A stretch of 64,000 bases of DNA. Origin: Arcanobacterium ihumii. Lineage in GTDB: Bacteria; Actinomycetota; Actinomycetes; Actinomycetales; Actinomycetaceae. Position 1 is the first letter of the stretch, and each line of letters opens with the position of its first letter. This document shows, piece by piece, positions 1 to 64,000 of the stretch. Under the pieces are notes generated by a model, which saw only the letters and a program-made list of their open reading frames with translations, was not told the origin of the DNA and searched no databases. The DNA lies in contig NZ_UWOS01000003.1 in NCBI RefSeq assembly GCF_900604515.1, positions 186,001-250,000 of the forward strand. The letters run 5' to 3'. Made by a program: the position numbers and the translations under genes.

Positions 1-1398
1 AAGGCGGGTTGGGTAGAACATGACCCAATCGAAATCCGTGACAACGTTCGTGAAGTCATCGGCCAAGCACTTTCGAAAGCGGACGTAAACCGCCACGAAA
101 TCGCAGCTGTGGGCGTTACCAACCAGCGTGAAACCGCTGTAGTTTGGGACAAGAACACCGGCGAACCAGTTTACAACGCAATCGTTTGGCAAGATACCCG
201 TACCGACAAGCTCGTCCGTGAGCTTGCTGGTGACGAAGGAGCAGACAGGTACAAGGACGTTTGTGGACTCCCACTTGCAACCTACTTCTCCGGTCCAAAG
301 ATCAAGTGGATTTTGGACAACGTAGAAGGAGCACGCGAGAAGGCTGAAGCTGGAGATCTCATTTTCGGTAATACCGACACCTGGGTAATTTGGAACCTCA
401 CCGGTGGTCCAGACGGCGGCGCACACGTTACCGACGTAACCAACGCTTCACGTACCATGCTCATGGACGTTCGCAAGCTCGAGTGGGACGCAGATATCTG
501 CGCAGATATGGGCATCCCAATGTCTATGCTTCCAGAAATCAAGTCCTCCTCCGAAATCTACGGATATGGATCAAAGAACTCGCTTATCATTGACACCCCA
601 ATTTCTGGTGACCTTGGTGATCAGCAGGCAGCAACGTTTGGCCAGGCATGTTTCGAAAAGGGAATGGCTAAGAACACCTACGGTACCGGTTGCTTTATGC
701 TCATCAACACCGGAAACGAAGCTGTTAGCTCCGAAAACGGTCTTCTTACCACCGTTTGCTACAAGATCGGCGATCAAGAAGCCGTCTATGCACTCGAAGG
801 TTCGATTGCTGTCACCGGTTCACTCGTCCAGTGGATCCGCGACCAGCTTGGTCTGATCTCCTCCGCCCCAGAGATTGAAACCCTTGCGTCTTCGGTTGAA
901 GATAACGGCGGTGTTTATGTTGTCCCGGCGTTCTCCGGTCTGTTCGCTCCTTACTGGAAGGACGATGCTCGTGGCGCAATCGTTGGACTTACTCGTTACA
1001 ATAACCGTGGGCACATTGCACGTGCAGTTCTTGAGGCAACCGCTTTCCAGACTGCCGAAGTTCTCGAGGCTATGAATGCCGATTCCGGTGTAGATCTTGC
1101 TGAGCTTCGTGTTGACGGTGGAATGACTGCTAACTCTGCACTCATGCAGTTCCAGGCAGATATCTTAGGCGTTCCAGTTGTGAAGCCAAAGGTTGCTGAG
1201 ACCACCGCACTCGGTGCAGCTTACGCAGCTGGTATCGCAGTCGGCTTCTGGGAAGGCGAGCAGGACGTCATCAACAACTGGCAAGAAGATCAGCGTTGGG
1301 AGCCAAAGATGGAAACCGACGAACGAGATCGTCAGATGCGCCTCTGGAAGAAGGCTGTTACACGCACCTTCGACTGGGTTGACGAAGACGTTCTATAA
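1..1398 (+). CDS. glpK: Glycerol kinase, 5' end outside the window
   Basis: Phosphorylates glycerol to sn-glycerol 3-phosphate with ATP in the cytoplasm. The reading frame is open from base 1, so the gene starts before the window; 465 residues are visible and roughly 35-45 N-terminal residues are missing compared with the usual ~500. FGGY-family signatures are clear: [14 protein letters not shown] near visible residues 35-49, an IVWQDTRT motif, [10 protein letters not shown], then [14 protein letters not shown], and a C-terminal [19 protein letters not shown] segment typical of GlpK. A strong hairpin follows the stop. No glpF or glpD is visible in the window. Identification is secure. Confidence 0.97.
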
Positions 1399-1451
1399 CT
1401 GCGTCGTGCTGAGTTAACCATAACCGGTTAATTCAGCATCACAAACAGCAA

Positions 1452-1496
1452 AGTTGGGTGGGGTTGCAAGATTTAATCTTGCAACCCCACCCAACT
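1452..1496. terminator. Bidirectional hairpin between glpK and lysS
   Basis: A perfect 22-bp inverted repeat (arms 1452-1473 and 1475-1496) around a single central base lies between the convergent ends of glpK and lysS. The GC-rich part is GGGTGGGG and its complement. There is no long T-run on either side, so the terminator role rests on the stem and its position. Confidence 0.75.
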
Positions 1497-1551
1497 AGTT
1501 GTGAGAACCCTGAGGTGTTCGTATTCGTTCCCCTAAGGTCCCCTTTCAGCT

Positions 1552-3087
1552 TTAGGAGTTGGTTGGTTTAACGAACGGGAATGCAATAGTTTCCCGAATA
1601 CCAAGGCCAGTAAGTACCATCAGCAAACGATCGATGCCCATTCCCATACCACCAGACGGCGGGAAGCCTTGCTCCATCGCCTCAATGAAGTCCTCATCAA
1701 GTTGCATTGCCTCTGGATCGCCATTTGCAGCCTCGAGTGATTGCTGGGTGAGGCGTTCACGCTGAACAACCGGATCGGCTAACTCTGAGTAAGCGGTAGC
1801 CGTTTCCATTCCGCGGATATAGAGATCCCACTTCTCAGTGAGACCGGGCTTAGTGCGGTGGTAACGAGTAAGTGGAGAAGTATCTTCTGGGAAGTCACGA
1901 ACGAAAGTCGGCTTGTAGAGGTAATTTCCTACCAGTTCTTCCCAGATATATTCAACGATCTTGCCGTTGACGGCGTATTCCTTAACCTTAATATCGTGTT
2001 CTTCTGCGATTTCAAGAAGACGCTTGCGCGACGTCTCTACAGTGATTTCTTCGCCGAGCTTTTCGGAAAGCGAGTCATAGAGACAAATCTCGTCCCAGTC
2101 GCCGCTAAGATCATATTCGGTACCATCGACAAGCGTAACAACCAAGGTTCCAAACACGTCGCGCGCGGCATTCTGGATAATATCCTTGGTTAGCTGCGCC
2201 ATAGTGTCATAAGTGCCGTATGCTTCGTAGGCTTCCATAGCCGTGAACTCGGGCGAATGCGATGAATCTGCACCTTCGTTACGGAAGTTCTTTCCGATTT
2301 CGTAGATGCGATCTACACCGCCAACCACCGCTTTCTTGAGGTAAAGCTCAGTTGCAATACGAAGGTAAAGATCCTGATCGTAAGCGTTGATATGGGTTAT
2401 GAATGGGCGTGCAGCAGCGCCTCCGTGAAGCGCTTGCAGAGTCGGTGTTTCGATTTCAATGTACTCACGCTCTTCAAAGGTTTTTCGAATCGAACGCATA
2501 ACACCCGCGCGAATACGAATCATATCGCGAGCACCCTGGCGAGTAATAAGGTCCAAGTGGCGCTTGCGTACACGAGTTTCCTCATTAAGAGTCATCTCCT
2601 CGCCGTCGACATTGGTAAAAGTTTTTGGTAGTGGACGAATTGACTTCGATGCCATAGCCCATGAGTGAGCGAATACCGAGAGTTCTCCACGCTTCGAGGT
2701 TCCAACATGACCGTGCACAAAGATATGATCACCAAGATCAACGTCAGCCTTGAGTTGATCAAGTGCTTCTTTGCCTACGTTAGCGAGCGAGAAAATAACT
2801 TGGAGGCGTTCGCCGTCGCCAGCTTGGAGCGAAAGGAAAGCGATCTTTCCTGATGGACGCATCAGCATCACGCGTCCCACAATACCGACTTCGTCTTCGA
2901 GCTCATCGCCAGGTTCAACATCGGCATAGCTTTCGCGCACCTTGTGGATGGTCGAGGTAATCGGAAGCTCCGCTGGATAAGGATCGCGTCCTTCAGTCAT
3001 GAGTCGCTCACGCTTCTCCTTGCGGACCTTAATCTGCTCCGGAGTATCGTCTGCAACTGGAACTGGGTTTTGATTCATAGTACTCAC
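1552..3087 (-). CDS. lysS: Lysyl-tRNA synthetase (class II)
   Basis: Charges tRNA-Lys with lysine. At 511 residues it has the usual class II LysRS length. The N-terminal half holds an OB-fold anticodon-binding domain (roughly residues 60-170). Class II motif 2 is seen as YEIGKNFRNEG followed by HSPEFTAMEAY, and motif 3 as GMGMGIDRLLMVL near the C-terminus. The start ATG at 3087 follows an AAGGTGAGTACT stretch with a GGTGAG ribosome-binding site. It is separated by 155 bp from panD upstream, so it may have its own promoter. In Mycobacterium a coaX gene usually sits between panD and lysS; none is seen here. The substrate tRNA-Lys(UUU) is encoded at 54590 in this window. Confidence 0.97.
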   Translation of the reverse strand: MSTMNQNPVPVADDTPEQIKVRKEKRERLMTEGRDPYPAELPITSTIHKVRESYADVEPGDELEDEVGIVGRVMLMRPSGKIAFLSLQAGDGERLQVIFSLANVGKEALDQLKADVDLGDHIFVHGHVGTSKRGELSVFAHSWAMASKSIRPLPKTFTNVDGEEMTLNEETRVRKRHLDLITRQGARDMIRIRAGVMRSIRKTFEEREYIEIETPTLQALHGGAAARPFITHINAYDQDLYLRIATELYLKKAVVGGVDRIYEIGKNFRNEGADSSHSPEFTAMEAYEAYGTYDTMAQLTKDIIQNAARDVFGTLVVTLVDGTEYDLSGDWDEICLYDSLSEKLGEEITVETSRKRLLEIAEEHDIKVKEYAVNGKIVEYIWEELVGNYLYKPTFVRDFPEDTSPLTRYHRTKPGLTEKWDLYIRGMETATAYSELADPVVQRERLTQQSLEAANGDPEAMQLDEDFIEAMEQGFPPSGGMGMGIDRLLMVLTGLGIRETIAFPFVKPTNS

Positions 3088-3242
3088 CTTAAAAGGTTAC
3101 AAAATAACGGATAAAGTTTATAGGTATTTTGGCTATTTTCTAGGCTCGCATCACGCGAGTGGGAATATTTAGCGAATTCTTTTGATTGGGATTGGCGGCT
3201 ATCTAAGGAAATCTAGGACTTAGAGTGAAGAAATTTCGTACT

Positions 3243-3656
3243 TTAGAACGGTATTCCCGAGGAATGTAATCCATGATCACCGCCCGGTACCTGACCAGGT
3301 TGATCGGATAACTCAAGGATTGAATTCTTTTCATCAACGAACACAACTCGAGGATGGGAGCTGCGTGCCTGCTCATCGGGCATCGCCGAATAGCACATGA
3401 TAATGACCACGTCCCCAGGAGAAACATGGTGTGCTGCAGCCCCGTTGAGGACTATTTCGCCTGCACCAGGTATGCCCGGGATAGTGTAGGTACTGAGCCG
3501 CGCTCCATTATTGACGTTCACAACGTCAACCCGCTCTCCCGGCAAAATATCAGCAGCTTCAAGCAACAGTGAATCTACAGTAATGGAGCCGACGTAATTT
3601 AAGTCAGCACCAGTCACTGTAGCTCGATGGATTTTTCCCGTGATCATTGTGCGCAT
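3243..3656 (-). CDS. panD: Aspartate 1-decarboxylase proenzyme
   Basis: Makes beta-alanine from L-aspartate for pantothenate synthesis. The product is a pro-enzyme that self-cleaves before a serine to form the pyruvoyl cofactor; the cleavage site is visible as YVGSITVD (Gly23-Ser24 from the chosen start). The N-terminal signature GKIHRATVT and the NNGAR motif also fit. I chose the ATG at 3656 (MRTMITGK, 137 residues), because this matches the family N-terminus; the frame is open further upstream but only inside panC. The start lies 4 bp after the panC stop, so the two genes are translationally coupled. Pro-enzyme maturation in some bacteria needs PanM/PanZ, not seen here. Confidence 0.96.
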
Positions 3657-3660
3657 CCGC

Positions 3661-4500
3661 TCAGCCAATGGAAACCTCCATATTGTCAATCAATCGAGTT
3701 TGACCAACCCACGCCGCAACCACGAGCAATCCAATACCCTTGAAATCTGGTTGAAGTGGCATAAAGGTCTGTGGGTCTACCAAAGTCAAGTAATCAAGTT
3801 TAAGTTTGGGATTTTCCGAAATATCCGCAACGGCAGCTCGAATAATCTCAGGAATCGTCCCATGTTCGTAACCCGCCTCTACTCCATCCTTAAGCGCCTG
3901 TGAAAGTGCGAGGGCGTTAGTTCGTTCGATTTCACTCAAGTAAGAGTTGCGCGAGCTGAGAGCTAAACCGGCGGTATCACGCTGGATCGGAACTGAATGG
4001 ATTTCGACTGGCATATCAAGGTCCGCAACCATCGTGCGGATAAGCGCCAACTGCTGGGCATCTTTCTGCCCAAAGAATGCATAATCGGGGCGAACGAGGT
4101 TCAGTACCTTATTAACCACCTGAAGCACACCAGCGAAGTGCCCCGGACGAGTTTTCCCTTCGAGCATCGTCGCAACCGGACCTGGATCGATTCGGACGAG
4201 GGGCTCACGCGGGTATATCTCCGCATCCGAAGGTGCAAAGACAGCATCCACTCCCGCTTCCTCTAACAACGCAAGATCAGCATCAAGAGTACGCGGGTAG
4301 GCATCGAAGTCCTCATTTGGACCGAATTGAAGAGGATTTACGTAAATCGAGACGATCACCGTATCCGCAGCTTTACGAGCTTCGCGAACTAAAGCCAGAT
4401 GTCCCTGATGCAACGCACCCATAGTCATCACAAGGCCACGCGATCCCTTTGATTGATTCACATAGGATACTAGTTCAGATTTTTTTTGAAAGACGTGCAC
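3661..4500 (-). CDS. panC: Pantothenate synthetase
   Basis: Joins pantoate and beta-alanine with ATP to give pantothenate. At 279 residues it is of normal length. Visible family motifs are [14 protein letters not shown] (the HxGH nucleotide-binding motif, residues ~25-39), [28 protein letters not shown], and the KMSKS-like loop [10 protein letters not shown] near residue 185. It lies between the DUF2520 gene (gap ~30 bp) and panD (4 bp), so the pantothenate branch from beta-alanine to pantothenate is in one unit. panB and panE are not visible; the DUF2520 neighbour has been proposed as a ketopantoate reductase-like protein, which I cannot confirm. Confidence 0.97.
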
Positions 4501-4531
4501 ACTATTATCCTAATCCGCCATACGCATGGGG

Positions 4532-5437
4532 CTATAACTGGTTTGCGCGAATCTGGTCACGCATTTGTTTAGCCGTCGCCTCCAAAATAGTACGACGCCG
4601 TAGCGCACGTTCCACGGTCGCTTCAGCTATTCCACGGTAGACGGGCGGAAGATCGTCAAGGTTAGTATTGCCCTGCGCTGCCTTATCCACCGAATCGAGG
4701 TGTGAAGAAAGAGTCGTTAAATCCCCACGGACAATTGGCCCCGTCAAGAGCGCATCGCCTGAACTTAAGGCCCCTTCTACTGAAGCTTGGACAAGTGCGC
4801 GAAGATAGTCACCAGGTTCATCAAAACCAATGCTCTCCAGCAATGCCATTGCCTGAGCAATGACGGTTACAACATGGTTCGCACCGTGGCTGAGCGCCGC
4901 ATGGTACGCTGGTCTATCTTCTTCAGCAACAATCACCGATTGACCACCCATCTCAGCAACTAAGGCGTGGCCGATTGCTTGGAAAGGTGCCACAGTAGTT
5001 ACCGCAAATGGGCATCCTTGCAACCTGGCAACATCGAGCGATGTTCCGGTAAACGTCATTGCAGGATGAATCGCAAGACCCAGAACACCTGCATCGATGG
5101 CAGGGTGGAGTACCTCAACGCCATATCTACCTGCGGTGTGAACTAGGATTTGACCAGGTTTCCATGCGTTAAGCTTTGCCAACCCCGAAACCAGCCCGGC
5201 GAGCTCATCGTCAGGTAGAGCTAATAAAACCATTTCGGATCGATCAACAATAGTTTGGACGTCAAGAGCAGGCACTCCAGGAAGCATTGTTTCGAGTCTG
5301 TCAATCGAAGCTTCTGAGGTCGCATATGCGCCAATAATGGAGTGTCCCTGAGATCTCAAAGCACTACCTAAAGCACTTCCAACTTTCCCGGCGGAAATTA
5401 CACCGATACCCATTCGGCCCGTATTATTCATCGGCAA
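4532..5437 (-). CDS. Rossmann-fold protein with DUF2520 domain
   Basis: A 301-residue protein with an N-terminal dinucleotide-binding fold (IGVISAGKVGSALGSAL near residues 11-27, where the usual GxGxxG reads SAGKVG) and a C-terminal helical DUF2520 domain with AIHPAMTFTG and the HAALSHGANHVVT segment. The family resembles NADP-dependent oxidoreductases of the ketopantoate or pyrroline-carboxylate reductase type, but no reaction is established. In many actinobacteria it sits just before panC, as here, which suggests a role in pantothenate synthesis. The start could be this ATG or the one two codons later. Function is inferred only from context. Confidence 0.85.
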   Translation of the reverse strand: MPMNNTGRMGIGVISAGKVGSALGSALRSQGHSIIGAYATSEASIDRLETMLPGVPALDVQTIVDRSEMVLLALPDDELAGLVSGLAKLNAWKPGQILVHTAGRYGVEVLHPAIDAGVLGLAIHPAMTFTGTSLDVARLQGCPFAVTTVAPFQAIGHALVAEMGGQSVIVAEEDRPAYHAALSHGANHVVTVIAQAMALLESIGFDEPGDYLRALVQASVEGALSSGDALLTGPIVRGDLTTLSSHLDSVDKAAQGNTNLDDLPPVYRGIAEATVERALRRRTILEATAKQMRDQIRANQL

Positions 5438-5467
5438 TCTTCCCCTAGCTTCGTTTCCGATCGGAGT

Positions 5468-7153
5468 CTAAGCCTTACTCAGACCCATTCGATTCTTCCA
5501 TGACTGCAAGGACTCGGAAACTCCTTCGCTCCTCGCATCGCGAGCTAGTTCAGTCTCCACCACAAGTAGCTTTTCGATGAAGTCACGATCGAAATTCTTA
5601 GCTTCTGTACCAACCGAGCCAAGAACAGTATGAACATTCAGCGTAGCTAAATTCTTCTTGCGTTGAATCGGACCAACCTTTGCCATCGTCGACTGGGTGT
5701 GGTCTTGCATGATGAAGGAAACTTTACGGGCAAAGCGACCAGAGCGAATGATAACCATCTTCTTCGAGGCATATACACCCCTACCTCTCAAGGTAAATGG
5801 GTCGAGCAAACGAGCACTCTTCGGTGCGCCGGTGAAAAATCGACCCGAGTCCAAACCATCAAGGGCTTCCCCTAGTAACGCATGATCGTCATCGGAGCCT
5901 AGATCCGGGGCAAGCGTCCAAAGGATACGAAGTACTTCTTCTCGAGTACCTGCAAGAATAAACGTCTTCGAAATGTTTTGAACATCTTTGATCTCCTGGT
6001 CGGCGGTAGTTAATACCACTTTCCACCAATCAAAGCGACGCCACAGCAACGGCTGCGAAATCCCAATCGCATGAACACGAGTTGGGGGCACAGTTCGGGT
6101 AATGACCTTCGTCAATCCAGCACGACGTCGTAACCCATTTTCAGAAAGGTAAATCTTCGTACCGTAGTCATCAATTAATGATTTAATCACATTCCAGCCG
6201 GCCGCAAAGATCGGGAGAACTACCGCAAAGAATGAAATATCCCCGCTTGCGATAAGACCGATCACCGGCATCAGCGTAAAGAAGGCCACCAAAATCACTT
6301 GGGTATCGAAAAAATTGGCGACGATCAGTTGTTTCGTGCCGAGCTTGTACACAAGAGCATCGTTTTCGTTGTCATCCGCGTCGAAAATCGGGATGTCATT
6401 TTGGTGCGAGTTTGTTGCCATCTCGTTTGACGACGGCACACCCCATACGTCTGTCTGCACAGGAGTTCTAGAGTTAAAAGCATCAGATTCTTTTAGCTCA
6501 GAATTATCTTCTACACCCACGGAGTCAGCATGAAGTACCGGAACGAAAGATTGACCCGATCGGACTCGATCAAGTGCCTGCAAAATCTCCTTACGAAGAC
6601 GCGAACAATCGGCTAAGCGCAAGAGCCCAAGTTCAATATGATCGGCATGCGCGCCCGCAGCGTCAACCTTTACTGAACCAAATCCGAAGATTCGCCCGAA
6701 TAGACGCTGTTCAATTTCAACACTTTGAATCCGATTCCATGGGATTTGGGAGTGCTTCTTTACAAATACACCCTGCCGATGATGGATACCGTTCGGCGCG
6801 AGCGCAAAGGAAGTCTTTTTCCACATCACTGCACTAGCGCCAATCACTAGCACGCTGATTAGAAGCAAGCCACCCAGCACGATCAGCAACAAATACAACG
6901 AGGCATATTCACGCGCTCCGTCTATTACAGTATTGATGTCTCTATTTTCTAGACCCTGAGACACAATTGAGAAGATACCCACGAAAATCACGATCCAGAA
7001 TGAACCGAGTGAGGCAATCGGAGTAACTTTATGGAATTTGCGCCAGAGTTCTGGGGCTACCGCCTCTGATCCAAGCTCTGGCTTCTTACTTTTACGCGTC
7101 ATTGTGCCTTCGGCTTTATTTTCTACTTCGCTTGGCTCGTCAAAACTATTCAT
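5468..7153 (-). CDS. Membrane protein with bacterial PH domains (YdbT-like)
   Basis: A large membrane protein with two bPH2-type domains. Two hydrophobic hairpins flank the first domain (the segments beginning IASLGSFWIVIFVGIF and LLLIVLGGLLLISVLV); a further pair is near VANFFDTQVILVAFFTL and VLPIFAAGWNVI. The hallmark HHRQGVFVKKHSQIPWNRIQSVEIEQ sits between, and the second copy has RRAGLTKVITRTVPPTRVHAIG. A low-complexity linker separates the repeats. The start is uncertain: ATG at 7153 lies 10 bp after the preceding gene, but ATG at 7102 has a better GAAGG ribosome-binding site, and the frame is open to 7192. Function of the family is unknown; it pairs with the smaller PH protein upstream. 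Confidence 0.85.
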   Translation of the reverse strand: MNSFDEPSEVENKAEGTMTRKSKKPELGSEAVAPELWRKFHKVTPIASLGSFWIVIFVGIFSIVSQGLENRDINTVIDGAREYASLYLLLIVLGGLLLISVLVIGASAVMWKKTSFALAPNGIHHRQGVFVKKHSQIPWNRIQSVEIEQRLFGRIFGFGSVKVDAAGAHADHIELGLLRLADCSRLRKEILQALDRVRSGQSFVPVLHADSVGVEDNSELKESDAFNSRTPVQTDVWGVPSSNEMATNSHQNDIPIFDADDNENDALVYKLGTKQLIVANFFDTQVILVAFFTLMPVIGLIASGDISFFAVVLPIFAAGWNVIKSLIDDYGTKIYLSENGLRRRAGLTKVITRTVPPTRVHAIGISQPLLWRRFDWWKVVLTTADQEIKDVQNISKTFILAGTREEVLRILWTLAPDLGSDDDHALLGEALDGLDSGRFFTGAPKSARLLDPFTLRGRGVYASKKMVIIRSGRFARKVSFIMQDHTQSTMAKVGPIQRKKNLATLNVHTVLGSVGTEAKNFDRDFIEKLLVVETELARDARSEGVSESLQSWKNRMGLSKA

Positions 7154-7163
7154 GGATCGAGAC

Positions 7164-7661
7164 TCACAGTCCTTCCATCCGAGCATTACCAAGAGCTGTA
7201 AGCACAGTGCGTAGGCGTTCTGCTTCAGTGCGCGAAATCCCTGGAATTGATCCTGCCGACTCTGCCGAAGCAGTAATAAGTGAAACCTTAGCTAGACCAT
7301 AGCGATTAAGGAACGGTCCAGCTTCAACATTTACCTGTTGCATACGACCATAGGGAATAACGGTTAGCTTATGGAACATGATTCCGCGGCGAATAAGAAG
7401 TTCGTCTTCGCATTGAAGGTAACCAATCGCCTTCGCACGGCGCTTGGCAAAGACAAAGGTTATTCCACTAATAATTAACAGCACCGCAAAGAGGATCCAC
7501 CATATTGCCCCAGGGAAGCCATCACGTCCAAAAATAATCGCCACGATTAGCGGAGGTAGAACTAAGAAAGCCGAAATTAAAAGTGCATTCAGCCTTAGAA
7601 CCTTAAAATACTGTGGGTCTACGGGAGTGAAATCAAGATCCGAGCCCAGAAGTTTCTTCAT
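7164..7661 (-). CDS. Small membrane PH-domain protein (YdbS-like)
   Basis: A 165-residue protein with a two-segment membrane hairpin (ALLISAFLVLPPLIVAIIFG and AIWWILFAVLLIISGITFVF, roughly residues 29-70) followed by one bacterial PH domain with the typical IRRGIMFHKLTVIPYGRMQQVNVEAGPF core. This is the usual small partner of the larger multi-PH protein encoded just downstream; the pair occurs widely in Gram-positives and its function is not known. The ATG at 7661 follows AGAGGTACATCG, with GAGG as ribosome-binding site. It comes ~130 bp after the DUF3180 gene. Confidence 0.88.
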   Translation of the reverse strand: MKKLLGSDLDFTPVDPQYFKVLRLNALLISAFLVLPPLIVAIIFGRDGFPGAIWWILFAVLLIISGITFVFAKRRAKAIGYLQCEDELLIRRGIMFHKLTVIPYGRMQQVNVEAGPFLNRYGLAKVSLITASAESAGSIPGISRTEAERLRTVLTALGNARMEGL

Positions 7662-7790
7662 CGATGTACCTCTTAATAGTGTTAGTGCAGTTAGTCGTGC
7701 GTGATCCTGAACTATTCTTCCACAATAAAAGATCTTGAACCAGCTAAATGTTCTGCTAAATCATGGTGAAATATCCTGCTGAGCGACCTG

Positions 7791-8297
7791 CTAAATCCCT
7801 ACACCTGTAGCGCCACCACCAGTGGGCGCGTCGCCGTCGTCGTCAACCATGCACCAGCGTTCAGCGAGAAGTGAAACGGTTACGAGCACAAGCCAAGCCA
7901 GTCCCGCGATGGAAAAATTGCGCACTTGTTCGCTTGAAAACGCCGTTGATGCAAGATGAGCATAGGCTCCAGCGATACCGAAGCTCGCACCAGCAAGGAT
8001 CGCCGCGGCACGCGAACCTGCCTGGGTAAGGATCCAGATTCGGGCAGCTGCCAAGGGTGGAATTACTTTCTTACCCTTTTTATGTGAACGCACTCTCCAG
8101 CCCTGCGAGAAAACAAAGAGCGCAAATAACACCGGCAGACCAACTCCCCACAACGGCAAGACCAAGGGCGTTCGTCCGTCTCGTAGCCAAATTTCACTTC
8201 CAAAGAAGGAAAATGCCAGCGTAACTAGCCCAAGCGTCGCTACCAGTAGGAACGACGTCGGGCGGAGCGTACCTTCAGAATTGTGGGGTTCGTTCAT
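7791..8297 (-). CDS. DUF3180 membrane protein
   Basis: A 168-residue protein with four predicted membrane segments: FLLVATLGLVTLAFSFFG, LVLPLWGVGLPVLFALFVFS, RAAAILAGASFGIAGAYAHLA and NFSIAGLAWLVLVTVSLLA. This is the actinobacterial DUF3180 family, which nearly always follows folK, as Rv3605c does in M. tuberculosis. I chose the ATG at 8297 because TGAGGACTTGACC just before it gives a GAGGA ribosome-binding site and overlaps the folK stop codon; the frame is open 21 codons further upstream but only inside folK. No function is established. A role in membrane or folate physiology would be guesswork. Confidence 0.87.
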   Translation of the reverse strand: MNEPHNSEGTLRPTSFLLVATLGLVTLAFSFFGSEIWLRDGRTPLVLPLWGVGLPVLFALFVFSQGWRVRSHKKGKKVIPPLAAARIWILTQAGSRAAAILAGASFGIAGAYAHLASTAFSSEQVRNFSIAGLAWLVLVTVSLLAERWCMVDDDGDAPTGGGATGVGI

Positions 8298-8307
8298 GGT
8301 CAAGTCC

Positions 8308-9180
8308 TCACGCAATAAAACCTTCGTTTTCCAAAAGGTAGACCTCTTGGTCGCGAACACCCGCGAGCAGTTCGGTAATTTTTTGACCGTTTAGCTCACC
8401 ATCTGGATCGATGCTTGACCACGGTTCCAAAACAAAACGCCGTTGCGATGCTCGCGGATGCGGAACAACAAGTTCAGGATCCGTACTACAAACACCTTCA
8501 ATCTCTAGAATATCTAGGTCTAGCGTACGTGCTCCCCAATGCTCGTGACGTTCACGGCCATGCTTCCATTCAATTTTTTGCAACGAATGCAGAACGTCCA
8601 ATGGAGCTTGTGCACTGTATCCAACGACGACGGCGTTGACGTAGTCGGGCTGAGAACTCTGGTTTTCGGCGAGAATCGGCGTCGTTCCAAACAGCTTCGA
8701 CGCTGATCGGATCTCAAAGACTTCACTAAGTTCTTCAAGTGCAGAAACAACGTGAGCACGAGGATGCTCAAGGTTGGAACCCAACCCAATAACGTACTTT
8801 CGCCATGCTGGATCCAGAATTTCTGAATTGCGATGCGCCGTCACACTTACGTCTTTAAAGCTATGCTCGATCGGAGCCTGGGGCTTGTAAACCGTAACGG
8901 AAACTTCGCGTGCGCCAAACTCCAACACGTCGCAGGCAATACGATCTGCCAAAGTTTCTATCAAATCAACGTGCTCACCGCAGACACGCTCAACCACCCG
9001 ATCTGCAATATCGGCATAGGAGATTGTGTCCGCAATATCGTCGGTTTGCACAGCTTGTTCCGTAACAACTGAGAAAGTGATGTCCACAGAAAATTTTTGT
9101 GGTTTTTGATGCTCAAAGTCTAGGACGCCGTGGGCGCCTAGGGCACTTAGACCACTGAGTTTGATCGTATCAACTCGCAT
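8308..9180 (-). CDS. folBK: Fused dihydroneopterin aldolase / HPPK (FolB-FolK)
   Basis: Two consecutive folate-synthesis enzymes in one chain. Residues 1-~118 are dihydroneopterin aldolase: IKLSGLSALGAHGVLDFE, then SYADIADRV and IETLADRIACDVLEF. After a short linker, residues ~125-290 are 6-hydroxymethyl-dihydropterin pyrophosphokinase: YVIGLGSNLEHPRAHV, YVNAVVVGYSAQ, and the catalytic GARTLDLDILEIE and VPHPRASQRRFVLEPW motifs. I chose ATG 9180 (MRVDTIKL), the normal FolB start, with GGGA nine bases upstream; an in-frame ATG five codons earlier lacks a ribosome-binding site. The fused gene lies between folP and the DUF3180 gene. Both activities look intact. Confidence 0.94.
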   Translation of the reverse strand: MRVDTIKLSGLSALGAHGVLDFEHQKPQKFSVDITFSVVTEQAVQTDDIADTISYADIADRVVERVCGEHVDLIETLADRIACDVLEFGAREVSVTVYKPQAPIEHSFKDVSVTAHRNSEILDPAWRKYVIGLGSNLEHPRAHVVSALEELSEVFEIRSASKLFGTTPILAENQSSQPDYVNAVVVGYSAQAPLDVLHSLQKIEWKHGRERHEHWGARTLDLDILEIEGVCSTDPELVVPHPRASQRRFVLEPWSSIDPDGELNGQKITELLAGVRDQEVYLLENEGFIA

Positions 9181-9240
9181 TTTCACAATTCCCATCTTCG
9201 GTTGCAGAGTAGAAGGCTTGATGGCCTGAAGAGCGAATGA

Positions 9241-10044
9241 TTACCACGCGCCGAGGCTTGATAGCTTTCGATGTACGCCAATTGCTTGGGCACTAGCAGC
9301 AACGTTGTGGACGCGAACTACCCACACTCCCGTTTCGCTCAGTAGCCCGGAAATCGTTGCCGTCGCGATGTCACGTTCGAGTGGAGTCGAATCAGGGACG
9401 ACGGCGGAGAGGAAACGCTTTCTCGACTGCCCAATCAGAATAGGATGACCAAGTTCCAAGAACATGCCAATATCAGCAAGAATTTCCCAGTCTTGTTCGC
9501 CAAGTTTTGCGAATCCGAGGCCAGGATCGAGGATTATACGATCACTCGAAATACCTGCTTCAATGGCTGCGTCCCTGCTTTCCACCAGTTCATCGACCAC
9601 AACTACAGCTACAGGACCTTCATAAACTGCAAGGCTATTCATGGTTTGGCTATTTCCACGCGCGTGTTGAAGGATGTACGAGCAATCCAGATCAGCCACG
9701 GTTGCAAACATATTTTTATCACCTGCGCCACCCGTCACATCGTTAACGATATGTGCTCCGGCAGCAACGGCTTTGGCAGCGGTTTGGGCATGATAGGTAT
9801 CAACCGAAACCGTTGTTTCTTGGGAAAGAACCTCCACAACTTTACAGATACGCTCCCATTCAGTTTCCCAGGTTAAGTGTTCAGCACCTGGGCGAGTTGA
9901 TTCTCCACCAATATCAAGAATGGTAGCGCCTTGGGTGATAAGTTCTCGCCCGTGTGCAATTGCCGCGTCGACTGAATCCCACTTGCCGCCGTCGGAAAAT
10001 GAATCGGGTGTCACATTCACAATTCCCATAATTTCCACGGGCAC
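9241..10044 (-). CDS. folP: Dihydropteroate synthase
   Basis: Condenses 6-hydroxymethyl-dihydropterin diphosphate with p-aminobenzoate to dihydropteroate; the known sulfonamide target. The 267-residue TIM barrel shows MGIVNVTPDSFSDGG at the N-terminus, ILDIGGESTRPGAE, VSVDTYHAQTA, IVNDVTGG, ILDPGLGFAK and the C-terminal VRVHNVAA. All of these are diagnostic. It lies between folE (14 bp) and the folB-folK fusion (60 bp) in the same direction. The loop sequence STRPGA is of wild-type form; I cannot judge resistance from sequence alone. Confidence 0.97.
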   Translation of the reverse strand: MPVEIMGIVNVTPDSFSDGGKWDSVDAAIAHGRELITQGATILDIGGESTRPGAEHLTWETEWERICKVVEVLSQETTVSVDTYHAQTAAKAVAAGAHIVNDVTGGAGDKNMFATVADLDCSYILQHARGNSQTMNSLAVYEGPVAVVVVDELVESRDAAIEAGISSDRIILDPGLGFAKLGEQDWEILADIGMFLELGHPILIGQSRKRFLSAVVPDSTPLERDIATATISGLLSETGVWVVRVHNVAASAQAIGVHRKLSSLGAW

Positions 10045-10058
10045 ATCACTCCTTGACG

Positions 10059-10625
10059 TTATTTTGCCATGATAAGGCTCATTGCTTCTGCACGTGTAGT
10101 ACCATCACGCAAACAGCCACGAACAGCAGAGGTCACCGTTCGCGATCCAGGTTTGCGCACCCCACGCATAGACATACACATGTGTTCTGCTTCAACCACC
10201 ACCATCACACCGCGCGCATGGAGTCGTTCCATCAGTGCGTCTGCAACATTGGTGGTAATTCGCTCTTGAACTTGGGGACGTCGCGAAAACCCTTCAACCA
10301 AGCGAGCTAATTTTGAAAGTCCGGTAACTTTACCATCACTACCTGGGATATAGCCTACGTGAGCTACGCCGTGGAAGGGTAAGAGGTGGTGTTCGCAAAC
10401 CGAATACATCGGAATATCTCGCACCAAAATCAATTCTTGGTGATCGATATCGAAGGTCGTTTCGAGCACATCACTCGGATCGCCTTCTAACCCAGCAAAG
10501 ATCTCTCGATATGCCCGCGCCATTCGGTCCGGCGTATCGCGCAAGCCATCGCGAGTTGGGTCTTCACCCACGGCAACTAGCAGATCGTAAATTGCCTTAC
10601 GAACACCCTCTTCGTTATAAGGCAC
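10059..10625 (-). CDS. folE: GTP cyclohydrolase I
   Basis: Converts GTP to dihydroneopterin triphosphate, the first committed step to folate. The 188-residue product is of normal size for the type I enzyme. The zinc-site signature [20 protein letters not shown] is present, with the third ligand in [29 protein letters not shown] and the C-terminal substrate-binding segment are also typical. The gene starts 1 bp after the ftsH stop, so the two are tightly linked, as in mycobacteria. Zinc-independent FolE2 is excluded by these motifs. Confidence 0.97.
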
Positions 10626-10626
10626 G

Positions 10627-12855
10627 TCAGATCTCCTCTACGGAAGCCGACGGAGCGCCATCTTCTATAGGTGGATCGCCGGGTCCTACTTCCAGCCCTG
10701 CCGGATGCGAATGCTTACCGCGCAATTGTTCCTTAGGCAACGGGATCGGAGGCACATCTGAAACTGGACGGCTCGCAGAGGACAACCACTGTTCACGAGC
10801 AGGAGCTTTAGAAATATCCTTGAAGATCTCTTTTAATTCATTTTCCAGAATTGTTTCTTTCTCAAGGAGCCGCTCAGCCAAAGCATCAAGCACGTGACGG
10901 TTCTCGGTAAGGACTTGCCAAGCTTCTTGATTGGCAGTGTCAATGAGCTTCTGAACCTCATCATCAACAACACGAGCGAGATCTTCTGAGTATTCACGTG
11001 AGTTTCCTCCACCCATCCGCGTCATCGGATCGGAATCATCAGAAACAAGACGAACCGCGCCCACTCTGGAAGACATACCGTATTCAGTCACCATCTTTCG
11101 AGCAATGTTCGTGGCTTTTTGAATATCGTTCGCGGCCCCGGTCGATGGATCGTGGAACACAAGTTCTTCAGCAATACGTCCACCCATTGCGTAAACGAGC
11201 TGATCAAGAAGCTCATTTCGGGAGGTGGAGTATTTATCTTCCGTGGGCATCACCATGGTGTATCCAAGTGCTCGTCCGCGCGGTAAGATCGTCACCTTAG
11301 TAACTGGATCCGTATGGTTCAACGCCGCGGCAGCAACCGCGTGTCCACCTTCGTGATAAGCCGTCATCCGTTTTTCTTCAGCATTCATGACTCGCGTTCG
11401 CCGCTGTGGTCCAGCGATAACGCGATCGATTGCTTCGTCGACGTCGTCTTCAGAAATGACTTCGTGCTCACAACGAGCCGCCAACAAAGCCGCTTCATTC
11501 AAGAGATTCGCAAGGTCTGCACCAGAGAAGCCCGGGGTACGTCTAGCAACAGCTTCGAGTTCAACATCATCAGCAAAAGGCTTACCTTCGGCGTGAACTT
11601 CGAGAATACGGCGTCTTCCTGGAAGATCCGGAGCGTCAACGGAAATCTGTCGATCGAATCGACCAGGGCGTAAGAGTGCCGCATCGAGAACATCTGGACG
11701 GTTCGTTGCAGCGATAACGATCACGTTGGTGTCAGCTTCGAAGCCATCCATTTCGACTAAAAGCTGATTCAGGGTTTGCTCACGTTCATCGTTTCCGCCA
11801 CCAATACCTGAGCCACGGTTACGTCCAACAGCATCGATTTCATCGACAAAGATAATTGCCGGAGCGGTTTTCTTCGCCTTATTGAAGAGGTCACGGACAC
11901 GCGAGGCACCAACTCCCACGAACATCTCCACGAATTCTGAGGCAGAAATATGGAAAAACGGCACACCTGCTTCTCCGGCCACTGCCTTGGCTAGGAGTGT
12001 CTTTCCAGTTCCGGGAGGTCCATAAAGCAACACGCCCTTCGGGATCTTGGCGCCCATCTTGTAGAACTTTTCTGGGGTATCGATAAACTCCTTGATTTCA
12101 CGAAGCTCTTCAACGGCTTCGTCAACGCCGGCCACATCGGCAAAGGTGACGTCAGGACGATCGGAATCCAAGCCGTCTTTCTTCACCTTGCCAAACGCCG
12201 TCATACCTGATTGCATCTTAGGCAACAGCCACATGAATGCACCAATGATCAGCAACATCGGAAGCATAAGGGTAAGCATTGAACCCAGGAATGACTGCTG
12301 CGGAACATAGGAGTTGTAGCCGTTTTTAGGCTTTGCATCGTGAACGAGCTTAGCAATCTCTTCAGCTTCAGCGCTGACGTACTGGAACTGCACCTTCTTA
12401 GTCGGACTGAGTTCGTCTCCATCCGTGTCCGTCGGTGTGAAGCTCTTCTTAAGCCACACCTGGACCTGCTGGACACCTTCGGTCATTTGAACAAGTTCAA
12501 CATCTTGCTTCTGAAGAACTTCCTTTCCTTCGGAAGTCTTGATTGATGTAAAACCACCCGGATCCAGATACCAGATCACGGCAATGGTCGCTAAAACAAC
12601 GAAAGCGATGATTGAGAAAATGCGACGCCGCAACGGAATTTTACTATCGCCGTCGCCTTGGGAGCCGGGGCGACGCGGCATCGGTTTATGCGAAGACCTA
12701 CGCGATCCGTGCAAGTTGCGTCCGCGCCGATTGAAATCATCAAGTTGTTTACCGCGCTTAGAGCGACGTCGGTTATTGTTCGAGTCCTCACCGCTCGAAT
12801 CGCTCTCCATCACAGTATTCTCGTGACCCTTACCAGAAAGTGGGTTCAAAGTCAT
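10627..12855 (-). CDS. ftsH: Membrane ATP-dependent zinc metalloprotease FtsH
   Basis: Degrades misfolded and regulatory membrane and soluble proteins. The 742-residue chain starts with an unusually long, basic, Ser/Arg/Asn-rich cytoplasmic region of ~80 residues, then two membrane segments ([19 protein letters not shown] and [19 protein letters not shown]). The AAA module has GPPGTGKT (Walker A), [13 protein letters not shown] (Walker B) and the second region of homology [18 protein letters not shown]. The protease domain has YHEGGHA (HEGGH, zinc ligands) and the third ligand region [11 protein letters not shown]. The C-terminus is Pro-rich. Start and upstream hpt stop abut (TAAATG), indicating translational coupling. 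Confidence 0.97.
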
Positions 12856-13410
12856 TTAGCCTCCATAAACATGTGGAGCAAGAGTTCCAACAAATGGCAG
12901 ATGTCGGTATTTCTCCGCGTAATCTAGCCCATACCCCACCACGAATTCATTTGGAATATCAAAACCTACGTAGTCAACACCAACGTGTACCTTCGCCGCA
13001 TCTGGTTTTCGGAACATCGTTGCAATACGGATTGACTTCGTACCGCGCGACTCCAAGTTGGACTTCAGCCAAGACAAAGTCAAACCCGAATCGAGAATGT
13101 CTTCAACGATAAGTACATTACGCCCCTGCAGGTCTTCGTTAAGATCTTTGATGATTCGAACAACGCCAGACGATTTCGTGCCCGCACCATAAGAAGAAAC
13201 TGCCATCCAGTCCATTGCTGCTTGAATATGGATCTTGCGTGAAAGGTCAGCCATAACCATAATGGCTCCCTTCAATACGCCGACCAAAAGGAGATCCTTC
13301 CCTTCATAATCACGGGAAATCTCGTCACCGAGCTCAACAAGGCGCTGGTTAATCTCTTCTTCTGTGAAGAGCACCTTCTCGATATCGTTTCCGGTGTCCT
13401 GAAGTTCCAT
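12856..13410 (-). CDS. hpt: Hypoxanthine phosphoribosyltransferase
   Basis: Salvages hypoxanthine (and usually guanine) with PRPP to IMP/GMP. The 184-residue product has the family landmarks: LLVGVLKGAIMVMADLSR, the PRPP-binding motif NVLIVEDILDSGLTL at ~residues 98-112, KPDAAKVHVGVDYVGFDIPNEFVVGYGLDYAEKYR near the C-terminus. It sits between tilS and ftsH with no spacing on either side, the same tilS-hpt-ftsH order found in many Gram-positives. In Bacillus Hpt and FtsH or TilS are functionally linked to growth control; whether that applies here is not known. Confidence 0.97.
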   Translation of the reverse strand: MELQDTGNDIEKVLFTEEEINQRLVELGDEISRDYEGKDLLLVGVLKGAIMVMADLSRKIHIQAAMDWMAVSSYGAGTKSSGVVRIIKDLNEDLQGRNVLIVEDILDSGLTLSWLKSNLESRGTKSIRIATMFRKPDAAKVHVGVDYVGFDIPNEFVVGYGLDYAEKYRHLPFVGTLAPHVYGG

Positions 13411-14499
13411 TTAATCCTCCGTTTGCGAAGCGACATCTGGAATAAATACGAGCTGATTATTGCTTCGCCACGCCTTCATTCCCGGTAAGTCAATGCCACT
13501 ATTATTATCTCGGCCGACAATCAGCTTATCAAGAGCATCAAGGTGCCAGTAAACGAGATCAGCACCCGATCCTCCACAAGCTGAATAAGCGATCCTCAAA
13601 ACTCGCGTACGCACCGCCCGATGCTCATTTTTCAGGTGCTCACAAGGTAAAACTAATCCCGTATTCGTTTCACGATTGTGAGAATTATCTTGCTTCACCA
13701 GCCGTTCAAAAACTGAAACCGCAATCGAAGTTAAGGCATCGTCGTCGTCACGGAGCATCCGTCCGGTGCGCACCAAAGCACCGACGACGTCGCGCCCAAA
13801 AGCCTGCTCAAGTGCGGGAATTACGTTATGCCTCAGTGCCGAGCGACGAAGCGGGCTGCCGTCCGCTGCTGTCCACGGTCCGTCGAGCGCGTTGGATGGA
13901 TCATCAACAAAGTCGATTCCGAGCTCGCTGCAAACCGTTCGCAATGCATTAGCCTTCATCTGGATGACCGGACGAATAAAAGGAACATCCGTGGTCGTAG
14001 GTAAAAATCCACTTTCTGGCATTCCAGACATCGAACGCGCGCCTGCACCCCTGCTCAAGCCAAGCAACACTGTTTCGGCTTGGTCGTCGGCATTATGTCC
14101 AAGGAGTACAGGAGCAGGAGCATCGGCCCCAATTTCACGTGCAAACGCGGCAATTGCACGGTACCTGGCTTCGCGAGCGTCACCTTCAGGACCGCTACCA
14201 GTGCCAATATCAATTTTCTGCGAATGAGCATCAATACCCATCGCTTTGAGATTTTCTACGACTGCTTGGGCCTCGCAGGAAGATTCTTCTCTGATCCCGT
14301 GATCGATTGTGATCGAATAGACCGGATTACCAAGAGCATTCTTTTTATTCTGAGCCTCGTGAATCACCGATGCGGCCAATGCCATTGAATCGGCTCCACC
14401 AGATACAGCAAGAACCACCGCAGTACCAGTCGGAAGCTGGGATAGTGCACGGCAAACTGCATGGCGTGCTGCGGAAACGAAACGATGAGGTCCGGACAT
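13411..14499 (-). CDS. tilS: tRNA(Ile)-lysidine synthetase
   Basis: Modifies C34 of the CAU-anticodon tRNA-Ile to lysidine so that it reads AUA. The 362-residue product has the PP-loop ATPase motif VLAVSGGADSMALA (residues ~29-42), YSITIDHGIREES, LLGHNADDQAETVLLGLSRGAG and the FIRPVIQ and DPSN segments typical of TilS. The C-terminal part is short, as in other actinobacterial forms that lack the full second C-terminal domain. Its stop abuts the start of hpt, and dacB ends 9 bp upstream. Confidence 0.95.
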   Translation of the reverse strand: MSGPHRFVSAARHAVCRALSQLPTGTAVVLAVSGGADSMALAASVIHEAQNKKNALGNPVYSITIDHGIREESSCEAQAVVENLKAMGIDAHSQKIDIGTGSGPEGDAREARYRAIAAFAREIGADAPAPVLLGHNADDQAETVLLGLSRGAGARSMSGMPESGFLPTTTDVPFIRPVIQMKANALRTVCSELGIDFVDDPSNALDGPWTAADGSPLRRSALRHNVIPALEQAFGRDVVGALVRTGRMLRDDDDALTSIAVSVFERLVKQDNSHNRETNTGLVLPCEHLKNEHRAVRTRVLRIAYSACGGSGADLVYWHLDALDKLIVGRDNNSGIDLPGMKAWRSNNQLVFIPDVASQTED

Positions 14500-14508
14500 T
14501 GCGACGAT

Positions 14509-15885
14509 CTACTTTCCAAGCTCAGCGATTGCATCATCAATCGCCGGTTTTGCATAGACGCCAGGTACTCGCACTGCGTTGTCAACGATCACGGCGAAGC
14601 TTACTGGTCGACCGCCCGACGTATAGGTATATCCAGCTAATGAAGAAACCGTGCTAAGCGAACCGGTCTTGGCTCGGACTTTGCCGAGGACCGTTGTAGC
14701 ACCAAAGCGATCGTGTAACGTGCCATCCAATCCGGCAACAGGTAGACCCGGTCCGATTCCATGAAGTACACAATCCGTGCAGGTCCAGGCATGGTTAAGG
14801 ATATTAACCAAAACTCGAGGGGGAATTCGATTTTGCTCTGATAGCCCACTCGAGTCCATCAGTGTGACACCTGCGATTGAAATACCTTGTTTCTCAAGAC
14901 TCTTACGAACGGCCCGTGCGGCCCCCTCAAAGTTTGGGCTTTCGCCAGATTTAATCGCGACTAGGTGACCTAAAGTTTCTGCCAGTGAATTGTCTGATTC
15001 AAGCAACATCCGCGAAACGATGTCTCGCACCGGAGCCGACTGAACTGACGCTACATCTTCGGCACCGTCGTCGGTTTTGTGGTTAGTTACGCTTTTGACG
15101 GAAATTCCGTGAGAGTTGAGAGCCTGCGCGAATGCCTGACCTATGTTTCCAACGGGATTGAGAGTAACTTTATTATTTGCGTCAAGATTTCGATTTACGG
15201 CGAGCGGTACTACTTCCATCACGTAGCGACGCAAGGATTGATCCCAAGACGAATGGTAGGTTGGTCCACTGAACAAACTGGTATCCAGCACTAGGGAGAC
15301 CGCAGAAATATTCTTAGCTTGGAGAACTTTCGCCGTTTTTTTAGCTAAATCATCTAGTCCCGCATACCCAACCTCGGAATTTGGGTTTCCCACGCCTGCA
15401 CCGAGCATAATGTCTCCTCCACCAACTAAGAAGAGCTGGTCACCCTTAACTTTGGTGGTTGTTGGGAGTGTGGTTTCGGGGCCAAGTTCAGTGAGCGCTG
15501 CTGCCGCAGTAAGCAGCTTCGTAGTAGATGCCGGAGTACTGGCACGATCGCCGTAGTAATCTCCCAAGATTTTCCCACTGGCAGGATCTGCCACGATAGC
15601 CGATACGTTACCTCCGATGCGCGGATCAGATTGAAGTTTGGCGAAGATTTCAGTGATGCGCGCCTGATCAGGAAGATCCCCGCTTTGCTTCGCCTCGGGA
15701 GCATCAATTGGCTTTTGTTCTACGGCGGCAACCTTCGGGAAGGGAGCCGCTTCATCAGCGAGTGGTTTGTTTGTGAACACTCCCGGCACTAGATCCCACG
15801 CATCTGCAAACGCATAGAGGCATAGACATGCAACAAGGCCAGAAATCACAATACGTTTTTTACTCACATGCAAATTTTCCCACAA
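14509..15885 (-). CDS. dacB: D-Ala-D-Ala carboxypeptidase/endopeptidase (PBP4-type)
   Basis: Low-molecular-weight class C penicillin-binding protein that trims peptidoglycan stem peptides. At 458 residues it starts with a short cytoplasmic end and a hydrophobic signal or anchor (IVISGLVACLCLYAFADAW). The three active-site motifs are present: SxxK in PASTTKLLTAAAAL (~residue 118), SxN in LLESDNSLAETLG (~residue 298), and KTG in VRAKTGSLSTVSSLAG (~residue 405). It heads the leftward tilS-hpt-ftsH run and is divergent from ppa, the same arrangement as Rv3627c/Rv3628 in M. tuberculosis. Confidence 0.94.
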   Translation of the reverse strand: MWENLHVSKKRIVISGLVACLCLYAFADAWDLVPGVFTNKPLADEAAPFPKVAAVEQKPIDAPEAKQSGDLPDQARITEIFAKLQSDPRIGGNVSAIVADPASGKILGDYYGDRASTPASTTKLLTAAAALTELGPETTLPTTTKVKGDQLFLVGGGDIMLGAGVGNPNSEVGYAGLDDLAKKTAKVLQAKNISAVSLVLDTSLFSGPTYHSSWDQSLRRYVMEVVPLAVNRNLDANNKVTLNPVGNIGQAFAQALNSHGISVKSVTNHKTDDGAEDVASVQSAPVRDIVSRMLLESDNSLAETLGHLVAIKSGESPNFEGAARAVRKSLEKQGISIAGVTLMDSSGLSEQNRIPPRVLVNILNHAWTCTDCVLHGIGPGLPVAGLDGTLHDRFGATTVLGKVRAKTGSLSTVSSLAGYTYTSGGRPVSFAVIVDNAVRVPGVYAKPAIDDAIAELGK

Positions 15886-16032
15886 ATCGAAGTCAAATCA
15901 GTTCTTACGTGCACATATAACGTGGCTAATTAACCACAATTCATCCCTCTAGCACAGTAAACTTGGAGAAAATCAAAGTGCTAAATGGGTAACATCGCAC
16001 CTCGCGAGCGCGTATTTGAGAAGAATCGCAGT

Positions 16033-16068
16033 TAGAATCGTTGCAGCACTATTTGGCGTCGAAGGAGA
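16033..16068 (+). promoter_or_regulatory. Probable ppa -10 element and ribosome-binding site
   Basis: TAGAAT at 16033-16038 is a good -10 match about 36 bp before the ppa ATG, and GAAGGAGA at 16061-16068 is a strong ribosome-binding site that fixes the ATG at 16074 over an in-frame one at 16041. No convincing -35 is seen. Confidence 0.4.
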
Positions 16069-16073
16069 GACTC

Positions 16074-16574
16074 ATGGAATTCGATGTAACCATCGAGATC
16101 CCCAAGGGCAATCGAAATAAGTACGAGCTAGACCACAAAACTGGTCGCATTCGCTTGGATCGCATGTTGTTCACATCAACACGTTACCCAGACGACTACG
16201 GCTTCATTGACGGAACTCTAGGTGAAGACGGCGATCCACTGGACGCACTCGTCATCTTGGAAGAAGCAACTTTCCCAGGTTGTGTTATCCGGTGCCGTGC
16301 ACTAGGCATGTTCCGTATGTCTGACGAAGCCGGTGGCGACGATAAAGTCTTGTGTGTGCCTGCGGGCGATCAGCGCGCTTCATGGCGTACCGAAATTGAA
16401 GACGTATCTGAGTTCCATCGTTTGGAAATTCAGCACTTCTTCGAGGTCTACAAGGATCTTGAACCAGGAAAGTCGGTTGACGGTGCACACTGGGTTGGGC
16501 GCGAAGAAGCAGAAGCTGAAATCGAACGTTCATTCAAGCGAGCAGAAGAAACTGGCTACTACGATCAGCACTGA
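16074..16574 (+). CDS. ppa: Inorganic pyrophosphatase (family I)
   Basis: Hydrolyses pyrophosphate released by biosynthetic reactions. The 166-residue product is a soluble family I enzyme with [13 protein letters not shown] at the N-terminus, the catalytic [10 protein letters not shown] motif (Asp ligands for Mg2+, ~residues 51-60), [22 protein letters not shown] and the C-terminal [11 protein letters not shown]. The ATG at 16074 is chosen over the upstream in-frame ATG because it has the GAAGGAGA site and gives the normal N-terminus [10 protein letters not shown]. It is followed by a 30-bp perfect palindrome that ends the transcript. Confidence 0.97.
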
Positions 16575-16588
16575 TTTCTTCTAAAGCT

Positions 16589-16618
16589 ATGGGTGGGGTT
16601 TCATGAAACCCCACCCAT
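16589..16618. terminator. Terminator hairpin after ppa
   Basis: A perfect 30-bp palindrome (15-bp arms, GGGTGGGGTTT and complement) starts 15 bp after the ppa stop and is followed by TTATTTAC. It lies between convergent genes. Confidence 0.8.
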
Positions 16619-16641
16619 TTATTTACCTACGCATGAATAAG

Positions 16642-16705
16642 TTTGTGGTGTGTTTTTGTAAATTACTGGATATATATCCGGAAGTTTACAAAAACACACC
16701 ACAAA
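16642..16705. repeat. Long hairpin with palindromic core between convergent genes
   Basis: Perfect 21-bp arms at 16642-16662 and 16685-16705 (TTTGTGGTGTGTTTTTGTAAA and complement) enclose a 22-nt loop that itself contains a 12-bp palindrome, GGATATATATCC. The loop core is nearly identical to that of the hairpin at 39710-39775. It lies between the ppa terminator and the terminator of the leftward NlpC/P60 gene. Confidence 0.75.
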
Positions 16706-16706
16706 A

Positions 16707-16735
16707 AGGATGAGCACCGAAGCGGTGCTCATCCT
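16707..16735 (-). terminator. Rho-independent terminator of the NlpC/P60 gene
   Basis: Arms of 13 bp at 16707-16719 and 16723-16735 (AGGATGAGCACCG and complement) with a 3-nt loop, just after the leftward gene's stop, followed on the minus strand by TTTTTGT. Confidence 0.85.
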
Positions 16736-16741
16736 CAAAAC

Positions 16742-18325
16742 TTAGCGAACGCGTAGGTAAATAGGATTACCCCAGATCGGAGCTTCCGAAGTACCACGAG
16801 CCGGGTTATGAGCAGCGATGTGCTTGCCGTGACCCGTGTAGATTCCTACGTGTCCTGGCCACCACATAATGTCACCGGGCTGAGCTTGAGACGCAGGAAC
16901 TTGACGTCCACCAAACTGGCTGAAGATCTTAGCTGACGAATGTGGAATCGACACGCCAAAGAAACGGAAGACGAATCCAACGAAGCCTGAGCAATCCCAA
17001 CCTGCTGGTGTTGATCCACCCCATATGTACGGAGTTCCAGAGAACTGACGTGCATAGTTCACCAGAGCCATGCCTGAGGAACCAGCTGGCGGTGGTGGAG
17101 GTGTTGGACGCTGTTGAGCTGCTGCCGCAGCAGCTGCAGCGGCAGCTTCTTCCGCACGCTTCTGCGCCGCAGCCGCAGCAGCACGTTCACGAGCTGCTTG
17201 GTTAGCAGCTTCCTGTTCCGCCTTTTCGGCAGCGGCACGTTCAGCAGCAATACGCTGTGCCTCGGCCCGCTGACGAGCTTCCTTCTCAGCTTGAGCAACC
17301 GCTGCTGCCGCAGCCGCAGCCACATCAGCTTCTTGCTTCTTCTGTGCAGCATACGCAGCCGCATCTTGGGCGGCCTTCTCCTTCAGAGCCTTGATGTCGC
17401 CGGAAGCCTGGGAAGCTTCTTGGGCAGCTTGAGTTGCAGAAGCAGATGCAGATTGTGCTGCTGCCGCCTGTGCCTGCGCGTCGGTCTTAGCCTGAACAAG
17501 TGCGGCGGATGCTTGATCCGCAGACTTCTTTCCAGCCTTGCGATTAGCTTCGGCAATAACTAGGTTCGCTGCCGCCTGTGCCTTAGCAACTCGAGCATTT
17601 TCTAGCTGTTCGAGGCGCTGCCGTTCCAACTCAACGGTAGTACCACGTTGGGACGCCAACTCAACAACAAGTTCACCTCGGCGCGCAGTCGCTTGGGCAA
17701 GCTGATCAGATGCTGCTTTAGCAGCTTGGTCAGCTTTGCTGGCCGCAGTTTCTGCTTCCTTAGCAGCTTCACTCTGATCCTTAGCAATCGAATCAGCCTT
17801 CTTCTGCATCGTGGTAGCAATCTCTTCAAGCGCCTTATAGTGACGGACGTTGTTGTCCGCACTTGCTGCTAGCGAGTCGAACGCCTTGCTTCGCGATGTT
17901 GCAGACTCCATGTCATCTGCACCAAAAAGATAGTGAGCGTTCGTAAGTTGGCCTGCAGAATCTTGGTACATTGCCTGAGCAACGCTACCGAGCGCTTGAC
18001 GGGCTTTGTCTAGATCTGCTTTAGCCCCATTAGCTTTATCTTGAGCAATAACAGCTTGGTCAATTGCCTGAAGTAACGCCGACTCTGCTTCGATTTGGGC
18101 TGCCTTTTGTTGAGCCGCCTTCATTTCGAGCTCGTTGCTCTGAGCCGAGAGCTTTGTAAGCTCTAGCTCAATGCCGGCAATGGACGACGCAGTTTTGTCC
18201 TGCTGCCCGTGCGCTGCTTCAATATCGGAATCATCTACCGGATCGGCGTATGATACCGGTGCCATCGTGGCTGTTAGGCCAACGACGCTAGCCGTTACCA
18301 GCACGCGCTGAATTCCTCGTTTCAC
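16742..18325 (-). CDS. Secreted coiled-coil NlpC/P60 peptidoglycan endopeptidase (RipA-like)
   Basis: A 527-residue exported cell-wall hydrolase. The start is a GTG at 18325 preceded by a near-perfect GGAGGAAACATCG site; it gives a signal peptide (KRGIQRVLVTASVVGLTAT, then a SYADP cleavage region). Residues ~40-380 are a very Ala/Gln/Glu-rich coiled coil, then a short Pro-rich hinge (RPTPPPPPAGSS). The C-terminal ~110 residues are an NlpC/P60 domain with catalytic Cys in GWDCSGFVGFVF, His in GHVGIYTGHG and a following His in KHIAAHNP. This layout matches RipA-type D,L-endopeptidases that split daughter cells; the coiled coil is usually regulatory. The specific substrate is inferred. Confidence 0.92.
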   Translation of the reverse strand: MKRGIQRVLVTASVVGLTATMAPVSYADPVDDSDIEAAHGQQDKTASSIAGIELELTKLSAQSNELEMKAAQQKAAQIEAESALLQAIDQAVIAQDKANGAKADLDKARQALGSVAQAMYQDSAGQLTNAHYLFGADDMESATSRSKAFDSLAASADNNVRHYKALEEIATTMQKKADSIAKDQSEAAKEAETAASKADQAAKAASDQLAQATARRGELVVELASQRGTTVELERQRLEQLENARVAKAQAAANLVIAEANRKAGKKSADQASAALVQAKTDAQAQAAAAQSASASATQAAQEASQASGDIKALKEKAAQDAAAYAAQKKQEADVAAAAAAAVAQAEKEARQRAEAQRIAAERAAAEKAEQEAANQAARERAAAAAAQKRAEEAAAAAAAAAAQQRPTPPPPPAGSSGMALVNYARQFSGTPYIWGGSTPAGWDCSGFVGFVFRFFGVSIPHSSAKIFSQFGGRQVPASQAQPGDIMWWPGHVGIYTGHGKHIAAHNPARGTSEAPIWGNPIYLRVR

Positions 18326-18652
18326 CGATGTTTCCTCCAGGTTCCCTAAAGTTTTTAAATCTTTGACGATTTGCCGTGACTCAGCGTGTCGCCTTGACTT
18401 TACAAATTTTGTCACTCGCACTTCTGAGGGTATACCAAAACGTTCAAAAATGAAACATTAGAAACATATTTCACTAAAACAGCACAAGCCACAGCATTTA
18501 TCAACTGTCACATACTTTACTAAACGATCACAAATAACACCATTCACATTTGTAACATCTCAAGGTCAACGCAGACGGCCTTGGACTCAGCTATGCTCAC
18601 TTTGCCCTCATTGTTACAGGACCATCTTCGATATTTCTGGCAGAATTAAACC

Positions 18653-19737
18653 ATGGCGGAATCAATTCGGTGGAAGCTCGACATCCTGGGCGAAGGCTTT
18701 AAATCTGCACTCATAGACTTAACTCCCCTGCACGGAACTCCTCAGCGCTGTGCGATCACAAAATATATTCCTGAGCTTGACCCCCAGCCCTGCTCGATTT
18801 GCAAACCCACTGAAGAAATCTCCCATTTCACGGCCACCCACCGCCAAAAAGAATTTATTCTCATCACGGTCCACGGTTGGAACGACTACTTCTACCACCA
18901 GGAATTTGCTCGTTTCATCGGAGCTATTGGTGGTTATCTTTACGCATTAGACCTGCGCCGTTACGGTCGCGCACATAAAGATGACGAGCCCTGGGGCTAC
19001 ACTGATTCCCTTTCAATTTACGACGCCGAAATTCAAGCCGCGTTGGAAATCGCTCGTTCCGAGCACCCACACCTTCCTGTTTTTGTTTACGGTCATTCCA
19101 CAGGAGGGCTAACCGTCAGCCTTTGGGCGAGTTGCCACCAGCAGAATTTTGACGGCATCATTTTAAACTCGCCATGGTTATTTACAGATTTATCAGGCTT
19201 TAAAATGACCCTTGTAAAAGGACTGATAAATATTTTGGCAAAGATACGCCCATTAACGGTTCTCCCAACCAAAGACGACGGCTTTTACCAGCGGATTCTA
19301 GGCGGAAACCATCAGCAGCCAATCCCGGGAACAAACCAGCAAATCTCCAGCGCCGACGACGACGTTTTTTCACCACCGGCTGGAAAGCAGACCCTCGTTA
19401 CCGCCACTACCCTACTTTCCCAGTTCGAGCGGGGTGGTTGAAAGCAATTATGAAAAGTCAAAAGCGCGTTGCTCAAGGATTATCAATTAAGAAGCCGATC
19501 CTTGCCCTCACGTCGGCAAGGCATATGACGGCTGCGACGTGGTCGGACGAAATGCTCGAAGTCGATACCGTCCTCGATATTGAAAATACCTGGCCGTTGA
19601 TCGAAAACTTAGGCAGTGATGTAACACTGGTTAAAATTGACAAAGCTGTACACGACGTCGTCTTTTCACGGAAGAGCGCACGCGAAGAAGCCTACCGTGT
19701 TATCGCTGCTTGGATCGACGAACATCTTTCTCGTTAA
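18653..19737 (+). pseudogene. Alpha/beta hydrolase (S33-like) interrupted by a frameshift
   Basis: Two overlapping frames together make one alpha/beta hydrolase of ~361 residues. The first (18653-19441) has the oxyanion segment TVHGWNDYFYH, YALDLRRYGRA and the nucleophile motif VYGHSTGG. The second frame, read back before its nominal start at 19438, continues as GWKADPRYRHYPTFPVRAGW then LKAIMKSQKRV, and ends with the acid/His part LALTSARH, VDTVLDIE and KAVHDVVFS. A change from the first to the second frame fits at the run of six T at 19365-19370, where one extra T would restore a single frame (DDDVFFTTGWKAD). The gene is therefore a fresh pseudogene, a sequencing error in a homopolymer, or a site of slippage. 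Catalytic residues are all present. Confidence 0.8.
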
Positions 19738-22687
19738 GCAGTAGTTCAGCAAGGTGAACACCATCGGCCGCGCCCAGTTGCTTCGCCTGAGTTCGACACG
19801 AGAATCCATCGGCTAGGAAGACCGCGTCTGGATCAGCATTTCTTAGCGCCGGTAGTAACGAGTTTTCAGCAACCTGTACTGAAACCTCGTAATGCCCCTT
19901 TTCCATACCAAAGTTCCCCGCTAGACCACAGCATCCACTCAACACCGTTACTTGTGCACCGCAGGTACGTAGAAGTTGTTCATCAGTATTCCACCCCATC
20001 ACCGAATAATGGTGGCAGTGTGGTTGTGCCACCACAGTGAGGCCAGAAAGATCAGGAAGGAGATTTTGATCCTCTACCCCGAACTGTGGATGGCTAAGTA
20101 GCTCAGCTAGCGTAAAAGTCATTGTGGCTAGAACTTCGACCCGTTTATCCTCCGGCAGCAGATCGCGCGCGTCATCGCGAAGAACGGCGGTGCAGGACGG
20201 CTCAACTCCGACGATTGGGATCCCGCTCGCTGCGAAGGGAGCCAGTACTTCAAGCAGTGCACTGAGCTTCTTCTTTGCGACGTCAAGCTGGCCGGTTGTA
20301 ATCCAGGTCAAGCCACAGCAAGCGTCATGCGGTGGAATTAAAACCGTGTAACCGAGCCGCTGCAATAGCTTGACCATCGCCTGCGCTCCGCGAGTATCGA
20401 GCGTCTCAGAGAAAGAATCTGCCCAAAGCATGATGTACTTTTCACCGTGCTTGTTTGCTTCGTTCAGGCTGGGGTGTCGCTCTAACCCCGCAAGGAAAGG
20501 AGGAACGACGGTTCCTTCACCAATATCTTTCACACCAGACTTTTCGAGCATTTTCGAAAGTCGCGTGGAAGCAAAGCCAGGCATGTCACGGCGCGAATCG
20601 ATTCCTGCTACGGAGAACGCTAAATTCTTCAAAAACGGAACTTTAAGAAGACCATTTGCCACCGTAGCCATCCCAGGAACCGCGGTAACGATCCTCGCTA
20701 GTACCGGTAGATTCCCTAAGAAATAATGGGTGCGTGGGCGGATCTTTCCACGATATTTTCTAAAGAAAGTCTCCGATCGATAGCGAGCCATATCCACACC
20801 GGTAGGGCAATCCGATGAGCATGCTTTACATGCCAAGCAAAGGTCAAGTGCCTCAGACACCGCCGAATCCGCAAAACCTTTAATCAATGAACCGTTGGTT
20901 ACCTCTTGCAATACTCTCATTCGACCACGAGTAACATCCTTTTCATCGCGGGTCGCTAGATATGAGGGGCACATAAAGAATCCAGCTGCACTACGATCTG
21001 CGCGGCAGTTTCCTACACCGGTACAACGATGCAGTGCATTCGTAAGGCTTCCACCGTCGTCGTGAAAGTGAAATCCTCCAGCAAAGTCGATTTCGTGCGC
21101 GGAAGGGCGGCGCAGATCGGCATCGAAAGGCACAGGTTCAACTAAAACACCCGGGTTAAGGGTATTTCTGGGATCAAAAATATCTTTTACCTGCCCAAAG
21201 AGTTCCAAAGTAGCGTCGTCATACATATGATTAAGCAGATCAGATCGGGCTCGTCCATCACCATGCTCGCCAGAAAGTGAGCCTCCGTAGCGCGCAACCA
21301 AGTCAGCAGCTTGGCACATAAAATCGTGAAATACCTGCTCACCGGTAGTATCTTGAAATGGAAAATCGATACGAACGTGCACGCAACCATCACCAAAATG
21401 ACCATACATCAATCCAGAGAGTTGGAAATCGTTCATAAGATTTTGAAATTCTCGCAGATACTCGCCTAGGTGCTCAGGCGGAACCGCTGAATCTTCCCAC
21501 CCCGGCCAGGCTTGGGTATCATGTGGAGTTCTTCCTCCAAGGCCAGCACCGTCTGCACGGATTCTCCACAGTTCGGTCGCTTTAGGACCCGCAGGAAGGA
21601 TCACCACTGCGTCGGTTCCCGCGTCATCTGCCAATGCCTGAGCTCGCGCAGGTACATCAGTAGCATCTTCACCTTCTTGAGCTCCCACTTCTATGAACAG
21701 CCAACCACCACCCGGGGGAAGTTCTGGAACTGATCCTTTCGCACGTCGCACTACGTTAACAAGCTCGGCATCGATCCCTTCAATCGCAAGCGGCTTGTGC
21801 CGAAGGATAACAGGAACGTGATCTGCCGCCGTCGGCATATCTGGATACCCAAGGACTACCAACATTGGCGCCTCAGCAATTGGAACTAGTCGCAACCTGG
21901 CACGTAATACGGTAACAAGGGTGCCTTCACTTCCGACGATCATTCGAGCAAGGTTCTCACCATTTTCAGGAAGCAGATGTTCAAGTGAGTATCCTGATAC
22001 TTGGCGTGAAAAGGTACCGAAAGTCGTGCGAACCTTTGCTAGGTTTTGTCCAATCAATGCTTGAAGACTCGGGTAAGTTTCTGCCAAAGGTTGTGCGGTG
22101 GAAAAGATATGCCCTTGACCATCCACACACTCAAGTTCGACGACGTTATCCGCAGTTCTTCCCCACGCCACCGCGTGTGGACCACACGCATTGTTCCCAA
22201 TCATTCCGCCGAAGGTAGCACGGTTTTGAGTTGAGGGATCGGGTCCGAAACGCAGTCCGAAACGCGCAGCTTCCTTTTGAAGCTCGCTCATTACGACTCC
22301 CGGTTCAACCAAGGCGGTGCGCGTTTCAGGATCGATCTCAAGAATGCGGTTCATGTAGCGCGAAAAATCGATAATGGCACCGGTACCGATCGAGTTACCA
22401 GCTACTGAAGTACCTCCACCGCGGGAGGTGATGGGCACTCGATATTTGCGGCAGATCCGCAAAATAGACAAAACGTCCTCCCGCATTTGTGGGAATACTA
22501 CGAATGCGGGAGGAACGCGGTAATTTGAAGCGTCCGTGGCATATTGTGCTTGGGTAAGAGTAGAAGAATCAACCGTTCCCGAAATCAATTCAGAAATTTC
22601 TTCTATTGCCTGCTCAACTAACTTTGGATCAAGTTGCTGTTGCATGCTTTGTTGTGGATACTCCCTGGCTTGCATTTGGCATCCCAT
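19700..22687 (-). CDS. FAD- and Fe-S-binding oxidoreductase, D-lactate dehydrogenase-like
   Basis: A 995-residue three-part respiratory dehydrogenase. Residues ~55-280 are a GlcD-type FAD domain (ITSRGGGTSVAGNSIG, FGPDPSTQNRATFGGMIGNN). A FAD-linked oxidase C-terminal domain follows (GLMYGHFGDGCVHVRIDF, SLSGEHGDGRARSDLL). Then comes a 4Fe-4S segment with CLACKACSSDCPTGVD, and a C-terminal CCG domain (HDACCGLTW, SGCCGLAGNFGMEKG). The architecture matches fused D-lactate or D-2-hydroxyacid dehydrogenases that feed quinones. The substrate is inferred; an LldR-like operator upstream supports lactate. ATGs at 22687 and 22675 are both possible starts. The 3' end overlaps the convergent hydrolase gene by 38 bp. 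Confidence 0.88.
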   Translation of the reverse strand: MGCQMQAREYPQQSMQQQLDPKLVEQAIEEISELISGTVDSSTLTQAQYATDASNYRVPPAFVVFPQMREDVLSILRICRKYRVPITSRGGGTSVAGNSIGTGAIIDFSRYMNRILEIDPETRTALVEPGVVMSELQKEAARFGLRFGPDPSTQNRATFGGMIGNNACGPHAVAWGRTADNVVELECVDGQGHIFSTAQPLAETYPSLQALIGQNLAKVRTTFGTFSRQVSGYSLEHLLPENGENLARMIVGSEGTLVTVLRARLRLVPIAEAPMLVVLGYPDMPTAADHVPVILRHKPLAIEGIDAELVNVVRRAKGSVPELPPGGGWLFIEVGAQEGEDATDVPARAQALADDAGTDAVVILPAGPKATELWRIRADGAGLGGRTPHDTQAWPGWEDSAVPPEHLGEYLREFQNLMNDFQLSGLMYGHFGDGCVHVRIDFPFQDTTGEQVFHDFMCQAADLVARYGGSLSGEHGDGRARSDLLNHMYDDATLELFGQVKDIFDPRNTLNPGVLVEPVPFDADLRRPSAHEIDFAGGFHFHDDGGSLTNALHRCTGVGNCRADRSAAGFFMCPSYLATRDEKDVTRGRMRVLQEVTNGSLIKGFADSAVSEALDLCLACKACSSDCPTGVDMARYRSETFFRKYRGKIRPRTHYFLGNLPVLARIVTAVPGMATVANGLLKVPFLKNLAFSVAGIDSRRDMPGFASTRLSKMLEKSGVKDIGEGTVVPPFLAGLERHPSLNEANKHGEKYIMLWADSFSETLDTRGAQAMVKLLQRLGYTVLIPPHDACCGLTWITTGQLDVAKKKLSALLEVLAPFAASGIPIVGVEPSCTAVLRDDARDLLPEDKRVEVLATMTFTLAELLSHPQFGVEDQNLLPDLSGLTVVAQPHCHHYSVMGWNTDEQLLRTCGAQVTVLSGCCGLAGNFGMEKGHYEVSVQVAENSLLPALRNADPDAVFLADGFSCRTQAKQLGAADGVHLAELLLNEKDVRRSKQR

Positions 22688-22704
22688 CCCTCTTTATAGT
22701 TCAA

Positions 22705-22710
22705 TTATCA
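22705..22710 (-). promoter_or_regulatory. Possible -10 element of the D-lactate dehydrogenase-like gene
   Basis: On the minus strand TGATAAT gives an extended -10 (GATAAT with a TG upstream overlap) about 18 bp before the start codon. A matching -35 is not clear, and the short leader makes this tentative. Confidence 0.3.
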
Positions 22711-22799
22711 TTCCCAAACACAGGCACAATTGAGCTTTCTGCTTTGACACACAACTATTGTGCCGTCATTTCAATGAGCGCAAGGGGCGCAACCATATA

Positions 22800-22812
22800 G
22801 TGGTCTAACCAC
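22800..22812. promoter_or_regulatory. LldR/GntR-type operator upstream of the D-lactate dehydrogenase-like gene
   Basis: GTGGTCTAACCAC is a perfect inverted repeat of 5-bp arms around CTA. The inner 11 bases TGGTCTAACCA match the TNGTNNNACNA consensus described for LldR of Corynebacterium and other FadR-subfamily GntR regulators. It lies ~113 bp before the oxidoreductase start. No lldR gene is visible in the window, so the regulator would act from elsewhere. Confidence 0.5.
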
Positions 22813-22848
22813 AAGTTCACACAAACAAGCAATCGAGATTAAGCGGCA

Positions 22849-23898
22849 TCAAGCCCACGGATCAACCAAGATTCGGATGGGATCACCTTCTTTAGTCTTG
22901 ACGATATCGATTCCTCGCTCAATTTCACGTAGCGGTACAATTCCTGAAACGGAACGCGATAAATCCAAGCGGCCGGCGTGGAGAAGCTCAGCTAAAAGAT
23001 AGATATCTACCGCGCGGTAGCCCAGATGCCCGAGTGCTTGGTTACGTTTCAACCCAAACTGCAAGATAGAACCGCCGTCAATTTCTTGTCCAGAAAGTCC
23101 AACCAAAACAGCGCGACCTTCAAAGTCCAAAGATGTAATTGCCTGTTTAAATGTGGCTTGGATACCAACCGCATCAAACGCAACATCAATCATACGCCCG
23201 CCGGTAGCATCCTTGATTTTTTCCAAAAGGTCAGGGTCATCTGAGTGGAATGCATAGTCGGCACCCAGATCGAGCGCTCGTTCAATGATGGAGTCCTTGA
23301 CGTCAATTCCAATTACAGGGTATGCACCTGCGAGCTTTGCTAGCTGCACAATGTGGGTACCTACGCCACCAAGTCCCCATACGGCAACAGCATTACCCAA
23401 CGAAACCTTACCTGTGCGTTTCACAGCCCCAAATGGAGTTGCCACTGCATCGGCAAGGATGGCGGCATGCTCCATGGAAACATTGTCTGGAACACGAGTC
23501 ATACCTGCCGCATTGACTACGGCATACTGCGCCCAAGCACCGTCATAGGCAAATGCCATAAGTTGAAGATGCTGGCAATCCGCAAAGTTTCCACGACGGC
23601 ACTGGCGGCACTTAAAACATGGACGCCCCGAAGTTGGAATAACGCGGTCTCCAATGTCCCAACCTACAACACCGGCTCCAAGCTCAACTATTTCACCAGA
23701 GCATTCGTGGCCTTGCGTTATAACAGGAAGCTGAGCAGGAAAATTTCCATCAAGCAGAGAAAGATCAGAATGGCAAATGCCGCAGAAAGCCACCTTGATC
23801 AACACTTGACCATGACCAGGCTGCGGGATCGGGATTTCCTCCACTTTCATCGTCATCGTATCTGTATACAGACGCTGCGCAAGCATCGTGCCTTCCAT
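22849..23898 (-). CDS. Zinc-dependent alcohol dehydrogenase (AdhP type)
   Basis: A 349-residue medium-chain dehydrogenase. The catalytic zinc ligands are in AFCGICHSDLSLLDG and GHECSGEIVE; the structural zinc cysteines are in RPCFKCRQCRRGNFADC. The Rossmann segment VAVWGLGGVGTHIVQLAKLAG and NAD-selecting Asp in PVIGIDVKD mark NAD as cofactor. The LYTDTMTMKVEEIPIPQPG start and SVSGIVPL near the end resemble AdhP/AdhA alcohol dehydrogenases acting on ethanol or other primary alcohols; substrate cannot be read off. ATG 23898 is chosen because it follows GGGAGGAATA; the frame is open eight codons further. It stands alone between the dld-like gene and the feo operon. Confidence 0.9.
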   Translation of the reverse strand: MEGTMLAQRLYTDTMTMKVEEIPIPQPGHGQVLIKVAFCGICHSDLSLLDGNFPAQLPVITQGHECSGEIVELGAGVVGWDIGDRVIPTSGRPCFKCRQCRRGNFADCQHLQLMAFAYDGAWAQYAVVNAAGMTRVPDNVSMEHAAILADAVATPFGAVKRTGKVSLGNAVAVWGLGGVGTHIVQLAKLAGAYPVIGIDVKDSIIERALDLGADYAFHSDDPDLLEKIKDATGGRMIDVAFDAVGIQATFKQAITSLDFEGRAVLVGLSGQEIDGGSILQFGLKRNQALGHLGYRAVDIYLLAELLHAGRLDLSRSVSGIVPLREIERGIDIVKTKEGDPIRILVDPWA

Positions 23899-24022
23899 TA
23901 TTCCTCCCAATAATAGCTCCATTGCTACCTAGAGGGCTCTTGCATCGAATACACAAAAGTCCTATAACAAATGTTAGCACCGTCACGATTTTTACAGGGA
24001 TTGAATTACATTTTGCAAAACA

Positions 24023-24343
24023 CTAATCAAGATGTTTTGGAAGTTTCAAAGGACACCCAGCGCAGGCGATCTGTGCTTCCATCGATAGCGGACTGTTCGA
24101 CGTTCCGCATGCTCCAAGCCCCGAAGAACACAGGGAAGCAGCCGATTTCGCCAACCCGATTCTTTCCCAATGATCGAGCATTACCTTGACGAATACCTCC
24201 GACGTTCCCGTCATACTCGCTACCTGGTTAACCGTTTTCCCTTCGTTGAGCAGGTCAAGAACGCGGTCAGTTACGCTCAAGCCATCCGAAGAATCGGATC
24301 GATCGCTAGTTTTTCGTTGCCGAGGGAAACGAAATATGTTCAT
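24023..24343 (-). CDS. FeoC-like helix-turn-helix protein with four-Cys cluster
   Basis: A 106-residue protein encoded 11 bp after feoB. Residues ~25-75 look like a winged helix (TDRVLDLLNEGKTVNQVASM, then GTSEVFVKVMLDHWERIGL), followed by a C-terminal cysteine motif of spacing C-x6-C-x14-C-x2-C (CSSGLGAC and CAGC). FeoC of enterobacteria is likewise a small winged helix with conserved cysteines thought to bind an Fe-S cluster and to modulate FeoB. Sequence identity to that family is not demonstrable by eye, so the name rests on fold pattern, cysteines and operon position. The ATG at 24343 is used because the frame further upstream overlaps feoB. Confidence 0.72.
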   Translation of the reverse strand: MNIFRFPRQRKTSDRSDSSDGLSVTDRVLDLLNEGKTVNQVASMTGTSEVFVKVMLDHWERIGLAKSAASLCSSGLGACGTSNSPLSMEAQIACAGCPLKLPKHLD

Positions 24344-24354
24344 CCACAGTCCAG

Positions 24355-26673
24355 TTATCCGATGAAAAGTTTCCCGATTTGGAATACTCCAACTGCCAGC
24401 AGCCAAGCCACGACGAGCTGGACTACAACCGCAATTACAGTCAGCTTCCCTCCGATTAGCCGAACCTGTTCACCTACTGTTGCCATGCAAGGCGTGTAGG
24501 TCAAAACGAATACTAGGAAAGCGAGCGCACCGAGGGAAGCCAATCCAGGACCAGCACTTTCGGCAAAAGTATCTCCTAAAAGTTTGGGTAGTACACCAAG
24601 GTCATCACCATTATCTTCAGCGTCACCCGCGGCTTCAGCATCCATGTTGTAGGAGATGACGATGGACGAAACCACCGTTTCCTTAGCAACGAAGCCAGTC
24701 ATAAGGGCACCGGTCATGTGCCAGTCTCCAAACCCGGCTGGCTCAAATACTGGCTCAAGACCACGCGCAACGAGCCCGTAGGCCGATTCAGACATCGGCA
24801 ATTCTGGATCAGCAAAGGAATGCTCGCTCGAGGATGTAGGGATAGCACCGAGGAGCCACACCACCATACCCATAGCAACGATGATTTTTCCCGCACCCTT
24901 TACGAAAGTCCAGGTACGCTGGGCAGATATCTTTGCGAGCACGACGACGCGCGGAAGCTGGAAGGACGGCAAGATCAGCATGAGAGGTGCTTGCGTTTGT
25001 TCACGGCTGAAGAAAAACTTCAAGACCCACGCCGCAAGAACCACCATGACCACGGAAAGAACATACATTCCGAAAACGACGGTTCCAGTGTTGTTTGGGA
25101 AGAAGATTTTTGCGATCATCAGGTAGATCGTTAGGCGCGCAGAACATGAGGTGTAAGGCGTGATGATCGCTGTGATGAGTCGATGGCGAGCTGAAGGAAG
25201 CGCACGTGCCGCGGCAAGAGACGGAAGGTTACAGCCGAAACCCATAATAAGAGGAAGGACTACGCGACCATCTAGCCCGATCTTCCGCATGAGACGATCC
25301 GCTAGGAAGGCAGCTCTTGCCATGTAACCGGAATCTTCAAGGACGGAAATCGCCACAAAGATTACGAACATGAGCGGCACGAAGGAAGCAACTACACCGA
25401 GCCCGGTAACCAAGCCCGTGACCAGGATCGATTCAACCCACGTTCCGGTGAGTCCAAGGTGACCCAAAACCCAAGTTAAACCATTAGCGACGGAGATTGC
25501 ACCGTCGTCGGTATTGGTGAACCATCCGTCAAAGAGATCTTGAATAGGCGAAACCCATTCCCCTGCCAAGTGGAAGAGTAACCACATCAAGCCGAAGAAA
25601 ATGATCGAACCTGCAAAAGGATTAAGAAGGATGCGATCAGCTTTATCCGACGGGGAAAGTTTAGTTGGATCTTCGCTACGCTTGAGAACCGCCGCTTCAA
25701 CTTTATCTACCCACGCGAAAAGCGTTTTTGCCCGATCTAGTTGAGCTTGGGACTCAGAGGCGCTAAGCACTGAGCGCTGATCGGCGTTGAGGTTGAGTGA
25801 CGAAGCCACTTGATGACCGCACCCACAGGCGGAATTAGCCTCTTTTACGTGAGCGGAAAGTGCTCCCACTTGAGCACAATCCTCACCTGGCGCGAGATCG
25901 TTTGAGCAGCCACAAAGTGTTTGACCTAGCAGGTCACGTTCATCCACAGCCGGCTTTTCACAGCACGACGACGAACATCCACAGCTGTTTTCACGCCTTT
26001 CAGCCGCAGATGCAGAATATCCCGGCGCGTCCGGATCAGGTGCTAGACCACGCACAAACGTGGGTGTAGCTAGCGCATTGCGCACAAATTCATCGAGCAC
26101 TGGATATTGCTTCGGTTTACGCGCATCAAAAATCATCACCGGGATGCCAAGCTCTTTCGACAGCGCTGAGGGGTCGATGCCGACGCCGTTACGCTGAGCC
26201 ACGTCCGCAAGCGAAATCAACGCCGCGATTGGGTATCCCGTTTGCGCCAGCTGACCAAGTAGATAGAGGGAACGTGTAAGTGAACTTCCGTCCAAAATTG
26301 CAAGGATCAAATCTGTATGATGACCGAGTTTTGGATCAGTAAGTGTTCCCGGTCGAGCCGCAATCGTTTCCTCAACGACTTCCTCATCAGGGCTGGTGGG
26401 AATTAGCGAATAGGTTCCCGGTAAATCAAGGACCCGCACGTCCAGCGTGCGCCAAATGCCAGACATAACTTCAACAGTCGTTCCAGGGGCATTGACCATC
26501 GCCTGATGTGCGCCAGTAACTCCATTAAATAGGGTTGACTTTCCAACATTGGTGTTTCCCACCAGCAAAACCGTCTTTTGGGCTTGCTTTGGTTCACCTG
26601 TTTTTTCCGCGTTTGCCGCATCGCCCTGGAGGGTATTGAAAGTCTGTGCTTTAAGATTAATCTGCGAACCCAT
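24355..26673 (-). CDS. feoB: Ferrous iron transporter FeoB with a cysteine-rich insertion
   Basis: GTP-dependent Fe2+ uptake across the cytoplasmic membrane; 772 residues from the ATG at 26673, which overlaps the feoA stop as TAATG. The G domain has GNTNVGKSTLFN (G1), the PGTTVEV G2 region and LDLPGTYSL (G3); the G4 site is degenerate (SLADVAQRN instead of NxxD). Then, at about residues 230-286, comes an insertion with nine cysteines (CGCSSSCC, CGC, EDC, CGCGH) not found in standard FeoB. The membrane part has the Gate motifs VASFVPLMFVIFVAISVLEDSGYMAR (first part), MGFGCNLPSLAAAR and YTSCSARLTIY. The C-terminus has YTPCMATVG. Fe specificity follows from the family; the role of the cysteines is open. 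Confidence 0.95.
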   Translation of the reverse strand: MGSQINLKAQTFNTLQGDAANAEKTGEPKQAQKTVLLVGNTNVGKSTLFNGVTGAHQAMVNAPGTTVEVMSGIWRTLDVRVLDLPGTYSLIPTSPDEEVVEETIAARPGTLTDPKLGHHTDLILAILDGSSLTRSLYLLGQLAQTGYPIAALISLADVAQRNGVGIDPSALSKELGIPVMIFDARKPKQYPVLDEFVRNALATPTFVRGLAPDPDAPGYSASAAERRENSCGCSSSCCEKPAVDERDLLGQTLCGCSNDLAPGEDCAQVGALSAHVKEANSACGCGHQVASSLNLNADQRSVLSASESQAQLDRAKTLFAWVDKVEAAVLKRSEDPTKLSPSDKADRILLNPFAGSIIFFGLMWLLFHLAGEWVSPIQDLFDGWFTNTDDGAISVANGLTWVLGHLGLTGTWVESILVTGLVTGLGVVASFVPLMFVIFVAISVLEDSGYMARAAFLADRLMRKIGLDGRVVLPLIMGFGCNLPSLAAARALPSARHRLITAIITPYTSCSARLTIYLMIAKIFFPNNTGTVVFGMYVLSVVMVVLAAWVLKFFFSREQTQAPLMLILPSFQLPRVVVLAKISAQRTWTFVKGAGKIIVAMGMVVWLLGAIPTSSSEHSFADPELPMSESAYGLVARGLEPVFEPAGFGDWHMTGALMTGFVAKETVVSSIVISYNMDAEAAGDAEDNGDDLGVLPKLLGDTFAESAGPGLASLGALAFLVFVLTYTPCMATVGEQVRLIGGKLTVIAVVVQLVVAWLLAVGVFQIGKLFIG

Positions 26674-26954
26674 TACTTCACTTCCCACTGATTCCCAGAA
26701 ATGCTATCTTTCTGGTCCGCCTTATTACTTTGATCCACAATCTGAGCTTCGATCTTCTTCGCCCACTTATGGTCTACCGCGATTCGCGAGCCCGCAATAT
26801 TCACAATCAACCCACCAAATGCCGCTTTTTGTATAATGACGGCTTCAGCGCCAACTCGTATGCCAATCTCTTGCATACGTAGTACATTTTGGCGTGGCAA
26901 AGGAACGCTCGTTAAACGAACGGGTACCCGCACCGGGCAATCCTTGAGAATCAT
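26673..26954 (-). CDS. feoA: FeoA, SH3-domain accessory protein
   Basis: A 93-residue cytoplasmic protein with a small SH3-like beta barrel: VLRMQEIGIRVGAEAVIIQKAA in the middle and GSRIAVDHKWAKKI near the end are typical of FeoA. FeoA is required for full FeoB activity in several bacteria by binding its G domain. Its stop overlaps the feoB start (TAATG). It is the first gene of the operon, with a ~306-bp upstream region carrying a DtxR-type box. A hydrophilic tail of ~15 residues extends past the domain. Confidence 0.92.
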   Translation of the reverse strand: MILKDCPVRVPVRLTSVPLPRQNVLRMQEIGIRVGAEAVIIQKAAFGGLIVNIAGSRIAVDHKWAKKIEAQIVDQSNKADQKDSISGNQWEVK

Positions 26955-27069
26955 GTGGGAAGGTCTTTCTCAATCGTTGAGGTATGAAGTTATTCAATTA
27001 CTTTGCAGACTCTGTCGCCCAGAATCAGTTCATTTAATTTCACAATCACGCAAAGCCACAAAGTCATAT

Positions 27070-27088
27070 TTAGGCTACCCTTACCAAA
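27070..27088. promoter_or_regulatory. DtxR/IdeR-type iron box upstream of feoA
   Basis: TTAGGCTACCCTTACCAAA matches 15 of 19 positions of the DtxR/IdeR consensus TTAGGTTAGCCTAACCTAA, including most of both half sites. It lies ~115 bp before feoA in an AT-rich stretch with TAATTATATT just beside it on the minus strand, a likely -10 region. Iron-bound repressor at this site would switch off the feo operon. Confidence 0.75.
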
Positions 27089-27155
27089 TATAATTAGGAA
27101 AGCCGAAAGTCCCTTAATTTGGCCGAGATAAACAACGCCCTAGAGTTGACCAGCA

Positions 27156-27197
27156 AAAATGTGGGTAAATTGGAGTCAATCCAATCTGCCCACATTT
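27156..27197 (-). terminator. Terminator hairpin of the CsbD-like gene
   Basis: Arms AAAATGTGGG (27157-27166) and complement (27187-27196) with an inner ATTGG/CCAAT helix; on the minus strand the hairpin ends in CCCACATTTTTGC, giving a U-run. Confidence 0.75.
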
Positions 27198-27212
27198 TGC
27201 TTCTAGGAAGAT

Positions 27213-27237
27213 AAACGCTCAACAACTCAGAGCGTTT
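27213..27237 (-). terminator. Small hairpin after the CsbD-like gene
   Basis: 8-bp arms AAACGCTC (27213-27220) and GAGCGTTT (27230-27237), between the CsbD-like stop and the stronger hairpin further downstream. Confidence 0.5.
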
Positions 27238-27261
27238 GCTACGCGTTTTACAACAACGAAC

Positions 27262-27501
27262 TCAGGCTTCGTCGTCTTTCTTCAAGGACTCACCAAGCTT
27301 CGCGGCCGCACCCTTTACGTAGTCTGCAGCTCCCTCTGCCTTCTCAGAAACCTTATTTACGGCTTCTTTGAGCTTGCTAGCATCTTTCTGCGCACGACCC
27401 TCACCTTCGAGTCTCTCATCGCCGGTTGCATTACCTACAAATTCCTTTGCAGCACCACCGAATTCATCTGCTTTATTCTTTGCAGTTTCGTCAAAACCCA
27501 T
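27262..27501 (-). CDS. CsbD-like general stress protein
   Basis: A 79-residue, highly charged, Ala/Lys/Glu-rich helical protein with the CsbD pattern: AKNKADEFGGAAKEFVGNAT then GDERLEGEGRAQKDASKL. CsbD is induced by general stress and phosphate starvation in Bacillus, but its molecular role is unknown. Methionine at 27501 is preceded on the minus strand by AAGGGGGAATTATC, with a strong AAGGGGG ribosome-binding site. It is a single-gene unit with its own downstream hairpins. Confidence 0.85.
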   Translation of the reverse strand: MGFDETAKNKADEFGGAAKEFVGNATGDERLEGEGRAQKDASKLKEAVNKVSEKAEGAADYVKGAAAKLGESLKKDDEA

Positions 27502-27690
27502 GATAATTCCCCCTTATGGAAGTTGGCTTATAAAGTCTGCCGATCACAAAGCCTAAAATTGACCTTGCATCTACTTGACTTCGGTTGATAGCTAGTCTGC
27601 CTTGGATAATGCCGCTCGGCTAGGCTTTTACACCGATAGCCCAATATTCAGCTTCGAGTGAAGCAAGCTCGAAAAAACAAGAGTCGGTAA

Positions 27691-27743
27691 ATCGAGAGTG
27701 TGGGAGGGGTAACCTCATTGGTTGCCCCTCCCACACTCTCGAT
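27691..27743. terminator. Long terminator hairpin after ppdK
   Basis: 19-bp perfect arms (27691-27709 and 27725-27743; GAGTGTGGGAGGGG and complement), extended inwards by AACC/GGTT. Downstream of the leftward ppdK. Confidence 0.8.
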
Positions 27744-27779
27744 GGTTGGGTACCCCTTATTCAGCTAGGGCACCCAACC
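27744..27779. terminator. Second hairpin after ppdK
   Basis: 12-bp arms with one mismatch (GGTTGGGTACCC at 27744-27755 against 27768-27779), immediately next to the first hairpin and closest to the ppdK stop. Confidence 0.6.
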
Positions 27780-27823
27780 GCTTATCAGCGCACGATGATC
27801 ATAATGCGAAAGCTTGCTTCATT

Positions 27824-30571
27824 TCAGGCTGTGGTTGCGCGCTGTGCACCACGCTCGATTGCTGCCGGAGACTCATTAGAGATTGCCGCACGACCAGCTT
27901 CAAGACGAGCAACTGGCACGCGGAATGGCGAACAAGAAACGTAGTCCAAACCGATCTCGTGGAAGAAGTGGATCGAGACTGGATCACCTCCATGCTCACC
28001 ACAAACACCGAGGTGAAGATCTGGGTTAGCTGCACGTCCACGCTTTGCACCCATCTTCACCACGGAACCAACTCCACGCCAATCAATTGACTCGAACGGC
28101 GAATCTCCGAATACACCATAATCGAAGTACTCATTGAAGAACGCTGCTTCGACGTCATCACGCGAGAAGCCCCACGTGGTCTGGGTAAGATCGTTCGTTC
28201 CGAACGAGAAGAAGTCTGACTCCACCGCAATACGGCCAGCAGTAACAGCTGCACGCGGAAGCTCAATCATATTACCGATTGGTAGATCCAGCTCCACACC
28301 AAATTCTTCGGAAACTTCCTTGATGATCTCAAGTGCCATATCGCGCACAATCTGCATTTCGCGAACCGAGCCGATGAGTGGCACCATGATCTCCGGACGT
28401 GGATCCTTACCCTGCTTCTTCAGCTCAGCACACGCTTCAGCAATTGCGCGAACCTGCAACTTAATCAAGCCAGGAAGCTTGAGGCCGAGGCGAACGCCAC
28501 GCAATCCAAGCATTGGGTTCTGCTCATGGTTTGCCTTCACTGCAGCAAGCAGCTTCTTCTCAGCTTCAGTAACCTCTTCGCCCTTTGCTTCCTTAACCGC
28601 AAGCTCAACAGAGAGCTCAGTGAGGTCAGGCAAGAACTCGTGCAAAGGAGGATCGATCAGGCGAACAGTAACCGAAAGTCCGTCCATCGCATCAAAGATT
28701 CCGATGAAGTCACCCTTCTGAAGTGGCATAAGCGCGTCAAACGCAGCTTGCTGCTCCGCATCCGTCTCAGCAAGGATCACTGCTTCAATCAGCTTGCGGC
28801 GATCACCAAGGAACATATGCTCGGTACGGCACAAACCAATACCCTCTGCTCCGAATTCACGTGCGCGTTGTGCGTCTTCTGGGGTGTCGGCATTAGCGCG
28901 AACCACCAAGTGACGCTTCTCGTCTGCGCGGGAAAGAATATGATCAACCGCAGTAACAAGTTCCTTGGTGTCTTCATCCGGGGAAGCTGCAAGTCCAGCT
29001 TCTAGGCCCTTGGAGATGTAGGTCATTACTGGTGAATCAGTTACAGGAACTTCACCTTCAAAGATTTCACCGGAGGTTCCGTCAATAGCGATAACGTCGC
29101 CAGCCTTGTAGGTAGCATCTTGCGACTTCACATATACAGTACCTGCAGCTTCATCAACCAAGAGGTCTTCTGCACCAACAACACAACAACGGCCCATGCC
29201 ACGAGCAACAACAGCCGCGTGTGAGGTCTTTCCGCCACGAGCTGTCAAAACGCCCGAAGCAACAACCATTCCTTGCAAGTCATCTGGGTTGGTTTCGCGA
29301 CGAACTAAGATGACGGAGGCGCCTGCTTGGGTACGAGCTACAGCCTGTTCGTTGTTAAGAACAATCTCACCAACTGCTGCACCTGGCGATGCTGGCATAC
29401 CCTTGGAAATAACCTTCTTTTCAGCAGCCTTGTCGAACTGTGGGAAAAGAAGCGAGGTGAGCTGATCACCGGTAACGCGAGTAACCGCTTCATCGTGTGT
29501 AATCAAACGCTCGTTAACGAGCTGCTCAGCGATGCGGAACGCAGCCGAAGCAGTACGCTTTCCAACACGAGTCTGAAGCATCCAAAGCTTTCCTCCCTGA
29601 ATGGTGAACTCGATATCGCACATATCACGGTAGTGGGTTTCGAGCTTCGTCATGATTGCACGAAGTTCGTCATAGGAGGTCTTATCGATCTTTTCAAGAT
29701 CGGCAAGCGAAAGGGTGTTACGAATACCCGCAACAACGTCTTCGCCTTGTGCATTCTCAAGGTAGTCGCCGTAAACACCGGAGTGACCGGTTGAAGGGTC
29801 ACGGGTAAAGCAGACGCCGGTACCAGAGCCTTCGCCCATATTTCCAAACACCATAGTCTGTACGTTAACAGCGGTACCTAAATCGTTTGGAATGTGCTCA
29901 CGACGGCGGTAGATGCGAGCACGATCAGTGTTCCATGAACGGAATACCGCTTCAACAGCCATATCAAGCTGGAAACGAGGATCTTGTGGGAAATCCTTAC
30001 CGGTTTCCTTCTTGACGATCTCCTTGTATTCAACAACGAGTCCCTTGAGATCTTCGGTGGTCATGTCAAGATCACCCTTGTATCCCTTGTGCTCTTGCAA
30101 ACCATGAAGAGCATCAGAGAAAAGATCGCCTTCGATATCCATAACCGTTTTACCGAACATCTGAATGAGGCGACGGTATGAATCCCATGCAAAACGCTCA
30201 TTTCCTGATTTTTCAGCCAAGCCCTGCACTGACTCATCGTTCAAGCCAATGTTCAGAACAGTTTCCATCATGCCTGGCATAGAGAATTTTGCACCCGAAC
30301 GAACCGACATCAATAGTGGATCGGATGAATCTCCAAGCTTCTTACCCATCGTCTGCTCAACGCTACGAATAGCAGCAGTTACCTCAACATCCAGAGTTTC
30401 TGGAACATTTCCCTGACTTAGGTATGCACGGCAAGCTTCAGTGGTGATGGTAAATCCGGGAGGAACTGGAAGACCAAGGTTGGTCATTTCTGCAAGGTTC
30501 GCACCCTTACCACCGAGAAGATCCTTCTGATCCTTATCTCCCTCGGTGAAGTTATATACATACTTCGTCAT
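27824..30571 (-). CDS. ppdK: Pyruvate, phosphate dikinase
   Basis: Interconverts pyruvate + ATP + Pi and PEP + AMP + PPi. The 915-residue product has three parts: an N-terminal nucleotide-binding region (KDLLGGKGANLAEMTNLGLPVPPGF at the start, first 20 residues cited), a central phosphohistidine domain with LTARGGKTSHAAVVARGMG (catalytic His ~residue 460) and a C-terminal PEP/pyruvate barrel with EGIGLCRTEHMF, the QNPMLGLRGVRLG segment and the catalytic Cys in LGVCGEHGGDP. The length fits the family (~880-910) with a short Ala-rich C-terminal extension. PPi hydrolysis by ppa elsewhere in the window would pull the reaction toward PEP. It is a single-gene unit with hairpins downstream. Confidence 0.97.
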   Translation of the reverse strand: MTKYVYNFTEGDKDQKDLLGGKGANLAEMTNLGLPVPPGFTITTEACRAYLSQGNVPETLDVEVTAAIRSVEQTMGKKLGDSSDPLLMSVRSGAKFSMPGMMETVLNIGLNDESVQGLAEKSGNERFAWDSYRRLIQMFGKTVMDIEGDLFSDALHGLQEHKGYKGDLDMTTEDLKGLVVEYKEIVKKETGKDFPQDPRFQLDMAVEAVFRSWNTDRARIYRRREHIPNDLGTAVNVQTMVFGNMGEGSGTGVCFTRDPSTGHSGVYGDYLENAQGEDVVAGIRNTLSLADLEKIDKTSYDELRAIMTKLETHYRDMCDIEFTIQGGKLWMLQTRVGKRTASAAFRIAEQLVNERLITHDEAVTRVTGDQLTSLLFPQFDKAAEKKVISKGMPASPGAAVGEIVLNNEQAVARTQAGASVILVRRETNPDDLQGMVVASGVLTARGGKTSHAAVVARGMGRCCVVGAEDLLVDEAAGTVYVKSQDATYKAGDVIAIDGTSGEIFEGEVPVTDSPVMTYISKGLEAGLAASPDEDTKELVTAVDHILSRADEKRHLVVRANADTPEDAQRAREFGAEGIGLCRTEHMFLGDRRKLIEAVILAETDAEQQAAFDALMPLQKGDFIGIFDAMDGLSVTVRLIDPPLHEFLPDLTELSVELAVKEAKGEEVTEAEKKLLAAVKANHEQNPMLGLRGVRLGLKLPGLIKLQVRAIAEACAELKKQGKDPRPEIMVPLIGSVREMQIVRDMALEIIKEVSEEFGVELDLPIGNMIELPRAAVTAGRIAVESDFFSFGTNDLTQTTWGFSRDDVEAAFFNEYFDYGVFGDSPFESIDWRGVGSVVKMGAKRGRAANPDLHLGVCGEHGGDPVSIHFFHEIGLDYVSCSPFRVPVARLEAGRAAISNESPAAIERGAQRATTA

Positions 30572-30859
30572 TGATTTCCCTCCGTTGGGATGGTTATACG
30601 TAGCAGCGGATCGTCAACCGCTTTTCTTCATCGCCGAATAATTCGGTCCGCGGTATATATTACCTCACCACATATTTCAGAGGGTAACTGAGTTAACATT
30701 TAACGCTGGCACAATTGTGCGGGTTCATGCAAAAATGTGATGACACAACTTTCAACTAGTCTTCGTAGTTAGCGCATCCCCTTGCTTCGCTAGCCACGGT
30801 CTATATAAAACCAACGGTAATTAAGATACCTAACTCGCCACCACGAAAGAGGACGGTTC
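30572..30859. promoter_or_regulatory. Divergent promoter region of ppdK and the MFS gene
   Basis: A 288-bp region with two palindromes: CCGAATAATTCGG at 30634-30646 (~65 bp before ppdK) and GCACAATTGTGC at 30709-30720. The second contains GGCACAAT, which also occurs as an inverted pair before the D-lactate dehydrogenase-like gene. Neither is a consensus I can name; they are plausible operators. Confidence 0.35.
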
Positions 30860-32035
30860 ATGACACTCCTTTTAGCCGTCCTTTACGCTGCTTTTATCTC
30901 CCTTGGACTTCCCGATGCCGCGATCGGTGCCGCGTGGCCATTCATTGCTCCGAACCTCGGAGCAGACCCAGCGGGCGCGGGTATCATCACCATGATTGTT
31001 TGCATTGGTACCATCAGCTCCTCGTTCGCTTCGGTGCATTTACTTGAGAAATTAAGCACCGTCAAGGTTTCCATCATTTCGGTTGCACTTACCGCAATAA
31101 CACTCTTGGGATATGCGTTTTCGCCGTCGTTCCTGTGGCTATGCATCCTTGCTCTCCCACTCGGACTCGGTGCTGGTGCGATAGATGCAGCCATCAACGC
31201 TTTCGTCTCGATCAACTACTCAACTCGTCACAACAACTGGCTTCATGCCTGCTGGGGCGTCGGAGCCTCGTTCGGTCCGTTGATCGTTGGATGGTGGCTC
31301 GAATCACGAGGCGAATGGCGTCCTGCTTATATTACTCTTGCCACCTTGCAGTTCTTACTTCTGGTTCTGCTTGTATTTTCGCGTAGCTTATGGACGCAAG
31401 CCCCGTCCTCTTCTCACCTCAGCGATAGCGACGACGCCGACGCACCTCGCCTTCCTTGGCACAAGCTCCCGCACATCTGGCCGATTTTGCTTGGATTTTT
31501 CCTCTACTGTGCAATAGAACTGAGTGCAGGATTATGGGGTGCTACCTTCTTGGTAGACCATCACAGCATCTCTCCTGGTCTTGCAGCGATGGGAGCCTCC
31601 GGGTTCTACCTTGGAATTACTGGTGGTCGCTTCATCGCTGGGATTGCCGCCGAAAGAATGACGAATATCCAGCTTCTCCGAACCGGTTCGGCAATTATGC
31701 TTCTTGGAGGGGCGACGACACTCATTTCACCGAGCGCACTCATAGCGGTTACGGGCTTTGTTCTTATCGGCTTCGGTTGCGCTCCAATTTATCCCGTAAT
31801 CCTGAAGGAGACACCGCGCAGATTGGGCGTTGCCAACACCCAACGCGCTATGGGTCTCCAGATGGGCTTCGCTTACACCGGTCAGTTGTTGATGCCACCA
31901 ATCGTTGGGCTCTTAATGACGCGGATCGATTCCGTTGTAATGCCTGTATTCGCGCTCACCAGCACAGTGATCATGATAGCGTGCCACGAGCTCGTTGAAA
32001 TCAAGGTTTCTGAGCGCACTACCGAACAGGGGTGA
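30860..32035 (+). CDS. MFS transporter
   Basis: A 391-residue major facilitator with about 12 hydrophobic segments; the N-terminal half runs from TLLLAVLYAAFISLGLPDA to a charged loop at ~residues 180-200 (SSSHLSDSDDADAPR), and the second half follows. The SLGLPDAAIGAAWP start and the WLHACWGVGASFGPLIVGWW segment resemble fucose-permease or DUF-type sugar MFS proteins. Substrate cannot be told. The ATG follows GAAAGAGGACGGTTC, with GAGGA as ribosome-binding site. It converges on azlD with only 19 bp between stop codons and no hairpin in between. Confidence 0.88.
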   Translation: MTLLLAVLYAAFISLGLPDAAIGAAWPFIAPNLGADPAGAGIITMIVCIGTISSSFASVHLLEKLSTVKVSIISVALTAITLLGYAFSPSFLWLCILALPLGLGAGAIDAAINAFVSINYSTRHNNWLHACWGVGASFGPLIVGWWLESRGEWRPAYITLATLQFLLLVLLVFSRSLWTQAPSSSHLSDSDDADAPRLPWHKLPHIWPILLGFFLYCAIELSAGLWGATFLVDHHSISPGLAAMGASGFYLGITGGRFIAGIAAERMTNIQLLRTGSAIMLLGGATTLISPSALIAVTGFVLIGFGCAPIYPVILKETPRRLGVANTQRAMGLQMGFAYTGQLLMPPIVGLLMTRIDSVVMPVFALTSTVIMIACHELVEIKVSERTTEQG

Positions 32036-32054
32036 ATACTCCCACGTCCAACGG

Positions 32055-32360
32055 TTAAGCTATCCCCCAAGCTCTTAGAAGTGCGGCAGTAAGCGCACCT
32101 AGAATAACAACCACAAGGAAAGGTGCTCGTAACCACAGTGCCACCCCTGCCACAATTAAAGCCGCAAGGCGCGCATCGATATGAATAGCTTGACCTATAG
32201 ACAACGCATTTGAGGCAATGAGTGCCACAAGCAAACCGATGGTAACCGCGCCCGCCGCGCGTTCAATTACTGGAGTCGCAAGTACATCGTGGGGAATGAG
32301 ATAGCCCAATAATTTAGTTGCGAATGCCAGAGTACAAGCCAAAAGAATCCATGCCCACAT
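32055..32360 (-). CDS. azlD: AzlD-family branched-chain amino acid export subunit
   Basis: A 101-residue membrane protein with about four hydrophobic segments (WAWILLACTLAFATKLLGYL, AAGAVTIGLLVALIAS, LAALIVAGVALWLRAPFLVV, ILGALTAALLRAWG). AzlD is the small partner of AzlC, and the pair exports branched-chain amino acids and some analogues. The ATG overlaps the azlC stop (ATGA), so the frame upstream of it is not translated separately. It is the last gene of the tdh-kbl-azlC-azlD unit. Confidence 0.9.
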   Translation of the reverse strand: MWAWILLACTLAFATKLLGYLIPHDVLATPVIERAAGAVTIGLLVALIASNALSIGQAIHIDARLAALIVAGVALWLRAPFLVVVILGALTAALLRAWGIA

Positions 32361-33082
32361 CAGAACTTCGCTCTTTTCCTTAAAATCCCCCAAAGGGCTG
32401 CGAAAGCCGCGGTGACCAAGATCGGAGTTCCTGGAGGTAATACCGGAATCACAGTCGCTGTGAGTAGTCCACACGCAACAGCTAAGGCAACTGATTCTGC
32501 TGATCGAAGTCTTGACCAGAGCAATCCGAGGAAAGCTGCGACTGCTGCACCGTCTAATCCTAGGGTTTGTGGATCCCCAAGTCGTTCACCGAGCACTGCC
32601 CCGAGCAGAGTAAATAGATTCCAGCAGATGAAAACACCCCAACCTGTGTACCAGAAACCCATTTGTTTTGCCTCGGGATCGACTTGCGATGCGCTTACTG
32701 CCGTTGATTCATCGATCGTTAGGTGAGCTGCCAAAAACCGTTGTGAACCGAATGGATTGAGCATGACATTATTTTGCATTCCGTATACAGCATTGCGCAC
32801 ACCTAGGAGAGTAGATGCACCTACAGCAGTACTACCTGCACCACCGGTACCAATCACTCCGATGAAGGCAAACTGTGAACCACCGGTAAACATGAGCAGG
32901 GAAAGGGCAACCGTCTGCAACACAGACAATCCAGAGGCAACCGAAAGCGCACCAAAAGAAATACCGTATAAACCGGTTGCTAAAGAAACCGAGGCTGCAA
33001 TCTTCTTCACAGGATGGGTTAAGAAGGATACTACCTTGCTAAGTCGACCTGACCAGCCAGCACGATGCTTATTCGTGTTCAT
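32360..33082 (-). CDS. azlC: AzlC-family branched-chain amino acid permease
   Basis: A 240-residue membrane permease with about seven hydrophobic segments; the family signature ATGLYGISFGALSVASGLSV is near the N-terminus, followed by LLMFTGGSQFAFIGVIG and NAVYGMQNNVML. The ATG at 33082 is chosen since it has AGGA six bases upstream and lies 8 bp after kbl; the frame is open 70 codons further but only inside kbl. With AzlD it should export branched-chain amino acids. The link to threonine breakdown genes suggests relief of amino acid imbalance, because threonine is an isoleucine precursor; that is an inference. Confidence 0.92.
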   Translation of the reverse strand: MNTNKHRAGWSGRLSKVVSFLTHPVKKIAASVSLATGLYGISFGALSVASGLSVLQTVALSLLMFTGGSQFAFIGVIGTGGAGSTAVGASTLLGVRNAVYGMQNNVMLNPFGSQRFLAAHLTIDESTAVSASQVDPEAKQMGFWYTGWGVFICWNLFTLLGAVLGERLGDPQTLGLDGAAVAAFLGLLWSRLRSAESVALAVACGLLTATVIPVLPPGTPILVTAAFAALWGILRKRAKF

Positions 33083-33089
33083 AGCAGTC

Positions 33090-34313
33090 CTATTTTGTTC
33101 CCAGTACTTCGGCTCGCGCATCCACAAATGCCGCAATGGCCGCATCAAGGTCTTCGCGGCTGAGCTTCGCGTTGAGCTGTGTTCTGATACGCGCCTTGCC
33201 GGCTGGTACCACAGGATAGGAGAAGGCGCGCACATATACACCCCGCGCCAATACGGCGTCGGCCATCTTTGCCGCAATAACTGCATCACCAAGCATCACC
33301 GGAACAATCGGATGAGTGGACTCAGGGATTTCGAATCCTTCTTCAACCATGCGCTTACGGAAATACTCGGTATTTTCCTTCAACCGCACCAGCAACTCAG
33401 AGGACTCTTTAAGAACTTCGATTACCTTTTGGGTTGCACCCACGATAGCGGGTGCAAGGGAGTTAGAAAAGAGGTATGGGCGCGATTTCTGGCGCAAAGT
33501 TTCAACGATTTCAGGCCGTGCACAGGTATAGCCACCAGATGCGCCGCCAAGTGCCTTTCCAAGCGTTCCCGTAAGGATATCAATCCGCTCACTGACACCG
33601 AAGTATTCTGGGGTTCCGGCACCTGTGTCTCCCATGAAGCCAACGGCATGGGAATCATCGACCATCACTAAAGCGCCGTATTTATCTGCAAGATCGCAAA
33701 TTTCTGGGAGTGGAGCTAGATAACCGTCCATGGAGAAAACACCATCGGTAGCGATCACAGTAAAGCGAGCCTTCGCCGTCGCCTCTTGAAGCTGAGCTTC
33801 GAGGTCAATCATGTCGCGATTCTTGTATCGATAGCGTGCAGCCTTAGATAAACGCACACCGTCGATAATCGAAGCATGGTTTAGCTCATCGGAAATAATC
33901 GCATCCTCGGCACTAAATAGGGTTTCAAATAGTCCACCGTTTGCATCGAAGCACGAGGAATAAAGGATCGTATCCCATTCGCCGTCAGCAGCTTCGGGAT
34001 GAAGGAAGCTAGTTAGGGAACGTTCTAGATCAGTGTGCTGAGTCTGAGTTCCACAAATGAAGCGAACTGAGCTCATTCCAAAACCCCACGAATCCATCGC
34101 AGATTTAGCAGCTTCGATGAGCTCAGGAGAATCAGCTAGACCAAGATAATTATTTGCACAAAGATTGAGCACCTCACGACCGTCCTCAACACCGATATGG
34201 GTTGACTGAGCTGTGGTAAGGGCTTCTTCCCCCTTATAAAGACCCTGCGAACGCAGATCGTCAAGTTGCTCGCGCAAGAAATCGCGCATCTTCGGATAGG
34301 TTTCCTTGCTCAT
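33090..34313 (-). CDS. kbl: 2-amino-3-ketobutyrate CoA ligase (glycine C-acetyltransferase)
   Basis: Cleaves 2-amino-3-ketobutyrate with CoA to glycine and acetyl-CoA, the second step of threonine breakdown. The 407-residue protein is a PLP enzyme of the alpha-oxoamine synthase group: [53 protein letters not shown] and the PLP lysine in [16 protein letters not shown]. The start ATG at 34313 overlaps the tdh stop by ATGA, so translation is coupled; the longer open frame upstream lies inside tdh. The first gene of the unit is tdh, and azlC-azlD follow. Confidence 0.96.
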
Positions 34314-35344
34314 TGTACATCCTCCCAGTTCATAACAACTTTTCCTGATCTTCCATTGGCTGCGATCGCGAAGGCTTCTTCGTATTCGGTGAACGGAACA
34401 CGATCGGTGATGACGCCCGAGATATCGAGTCCAGAGCTCACAAGTGCCGATGCCGCGTACCACGTTTCAAAGATACGCCGTCCGGTTACTCCTTGAATCG
34501 TGAGCATATTGAAAATAACAGTAGTTAGGTCAAGTGAAACTTCAGAAATTGGGGTACCCAGCAATGCCATACGGCCACCGTGAACCATATGGTCAATCAT
34601 GGCGCGAATAGCAATGGGCGATCCGGACATCTCAAGACCTACATCGAAACCTTCTTTTAGCCCCAACGCGGAGAACAGCGATTTGAGCTCGGTATTGCCA
34701 ACATTCACAGTGTTCTTGATGCCAAGCCGGTGTGCTAAGGCAAGACGTTCATCAGAAAGGTCGGAAAGAACAACATTTCGAGCACCTTGGAACTGTGCTA
34801 CAAGCGCTGCCATGATTCCGATTGGACCCGCTCCAGAAACCAAAACGTCCTCTGCTAGGCAAGGGAATTGAAGTGCAGTGTGAACAGCGTTTCCGAAGGG
34901 ATCAAAGATTGCCGCAACATCGAGATCAATCGATTCAGGGTGCACCCAGACGTTCCCTGCCGGGAAAACGAAATATTCGCACATTGCGCCATCAACGGTA
35001 TAGCCAATTCCTTTGGTATTAGCACAAACTTCACGTCGCCCAGCCAAGCAAGCACGGCAACGACCACATACGTAGTGCCCCTCACCTGAAACAATTTGCC
35101 CGATTTCAAGTCCGGTAACGAGCTCACCTACTTCAACGATTCGCCCGCAGAACTCATGACCGATTATTCGGGGTGTCTGCACTGCTTTTTGCGCCCATGG
35201 ATCCCATCGTTGGATATGAACATCGGTACCACAAATTCCTGTGCGTAGCACTTTGACTTTTACATCGTTCGGACCGACTTCTGGTTCAGGGATATCGATC
35301 AGTTCAAGACCGACTTGCGGTTTGGTTTTCACCAAAGCTTTCAT
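34310..35344 (-). CDS. tdh: L-threonine 3-dehydrogenase
   Basis: Oxidises L-threonine to 2-amino-3-ketobutyrate with NAD+. The 344-residue medium-chain zinc enzyme has the catalytic zinc site in [15 protein letters not shown] and [12 protein letters not shown], structural zinc cysteines in [21 protein letters not shown], and the coenzyme segment [19 protein letters not shown] followed by [15 protein letters not shown]. The [19 protein letters not shown] segment is typical of TDH rather than sorbitol dehydrogenase. It is directly coupled to kbl, giving the complete TDH pathway. Confidence 0.95.
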
Positions 35345-35361
35345 GTGATTCTCCGTTGTTC

Positions 35362-35781
35362 TTACTCAGATTCAAGCAGTTCTTTAGCCAAATCCACGAT
35401 CCGGGCACGAAGCTCGTCCCTAATCAGATTCATCCGTTCTTCACCTTCGATACCTCGTAACGACGGCTCGTCTGTGTCCCACCGTTGAATCAGGGATTTT
35501 TGCCCAGGAACACCCTCAACCTGAGCCTCCTTGCCGATAATAACGACGGCGTCAGCGTTACGTAACACCTCAACATCGATTGCTTTAGGATACTCACCTT
35601 CAAACGTTGCTCCCAGCTCACCCACGCTGGTTTCGGACTCTGAATTCAAAGTCTTACCCGGGGTTGTCCCTGCTGAATAAACGGTGATGGAATCACCGTA
35701 GAAATGCCGCATGAGTGCAGCAGCCATCTGGCTCTTGCCGGCATTCTTTACGCAAATAAATAGCACCGAAGGTTTGTCCAC
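35362..35781 (-). CDS. ArsC-like low-molecular-weight phosphatase fold protein (arsenate-mycothiol transferase type)
   Basis: A 139-residue protein of the LMW tyrosine phosphatase fold. The N-terminal P-loop reads VLFICVKNAGKSQMAAALM, with CX5K in place of the CX5R of classical phosphatases; the same GKSQ form is known in Corynebacterium ArsC1, which transfers mycothiol to arsenate. A second motif, IQRWDTDEPSL, contains the catalytic Asp region. Mycothiol use is supported by mshD at 52839. No ars operon partners are seen; it starts 17 bp upstream of the tdh start, so the two may be co-transcribed. Confidence 0.75.
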   Translation of the reverse strand: MDKPSVLFICVKNAGKSQMAAALMRHFYGDSITVYSAGTTPGKTLNSESETSVGELGATFEGEYPKAIDVEVLRNADAVVIIGKEAQVEGVPGQKSLIQRWDTDEPSLRGIEGEERMNLIRDELRARIVDLAKELLESE

Positions 35782-35994
35782 GAGCGTCTCCTTGATCTGC
35801 TCAGCACAAAAGCATTACGTATGTTTCCTTGTCGAGTGTCATCTTAGTCGATCGACTCAAAAGATAATCATCCATCTGGCAGATTGTTAATTGCGTTGCC
35901 TCGGCTAGCGCCGCCGTGGCATCTCACCCCAGAGAAATACGCGAAACGCGGTAAACTAGAGATAGATTTCTAAGGCAACGCCAAAAGGACCGCT

Positions 35995-36876
35995 GTGGCT
36001 ACAACTCTCACTCCAGAATTCATCGTTCCCGAATTGGAACTACGTGATTTAGCCCGGAAAATGGGGCGGCTCGAGGCGATGGCATTCGACGTCGACGGAA
36101 CTCTAGCTAACGCACAATCCTATGTTTCAGATAGAACTATTGCGGCAATCCGCGCACTAAGCGAACGAGGTGTAGAACCAATCATCGTTACTGGGCGACT
36201 GTGGGACGCGGCGGCGGAAATCATGCGCCGAGCCGGCCACGAAGGCATTGCCATTGGTTCTAACGGTGCTATTATCGGGCATTCTGATACCGGTGAGATC
36301 TTTTATTCACAACCTTTAGATCCAGATGAATCTAAGAAAATTACTGAGATCGGTAGGAAATACCACCTCATCACTACTTTGTTTTCCGAAGACTCTATCT
36401 ACGTTGAACAACTTGATATGAATAGTGATTTCCTTCAAGGAGCACACAAGGATCTGCCGATTAAGGTGCAGAAATTTGAAACTGTTGACCCAACACACAT
36501 CTACAAAATGATGTTCGGTCACGTGGATGCGAATTATCTAGATCAGATCTCTCCAGAGTTATCAGAGATCTGCCCTAATGCTCAACGTTCAATCGACAAC
36601 TTCTTTGACATTGCGTCTCTTGGAGAAGGCAAAGACAAGGCCATGAAGATCGTTTCTGAAAAGACGGGAATCAATCTGGAGCGGGTTGCGGGATTTGGCG
36701 ACGGCGGAAACGACGTTGACTGGCTGAAACTCGTTGGCTGGCCGATAGCTATGGGAAACGCACGATCCGAAGTGAAGGACATAGCTAGGGCAACGATTGG
36801 TCATCACAGTGACGATGCTGTTGCCGCTTTCCTCGAAATTTACGTTGAGGAACTCGATCAAAATTTCGAAGCCTGA
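35995..36876 (+). CDS. HAD superfamily phosphatase (Cof type)
   Basis: A 293-residue HAD hydrolase with the class IIB cap. Motif I is MAFDVDGTLAN (~residues 29-38, nucleophile Asp), motif II is IIVTGRLWDAA, motif III lysine is in EGKDKAMKIVSEKTG and motif IV is FGDGGNDVDWLKLVGWPIAMGN. Such enzymes dephosphorylate sugar phosphates or cofactor intermediates with broad specificity; the true substrate is unknown. The start is GTG, with AAGGA six bases upstream; a TAAACT at 35952-35957 may be its -10. It is a single-gene unit ending in a strong hairpin. Confidence 0.9.
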   Translation: MATTLTPEFIVPELELRDLARKMGRLEAMAFDVDGTLANAQSYVSDRTIAAIRALSERGVEPIIVTGRLWDAAAEIMRRAGHEGIAIGSNGAIIGHSDTGEIFYSQPLDPDESKKITEIGRKYHLITTLFSEDSIYVEQLDMNSDFLQGAHKDLPIKVQKFETVDPTHIYKMMFGHVDANYLDQISPELSEICPNAQRSIDNFFDIASLGEGKDKAMKIVSEKTGINLERVAGFGDGGNDVDWLKLVGWPIAMGNARSEVKDIARATIGHHSDDAVAAFLEIYVEELDQNFEA

Positions 36877-36893
36877 AACGAATACTCTTTACG

Positions 36894-36930
36894 GTTAAGG
36901 GGCGCTACCTTCGAGGTAGCGCCCCTTAAC
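36894..36930. terminator. Hairpin between the HAD gene and clpC
   Basis: Perfect 17-bp arms (GTTAAGGGGCGCTACCT at 36894-36910 and complement at 36914-36930) around a TCG loop, 17 bp after the HAD stop and 14 bp after the leftward clpC stop. It serves both strands. Confidence 0.85.
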
Positions 36931-36944
36931 TCTGTTCTTATTCC

Positions 36945-39554
36945 TCAGTCAATAACATCTGCGTTCTGCTGAGCGACTTGCTCACTTGTTTGTTTAGATT
37001 CGCCGTCGCCCTCTGGAACCAGAGTGGTTGGTTGCGCGAGCCCGTCAATTTGTTCGCCACCGGCTCCACGCTTAACACCTTCTGGAAGCTGAAAGTCCGA
37101 ATCATATCCGGCAAAAGTGAAAGTAACCGGATCAGCTTCCTTGTCCACGTCAACCACAATAGTTTGACCAGCGGAGAATTCCCCGAATAGAAGCTTCTCA
37201 GATAGAACATCTTCGATATCGCGCTGGATCGCGCGACGCAACGGGCGAGCACCGAGAACTGGATCATAACCACGATCAGCAAGGAGCTGTTTAGCATCCT
37301 GTGAGAGCGCGAGCGACATACCTTGGTCGTTCAAGCGCAGATCAAGCTTTCGAACCATCAGATCCACAATCTGAAGAATCTCTGGGCGCTCTAGCTGTGG
37401 GAATACAATAATATCGTCCACACGGTTAAGGAATTCCGGACGGAAGTGGTTCTTCAGTTCTTCGTTTACGCGAAGCTTCATACGCTCGTAAGAAGTAGCT
37501 ACGTCCCCATCAAGCTGGAATCCAGTAGCCACACCCTTAGCGATATCCTTAGCACCAAGGTTGGTGGTCATGATGATGATCGTGTTCTTAAAGTCAACAA
37601 CTCGACCCTGCGAATCCGTTAAGCGTCCTTCTTCAAGAATTTGGAGTAATGAGTTGAAAAGGTCCTGGTGGGCTTTTTCAATTTCGTCAAACAAAACTAC
37701 TGAGAACGGCTTACGGCGAACCTTCTCCGTGAGCTGACCACCTTCGTCGTAACCAACGTATCCCGGAGGAGCTCCGAACAGACGCGAAACCGTGTGCTTC
37801 TCTTGATATTCAGACATATCGAGGGTAACAAGCGCTTCTTCATCTCCGAACAGGAACTCCGCCAGAGCTTTTGCAAGTTCTGTCTTTCCAACGCCAGTTG
37901 GACCAGCAAAGATAAAAGATCCACCTGGACGGTTTGGATCTTTTAGACCCGCACGGGAGCGGCGGATCGCTTGAGAAATCGATTTCACGGCATCATGCTG
38001 ACCAATAACACGCTTGTGGAGCTCGTCTTCCATGCGTAGGAGCTTGGCAGACTCCGCCTCGGTGAGCTTGAATACCGGAATTCCGGTAGACATAGAGAGT
38101 ACTTCTGCAATGAGGTCTTCATCTACAACGGAGACGACGTCAAGGTCACCATCCTTCCACGCTTGCTCGCGCTCAGAACGCTGTGTAGACAGCTGTTGTT
38201 CTTTATCACGCAAGGCAGCAGCCTTTTCGAAGTCTTGACCATCAATAGCAGCTTCTTTATCAGCACGCACTAAAGCGATTTGCTCATCGAGCTCACGAAG
38301 TTCCGGAGGAGCAGTCATCTTTTGGATTGCTAAACGAGCACCGGCTTCGTCAATAAGGTCAATTGCCTTATCCGGCAAGAATCGATCGTTGATGTAGCGA
38401 TCTGCCATCGTTGCGGCAGCTTCAAGAGCTTCATCTGTAATCGTCACGCGATGGTAAGCCTCGTAGCGGTCACGCAAACCTTCCAAGATCGCAATGGTCT
38501 CCTTAACAGAAGGTTGCTCAACCTGAATGGGCTGGAAGCGACGCTCAAGTGCGGCGTCTTTCTCAATGTACTTGCGGTATTCGTCCAGCGTAGTTGCACC
38601 GATAACCTGTAGTTCCCCACGGGCCATCATCGGCTTCAACAGTGAAGCAGCGTCAAGAGCACCTTCAGCTGCACCGGCTCCAACGAGGGTGTGAATCTCA
38701 TCAATGAAAAGAATAATGTCACCACGCGTGTTGATTTCCTTGAGGATCTTCTTCATGCGATCTTCGAAGTCACCACGGTAACGGGAACCTGCCACAAGGG
38801 AACCCATATCAAGAGAGTAAAGCTGCTTTTCTTTCAACGTTTCTGGAACATCGCCTGCGGAAATCGCTTGGGCTAGGCCTTCAACCACTGCAGTCTTTCC
38901 TACACCTGGCTCACCGATCAGAACAGGATTGTTCTTGGTACGACGTGAAAGGACCTGCATTACACGCTGGGTCTCGTTGTGACGTCCAATTACAGGATCA
39001 AGCTTGTTTTCGCGCGCGGACTGCGTAAGGTTACGGCCATACTGGTCCAGAATCGTGGAGCCACTCTTGCCACCGTCACGTTGCGAACCAGCACCGACGC
39101 CGACCGCCTCCTTACCCTGATAGCCAGACAGAAGCTGCGTAACCTGGTTACGAACCTTAGGAAGATCTGCACCAAGCTTCACAAGAACCTGGGCAGCTAC
39201 GCCTTCTTGCTCACGGCATAAACCAAGCAAAAGATGTTCGGTGCCGATATAGGAGTGCCCGAGTTGCAGACCTTCACGCATCGCGTACTCAAGTACCTTC
39301 TTAGCACGAGGAGTGAAAGGAATGTGACCCGAAGGTTCCTCTTGACCTTCACCGATAATATCTACGACCTGCTCGTGAACAGCATCAAAAGAAACATCGA
39401 GAGCCTCGAGAGCCTTAGCTGCTACGCCTTCGCCCTCTTTAATGAGACCGAGCAAAATATGCTCGGTTCCCAAATAATTATGTTTCAGGTTACGTGCTTC
39501 TACCTGAGCCAAAACAATCACTCGGCGAGCTCGGTCTGTAAACCGTTCGAACAA
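36945..39554 (-). CDS. clpC: Clp protease ATPase subunit ClpC
   Basis: Hsp100 unfoldase that feeds ClpP and disaggregates proteins. The 869-residue chain has two Clp-N repeats ([21 protein letters not shown] and [21 protein letters not shown], each cited in short part), AAA-1 with [15 protein letters not shown], a middle region with a UVR motif ([20 protein letters not shown]), and AAA-2 with [14 protein letters not shown]. The start is a TTG at 39554: it gives the universal [12 protein letters not shown]-terminus and has AAGGAGAGCACA before it, while the upstream ATG has no such support. The 3' end has an acidic Gln/Ser tail. In actinobacteria clpC is often ClgR-regulated; see the inverted repeats upstream. 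Confidence 0.97.
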
Positions 39555-39592
39555 TGTGCTCTCCTTGGTTATTAGGAAATTGGAAAGATAAT

Positions 39593-39662
39593 AAGTTGTG
39601 ACGCGAATACACAATAAAGTGGATCATTGCCAACACAACTTTGACTAACTAACACTTTATTG
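39593..39662. promoter_or_regulatory. Interleaved inverted repeats upstream of clpC
   Basis: Two inverted repeats overlap in A-B-A'-B' order: AAGTTGTG (39593-39600) with CACAACTT (39634-39641), and CAATAAAGTG (39612-39621) with CACTTTATTG (39653-39662). They lie 39-108 bp upstream of the clpC TTG and may be operator pairs or a pseudoknot in the leader. They do not match the CIRCE, HAIR or ClgR consensus as I know them. Confidence 0.45.
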
Positions 39663-39709
39663 CGCGTCTACAAGCATTCAAAACCATTTCGCCACTGGCG
39701 TGACTTGAC

Positions 39710-39775
39710 AAAACTGGTGAGGATCGTGGATTAACCGGAAATATATCCGGATGGTTCACAATCCTCACCAGTTTT
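39710..39775. terminator. Hairpin downstream of dtd with conserved core
   Basis: Perfect 15-bp arms (AAAACTGGTGAGGAT at 39710-39724, complement at 39761-39775) enclose a loop with GTG/CAC and AACC/GGTT pairing and a centre GGAAATATATCCGGA (39737-39751), 14/15 identical to the loop centre at 16668-16682. It lies just after the leftward dtd gene. Confidence 0.75.
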
Positions 39776-39798
39776 CGAACAATTTCGAAAGCGCGTAT

Positions 39799-40266
39799 TT
39801 ACACCTCAGCAATTATCGTAAACGGCCCATCATTGACCAGTGATACATCCATCATCGCACCAAACTCGCCCGTTTCCACAGTGAGACCGTAGGCACGAAC
39901 AGCTGCAACGACGTCGTCAAACAACGGCTCAGCAACTGTGCCGGGCGCGGCTTTGGACCACGAAGGCTTCCGACCTTTCCGCACGTCAGCATATAGCGTG
40001 AACTGGGAAACTATAAGAACCGGCGCCCCGCTTTCCTCAGCAGAAATGCGGTCATTCGGTTCATCCGAGCCACCGGGCGAACGCAGCAGTTTCAACTGGG
40101 CAATCTTGCGCGCGATCTTCTCAACCTGCTCTGGACCATCATCGTGAGTCACTCCAAGTAGAACACAAAGACCTGCTCCAATAGCTCCAACTTCACACGC
40201 TTCACCTGTCGATTCGTCAACTACCTCGACGCTAGCTCGCTTTACTCGTTGAATAACGGCTCGCAT
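39799..40266 (-). CDS. dtd: D-aminoacyl-tRNA deacylase
   Basis: Removes D-amino acids (and Gly from tRNA-Ala) from mischarged tRNAs. The 155-residue product has the DTD core: MRAVIQRVKRASVEV at the N-terminus, the catalytic-pocket motif VLIVSQFTLYADVRKGRKPSW, and the C-terminal NDGPFTIIAEV (the Gly/Pro motif region). The start ATG overlaps the ygfZ stop (TAATG), so dtd follows ygfZ in one unit. A hairpin closes the unit. Confidence 0.96.
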   Translation of the reverse strand: MRAVIQRVKRASVEVVDESTGEACEVGAIGAGLCVLLGVTHDDGPEQVEKIARKIAQLKLLRSPGGSDEPNDRISAEESGAPVLIVSQFTLYADVRKGRKPSWSKAAPGTVAEPLFDDVVAAVRAYGLTVETGEFGAMMDVSLVNDGPFTIIAEV

Positions 40267-41351
40267 TACCGTGCTCCTTTGCGCAAATCAGCGCCAGGTC
40301 GTTCCGAAGGTGAAACCGACGACTTACCTTCGGGTGCCACGATCGGTTCTTGGTTCGCTACAAACCCACCTACCGTGAGCTGCTCTTCAATACTGACAGA
40401 ACGCTTTATCAGTGCCAAACCAACCGGACCGTCTTCACAGTCACGTGCCACCGAAGTCAAAACACCAACCTTGCGCTCCCCTCGGAAAACATCACTTCCA
40501 GGTGTTGGGAGATCCCCCTCTGGCCCCTCTAAATACAGATAGGTGAAACGACGTGGCGGCCGGCCAAGGTTAACCAGTTTTGCCACCGTCTCTTGACCAC
40601 GGTAGCAACCCTTATCCAAGTGAACTGCGGTTCTGATCCAGTCCAGTTCGTGCGGTAGTGGCATATCCGCAGCGTCAAGGCTCGGACGCGGGCGCCAATC
40701 AGCTATTCGAGCCGCCTCCCACGCAATAAGACCCGCCGTTCCATAACCATTCTTCAATAGATCAGCAACGACGCAGGAGCTATCGTCGCTATCAAAGGCA
40801 AGTAATGTACGGTGTGAGTTTCGAGCCGGGTGTTCGTCATCAGAAATTCCGTAGTCCGCACCTCCGTCAACGGTCCGCGGCCACGGGTCCTCCCACGTGG
40901 TCATTGCTCGGGCTACTGCGCCTTCATCCAATTCTCCGAGTGGTGCCATGAACCCAAGAACGATAGCTGGGACACGAGTGATTTCAACGCGCATCATGAA
41001 TTTCATGGACTCTAGAAAGTCAATAAGTGGTTGCGACTTTCCCTGGTCTGTAAACATCCAAATTTTGGTACCGTCGTCTGTCACCGCCGCAGCATGTTCA
41101 ATATGTCCATGGGGATCAAGAATCAACATCTCGCGCGACTCACCATCCGCCACATTGTTAAACGGGCACGTAGAGAGGTTATGGAGCCAGTTCTTGCGGT
41201 CAGCACCAGAAACTGTAACTACCTCTATTAGCGATAGATCAGTAAATGATTTTCCACGCTTCAGTGCGTCTTCCTCCGCGAAAGGATTGCCAAAATGCGC
41301 CGGTACCCCAGCGTCGTCGTCCATCACTGGATTAGGAAGCAAGGAGTACAT
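40266..41351 (-). CDS. ygfZ: Folate-binding Fe-S assembly protein YgfZ
   Basis: Tetrahydrofolate-binding protein of the GcvT fold that helps assemble or repair Fe-S enzymes. The 361-residue sequence has the diagnostic KGCYRGQETVAKLVNLGRPPR motif (cited in part; the reactive Cys is at ~residue 236) and the DLSLIEVVTVSGADRKNWLH segment near the start. The ATG at 41351 overlaps the stop of the barrel-protein gene (ATGA), and the stop overlaps dtd, so the three genes are coupled. Fe-S clients in the window include the large FAD/Fe-S dehydrogenase. Confidence 0.93.
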   Translation of the reverse strand: MYSLLPNPVMDDDAGVPAHFGNPFAEEDALKRGKSFTDLSLIEVVTVSGADRKNWLHNLSTCPFNNVADGESREMLILDPHGHIEHAAAVTDDGTKIWMFTDQGKSQPLIDFLESMKFMMRVEITRVPAIVLGFMAPLGELDEGAVARAMTTWEDPWPRTVDGGADYGISDDEHPARNSHRTLLAFDSDDSSCVVADLLKNGYGTAGLIAWEAARIADWRPRPSLDAADMPLPHELDWIRTAVHLDKGCYRGQETVAKLVNLGRPPRRFTYLYLEGPEGDLPTPGSDVFRGERKVGVLTSVARDCEDGPVGLALIKRSVSIEEQLTVGGFVANQEPIVAPEGKSSVSPSERPGADLRKGAR

Positions 41352-41977
41352 CAGTTCTCCTCGGACTGTGCGCCGGCTGGACCGGTTTGTGCATCCACCG
41401 AATCATCGAATTGGCGAGAGAGCTTACCGGCAAGGTAATTACGCATTTCAAAGCCAAAAGCTTCCATGTCGTAGGCATAAAAGAGGTCCGATGATACGTT
41501 TCCAGCGATAATCTTAGCGCCATTAAGCTCTGCACCCGATTCTGATCGCGCGATAGCATCGGTAATGAGCTGAAGGCGTGGGCCATTTACAAGGCCAAAC
41601 CAAACTTGGCTGGTTCCGGCAGGTGAGGCAAGCATCGCTTCAACTTCTGAAGCGCCGTCTTCACGCTTGGTAACGTTCGGATTAACTCGCAAATAGCCAC
41701 TGGAGGTGGACCATTGAATATCCTTGGTCAGGCGATTGTAGGTTTCTTGTCCACTGGCCTCTTTATCTACGACTTCTGGAGACTCTTTAGCCAACCAAAT
41801 GGTGGAATTAAAACGAAGGTAGGGACCGCCGTCGTTGTTATCAATTCGTAGTTCATGGATATAGGCCGACGCCGGAACGTTGTCGTATTCCATTACGCCG
41901 CCGCCGTACCAAGAATCGACGAGCCAACCTAAGGGATAGTTTTCAGGAGCTAAATTTTCAGGGAGTCTCATTACCAT
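41351..41977 (-). CDS. FABP/nitrobindin-like beta-barrel protein
   Basis: A 208-residue protein of the actinobacterial FABP-like (DUF1794, THAP4-like) family. The start LAPENYPLGWLVDSWYGGGVMEY is the typical first strand, with W-x-G-x-G variant WYGGGV where nitrobindins have GTWxGxG. The C-terminal end YAYDMEAFGFEMRNYLAGKL has no histidine at the place where true nitrobindins bind heme, so heme binding is doubtful. An acidic Gln/Glu tail follows. The gene lies immediately before ygfZ, as in other actinobacteria. Function is unknown; a ligand carrier role is only inferred from the fold. The start may be the ATG two codons later. Confidence 0.8.
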   Translation of the reverse strand: MVMRLPENLAPENYPLGWLVDSWYGGGVMEYDNVPASAYIHELRIDNNDGGPYLRFNSTIWLAKESPEVVDKEASGQETYNRLTKDIQWSTSSGYLRVNPNVTKREDGASEVEAMLASPAGTSQVWFGLVNGPRLQLITDAIARSESGAELNGAKIIAGNVSSDLFYAYDMEAFGFEMRNYLAGKLSRQFDDSVDAQTGPAGAQSEEN

Positions 41978-41987
41978 AGAGACAAGG

Positions 41988-42770
41988 CTAGTCGAGAATT
42001 AGCCCGACCGCTAAGGCGACCATGCCCAAGGCTGAAATCGGCACAAAGATTCGCGCAATATTAGGTAAAATTTTACCCGCTCGGAAGATGTCCGTGACGG
42101 CACGCCTCGTGAGCTGGAATGAGGTTGGAACTGCAAAACCTACAAGCACGCCGCTCCACCAAGGAAGAGCGAGAATAAGAGCTGCGGCAATTCCCGCCAC
42201 AATACCATTCAACAGGGAAACGAACTCCAAGCTTCGCGTCGGGAAGGCATGGATAACAGAGACGACGGCAATGATCAGCGTCATCATAACCGTCACTTTA
42301 ATGCCATCGGTGAGATACGAGGTATGGATCCACAGCGAAAGTGCCGTCAGGAGCGTAATGCCGAGGTAGGTTCCTGCAATTTGCTCAAGGCGACGAAACG
42401 CATTTGCCGGCCTGAGCATTTCAGCGATGAATACGACGACGATCCCGAAGGCAGCTACGAGAGCTGTAAGTACCATTGATCCCCAGATACCCGCGGCTAC
42501 TAGCAGAAGAAATACGATCCCAAGCGCCGAATGCGCAGTTGAACGGTTAGGAAGGTTGAGGAGCGTTGTCCAGCCAATTATGAGGAGTGAGCCAAAAAGA
42601 ATTACCACTACGACCATGCCCCACGGCGCGGTAATTGCGCCGATGGCCAACAATGCTGCCGAAAGTATACTTGCTAGAGATCGAATGTAGGAAAAACTGA
42701 GTCCAGCAAATTCACCATCGTCAAGATTGTACGAAGCTTCGTCGCGCGGCTCATTGTTGTGGTCAGTCAC
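41988..42770 (-). CDS. Polytopic membrane protein of unknown function
   Basis: About 260 residues with a ~30-residue hydrophilic acidic N-terminus, then eight or so membrane segments (for example SLASILSAALLAIGAI, VVVVILFGSLLIIGW, MVLTALVAAFGIVVVFIAEM, VTVMMTLIIAVVSVIHAF, GIVAGIAAALILALPWW, ISALGMVALAVGLILD). I do not recognise the family; permease-like annotations exist for similar proteins next to the FABP-like gene. The start is unclear: GTG at 42770 gives a hydrophilic N-terminus, TTG at 42806 is also possible, and neither has a strong ribosome-binding site. The gene ends 11 bp before the barrel-protein gene, so it probably leads the ygfZ-dtd unit. Confidence 0.75.
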   Translation of the reverse strand: MTDHNNEPRDEASYNLDDGEFAGLSFSYIRSLASILSAALLAIGAITAPWGMVVVVILFGSLLIIGWTTLLNLPNRSTAHSALGIVFLLLVAAGIWGSMVLTALVAAFGIVVVFIAEMLRPANAFRRLEQIAGTYLGITLLTALSLWIHTSYLTDGIKVTVMMTLIIAVVSVIHAFPTRSLEFVSLLNGIVAGIAAALILALPWWSGVLVGFAVPTSFQLTRRAVTDIFRAGKILPNIARIFVPISALGMVALAVGLILD

Positions 42771-42934
42771 AGTGAAATTGTGCCACGGAATTACAGAGAG
42801 TAGCAATTACCTAGGAAAATTGCCCAGACTCATTAGTAATCTATCCCACAACTCACCCATAATTGAAGTATTTTCGACCGCACGTTTGTGCATTCGTATT
42901 CGGATTGACCGGAATACGTGCGGGTTTTCTATCT

Positions 42935-43100
42935 GGACGGAGTACCTCTTCTGGGTTACAGTTATGGCAAGACACCGGATCGCGAAAGCCCCGGGCTCCA
43001 ATAATTTGCCGCTACGAGCGGCCTTCGCGCCGACAGGCGCTCTCGGGTTCGGTGTCCTTAACTTTCGGGTGGGAACGGTCCGTTCCCACCCGATTTTCTT
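42935..43100 (+). ncRNA. Candidate structured RNA with own terminator
   Basis: The segment can fold as a rod: GACACCG (42971-42977) with CGGTGTC (43050-43056), CGCGAAAGCC (42981-42990) with GGCCTTCGCG (43020-43029) with one mismatch, an inner GCTC/GAGC (42995-42998/43016-43019), and an alternative hairpin GCGCC-GACA-GGCGC (43027-43040). An intrinsic terminator follows at 43066-43099. TTGACC at 42906-42911 with a weak -10-like TCTATC 17 bp on could start transcription near 42937, giving ~165 nt. It could be a free small RNA or the leader of phoU-pit. It fits no RNA family that I can recognise. Confidence 0.35.
43066..43092 (+). terminator. Rho-independent terminator after the candidate RNA
   Basis: 12-bp perfect arms (CGGGTGGGAACG at 43066-43077, complement at 43081-43092) with a 3-nt loop, followed by ATTTTCTT on the plus strand only. 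No plus-strand gene precedes it. Confidence 0.75.
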
Positions 43101-43241
43101 GGGAAGAACGTCCCGCCCAGCTCGGTAGTACAGGCAATTTTCGTTACAGCATCACGTGATTATGCACGAGCGGTAAACCCTTAGTGCAAAGTTGTTTTAT
43201 TCTTAGTTTGTCAATCGTTCACCTTTTGTTTAGGGGAAACT

Positions 43242-43865
43242 GTGGGACTTCGTAAGTTCTCGGGCGGCCCAACCGTCACTCAACTCATCGCTGACCAGTC
43301 CGAACACCTTGTTAGGGCCGCAAATGTACTCGCACAAGTAGCTTCTGCAGAGCCAGAAGCACGTGCAGAGCTAAATAAAACGCTCCATGATATTGAAAAT
43401 GACGCTGATGAAGCTTGCCATCGAGTTTTACAAAAAGTTAACTCTAGCTTCGTTCTTCCGTACGATCGTGAAGACCTATTCAGTCTTACGTCTCTGATCG
43501 ATGATTGCGTTGACCTCATTGACGAATCAGGCGACAACATGGTGCTGTACAAGGTTGCTTCACTTCCAACTGAAGCCCATAAGCTTGTTGACATCATTAA
43601 TGACTGCGCTCGAATCACATTCGATGCACTGTCAAAGGTTGATTCCATCGACGAGCATATGCGCGCGTACTGGGTAGAAATCAACCAGCTCGAGAATCAT
43701 GGTGACACCGTCTACCGTGGCCTGATCTCTGAAATCTTCTCCTCATCGGAGAATCCAATGGAAGTACTCAAGATGAAGTTTGTGCTTGACAAGCTTGAAT
43801 CAGCAATCGATCGCTTTGAAACTCTTGCTGCCGTAGTCGAGACAATCGCCATCAAGGAGTCCTAA
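43242..43865 (+). CDS. PhoU-like (DUF47) Pit accessory protein
   Basis: A 207-residue all-helical PhoU-domain protein of the DUF47 type: QLIADQSEHLVRAANVLAQV, LHDIENDADEACHRVL, YDREDLFSLTSLIDDCVDLID and LENHGDTVYRGLI contain the repeated acidic metal-binding pattern. Such proteins are encoded next to Pit-type phosphate transporters and are thought to limit their activity. The start is GTG at 43242 with AGGGGA five bases before it. The pitA start follows 2 bp after the stop. It is unlike the canonical two-repeat PhoU of pst operons. Confidence 0.92.
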   Translation: MGLRKFSGGPTVTQLIADQSEHLVRAANVLAQVASAEPEARAELNKTLHDIENDADEACHRVLQKVNSSFVLPYDREDLFSLTSLIDDCVDLIDESGDNMVLYKVASLPTEAHKLVDIINDCARITFDALSKVDSIDEHMRAYWVEINQLENHGDTVYRGLISEIFSSSENPMEVLKMKFVLDKLESAIDRFETLAAVVETIAIKES

Positions 43866-43867
43866 TC

Positions 43868-44866
43868 GTGGATATCACCTTATTTTTGGTGTCCCTTATC
43901 GTTGTCATTGCACTTGTTTTTGATTTCACCAACGGTTTTCACGATGCGGCAAACGCAATTGCCACCTCGGTGGCAACTCGAGCACTGTCTCCACGCGCAG
44001 CGCTCGGAATGGCCGCGATCATGAATTTTATCGGCGCCTTATTGGGAACCGGTGTTGCAGAAACAATCGGTTCAGGCATTGTCAGTCCTCCGAAAGACAA
44101 CGCTGGACTCGTCGTCGTACTTGCTGGCTTGCTCGGAGCTATCGCGTGGAACTTGATCACCTGGTGGTTCGGCCTTCCGTCGTCGTCGTCGCACGCACTT
44201 ATCGGCGGACTTACCGGCGCAGGACTCGTTGCATCTGTAACCGTGTACTGGGGTGTTATTGGTTCAAAGGTAATCATTCCAATGTTCCTATCCCCCATCG
44301 TCGGCTTTGGATTGGCATACGTGCTAATGAAGCTGACGATTGCATTGCTGCAAAAAGCTACCTATCGCAAGACAATGCGTAACTTCCGCCATGCACAAAC
44401 GGCATCGGCAGCAGCTATGGCACTTGGTCATGGTCTCCAAGACGCACAGAAGACCATGGGCGTTATCGTTCTTGCTCTGGTTGCGGGAGGATACTGGCAC
44501 GATACCTCGATCCCGACGTCAATCAAGTTGGCTGCAGCTACCGCGATTTCACTCGGTACCTACACCGGTGGTTGGCGCATCATGAAGACGCTGGGTTCCA
44601 AGATCATCGATCTTGACCCTGCTCATGGATTCGTCGCCGAAGGTGTTGCAGCGAGCGTACTCTACACAACTGCATTCTTGTGGCATGCGCCAATCTCCAC
44701 CACCCACACAATCACTTCCGCGATTATGGGTGTTGGCGCTACTAAGCGTCGTTCAGCTGTGCGTTGGGGTGTTGCTGGAAACATCGTGGGAGCATGGTTC
44801 TTAACAATGCCAGCGGCTGCTCTCTTTGCAGCGATCTTCTACTCCATATTCCAAGTATTCATCTAA
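43868..44866 (+). CDS. pitA: Inorganic phosphate transporter, Pit family
   Basis: Low-affinity, proton-driven metal-phosphate symporter. The 332-residue membrane protein has the two Pit signature repeats: FDFTNGFHDAANAIATSVAT near residue 20 with GLPSSSSHALIGGLTGAG, and ALGHGLQDAQKTMGVIVLAL with APISTTHTITSAIMG in the second half. The start is GTG at 43868, with AAGGAGTCC just upstream inside the end of the PhoU-like gene, so the two are coupled. A 25-bp perfect hairpin follows. It sits back to back with the high-affinity pst operon. Confidence 0.95.
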   Translation: MDITLFLVSLIVVIALVFDFTNGFHDAANAIATSVATRALSPRAALGMAAIMNFIGALLGTGVAETIGSGIVSPPKDNAGLVVVLAGLLGAIAWNLITWWFGLPSSSSHALIGGLTGAGLVASVTVYWGVIGSKVIIPMFLSPIVGFGLAYVLMKLTIALLQKATYRKTMRNFRHAQTASAAAMALGHGLQDAQKTMGVIVLALVAGGYWHDTSIPTSIKLAAATAISLGTYTGGWRIMKTLGSKIIDLDPAHGFVAEGVAASVLYTTAFLWHAPISTTHTITSAIMGVGATKRRSAVRWGVAGNIVGAWFLTMPAAALFAAIFYSIFQVFI

Positions 44867-44947
44867 AGCTCGTTGGTTCCTCTTCCTTGAGCCGATTTTG
44901 ACCGTTGCCAACTAGGAGCTCGACTGTTAACAACACCGTAATAAACT

Positions 44948-45005
44948 AAAGCTGAGGGGGATGTTAGTTGCCAATTATCCGGCAACTAACATCCCCCTCA
45001 GCTTT
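44948..45005. terminator. 25-bp hairpin between pitA and pstB
   Basis: The longest perfect stem in the window: arms 44948-44972 and 44981-45005 (AAAGCTGAGGGGGATGTTAG and on) with an 8-nt loop AATTATCC. It lies between convergent pitA and pstB and can serve both. Confidence 0.85.
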
Positions 45006-45023
45006 AAGCTCACTGGCTCAAAA

Positions 45024-45803
45024 TCACCCAAATCGACCAGAAACGTAATCTTCAGTTTCCTTCTTTGACGGATTTGAGAACATCTTTTCGGTGTCGTCGT
45101 ATTCAACGAGATGGCCGGGTTTTCCGGTTCCTTCGATATTAAAGAATCCAGTCTTGTTGGAAACGCGTGCCGCCTGCTGCATATTGTGGGTAACGATTAC
45201 GATCGTATAGTCTTTCTGCAACTCCTGCATAAGATCTTCGATCGCAAGAGTAGAAATTGGATCAAGGGCCGAACAAGGTTCATCCATCAGAAGAACATTT
45301 GGCTTTACTGCAATTGCGCGGGCAATACACAAACGCTGCTGCTGTCCACCTGAAAGCGATGAGCCTGGACGATCAAGACGGTCCTTAACTTCGTCCCAAA
45401 GATTAGCCCCACGCAAGGACTCCTCGACCACCTGCTCCGCATCTGACTTGGAAATCTTACGGTTATTAAGCTTCAACCCGGCTAGAACGTTATCCGCAAT
45501 AGACATAGTTGGGAACGGGTTGGGACGCTGGAAAACCATACCAACATGCTCGCGAACCCGAACCGGATCCACGCCTTCGGCGTAGATGTCTTCACCGTCA
45601 ATAATCACTGAGCCTTTGGAATATGCTCCTGGGATGACTTCGTGCATGCGGTTAAGTGAACGCAGGAACGTTGACTTTCCACAACCCGATGGGCCGATAA
45701 GCGCGGTAATGGAACGTGGCTCAATGCCCACATTAACATTCTCCACGGCAAGAAAATCGCCATAGTAGATATTAAGGTTTGAGACCTGAATTCCTTCTTG
45801 CAC
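45024..45803 (-). CDS. pstB: Phosphate ABC transporter ATPase PstB
   Basis: Drives high-affinity phosphate import. The 259-residue ATPase has Walker [16 protein letters not shown], the PstB-specific [17 protein letters not shown]-loop, the signature [16 protein letters not shown] and Walker [16 protein letters not shown] chose the GTG at 45803 because it has AAAGGA eight bases upstream and gives the usual N-terminus; the frame is open a further 11 codons. It is the last gene of pstSCAB, 54 bp after pstA. No canonical phoU follows, unlike the usual pst operon. Confidence 0.96.
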
Positions 45804-45857
45804 GTATATATCCTTTCTGCGCGGCACAAGCCGCATTTGTTATGCGGTTGGAGCCTC

Positions 45858-46976
45858 TCATTCACCCTTTGGAGCGAACTGCTTTGCGATCCAACGGGCA
45901 GCAAGATTGAGAAGTAGAACGATCAAAATAAGGAGTAGTGCACCCGCCCAAGCCGTAACTTGGTGTCCCTTGGTGTATTCGTTGTACACGTACACGGGGA
46001 GGGTGAGCATCTGTCCTTGGAACATATTCATATTGTAAACATCTGTGGTACCTGCAGTGATCAAAAGCGGAGCTGATTCCCCAATAACACGAGCTACTGC
46101 GATAACAATGCCAGAAACGATTCCGGATAGTGACGTGCGAAGAACAATCTTCACAATAGTCCCCGCCTTTGACACACCTAGTGCATAAGAAGCTTCGCGC
46201 AGATCTTTAGATACTAGGCGCAACATTTCTTCAGTATTTCGAACCACGATCGGCGTCATCAGCACGACGAGCGCAACAGAACCCATGAAGCCCGATTTAA
46301 ACTGGGTATCACCAAACAGCTGGAGATTGATCATCGGGATCATGGCAGCAGCGAACAAGCCGGCAACAATCGACGGAATTCCCGTCATAACATCCACCAA
46401 GAATGTAATAACCTTTGCAAATGGACCACGGCCATATTCAACAAGGTAAACCGCGGTGAGGACACCGAGTGGGATGGAGATAAGAGCGGTGACGCCAGTG
46501 ATTAGTAGAGTTCCAACGATGGCATGCCCTGCGCCGACGATCGTGCTTGGATCGGAAGAACCGAAAGTGGTTGCGGTGAAATATCCACCTTCAGTCAAGC
46601 GTGCCCAACCATTAACAATAACGGTGTAGAGCAAGGATACAAGTGGAATAACCGCCATAACGAAAGCACCGATAATGACGTTGGTCGCAAAGCGATCGTT
46701 GCCGTAGCGCCGTCCCTCAACTACGTAGCCTGCGATACCGGCGATAATGAGAAAGACGAGCGCTGCAATTATGCCAGCACCAACGTAGTCTGGCTCCTTT
46801 TGCCCAAAGACGAAGAAAGTTGCGGCGAATCCAATGGCAACTGCACCGGCAGCAAAATTAAACCAAGTTGGAAGGTAGCGCTGTTTGCGAGCCATTTCTG
46901 AACGCGTACGTGCGTTTGAATTATTCGATTGCGGCGATACAGGCGCAGGCGATGGAGAAGAAACTGTGGTACTCAT
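45858..46976 (-). CDS. pstA: Phosphate ABC transporter permease PstA
   Basis: One of two membrane subunits of the phosphate importer. The 372-residue protein has a Ser/Pro-rich cytoplasmic start of ~30 residues, then an extra pair of hydrophobic segments (NFAAGAVAIGFAATFFVFG, GIIAALVFLIIAGIAGYVVE), then the six-helix permease core with LVDVMTGIPSIVAGLFAA and the EAA-like loop REASYALGVSKAGTIVKIVL. The start overlaps the pstC stop by ATGA. The N-terminal extra helices are common in actinobacterial PstA. Confidence 0.95.
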   Translation of the reverse strand: MSTTVSSPSPAPVSPQSNNSNARTRSEMARKQRYLPTWFNFAAGAVAIGFAATFFVFGQKEPDYVGAGIIAALVFLIIAGIAGYVVEGRRYGNDRFATNVIIGAFVMAVIPLVSLLYTVIVNGWARLTEGGYFTATTFGSSDPSTIVGAGHAIVGTLLITGVTALISIPLGVLTAVYLVEYGRGPFAKVITFLVDVMTGIPSIVAGLFAAAMIPMINLQLFGDTQFKSGFMGSVALVVLMTPIVVRNTEEMLRLVSKDLREASYALGVSKAGTIVKIVLRTSLSGIVSGIVIAVARVIGESAPLLITAGTTDVYNMNMFQGQMLTLPVYVYNEYTKGHQVTAWAGALLLILIVLLLNLAARWIAKQFAPKGE

Positions 46977-48109
46977 GCATTTGCTCCAGAGAATTCTGCG
47001 TAACGGCTAACGATCGCACGCGCAATGAAGTTCACTACGAAAGTGATAACGAAAAGAATGAAACCTAGCGCGATTAGGAAGTCTGATTCTAGGCCTGAAG
47101 CTTCAGGGAATCGCAATGCGATCTGGGAGGCGATCGTCGAGTGCTGCCCCGGTGAAAGAATCTTGAAATTCACCATGAGACCCGGCGATAGCACCATAAG
47201 CAAAGCCATCGTCTCACCGAGCGCACGTCCCAAGCCTAGCATCGAAGCAGAAACGATTCCCGAGCGTCCGTGAGGAAGCACAACCATCTTGATCATTTCA
47301 AAACGAGTGGCTCCCAAAGCAAGAGAGGCTTCTTCTTGGAGGCGTGGAGTTTGCAAGAATACTTCACGGCAGAGCGAGGTAATAATCGGCAAGATCATCA
47401 CAGCTAGGATGACTCCACCCATGAGGATATTACGAGCTGGCGGGGTAAACGCAAGCACATCGGGATGTAGTGGCCACCAGTCATAATTCTGTGCCATGGT
47501 GCTGAAACCGGGAAGTCCGCCATGCCATATTTCTTTGCCGTCAACCATCTCTTTTGAACCGGAAATAAATTCAAGGACAGGCGTGAAAGTTTGTGAAATC
47601 CAATGAAAAATTTGACGCATAAGCGGCTCAAGTGCCCACATACCCCAGATTCCGAAGACGACGGATGGGATAGCTGCAAGTAGGTCAATAATGTAGCCGA
47701 ACAGAGATGCCATTCTTCGAGGCGCATAGTGCGAGATAAATAGAGCAATACAAACCGCGAACGGAACCGCGATGATTAGTGCGATAAATGAAGCAAGTAA
47801 AGTTCCAAATAGTGCCGCACCGGCAAAATGCCAAAAACTTTCGCCTCTTGCAAAGCCAACCTCTGAGGCAATCGTTTCAGTCGATGCGAAAAGCGCATTC
47901 TTCGATGAGAGTAGCAAGAAGATAGCAACTGCAGCCAAAAGCAACAGAATTAATGCGCCAGCGCCGGAAGAAAACCACCGGAATACCTGGTCAGCTCGGC
48001 TACCCTTAGCGACTGGTGACCAAATCGCATGAGGTTTTTGCTCGTCGTATTTTTTCTGTTCCAAATTCACATCTGCGCGTTTCTGTGTGCCTGTAGCGTC
48101 TATTCGCAA
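46973..48109 (-). CDS. pstC: Phosphate ABC transporter permease PstC
   Basis: Partner membrane subunit of PstA. The 378-residue protein has a ~45-residue hydrophilic N-terminus, then six or more membrane helices with YIIDLLAAIPSVVFGIWGMW and the coupling loop LQEEASLALGATRFEMIKMV; a larger extracellular loop (~residues 165-220) is typical of PstC. The TTG at 48109 has GGGGA five bases before it; a GTG at 48070 is an alternative with a weaker site. Two hairpins separate it from pstS upstream. Confidence 0.93.
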   Translation of the reverse strand: MRIDATGTQKRADVNLEQKKYDEQKPHAIWSPVAKGSRADQVFRWFSSGAGALILLLLAAVAIFLLLSSKNALFASTETIASEVGFARGESFWHFAGAALFGTLLASFIALIIAVPFAVCIALFISHYAPRRMASLFGYIIDLLAAIPSVVFGIWGMWALEPLMRQIFHWISQTFTPVLEFISGSKEMVDGKEIWHGGLPGFSTMAQNYDWWPLHPDVLAFTPPARNILMGGVILAVMILPIITSLCREVFLQTPRLQEEASLALGATRFEMIKMVVLPHGRSGIVSASMLGLGRALGETMALLMVLSPGLMVNFKILSPGQHSTIASQIALRFPEASGLESDFLIALGFILFVITFVVNFIARAIVSRYAEFSGANA

Positions 48110-48143
48110 TGACGTCCCCGATCCTTTTTAAGATCCTCTTCGC

Positions 48144-48172
48144 GTCTACAAGATATTCATTATCTTGCAGAC
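48144..48172 (-). repeat. Minor hairpin between pstS and pstC
   Basis: 12-bp arms with one mismatch (GTCTACAAGATA at 48144-48155, pairing with 48161-48172), next to the stronger hairpin. On the mRNA it lies closer to pstC. Confidence 0.55.
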
Positions 48173-48174
48173 AC

Positions 48175-48215
48175 GATTCTGTGGACCAACCTGATCAAGG
48201 TTGGTCCACAGAATC
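48175..48215 (-). terminator. Strong intercistronic hairpin between pstS and pstC
   Basis: Perfect 18-bp arms (48175-48192 and 48198-48215, GATTCTGTGGACCAACCT and complement), 7 bp after the pstS stop. The minus-strand side has only a weak U-tract, so it is likely a partial terminator or a mRNA stabiliser that raises PstS over the membrane subunits. Confidence 0.7.
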
Positions 48216-48221
48216 TTTAAA

Positions 48222-49319
48222 TCAGCCCTTGATCTGGTTGATCGCTGCTTCTACCTTAGTACGAAGCTGATCGGAGATCGGAGCGTTTCCGCCCTTAGAC
48301 TTCGAAGCTGCCTCTTGGCCTTCCTTCGAAGCAATGTAGGAGAAGTAGGACTTAACGTTTGTTGCGTCCTTGGCATCCTTGTAGGTGGTACAACCGATGA
48401 GGTAGGAAACCATCACGATTGGGTAAGCACCCTTAACTGAACCGTCGCGCTTAAGGTCAACAGTGAGACGACGCTCGCTCGCATCCTTGGTAGATGCAGA
48501 TCCGTCAACGATCTTTGCAGCAGCTTCTGGCGAGTACTTCAAGAACTCACCGGAAACTTCAACAGCGGCTGCACCAAGTTCGCCGATCTGAGAAGCATCA
48601 GCGTAGGTGATTGCGCCAGGCGTGGATTTTACAAGGTTAACAACACCCGAGGTCTTTTCAGCGGACTGGGTTCCCGTACGTGGCCATACACCAGATGGCT
48701 TATAGGTCCATGCACCATTCGATGCTGCGGCCAAGTAGTGCTGGAAGTTCTCGGTGGTTCCCGAATCGTCTGCACGGTTCACTGGAATGATGTCAAGTTC
48801 AGGAAGCTTTGCGTCCTTGTTGAGATCTGCAATAGCTGCATCGTTCCATTTGGTGATCTTGCCGTCGAAGATCTTCGCAATTACTTCTGCAGAAAGGTTA
48901 AGTGACTTAATTCCATCAAGATTGAAAGCAACCGCGATTGGAGAAATGTATAGAGGGAGCTCGAGTGGCTCTTGACCCTGGCAACGTTCGGTAGCTTTGG
49001 TGATTTCTTCTGGTTTTAACATTGAATCCGAACCAGCGAATGCAACCTTGCCAGCGATAAACTGATCACGACCAGTTCCAGAACCAGTTGGATCATAGTT
49101 AACGACAACGCCCGAGTCCTTTGTGAAATTATCGCGCCAAGCCTGCTGTGCGTTTACCTGTGAAGATGCTCCTGAACCATTGAGGGTTCCGGTGGATTTG
49201 CTTGTAGACGATGACTTCGCATCGTCTGAATTCTTCGTATCAGCTGATGAGCATGCTGCAAGTCCAAGAGTAAGAACTGACAGAGAGGCAATTGCTGCGT
49301 ATCCACGTTTGATATTCAC
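48222..49319 (-). CDS. pstS: Phosphate-binding lipoprotein PstS
   Basis: Extracellular high-affinity phosphate-binding protein. The 365-residue precursor has a lipoprotein signal with lipobox LAAC (AIASLSVLTLGLAACSS), a Ser/Thr-rich tether, then the PstS fold: GSGASSQVNAQQAW (phosphate-binding SGxSS-like loop), FAGSDSMLKPEEI, and VNRADDSGTTENFQHYL (Arg/Asp/Ser/Thr ligands). The start ATG is 49319. A candidate Pho box lies 90-127 bp upstream. It is the first gene of pstSCAB. Confidence 0.96.
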   Translation of the reverse strand: MNIKRGYAAIASLSVLTLGLAACSSADTKNSDDAKSSSTSKSTGTLNGSGASSQVNAQQAWRDNFTKDSGVVVNYDPTGSGTGRDQFIAGKVAFAGSDSMLKPEEITKATERCQGQEPLELPLYISPIAVAFNLDGIKSLNLSAEVIAKIFDGKITKWNDAAIADLNKDAKLPELDIIPVNRADDSGTTENFQHYLAAASNGAWTYKPSGVWPRTGTQSAEKTSGVVNLVKSTPGAITYADASQIGELGAAAVEVSGEFLKYSPEAAAKIVDGSASTKDASERRLTVDLKRDGSVKGAYPIVMVSYLIGCTTYKDAKDATNVKSYFSYIASKEGQEAASKSKGGNAPISDQLRTKVEAAINQIKG

Positions 49320-49407
49320 TATTTGTTCCTTCGTGTACGGGAGCGGAGGGAAACCCCCTCAACCACCTCAACTGTAAAGAAGGAAAATTAACTAAAATCC
49401 GCATTTG

Positions 49408-49446
49408 GGTTAACGTTTGGTAAACGTTTTAGTTCACGTGTTTACC
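49408..49446 (-). promoter_or_regulatory. Candidate Pho box upstream of pstS
   Basis: On the minus strand three similar units, GTGAACT, GTTTACC and GTTAACC, follow at 11-12 bp spacing; GTTTACC-AAAC-GTTAACC fits the GTTCACC-N4-GTTCACC direct-repeat pattern known for PhoP-type response regulators of actinobacteria. The site lies 90-127 bp before the pstS ATG. The phoP/regX3-type regulator gene is not in the window. Confidence 0.6.
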
Positions 49447-49468
49447 TCATTGACTCAATCAAAATTAC

Positions 49469-50461
49469 TCATTCAAAATCACTGGTTACAAGCTCTACCG
49501 CCACAATCTTCGCCTCACCTACGGCAGAGTGTGCGATATGAGCCACAAAGATTTCACCAGGTTTTAACCATGGATCTTCTTTTGGAAATAGATTAATGTC
49601 ACGTTTAGATGTGTATTTTTCAAGCGCCGAAAACACCACAGGAAGAGTTGGGCGATGTAAGCAAACAACTCTTGTATGCTTCATTCGTTTGAGTACCTTC
49701 GTAATCTCTCGCGAAAACGCCTCGGGGTCAGCCAGATATCCTCGCTCAGTCAACTCCAATTGATTCTTGATACCAACGCCGATACCTTCGGCATAACCTT
49801 TGACCGTATCCTTGCACCGTTTCCACGGCGAGGTCTGCACCCGCGTCACTCCGTAGGAAGACAGCTCAACTTTGAGTTGCTCCGCCCTTTTCTTTCCCGA
49901 CGCCGAAAGCGCCCGAGTATATTCAGGTCCCTCTCCGTGTTTCCATCGTTCCCTCTTTACTGCCTTCGCATGACGAAGCAAGAGCAGAGGAGTAGTGTCA
50001 AGAGTGTCGGCTTTAAACAACTTATGGGTCTTTACTAAAAGTGAACGGTCGTCGTCGGAACTCAACAAACGTAGTCCCTGTGCGTAACTAATCCAGCGTC
50101 TTTCGTCAATCTCAGTGAGCTCGGCAATCTTGGCACGTGGGCGAACCTGTAATGGTCTAAAATTATCGGAAACTACCTGAGCGCTCCAAAAATGTACCGC
50201 CTTAGATTTAACCCCACCGACGATGTAGCGTTGCCAGCCAAGCGGGCGTCCGATGACGACGTGCACCCCACCTTCTTCATAAAGCTCACGCAAACAACAG
50301 GCGCGTAACGTCTCCCCCGGTTTCACCTTTCCTTTCGGAAAGGACCAGTCTTTCCAGTGGGGTCGATGCACAATGAGTACTTGAAACTCTCCGCGGTGTA
50401 CTCGCCAAACCACAGCGCCAGCGGCATAGATATCCACGCGATCAGAGTGATTTTCAGTCAC
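49469..50461 (-). CDS. MutT1-like Nudix hydrolase fused to histidine phosphatase
   Basis: A 330-residue two-domain protein. Residues ~10-150 are a Nudix domain with the box FPKGKVKPGETLRACCLREL followed by YEEGG (GX5EX7REUXEEXGU). Residues ~165-330 are a histidine phosphatase domain with LLLRHAKAVKRE (RHG nucleophile, here RHA) and QTSPWKRCKDTVK. M. tuberculosis MutT1 (Rv2985) has the same fusion next to ppk and hydrolyses 8-oxo-dGTP and diadenosine polyphosphates. The gene follows ppk by 54 bp in the same direction. The RHA in place of RHG is usual for the SixA-like group. Confidence 0.9.
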   Translation of the reverse strand: MTENHSDRVDIYAAGAVVWRVHRGEFQVLIVHRPHWKDWSFPKGKVKPGETLRACCLRELYEEGGVHVVIGRPLGWQRYIVGGVKSKAVHFWSAQVVSDNFRPLQVRPRAKIAELTEIDERRWISYAQGLRLLSSDDDRSLLVKTHKLFKADTLDTTPLLLLRHAKAVKRERWKHGEGPEYTRALSASGKKRAEQLKVELSSYGVTRVQTSPWKRCKDTVKGYAEGIGVGIKNQLELTERGYLADPEAFSREITKVLKRMKHTRVVCLHRPTLPVVFSALEKYTSKRDINLFPKEDPWLKPGEIFVAHIAHSAVGEAKIVAVELVTSDFE

Positions 50462-50514
50462 TTAGCGCCTCGACAATCCACGATGCAAACATTCGTAGAC
50501 ACACTTATCAACCA

Positions 50515-52785
50515 TCACTTTTCAGCTACGCGCGAGCGCGCACGCTGCATTAACAGATCCTGCACGTTGGTCAATCGATTTCCAGCGTCGTCATGGGTGA
50601 CATGGAACCAACCTTCTGGTCCAAGATGCCAAGACTGTGTTTGGTCCGAACACGCGATCTTCACCAAATCGATCAAATAGTCTTTCATCTCTTGATCGGT
50701 AATGCTGATCAACGCTTCGATCCGTCGATCCAAATTGCGGTGCATCAGGTCAGCCGAACCGATGAATACCTCGGGATCGTCGTCATTGCAGAAGGCGTAA
50801 ATTCGCGAGTGCTCGAGGAAGCGACCTAAGATCGACCGAACCTTAATATTTTCGGACAGACCCACAATCCCAGCCCGCAAACAACAAATACCGCGAACCT
50901 GGACCTCAATCTCCACACCCGCTTGCGAGGCTCGGTATAGAGCGTCAATGACTTTCTCGTCAACCAGTGAGTTACTCTTAAATCGAATCCATGCAGATTT
51001 ACCTTGGCGTTTATTCTCGATCTCGCGTTCGATACGCTCAATCAATCCGTCTCGGATTCCAAGCGGTGCCACGAGGAGTCGATGGAACTTAGCCTTTGGC
51101 GAATAACCAGAAAGCTGGTTAAAGAGCCTAGTCAAATCCTGCCCTACGTTCCGATCGCAGGTAAATAAACCGATGTCTTCATATCCACGTGCGGTTTTCG
51201 GGTTGTAGTTTCCCGTTCCCACATGGCAGTAGCGACGCAGACCATCTTCTTCCTGTCGAACTACAAGACATAACTTGCAGTGCGTCTTCAAACCGACGAT
51301 ACCGTAGACAACGTGCACCCCGGCTTCTTCAAGCTTACGTGCCCAATCGATGTTGTTCTGTTCATCGAATCGAGCTTTGATTTCGACGACGGCAAGCACC
51401 TGTTTTCCCGCGTATGCAGCTTTAATTAACGCATCAACGATAGGTGAATCTCCAGAAGTGCGGTAAAGCGTTTGCTTGATCGCCAACACTTTCGGGTCTT
51501 CGGCAGCTTGACGGATAAAGTGCTGAACCGAAGTCGAAAAAGAATCGTAAGGATGCTGAACCAAGATATCGCTACGTCGAATCGCCTCGAATACATCTGC
51601 AGCGCGTGAGCTCTCTACCGCGGCAAAGCCACGAGCCGTAACCGGCACAAATTTCTTATATTTCAGCTGTGGCCGATCGAGGTCATGGATAGCATCTAAT
51701 CCGGTGAGGTCAAGCGGAGCAGGTAAATGGAAAACATCTTCTTCACGGATACCCATTTCACGCATAAGCATTGCCAACACGTGATGGGACATATCTTCGG
51801 CAACTTCGAGCCTAACCACCGGTCCAAACCTGCGACGTAAGAGCTCTTTCTCCAAAGCTTTCAGAAGGTTTTCAGCATCGTCCTCTTCCACTTCGAGGTC
51901 TTCGTTACGGGTAATACGGAACGTCGAGTACTCAACAACTTCCATCCCCGGAAAAAGCGTGCTCAAATGGGCACCGATAACTTCTTCGAGGGGAATATAG
52001 AAAGTTCGACCATCAGAGTTAAGAGGCACGTCTTCGGGACGGTACGGGATGCCGTCGGAATCCACCGCGATAAAACGTGGAAGCAACGGTGGCACCTTGA
52101 CTCGCGCAAAGAGCTCTTTGCCGGTGTGAGGGTTGCGCACAATCACAGCTAGATTCAGCGAAAGTCCAGAGATATACGGGAATGGGTGGGCAGGGTCAAC
52201 CGCTAACGGTGTTAGTACAGGGAAGATCTCTTTGCGGTAGAACTTACGGAGCCGCTCCTGTTCTGGCTCCCCAATATCTTTCCAATGAAGAATATCGATA
52301 CCTTCTTGGGCGAGCTTCGGTTGGATATCGTCTGCAAAGACCTTGGCATGTCGTTTCATCAGGTCTTGGGCGCGCTTATTGATTCCGTCGAGGACTTCGC
52401 GCGGACTCAAACCAGAGGCTTTAGTGACTGCCATACCCGTAGCGATTCGCCGCTTCAGACCTGCAACTCGAACCATATAGAATTCATCGAGGTTCGAAGC
52501 AAAGATAGATAAAAACCATGCTCGTTCGAGGATATGAAGATCTTGATCTTCTGCCTGTTCAAGGACTCGTTCATTAAAAGAAAGCCAAGACAGTTCTCGG
52601 TCTGCAAAACGCCCTTCGGGAAGTGATAATTTTTCGACGTCACGGTCACTCCGCACGGCCTGTGCCCATACTTCGCGCACCATTCCGTTAAGGGTCCCGT
52701 CAGGGACGGGAGATCCGAGTCGGTCAAGGGTATCTGGGGTTCCTGGAACGTCGTCATTGTGATGGGGGAAAGACTCTTCGTTCAT
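50515..52785 (-). CDS. ppk: Polyphosphate kinase 1
   Basis: Reversibly makes polyphosphate from ATP. The 756-residue protein has an N-terminal domain beginning [18 protein letters not shown], a head domain, and two C-terminal phospholipase D-like domains. The autophosphorylated His is in [16 protein letters not shown] (~residue 475), with [21 protein letters not shown] following and the second conserved His region in [14 protein letters not shown]. It forms a unit with the mutT1-like gene, as in M. tuberculosis, and sits beside the phosphate uptake genes, so phosphate import and storage are co-located. Confidence 0.97.
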
Positions 52786-52838
52786 ACTTCGATCATTCCA
52801 GATTTATCCTTAAAATTGCACTGGAAAATGAAAATACT

Positions 52839-53762
52839 TTAGAGCTGATAACAAGTGTGCACCTCAGTGACGTTAAATCCAGTTTTTTCATACGAATGAA
52901 CAGCGGGGAAATTTGATCGGTCAACGTAGAGCCTAACCAGATTAAAACCGCATTCATGTACTTTAGCCTTCATCCAGTTCAATGCGACTTTCGCAATCCC
53001 GCGACCTTGAAAATCGGGATGGACGCCGAGTACATAGAGTTCAACGTCCGCCAGCGATTCGGGCTTAAGCCAAATAAATCCGACTTTCTGTTGATTATCC
53101 GTTCGTACAATAAAATTGAGAAGGTTTGGATCGAACCAGGGCTGGGAAAAACGCTCGCGGAAATCGTCATGGGTAAGTATTCCCTGTTCAGGGTGAGAAG
53201 CGAAAGCCTGCGAGTTAAGAGTTACTAAAGCATCAACATCGTCGCTGTTAGATACATCCAAAGGAACGAAATCCAGTGAGATAACCTCTCCTTTCGGTGG
53301 TACCGACCCGTTCTTTTGGACAAAACCAAGTTCATGCTCCATGACTAGCAGTTCTCGAGCCGGCTTGAGCGAAAATCTGCCTGCTAGTGACTGGGCTCCT
53401 AAAAGAGTCCCGTGTGCCCAAACATATCCCAACCAGTCACTCGGCTTACGAGTAATAACTTCATCAAGAAGGCTAGAACCGATGCCTTGACGTCGATATT
53501 CCGGGTCGACGCCGAGGTCACAGGTTCCATTTCCAAGGTTCAGTATCGTAGCGCCAAGAAGCATCGATTGAGAATCCTCAGCAAGAATGAACAGGCTACG
53601 ATCAGACTTGTTGAGGTTAAGGAGAGTTTGCTCGTCGAAGGCATTGAATCCATCGTAGTTGGCGATTTTCTGTGCGAGTAAGCGAACGTCGTCTACCTGC
53701 ATCGTCGTTAATGACGGCGTAACGCGAACACGCCAGTCATTTTGGCTGACTCGCGTCGTCAC
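52839..53762 (-). CDS. mshD: Mycothiol synthase (acetyltransferase) MshD
   Basis: Acetylates Cys-GlcN-Ins, the last step of mycothiol synthesis. The ~307-residue protein has two GNAT domains: the first with LGVDPEYRRQGIGSSLLDEV (acetyl-CoA loop RRQGIG), the second with LYVLGVHPDFQGRGIAKVAL (QGRGIA) and YVDRSNFPAVHSYEKTGF near the end. The start is unclear: GTG at 53762, 5 bp after the upstream stop, gives a normal length; the frame is open to 53816 inside the neighbour gene. mshD implies that the host makes mycothiol, which fits the ArsC-like protein at 35362 and confirms an actinobacterial origin. Confidence 0.88.
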   Translation of the reverse strand: MTTRVSQNDWRVRVTPSLTTMQVDDVRLLAQKIANYDGFNAFDEQTLLNLNKSDRSLFILAEDSQSMLLGATILNLGNGTCDLGVDPEYRRQGIGSSLLDEVITRKPSDWLGYVWAHGTLLGAQSLAGRFSLKPARELLVMEHELGFVQKNGSVPPKGEVISLDFVPLDVSNSDDVDALVTLNSQAFASHPEQGILTHDDFRERFSQPWFDPNLLNFIVRTDNQQKVGFIWLKPESLADVELYVLGVHPDFQGRGIAKVALNWMKAKVHECGFNLVRLYVDRSNFPAVHSYEKTGFNVTEVHTCYQL

Positions 53763-53766
53763 GTCA

Positions 53767-54399
53767 TCACTCAAGGTTACCCTTAAGCAGGAGCTCTCCG
53801 GCCCGAACGAACTCACGGGAAGTACGAGTCATCGCAGTATCACGCCTAGTGACGACTGTTGCAAGTGGATGAGCATCGTCGTCAATCCACTCGGGATCAA
53901 CACTAGCGAGGAAATTAGTTAGGCGAGCGGAGTTCCGAAGAACGTCTTCGAAGTCGCCACGGAAGTCGCCACGGAAAACCATATTCCATTGTTCTAGAAG
54001 ATCTTCCAGCGAAGGAACTAATTCAAAATTAGTCTTGAGCTCGTCGTTCTCACTTTCTTCAGCGAAGAGCCGAGCTGCAGCAAGACGTTCACGCACCACG
54101 TCTGGGAAACGGCGAATCCACTCACGCAGCAGATATCCACGCCAAAGGATGCCCGGGAGGGAGTCTTGAGGGGAATTCGCCCACGCTTCGGCGATTACGT
54201 CAACTCCTTCGGAAACGATCAGCGTTTTAACTCGGACGATAACGTCTGGGTCTGCCATAACATGACCACTTAAAGGGACAATCGCTTGGGCTGACGTGTG
54301 AGCAAGCTCAGAATTTGCAGCAGTGTCCGCATTACCTTCAATTAGTTCAACCTGCTCTGGCTTGAGCTGAGCAGGACGTCGTGGTTTGTAGGTAGACAT
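53767..54399 (-). CDS. Conserved-looking protein of unknown function
   Basis: A 210-residue soluble protein that I do not recognise. The start is hydrophilic; residues ~50-90 contain DPDVIVRVKTLIVSEGVDVI and EAWANSPQDSLPGILWRGYL, then a helical part with LREWIRRFPDVVRERLAAAR. The C-terminus has TRTSREFVRAGELLLKGNL. A tandem 12-bp duplication at 53950-53973 encodes FRGDFRGD. The ATG follows AAGGAGGATCCA, a strong ribosome-binding site. It is directly upstream of mshD with almost no gap, so a link to mycothiol or just co-transcription is possible. No signal peptide or membrane segment is seen. Confidence 0.8.
   Translation of the reverse strand: MSTYKPRRPAQLKPEQVELIEGNADTAANSELAHTSAQAIVPLSGHVMADPDVIVRVKTLIVSEGVDVIAEAWANSPQDSLPGILWRGYLLREWIRRFPDVVRERLAAARLFAEESENDELKTNFELVPSLEDLLEQWNMVFRGDFRGDFEDVLRNSARLTNFLASVDPEWIDDDAHPLATVVTRRDTAMTRTSREFVRAGELLLKGNLE
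53950..53973. repeat. Tandem 12-bp duplication inside a gene
   Basis: GAAGTCGCCACG is repeated twice without interruption (53950-53961, 53962-53973), in frame, adding FRGD once more in the protein. Confidence 0.85.
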
Positions 54400-54555
54400 T
54401 GGATCCTCCTTTGCTTTCCCCTATTCTCCCCTAAATTTAAAGCTTATGTAGGGTATTCGAGCAAATTTCACCACGAGCACGATTTACAGTGACTTAGAAC
54501 AACTTTTCACGCTCTCCATTTCCTAAATTTAAAAATCACGGATAGAATTGTTTAT

Positions 54556-54585
54556 CGTTCCACGGAATGTTTACGTTCTACGGAA
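54556..54585. repeat. Direct repeat just upstream of tRNA-Lys
   Basis: CGTTCCACGGAA (54556-54567) and CGTTCTACGGAA (54574-54585) share 11 of 12 bases with an 18-bp period, ending 5 bp before the tRNA. Each has a TTC-N2/3-GGAA near-palindrome. It overlaps the place where the tRNA promoter should be. Confidence 0.6.
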
Positions 54586-54589
54586 GTGC

Positions 54590-54661
54590 GGGCCTCTAGC
54601 TCAATGGTAGAGCTCCGGACTTTTAATCCGTAGGTTGCGGGTTCGAGTCCCGCGGGGCCTA
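54590..54661 (+). tRNA. tRNA-Lys (anticodon UUU)
   Basis: A complete cloverleaf of 72 nt: acceptor GGGCCTC with GGGGCCT (two G-U pairs), D-arm GCTC/GAGC, anticodon loop CTTTTAA with anticodon TTT, T-arm GCGGG-TTCGAGT-CCCGC and discriminator A. The anticodon stem has one C-U mismatch at its base. The CCA end is not encoded (CCG follows). A strong terminator follows 7 bp on. Confidence 0.95.
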
Positions 54662-54667
54662 CCGCAC

Positions 54668-54700
54668 GAAGCTCCCCCACCAACATGGTGGGGGAGCTTC
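54668..54700 (+). terminator. Rho-independent terminator after tRNA-Lys
   Basis: Perfect 15-bp arms (GAAGCTCCCCCACCA at 54668-54682, complement 54686-54700) with an ACA loop, followed by CTTTTTAC. Confidence 0.9.
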
Positions 54701-54755
54701 CTTTTTACTCAGTATCACGAATGTGCGTTATGACTCGATAGTTGAGCACATCATT

Positions 54756-56285
54756 TCACTTATTTGACCAAGCCATTTCACGTAGTTTTGCAATTGAAAG
54801 CTGATCTACAGGCAAAGGATCACACGTACTTTGACCACCAGCAAAAACTACAACACTGTCTGAAACTTCTAAGATTTCTTCCTCTTCAGAGGAAACTACA
54901 ATCAGTGAGATTCCTTCTTGAGCCATCGTACGTAACAGAGCATGTATCTCCGCTTTCACTCCGATATCAACGCCTTTGGTAGGCTCATCAAGAAGCAAAA
55001 TTTTCGGGTTTTGTGCCAATGTACGAGCAATCAATACTTTTTGTTGATTTCCGCCCGAAAGCTCCTCAATTGGACCAGAAACATCACCTTTGACGCGAAG
55101 TTTCTTCACAAAATCCGACGTCATTCCTTTGAGTCTCCCTGACTGAAGAAATCCCTTCCGGGAAAAATTCTTTAGCACAGGCAAAGCAACATTTTGTGGG
55201 CTGGACATCCGCGGAACGATGCCGTCGATCTTACGTTCCTCGGTGAGATAGGCAAAGCCATGTTTCATTGCATCGGTAGGATTCTTCGGACGATATTCCT
55301 TACCAAAAACACGAAGCTCACCTTCTTCTAGCGGCTCAACTCCAATTAAGGTTCGTAAAAATTCAGTTCTTCCTGCACCTACAAGCCCATAGAGGCCAAC
55401 GACTTCTCCAACGTGTGTTGTTAAATGAACACCATTTAGGTTTGGGCCACGTAAACATTTTACTTCAAGTGCCACTTCAGCATCGGTAAAGTCTTTGGCA
55501 ACACGAGTGGCTTGTTCTTGGATCGCTACTTCGGCAGCATCATTGCCCACGATGGCTCGAACAACATCTTCGTGGTTAATTCCTTTGGCATCAGCATCCA
55601 AAATGACTTTGCCGTCCACAAGTGCCACGATTCGATCAGCAACGTCATATAATTCGTCAAGTTTATGATCGACAAGCAAAATGCCAACGTTCTTTTTTTG
55701 AACCAATCGTTTGATATACGTTAAGAGGTGACCAATTTGTTCACCTTCAAGCGAAGTAGTTGGCTCATCCAAAAGCAAATAACGCGTATTCTTCGACGTA
55801 GCAATCGCTATCTCGAGCAATTGGCGTGTTGCCACCGAATAGGTTTCAAGCTTTTTCTCTAAATCAAGATCCAAACCAAATTCATCAAGAAGCGCCTGCG
55901 CCTGCTCCGCCATGTCAGCTTTACGCAGACCACGAGCACCAATAAGTTCATGCCCAAGCCACATATTTTCAAGAACAGTTAAGTTTGGAAGCAAAGATAG
56001 TTCCTGATAAACCGTTGCTACTCCGTGGGCGAGCGCTTCGGAAGGATTAGAGAAGTTCACCGCTTCGCCGTCAAGATAGAGCTCACCACCGTCGTACCTA
56101 TGTGCCCCCGCTAGTGTTTTCAGTAGTGTTGACTTGCCTGCACCGTTGTGTCCAACAAGTCCAACAACCTCTCCTGGTCGCAACGCGAAAGAGATGCCCG
56201 AGAGCGCCGGAACTCCCGCAAAATGCTTCGTAATGTTCACAGCCCGGAATCCGGCATCTGCACCGGGCATCTCCGTCGTCGTCAT
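54756..56285 (-). CDS. Sugar ABC transporter ATPase (MglA/XylG/RbsA type)
   Basis: A 509-residue protein with two fused ABC ATPase domains. The first has Walker A VGHNGAGKSTLLKTLAGAH, Walker B YLLLDEPTTSLEG and a degenerate signature (YSVATRQLLEIA). The second has a degenerate Walker A (GLVGAGRTEFLRT), an intact LSGGNQQKVLIARTLAQNP signature and ILLLDEPTKGVD. This asymmetric pattern is normal for carbohydrate CUT2 importers. It follows the binding-protein gene by 5 bp and is the last gene of the xylulokinase-led operon. The exact sugar cannot be read from this subunit. Confidence 0.93.
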   Translation of the reverse strand: MTTTEMPGADAGFRAVNITKHFAGVPALSGISFALRPGEVVGLVGHNGAGKSTLLKTLAGAHRYDGGELYLDGEAVNFSNPSEALAHGVATVYQELSLLPNLTVLENMWLGHELIGARGLRKADMAEQAQALLDEFGLDLDLEKKLETYSVATRQLLEIAIATSKNTRYLLLDEPTTSLEGEQIGHLLTYIKRLVQKKNVGILLVDHKLDELYDVADRIVALVDGKVILDADAKGINHEDVVRAIVGNDAAEVAIQEQATRVAKDFTDAEVALEVKCLRGPNLNGVHLTTHVGEVVGLYGLVGAGRTEFLRTLIGVEPLEEGELRVFGKEYRPKNPTDAMKHGFAYLTEERKIDGIVPRMSSPQNVALPVLKNFSRKGFLQSGRLKGMTSDFVKKLRVKGDVSGPIEELSGGNQQKVLIARTLAQNPKILLLDEPTKGVDIGVKAEIHALLRTMAQEGISLIVVSSEEEEILEVSDSVVVFAGGQSTCDPLPVDQLSIAKLREMAWSNK

Positions 56286-56290
56286 ACTAA

Positions 56291-57289
56291 TCAGCCAACC
56301 TCACCTGGGGCAGGAGTTTGTCCCTTTGTAAATTGTTTAAGTGGACGAAGAATCTGCTTCTCTACGTTCTCTCCACCGATGTAGCTCTTGACCTGGTCAA
56401 CTACACGTTTGCCATAGTCTTCAGGCTCCTGAGCAACACAGCTCAAATACGTGTTATCTAGGGCAAGCTCAGGTGCACAGAAACCGTAAACTTTCACATC
56501 ACGTCCTGATGCCTTTACTGCTTCAAGTGCTCCTTGGGTAGCTGGACCAGTCGATGCAAAAATCACATTCATATTTGGATTGCCTTGCAGCATGTCCGAA
56601 GTGACCTTGAGCGAGGTATCGAGTTGCACCTTCCCATCGACTGTTGCATCAAACTTAGCTTTGCTATTTGCTCCTACAGCCTTCTTGAATGCGTCATCAC
56701 GCTCAACCACAATCGTCTGATCAGGTGCGGTGACGAATCCAATATGGAGCTCAGCATCTTTACCAAGATCCTTCAGTACCTGTTCGCCCATTACCACACC
56801 GCCACCAGCATTATCAGCGCCGAGGTATTGCACAACTGAAGCACCTTGGCTCTTCATACCCGCCTCAGAAACACCAACGTTAACGTTAAACACTGGGATA
56901 CCTGCTTCATTTGCAGCGTGAACGATTGCTGCCGAAGGCTCTGAATTCACGGGGTTCAATGCGATTGCACAAGGCTTGTCTTGAATAAGTGCCTGCGCCT
57001 GAGCAAGCTGATTTGCGTCGTCGTCGTTCGCAATTGAAACTTTAACCTTAAACCCTTGCTTCTCGCCCTGGGATTCAAAACCTTTTTGCATCGCCACATA
57101 GTAAGGATTGGTCAAGTTGGGGAGCAAGACTCCAAGCAATGGATTATTACCCTTGCAGCTTTCTGGGATCGTGGTTCCACTGCCCTTGTCTTTTGTATCT
57201 TTAGATGCGCCGGTATCAACAGCACCACAGGCGCTAAGCCCGAGTGCCAATGCCGCGGCTGCGGCTAAGACGGTAACTCTGCGTTTCAT
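56291..57289 (-). CDS. Sugar-binding lipoprotein of a CUT2 ABC transporter
   Basis: A 332-residue periplasmic-binding-protein-1 type lipoprotein. The signal has lipobox LSAC (AAALALGLSACGAVD). The mature part begins NPLLGVLLPNLTNPYYVAMQ, characteristic of ribose/xylose-binding proteins, with ALNPVNSEPSAAIVHAANEA, NVNVGVSEAGM and VIFASTGPATQGALEAVKAS. Two cysteines in YGFCAPELALDNTYLSCVAQ are unusual and could form a disulfide. The binding site residues cannot be assigned to one sugar; pentose is likely because xylB heads the operon. GGGA lies before the ATG. Confidence 0.92.
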   Translation of the reverse strand: MKRRVTVLAAAAALALGLSACGAVDTGASKDTKDKGSGTTIPESCKGNNPLLGVLLPNLTNPYYVAMQKGFESQGEKQGFKVKVSIANDDDANQLAQAQALIQDKPCAIALNPVNSEPSAAIVHAANEAGIPVFNVNVGVSEAGMKSQGASVVQYLGADNAGGGVVMGEQVLKDLGKDAELHIGFVTAPDQTIVVERDDAFKKAVGANSKAKFDATVDGKVQLDTSLKVTSDMLQGNPNMNVIFASTGPATQGALEAVKASGRDVKVYGFCAPELALDNTYLSCVAQEPEDYGKRVVDQVKSYIGGENVEKQILRPLKQFTKGQTPAPGEVG

Positions 57290-57346
57290 GAGTGTTTCCC
57301 TTTCATCGTTGAAGGAGGACGGAGTTGTCTTTATATATTTGGATTT

Positions 57347-58365
57347 TTATTTATTTGGTTCTTGCGATTGAACCAAAGATTGTTTGGTTACTGAGGGTTC
57401 TGGTTTCTTCACATTCTTAAATAATGAGGTCAAAGAGATATTTTGACGGTTGGTATCAATAAGGACACCAAGCAAAATAATGACGCCGATGACGAGCGGC
57501 TGCCAATATGCATTGACACCGATAACGTTCATTCCATTCGAGACTTCGGCAATGAGAATGGCACCGAAGAATGCGCCGAGGATAGTTCCTACTCCACCAA
57601 AGAGCGAGACTCCACCAACGACGGCAGAGGCAATAGAGTAGAACTGTTCGGTACCAGAACCAGCGGTTGGGTATCCAACCATGAGCCTTGAGGCAGTGAT
57701 AATTCCGCCGATTGCAGCACAAACACCCGAAACCGTATAAACCAAAAGGGTAGTTTTTCGGACATTAACGCCGGCTAAACGTGCCGTTTCTTTGTTTCCC
57801 CCGACGGCGTAGATATGTATACCCGTGGCGGTTCGTTTCAAGAACAATGCGCAGAGGATGGAAGCGATAAGAACAATAATGACTGGAATCGGAATACCAA
57901 AAATAGAACCTCGACCAAAAATCGCGAACATCTGATCAGTGATCGGTACGGACCCTCCGTTTGTGAGGATTTTTGGAATTGATGCTGAAATACCAAAAGT
58001 TGCAAATGTAACGATAAATGGTGGCATCTTTCCCCAATGAACCATCGCTCCATTAAAGAGTCCCACAATTACACCAACACCGATTGCAACTAACGCGGCA
58101 CTCCACCAAGGCATTCCTGATTGCATCACTAATGCAGCTATTACACCAGTGAGTGCAATATTTGACCCACTGAAAGGTCAATTCCACCAGTGAGCAAAAC
58201 AAACGATTGCCCCAGTGCAAGAATTAGCACCACTGTACCGTTTAAGAGAAGAACCATAAGGTTATCTACTGTGCGGAATGCAGGAGCCGTGAGGGAAAGT
58301 ACGAGTCCCACAACGATCACAACCGCAATGATTCCAACCTCTTGAGGTATTTGCCGTTTTTTCAT
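57347..58365 (-). pseudogene. Sugar ABC transporter permease with a frameshift
   Basis: A CUT2 permease (RbsC/XylH type) split into two frames. The 5' frame (58365-58141) begins MKKRQIPQEVGIIAV and runs to TGGIDLSVGQILHSLV before a stop; the other frame (to 57347) would continue as SNIALTGVIAALVMQSGMPW. One base is missing at about 58163-58169 in GTGGGTCAAAT; one extra base there would give the family-typical GGIDLSVGSNIAL. The rest is intact, with MPPFIVTFATFGISASI and GTEQFYSIASAVVGGVSLFG, ~340 residues in total. Without it the ABC transporter would not work, so this is a true loss, a sequencing error, or phase variation. The flanking genes look functional. Confidence 0.85.
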
Positions 58366-58381
58366 GATTGATCCTTTGTAC

Positions 58382-59830
58382 TTACTTTTCCCTCAGTTGA
58401 CGGGAAGAAACTAGATGTGAAATGTCGTGATATCTCTGCTCGATGAAGTTCTGATGAGCTCCGATAAATTCAGAAGACAGTCTCGGCGTCCATTTTGGGG
58501 GAGTTTCGCCTCCTTGGAGAGCCCATGCTGCTTGAAGTGCTGCGCCGTCAGCAACATATTCACCACGCTCCGGCACATATACGGGTAGTCCAAGAATTGT
58601 TGGAGCAATTCGACGTACCGCTTCAGACCTTGCCCCACCTCCAATCAACATGACACTCGAAATATCAACACCGAGCCTACGAACCGCATGAATCCCCTCA
58701 CTAACCCCACATAGCATCCCTTCTACGGCAGCACGTGCAACGTTTGCGGGACTGAGATTATTGTTCTGGATTCCGTGTAAAGCTCCAGTTGCATCTGGAA
58801 GATTTGGAGTTCGTTCCCCCTCAAGATAAGGGATACAGACCAGCCCCTCTGCACCTGGAGGAGCGCTTAGTGCAAGTTTAGAAAACTTTTCATGATCGAC
58901 ACCAAGAAGGTTCGCAAAGGTATCAAGAACTCGCGATGCGTTGAGCGTTGCCACGAGTGGAAGAAAATTTCCCGTCGCATCAGCAAAACCTGCAACGTAC
59001 CCAGTCTCGTCTGCAATCGGTTGCGAAGACACAAGAGAAACGACACCAGACGTTCCAATTGACAAAACTACTTGTCCAGGATTTAACGACAACCCCAATG
59101 CCGCACCAGCGTTGTCGCCACATCCAGCACCGAGAACAATGTTGTGCCCGTTTATTCTTGTTTCACCAGCAATTTCATTCGATGCCACAATTTTCGGAAG
59201 GATAATTTCCTTCCCAGAATTGTTCATCGCCTGTTTGACTAAATCCATGTCGTAACGATTAGTTTCCGAATTAAAGTAACCTGTACCTGAGGCATCTGAG
59301 CGATCAGAAGTAAGTTCGTCAATCCGATCGGTTCCATTCAATTTCCAGGTAAGCCAATCGTGAGGCAAGCATACGGCAGCAGTCTTCTTTAGGTTTTCGG
59401 GTTCTTTACGTGCCATCCATCGAATCTTCGTAACAGTAAATGAAGCCACGGGAACTAACCCTGTACGCTCAGCCCATACCTTTTTTCCTACGTTTTCCTC
59501 ACCATCCCCCATTTCATTAATGAGATCTTCAGCGTCGGGTGCTGAACGGGTATCATTCCATAGGATTGAGTTTCGAACTACTTTTCCAAATTCATCTAGA
59601 GGTACCATGCCATGTTGTTGACCTGCTATCGATAACGCCTTAACGTCTTTAAGTCCACCGGCTTGTTTAATGGCCTCGTGTAAAGCTCTTTCCCAGACCG
59701 CCGGATTAACTTCAGTTCCCGTTGCATGATGAGCTACTCCAGACCGCGCCAAAGCACCCGAGTCAGCATCATGAATCATCACTTTGCATGACTGCGTGGA
59801 AGAATCTATTCCGGCGACCAGACTTCGCAT
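58382..59830 (-). CDS. xylB: Xylulokinase
   Basis: Phosphorylates D-xylulose to xylulose 5-phosphate. The 482-residue FGGY kinase starts [20 protein letters not shown] and has [18 protein letters not shown] and [14 protein letters not shown] (substrate motif with Trp-Asn-Asp-Thr), [33 protein letters not shown] and [16 protein letters not shown]. These match actinobacterial XylB rather than GlpK or gluconokinase. The ATG at 59830 has a perfect GGAGGTTGTA site. It leads the operon with the sugar ABC genes; no xylose isomerase is in the window. A ROK repressor is divergent. Confidence 0.9.
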
Positions 59831-59844
59831 TACAACCTCCATTA

Positions 59845-59859
59845 GTTGCGCTGTGCAAC
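59845..59859. promoter_or_regulatory. Possible ROK operator before xylB
   Basis: GTTGC-GCTGT-GCAAC is an inverted repeat 15 bp upstream of the xylB start, in the AT-rich divergent region between xylB and the ROK gene. A TGCAGAA (59929-59935) / TTCTGCA (59978-59984) pair lies further on. Either might bind the repressor; no consensus is matched. Confidence 0.3.
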
Positions 59860-60022
59860 AAATATACTAAAGCTAGATCACATTTTCAATCGCTTATCCA
59901 ATAAAAGTCACTACAAAATCTTGCTAAGTGCAGAAATAACAAAAAATTTCACGCAAAATTCGAATGAATAAAGTGCATTCTGCAATTAAAATAGGGTGCA
60001 TTAAACTCAATGTGGAGGAAAA

Positions 60023-61309
60023 ATGGGAGATTCGAAACAATCAAGCACTCAGAGTCGTTCAAGCGGCTCACGCTTAGAAGCCGTGCGTAACCACAACCTC
60101 GCTCTCATTGCCCGCTCAGTGGTGACCTCACCGCAACCGTTGTCACGAGCAGATCTAGCTGCCCTCACAGGGTTAAACCGTTCCACAGTCACTCGTTTAG
60201 TCGACTCACTTATTAATTTTGGAATAGTCACTGAGTTGGCAACCGAAAAGTCTCCAGGCAGTGGCCGCCCTTCTATCCCACTTGTTCCTGCTCCTCATAC
60301 ACATGTTTCGATTGGTGCCGAGATTTCAGATACTGCAATCAGAACCAGAGTTCTTGATTTAGCCGGCAATGTGCTCGCGGAGCATTTCCAAGAACTAAAT
60401 TCCAGCACAGAACCTGCCGAAGTTCTCAGCTTTCTACGTACAAGCGTTCAACGCCACGAGAAACAGATCGCCCAAAGTCAAATGCATATTGTTGGACTAG
60501 CTTGCGCAATTCCAGGATTGATCATCCAAGCAAGTGGACTCTTACATTCGGCACCAATCTTAGGGTGGAAGAACGTCGATATCGCAAATCATTTAAGTCC
60601 AGACGATTCAGAATCACCATATCCGATTATTTTTGAAAATTCGATCAAGTTAGCTGCGTTTAATGAGCTTATTGAAACGAAAAAGATCGGAGCTCCGCTC
60701 AACGATTTCTTATTCATTTCCGGCTCATCAGGAATAGGTTCTGCTATCGTCCGACATGGCGCAATTGAATCAGGTAGCCATGGCTGGGCAGGCGAAATTG
60801 GCCATATTCCAGTTTCGGAGTCCAAAGAACTATGCTCATGTGGTCAAACCGGTTGTTTAGAGACTCAGATAGGTCGAGCTTCCCTATTAGAAAAAGCCGG
60901 CTTCGATAGAACCGCACCTATCGGGAATCTGTTCGCTGCTCTCTACCGTCACGATCGTGATGCGCTCAAAGCCGTCGATGAGACAGGTAAAATTCTTGGA
61001 CAAACAGTTGCGGGATGTCTAAACTTGCTTGATTTACCTGCTATCCGCTTAGGAGGAATATTCGCAGAGATATTTACCTATATGGAAAAGCCAATTCAAG
61101 CCGAGCTAAAGGATCGAGTTCTTTTCTACGACCGGGCTCCCGTTACTATCTCTGCCTCAACGCTTGGCGAACAATCATCAACTGACGGCGCCGCTTGGAC
61201 GATGATTCTCAGATTCTTAGACTCTCCCGAAACATGGACGGTTCCGTCGGATTATTCACTTGAGTACTACGATGTCAATTCCACACCGGAGATCGTAATC
61301 GAGGACTAA
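60023..61309 (+). CDS. ROK-family transcriptional repressor (XylR-like)
   Basis: A 428-residue regulator with an N-terminal winged helix (residues ~20-85: ADLAALTGLNRSTVTRLVDS, then GSGRPSIPLVP) and a C-terminal ROK sugar-kinase-like domain. The zinc-binding motif CSCGQTGCLETQ with preceding His in IGHIPVS is intact. The ATP/Gly motifs are partial, as in repressors. The ATG follows GTGGAGGAAAA. Its divergent position next to xylB and the sugar ABC genes suggests it represses them in the absence of the sugar; the inducer is unknown. Confidence 0.9.
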   Translation: MGDSKQSSTQSRSSGSRLEAVRNHNLALIARSVVTSPQPLSRADLAALTGLNRSTVTRLVDSLINFGIVTELATEKSPGSGRPSIPLVPAPHTHVSIGAEISDTAIRTRVLDLAGNVLAEHFQELNSSTEPAEVLSFLRTSVQRHEKQIAQSQMHIVGLACAIPGLIIQASGLLHSAPILGWKNVDIANHLSPDDSESPYPIIFENSIKLAAFNELIETKKIGAPLNDFLFISGSSGIGSAIVRHGAIESGSHGWAGEIGHIPVSESKELCSCGQTGCLETQIGRASLLEKAGFDRTAPIGNLFAALYRHDRDALKAVDETGKILGQTVAGCLNLLDLPAIRLGGIFAEIFTYMEKPIQAELKDRVLFYDRAPVTISASTLGEQSSTDGAAWTMILRFLDSPETWTVPSDYSLEYYDVNSTPEIVIED

Positions 61310-61369
61310 ACTCGCTTCGCACAAAATCCTATTGCTTTCGCTCACAGTGGCGGTTCAGCGTTGAAAGCT

Positions 61370-62236
61370 CTAAACCCTTTCATTTCCGGGACGTGTAGCT
61401 AGTGCCACTGCAATCGAAATGAACACCAGGCCCAACACTTCGCCCACAGTCGGAATTTGACGCAAGATAGCCATCCCTACAAGGAGCGATGTGGCTGGAT
61501 AAAGCGAGGTGAGCAAAGCATAAGTAGCCGTTGGTATTCGTCCCATTACCTTCAGCTCCAACGCATAGGGGATAACCGTGGAGAAAACAGCAACTCCAAG
61601 CATAAAAAGCAGCAAACGCCAATCCATTACAACCGGTTTAAAGTTCGGGATTGCCAACGGAAGAAAGACGACGGTCCCTGTTACGCATCCGATCGCGAGC
61701 GCATTTGAGCCGGCACCATTCCAGGCTACGCGTTTTCCTAAAATAATGTAGAGCGCCCAGAAAATTCCCGCTAAAAGAGCAAATATTACACCGAGCTTCA
61801 CATCACGATCGGCAATATCAACCCCGATCCACGAGATCAGGAAGACGCCGGTGAGAGCGAAAACCACACCTACGCGCACTCTCCATCCGCGTCCCGTCAC
61901 AGCGGAAAGAATCACGGGACCTAAAAATTCCAGCGCCACTGCGGTACCTAACGGGATGCGACTAATCGCCATGTAGAACACAACGTTCATACTGGTCAAG
62001 GCCAAACCGAAGAGAATTGGTACCCATAGTTGTTTCAGTACTACGCGCGGCCGCTTCCAAATCATCAGGATTACGCCAGCAAATGCGAATCTTCCCCACG
62101 CAACAGCTCCCGCAGATACCTGTTCAAAGAGCGATACCGCAAATGACGCTCCGAGGTATTGAATAACTGCCGCCGTCATAAGAGTAAGAGGCGCCCCTAG
62201 CGGACTAGACGCAATTATCGAAGGTTGTTTTACCAT
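61370..62236 (-). CDS. EamA/DMT-family transporter (RhtA-like)
   Basis: A 288-residue membrane protein with ten predicted helices in two EamA repeats; examples are PLTLMTAAVIQYLGASFAVS, WVPILFGLALTSMNVVFY and LGVIFALLAGIFWALYIILG (second repeat). The AISRIPLGTAVALEFLGPV segment resembles RhtA, a threonine/homoserine exporter, but DMT proteins are broad and the substrate is not certain. It lies 2 bp after the endonuclease/phosphatase-fold gene, so both may be co-transcribed. Confidence 0.88.
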   Translation of the reverse strand: MVKQPSIIASSPLGAPLTLMTAAVIQYLGASFAVSLFEQVSAGAVAWGRFAFAGVILMIWKRPRVVLKQLWVPILFGLALTSMNVVFYMAISRIPLGTAVALEFLGPVILSAVTGRGWRVRVGVVFALTGVFLISWIGVDIADRDVKLGVIFALLAGIFWALYIILGKRVAWNGAGSNALAIGCVTGTVVFLPLAIPNFKPVVMDWRLLLFMLGVAVFSTVIPYALELKVMGRIPTATYALLTSLYPATSLLVGMAILRQIPTVGEVLGLVFISIAVALATRPGNERV

Positions 62237-62238
62237 TG

Positions 62239-63162
62239 TTACAGCGAAATATCCACGATCAAGGCACGGTGATCCGAAATTGAAAACTCTTTGGTTGAGG
62301 TATCGATTACGTTTAGATCATTGCCAAGCAGAAAATCGATCTGTTTTTCCGGAGATCGGCGCGGATAAGTTAATTCGCTTGCCAACGAACGCAACGAAAA
62401 ATCACTCTCCCCTTCATCGGCAAGGACTTCTTCAACCTCATCTGCTCCAAGGTTGAAATCTCCACCTAATACATATCGTGAATCACCTAAATTGTTTCGT
62501 TCACTCAAAACATCAAAACCTCGCATCGCAACCGAAAGTTGATTGCGGGCAGCAGCATTATTAGTCGACAGGTGGGTATTTCCAAACACAAGGCTTGGTT
62601 TACCTGGTATATCGAGGACGGCATAGGCACACGCCCGAGGCTCAGTTACATGCAGATACCAACCTTGAACACCTCGTGAAGAGTTGGAAGACTTGCGGAA
62701 AAACTCTGTTTTCTCAGGTAAAGCAAGTTTGAGGCAACCAGACATTGGGAATCGTGAAAGAATTGCCATTCCATAGGCCCCTCGACCACGCCACGGCAGA
62801 TAGGACGACGCCGGGGCACCGAAAACATTTCGTTCCACGGGAATGAAATATCGGTCCATGTCTAGCAAATCCGCTAGCAAATCTGCCTGCGGGATAAGAG
62901 TAGAACGCATCCGTACGTCGTCTACCTCTTGCAGCAAAACTACATCCGCGTCGAGCTGCGCTAATTCAGCAGCAAAGATTTCAAGACCATCACGACTCGG
63001 CATCCCTGCAAGAAAACCCTGGATTAATCCACTACCACGAGCGCCGTTAGACGAAGCATTAGCATCAAGGTTAACTTCGCCTTCTGCCGGCTTGCCAAAT
63101 TGCATATTAAACGTGCAGATACGCAGAAAATCACGGCTATCTTCTTGTTGTGACGTATCCAT
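62239..63162 (-). CDS. Endonuclease/exonuclease/phosphatase family protein
   Basis: A 307-residue cytoplasmic protein of the EEP fold. Visible motifs are CTFNMQFG (Asn), VVLLQEVDD (catalytic Glu), GNTHLSTNNAAARNQ (His), LGGDFNLGADEVE (Asp/Asn) and ISDHRALIVDI (Asp-His). All active-site residues are present. Members range from DNA repair nucleases to sphingomyelinases and phosphoinositide phosphatases; the GAYGMAILSRFPMSG loop is typical but not specific. No signal peptide is seen, which argues against a secreted toxin. The ATG is at 63162. Confidence 0.88.
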   Translation of the reverse strand: MDTSQQEDSRDFLRICTFNMQFGKPAEGEVNLDANASSNGARGSGLIQGFLAGMPSRDGLEIFAAELAQLDADVVLLQEVDDVRMRSTLIPQADLLADLLDMDRYFIPVERNVFGAPASSYLPWRGRGAYGMAILSRFPMSGCLKLALPEKTEFFRKSSNSSRGVQGWYLHVTEPRACAYAVLDIPGKPSLVFGNTHLSTNNAAARNQLSVAMRGFDVLSERNNLGDSRYVLGGDFNLGADEVEEVLADEGESDFSLRSLASELTYPRRSPEKQIDFLLGNDLNVIDTSTKEFSISDHRALIVDISL

Positions 63163-63194
63163 GAATAATCCTCCCTATCCGAAACGTAGATATT

Positions 63195-63605
63195 TCAGTC
63201 CTGATCAGGCACAAATGTGAGCGCAACCGAGTTCATGCAGTAGCGATTTCCGGTTGGTGTTTGTGGAGCATCTGGGAACACGTGACCCAAATGCGACTCG
63301 CATTGGGCGCAGCGAACCTCGGTACGTTCGTAGCCAAGCAAAGTATCCGTACGGTAAATAACCGCGTTTTTCTCATCTGGATCGAAGAACGATGGCCACC
63401 CACAGTGGGAATCGAACTTAGTCTTAGACGAAAATAGCTCGGCACCACAAGCTTTACATAGGTACTTGCCTGAGCGCTTCTCGTTAAGCAACTTGCCTGT
63501 ACCTGGCCGCTCGGTTCCCGCTTGACGCAACACCAAGTACTCCTGGGGATTAAGGATCTTCTTCCATTCTTCCTCAGACTTCACAATGCTAGGTCGCTCT
63601 GCCAT
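63195..63605 (-). CDS. msrB: Peptide-methionine (R)-S-oxide reductase MsrB
   Basis: Reduces the R form of methionine sulfoxide in proteins. The 136-residue product has zinc cysteines in LCKACGAELF and RCAQCESHLGHVFPDAP, the substrate segment FDSHCGWPSFF and the catalytic Cys in NRYCMNSVAL near the C-terminus. The start ATG at 63605 (MAERPSIV) is used because GGGG lies nine bases before; an in-frame ATG four codons earlier has no ribosome-binding site. It is 33 bp upstream of the EEP gene. Confidence 0.96.
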   Translation of the reverse strand: MAERPSIVKSEEEWKKILNPQEYLVLRQAGTERPGTGKLLNEKRSGKYLCKACGAELFSSKTKFDSHCGWPSFFDPDEKNAVIYRTDTLLGYERTEVRCAQCESHLGHVFPDAPQTPTGNRYCMNSVALTFVPDQD

Positions 63606-63694
63606 CTCACACCCCATTTTCGTTTATTAGCCCGGTAAGGAAACTTCGCAGTGATTTGTGTTTTGTATTTTATGCTCTACGCTTGGCGAAAATC

Positions 63695-64000
63695 CTATTC
63701 ACCACCGGCATCTCCACTATCAGCGGATTCTGCAACATGCGAGTCAGAATTACTCTCCATCGATTTTTTGGCATGGTTCGACTTCTTTTCTTCGCCCGTT
63801 ACTTTTTGCGAAGTCTCCATTCCCTCAGGTTCCTTCTTCTCAGAATCCTCGGCATCAACTTCTTTGGCTGCATCTTCTTCAATCTTTCGGTTACGCTCAG
63901 CGAATGCATCATCACCAGGTCCGGAAAAATTCTTCTTCCGAATCTCCGCACTTGGAGAGCCACTAAACAAAGATGCTTCGTGACCAGAGCGAACATCGGT
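63695..64000 (-). CDS. 3' part of an unidentified gene with an acidic C-terminal tail
   Basis: The frame is open from the window edge to a stop at 63695, so 101 residues of a longer protein are visible. They begin TDVRSGHEASLFSGSPSAEI, then RKKNFSGPGDDAFAERN, followed by a ~60-residue tail rich in Glu, Lys, Ser and Asp (for example EEDAAKEVDAEDSEKKEPEG). No membrane segment is seen in this part. The tail looks like the disordered cytoplasmic end of a larger protein. I do not recognise the family. The in-frame TTG at 63970 lacks a ribosome-binding site and is not a likely start. Confidence 0.6.
   Translation of the reverse strand, partial: TDVRSGHEASLFSGSPSAEIRKKNFSGPGDDAFAERNRKIEEDAAKEVDAEDSEKKEPEGMETSQKVTGEEKKSNHAKKSMESNSDSHVAESADSGDAGGE

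Follow-up and report, generated by a model that had tools for sequence, protein, structure and literature searches.

Within the window (the whole 64,000-nucleotide stretch of Arcanobacterium ihumii DNA that was analysed), a gap of 435 bp at 42807-43241 contains a structured element. On its 5' side the gap is bordered by a minus-strand ORF that resembles a membrane protein (41988-42806, -), lies beside the element in Arcanobacterium and has no Pfam match; on its 3' side lies a phoU-like gene (PhoU_div) from 43242, followed by Pit/PHO4 from 43868. The first-pass annotation had described this intergenic region and, within it, an outer helix GACACCG/CGGTGTC, a GCGCC-GACA-GGCGC hairpin and a plus-strand intrinsic terminator. 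We recovered all of these: the helix at 42971-42977 with 43050-43056, the hairpin inside the gap, and the terminator at 43065-43093 followed by a U-run, which is the sole terminator-like site in the scanned region. For the stretch 42935-43100 the folding energy is -74.7 kcal/mol (z = -4.3), which none of 200 dinucleotide shuffles equalled, and the 93-nt core taken by itself has a folding z of -3.7, with one shuffle equally good.

A BLASTN search with the gap sequence returned a match in 56 of 59 related genomes, nearly always through one core of ~90 nt (42968-43058) that is 78-98% identical in the relatives, while most of the flanks are not conserved. Bifidobacterium, Actinomyces, Cellulomonas, Microbacterium, Brevibacterium, Rothia, Kocuria, Propionibacteriales and others are among the matches listed in a pattern scan. 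A covariance model built on 30 sequences (R1) has a match in 393 of the 396 genomes of the order, with a single copy in almost all of them. Applied to a 296-genome sample of the phylum, R1 gives 27 matches, all 27 within the class Actinomycetia and none among the sampled genomes outside that class. The refined model (R2) matches 123 of 197 genomes of the class and 54 of 121 genomes of the Mycobacteriaceae (the mycobacterial-type family). In the window itself the covariance-model match spans 42966-43062 (95.4 bits), and the RNA core corresponds to 42971-43056 on the plus strand. The three genomes of the order without the RNA belong to a single genus and are reduced, at 0.8-0.9 Mb; at the other extreme, two or three copies are seen in some Mycobacteriaceae (six genomes).

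Our comparative analysis indicates one fold, in which a long clamp (P1), a helix of 2 bp (P2) and two hairpins (P3 and P4) are arranged around the junction CCCCGGG-YYCCA. In 77 diverse members, whose alignment was fitted to the model and so favours its structure, 97.7% of cells are paired against 78.7% after shuffling, and the covariation score is 0.551 against 0.169; no shuffle out of 500 matches any measure, slid controls stay at or below 0.121, and 16 pairs have changes on both sides. The first alignment, an unfitted one made with MAFFT, yields the same P1, P3 and P4. Covariation across relatives, which the first-pass annotation had named as the check on its reading, is strong for this fold as a whole.

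All parts of the fold lie on the plus strand. P1 pairs 42971-42981 with 43046-43056; every one of its 11 pairs has changed on both sides, and 98.7% of its cells are paired in the 77 sequences. P2 pairs AG at 42987-42988 with CU at 43040-43041, and both pairs change on both sides, with AG/CU, AA/UU, UG/CA and AC/GU covarying. RNAalifold had placed a three-pair hairpin in the CCCC region instead; we dropped it in favour of P2 because the AA variants break its outer pair (32 non-pairing cells) while AG/CU, AA/UU and UG/CA covary. The junction CCCCGGGCUCCA follows at 42989-43000, and its CCCC (42989-42992), GG (42994-42995) and CA (42999-43000) are invariant in all 77 aligned members. All members inspected keep the CCCGGG palindrome, even where, as in Streptomyces, the run is one C longer. 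P3 is the hairpin GCCGCU-ACG-AGCGGC at 43008-43022 (97.4% of cells paired, three of six pairs changed on both sides), the third base of its loop always being G. P4, CGCC-GACA-GGCG at 43028-43039, has 100% of its cells paired, three of its four pairs never vary, and its loop in most members is GAGA, GCGA or GUGA (GNRA). Could all this be an artefact, complementary strings without function in a GC-rich gap? Such intergenic stretches do readily fold, but the folding z of -4.3, the order-wide presence and the strong covariation leave this explanation a negligible probability.

Two departures from the common form may be recorded here. In six loci of one family (f96: L244, L249, L252, L253, L257 and L259) P1 is immediately preceded by a further conserved segment, TGGCGACAGCC(C)TTCGGG(G)CCCTCGC; this segment may form an additional hairpin at the 5' end of the RNA. 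Four genomes of two other families (f23 and f94) give weaker and longer matches of about 122-134 nt, and the length of these matches suggests a variant with an insertion.

The first-pass annotation had seen in the gap a set of mutually exclusive helices resembling a switching RNA. Complementary strings for the competing helix, CGCGAAAGCC/GGCCTTCGCG, do exist in the sequence, but comparative support for it is absent: 66.7% of its cells are paired against a shuffled mean of 67.0%, and we saw no covariation. With covariation confined to a single fold and absent from the competing helix, the switch reading is unsupported. The same annotation had offered, as one of two options, that the element is a conditional leader of the phosphate symporter operon, that is, an attenuator of phoU-pit. 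Indeed phoU-pit lies downstream on the same strand in the window, in many Actinomycetaceae and at Cellulomonas-type, Micrococcus-type and Brevibacterium loci. However, the RNA is kept without phoU-pit both within the genus and in whole families. At four Arcanobacterium loci that carry it, phoU-pit is not downstream (at one of them, L113, 5.6 kb downstream were inspected), and in Bifidobacterium, Microbacteriaceae, Streptomyces and Mycobacteriaceae it adjoins other genes. In Streptomyces it stands between a UvrD/HelD-like gene before it and a malic enzyme gene after it; elsewhere its neighbours are pabC-like or cell-wall genes. Moreover, nothing in the covarying fold makes the terminator conditional, and no alternative helix covaries. 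A riboswitch or attenuator leader would be marked by a consistent downstream gene and by two conserved, mutually exclusive helices; here the genes vary between lineages and within the genus, and no second helix is conserved. A dedicated phoU-pit leader is excluded on this ground, as the neighbouring genes vary even within the genus, and we give the broader idea of a conditional phoU-pit leader a very small chance.

The other option in that annotation, a free small RNA, is supported by a promoter and a terminator recognised at the sequence level, by the autonomous context and by class-wide conservation. The best sigma-A match upstream of the core (8/12, with a 17-nt spacer) has a -35-like box TGGACG at 42934-42939 (+) and a -10-like box TACAGT at 42957-42962 (+). 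At many Actinomycetaceae loci a box of the GTTAnnnT type lies at a near-equal distance upstream of the core. Arcanobacterium relatives show a like layout (TGGACG-N17-TAGAGT, GTGACA-N17-TAGATT); a generic promoter scan did not have the -35-like box at 42934-42939 among its calls. This TGGACG-N17-TACAGT promoter (42934-42962) would place the transcription start near 42969-42971. With the terminator at 43065-43099 (+), which the terminator scan resolves into a 13-bp stem, a 3-nt loop and TTTTCTT, the predicted gene comprises core and terminator at 42971-43099 (+), and a start at 42969-42971 would give a transcript of about 130 nt, rather than the ~165 nt first proposed. In relatives the position of the terminator is taken by hairpins of unrelated sequence, or P1 is itself followed by a T-run. 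Of 109 members, 44 have a hairpin plus T-run after the RNA, where shuffles give 20.6; counting P1 plus T-run as well raises the figure to 53 of 109, so that a recognisable terminator is not universal.

Upstream of the promoter, at 42880-42923 (no strand assigned), lie a near-palindrome CGCACGTTTGTGCA (42880-42893) and, ~30 bp away, a half site GGAATACGTGCGG (42911-42923). Strings resembling them occur at the equal position upstream of the RNA at five Arcanobacterium-type loci, and as judged from these sequences they are possible activator or repressor sites. The near-palindrome has a single exact copy in the genome, and its near copies are not clearly above a reversed control; we rejected it as the mark of a known regulon, there being no excess of copies in the genome.

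In many lineages the promoter is of another kind. The sequence GGAAY-N17-19-GTT is the consensus of SigR/SigH, and RsrA is the anti-sigma partner of SigR. We find the full consensus before the RNA at 25 of 81 loci, where chance would give 0.3%. Among further loci it is found at 34 of 47, including all 25 analysable Mycobacteriaceae loci; at three of the other nine (L244, L249 and L259) it lies farther upstream than usual. The form GGAAT-N17-19-GTT is present at all 25 of those Mycobacteriaceae loci, in most Streptomyces and in many Micrococcales. The window's own promoter has no ECF consensus match at proper spacing, and the genome to which it belongs does have RsrA (profile 73 bits; cut-off 62.5) and thus a SigR/RsrA system. 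Genomes of the Bifidobacterium-type family lack RsrA and retain the RNA, which implies that SigR control is not essential to RNA function and that the promoter is a lineage-dependent input. We would expect the input to differ: where the GGAAT-GTT promoter is present, levels of the RNA should increase under thiol-oxidative or related stress, while Arcanobacterium, with its sigma-A-like promoter and possible upstream control sites, probably produces it constitutively or under the control of a different regulator.

Taken together, we consider it likely that the element is a free-standing gene for a structured, trans-acting small RNA, and that together with its counterparts in the class Actinomycetia it makes up a new RNA family. 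The RNA looks like a widespread regulator or a housekeeping RNA. It would be made from its own promoter and end at its own terminator, with P1 holding it closed and the junction CCCCGGG-YYCCA, together with P3 and P4, presented to a conserved partner. Action in trans by way of the conserved core is the most likely mode, as the RNA keeps neither a fixed position nor fixed neighbours.

What might the partner be? Other C-rich small RNAs of Gram-positive bacteria pair with G-rich ribosome-binding regions of mRNAs, and the C-rich junction could do the same, repressing translation under stress. The CCCC and CA are invariant in a region that the consensus draws as single-stranded, the promoters in many lineages are of a stress type, and some Mycobacteriaceae have a junction (CCACCCCUUU) that forms a good duplex with an SD-like sequence (-12.8 to -14.3 kcal/mol). 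However, at the level of 11-nt complementarity the window's genome has no long mRNA targets at ribosome-binding sites, none of the 11 non-self sites complementary over 11 nt preceding a long ORF. Pairing with the consensus SD is no better than for shuffled junctions in three groups (mean z of +0.6, -0.1 and +1.5), on which we also rejected a generic anti-Shine-Dalgarno mimic, and the stems are as conserved as the junction. We regard mRNA pairing as a possible, tentative explanation. Since P3 and P4 vary as little in their paired bases as the junction does, and both pairing tests were negative, we lean instead, at about even confidence, towards a protein or ribonucleoprotein as partner of the small RNA rather than a set of mRNAs.

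As a matter of speculation, the CCCGGG palindrome could permit RNA dimers; for isolated 12-mers that contain it the duplex energy is -12.9 kcal/mol. A more ambitious proposal, which we advance as an outside chance, is that Actinomycetia possess a core RNA whose partner is a central machine (RNA polymerase or the ribosome) or else a global RNA-binding protein, and which possibly binds it as a dimer joined at CCCGGG. It would do for these bacteria what 6S RNA or a global RNA-binding protein does elsewhere, its synthesis being tied to thiol stress in many lineages.

An RNA found in 99% of the sampled genomes of the order, Bifidobacterium, Actinomyces, Microbacterium and Cellulomonas included, and yet without an Rfam family, represents a gap in basic knowledge. 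It is also present across Streptomyces and in many Mycobacteriaceae, and the covariance model provides a means of annotating it everywhere. The conserved SigR/SigH-type promoters offer a direct handle on its function in species that are genetically tractable.

How does the RNA compare with those already described? The first-pass annotation knew of no family with this pattern, and our searches agree: Rfam 15 has no match in the window at gathering or permissive thresholds (the best chance match has E = 0.57), nor in 10 relatives, nor at the Streptomyces loci. In the literature, mainly openly accessible full text, we found no description by core sequence or among SigR/SigH-dependent small RNAs. 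If this RNA has been sighted before, the best candidate is scr2952, reported to be expressed in S. coelicolor and conserved among Streptomyces (PMC8388888). It is named after SCO2952, and since SCO2952 is a HelD protein (PMC8655204) and SCO2951 a malic enzyme (PMC7494193), the Streptomyces RNA locus, flanked by a UvrD/HelD-like gene and a malic enzyme gene, fits SCO2952/SCO2951; the candidate match is one of name and flanking gene types. PMC8388888 states that the scr2952 family is in Rfam, but no Rfam model matches within about 7 kb of the Streptomyces RNA locus, and the text consulted mentions no link of scr2952 to other Actinomycetia or to the fold found here. We rejected RF02826 as scr2952, RF02826 being Scr6925.

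Among structured RNAs under SigR control, tmRNA (ssrA) is listed for Streptomyces as a member of the SigR regulon (PMC4921905); it has no sequence or structural relation to the RNA described here. The 6C RNA (RF01066) shares with it a C-rich conserved segment, an actinobacterial distribution and a free-standing gene. However, in 6C RNA at least six C stand in each of two stem-loops (PMC8388888), whereas the C-run of our RNA lies in the junction inside P1/P2, and there is no Rfam match. A parallel in general character is Ms1/scr3559, which is 6S-like and, as our RNA, actinobacterial, structured, widespread and encoded by an independent gene. One may then ask whether our RNA is the actinobacterial counterpart of 6S/Ms1 and binds RNA polymerase. 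It is near-universal, mostly single-copy, structured and stress-linked, and it is present in Actinomyces and Bifidobacterium, in both of which a search for Ms1 found none (PMC9130861). On the other hand, Streptomyces and Mycobacteriaceae have it alongside Ms1 (PMC9130861), and it has no Rfam 6S match. Its core of about 90 nt with four helices differs in length and fold from a rod of 200-300 nt with a central bubble, so that we think a 6S/Ms1 identity improbable. Ms1 is a molecule of 200-300 nt in another gene context, and the RNA at this locus one of about 90-130 nt.
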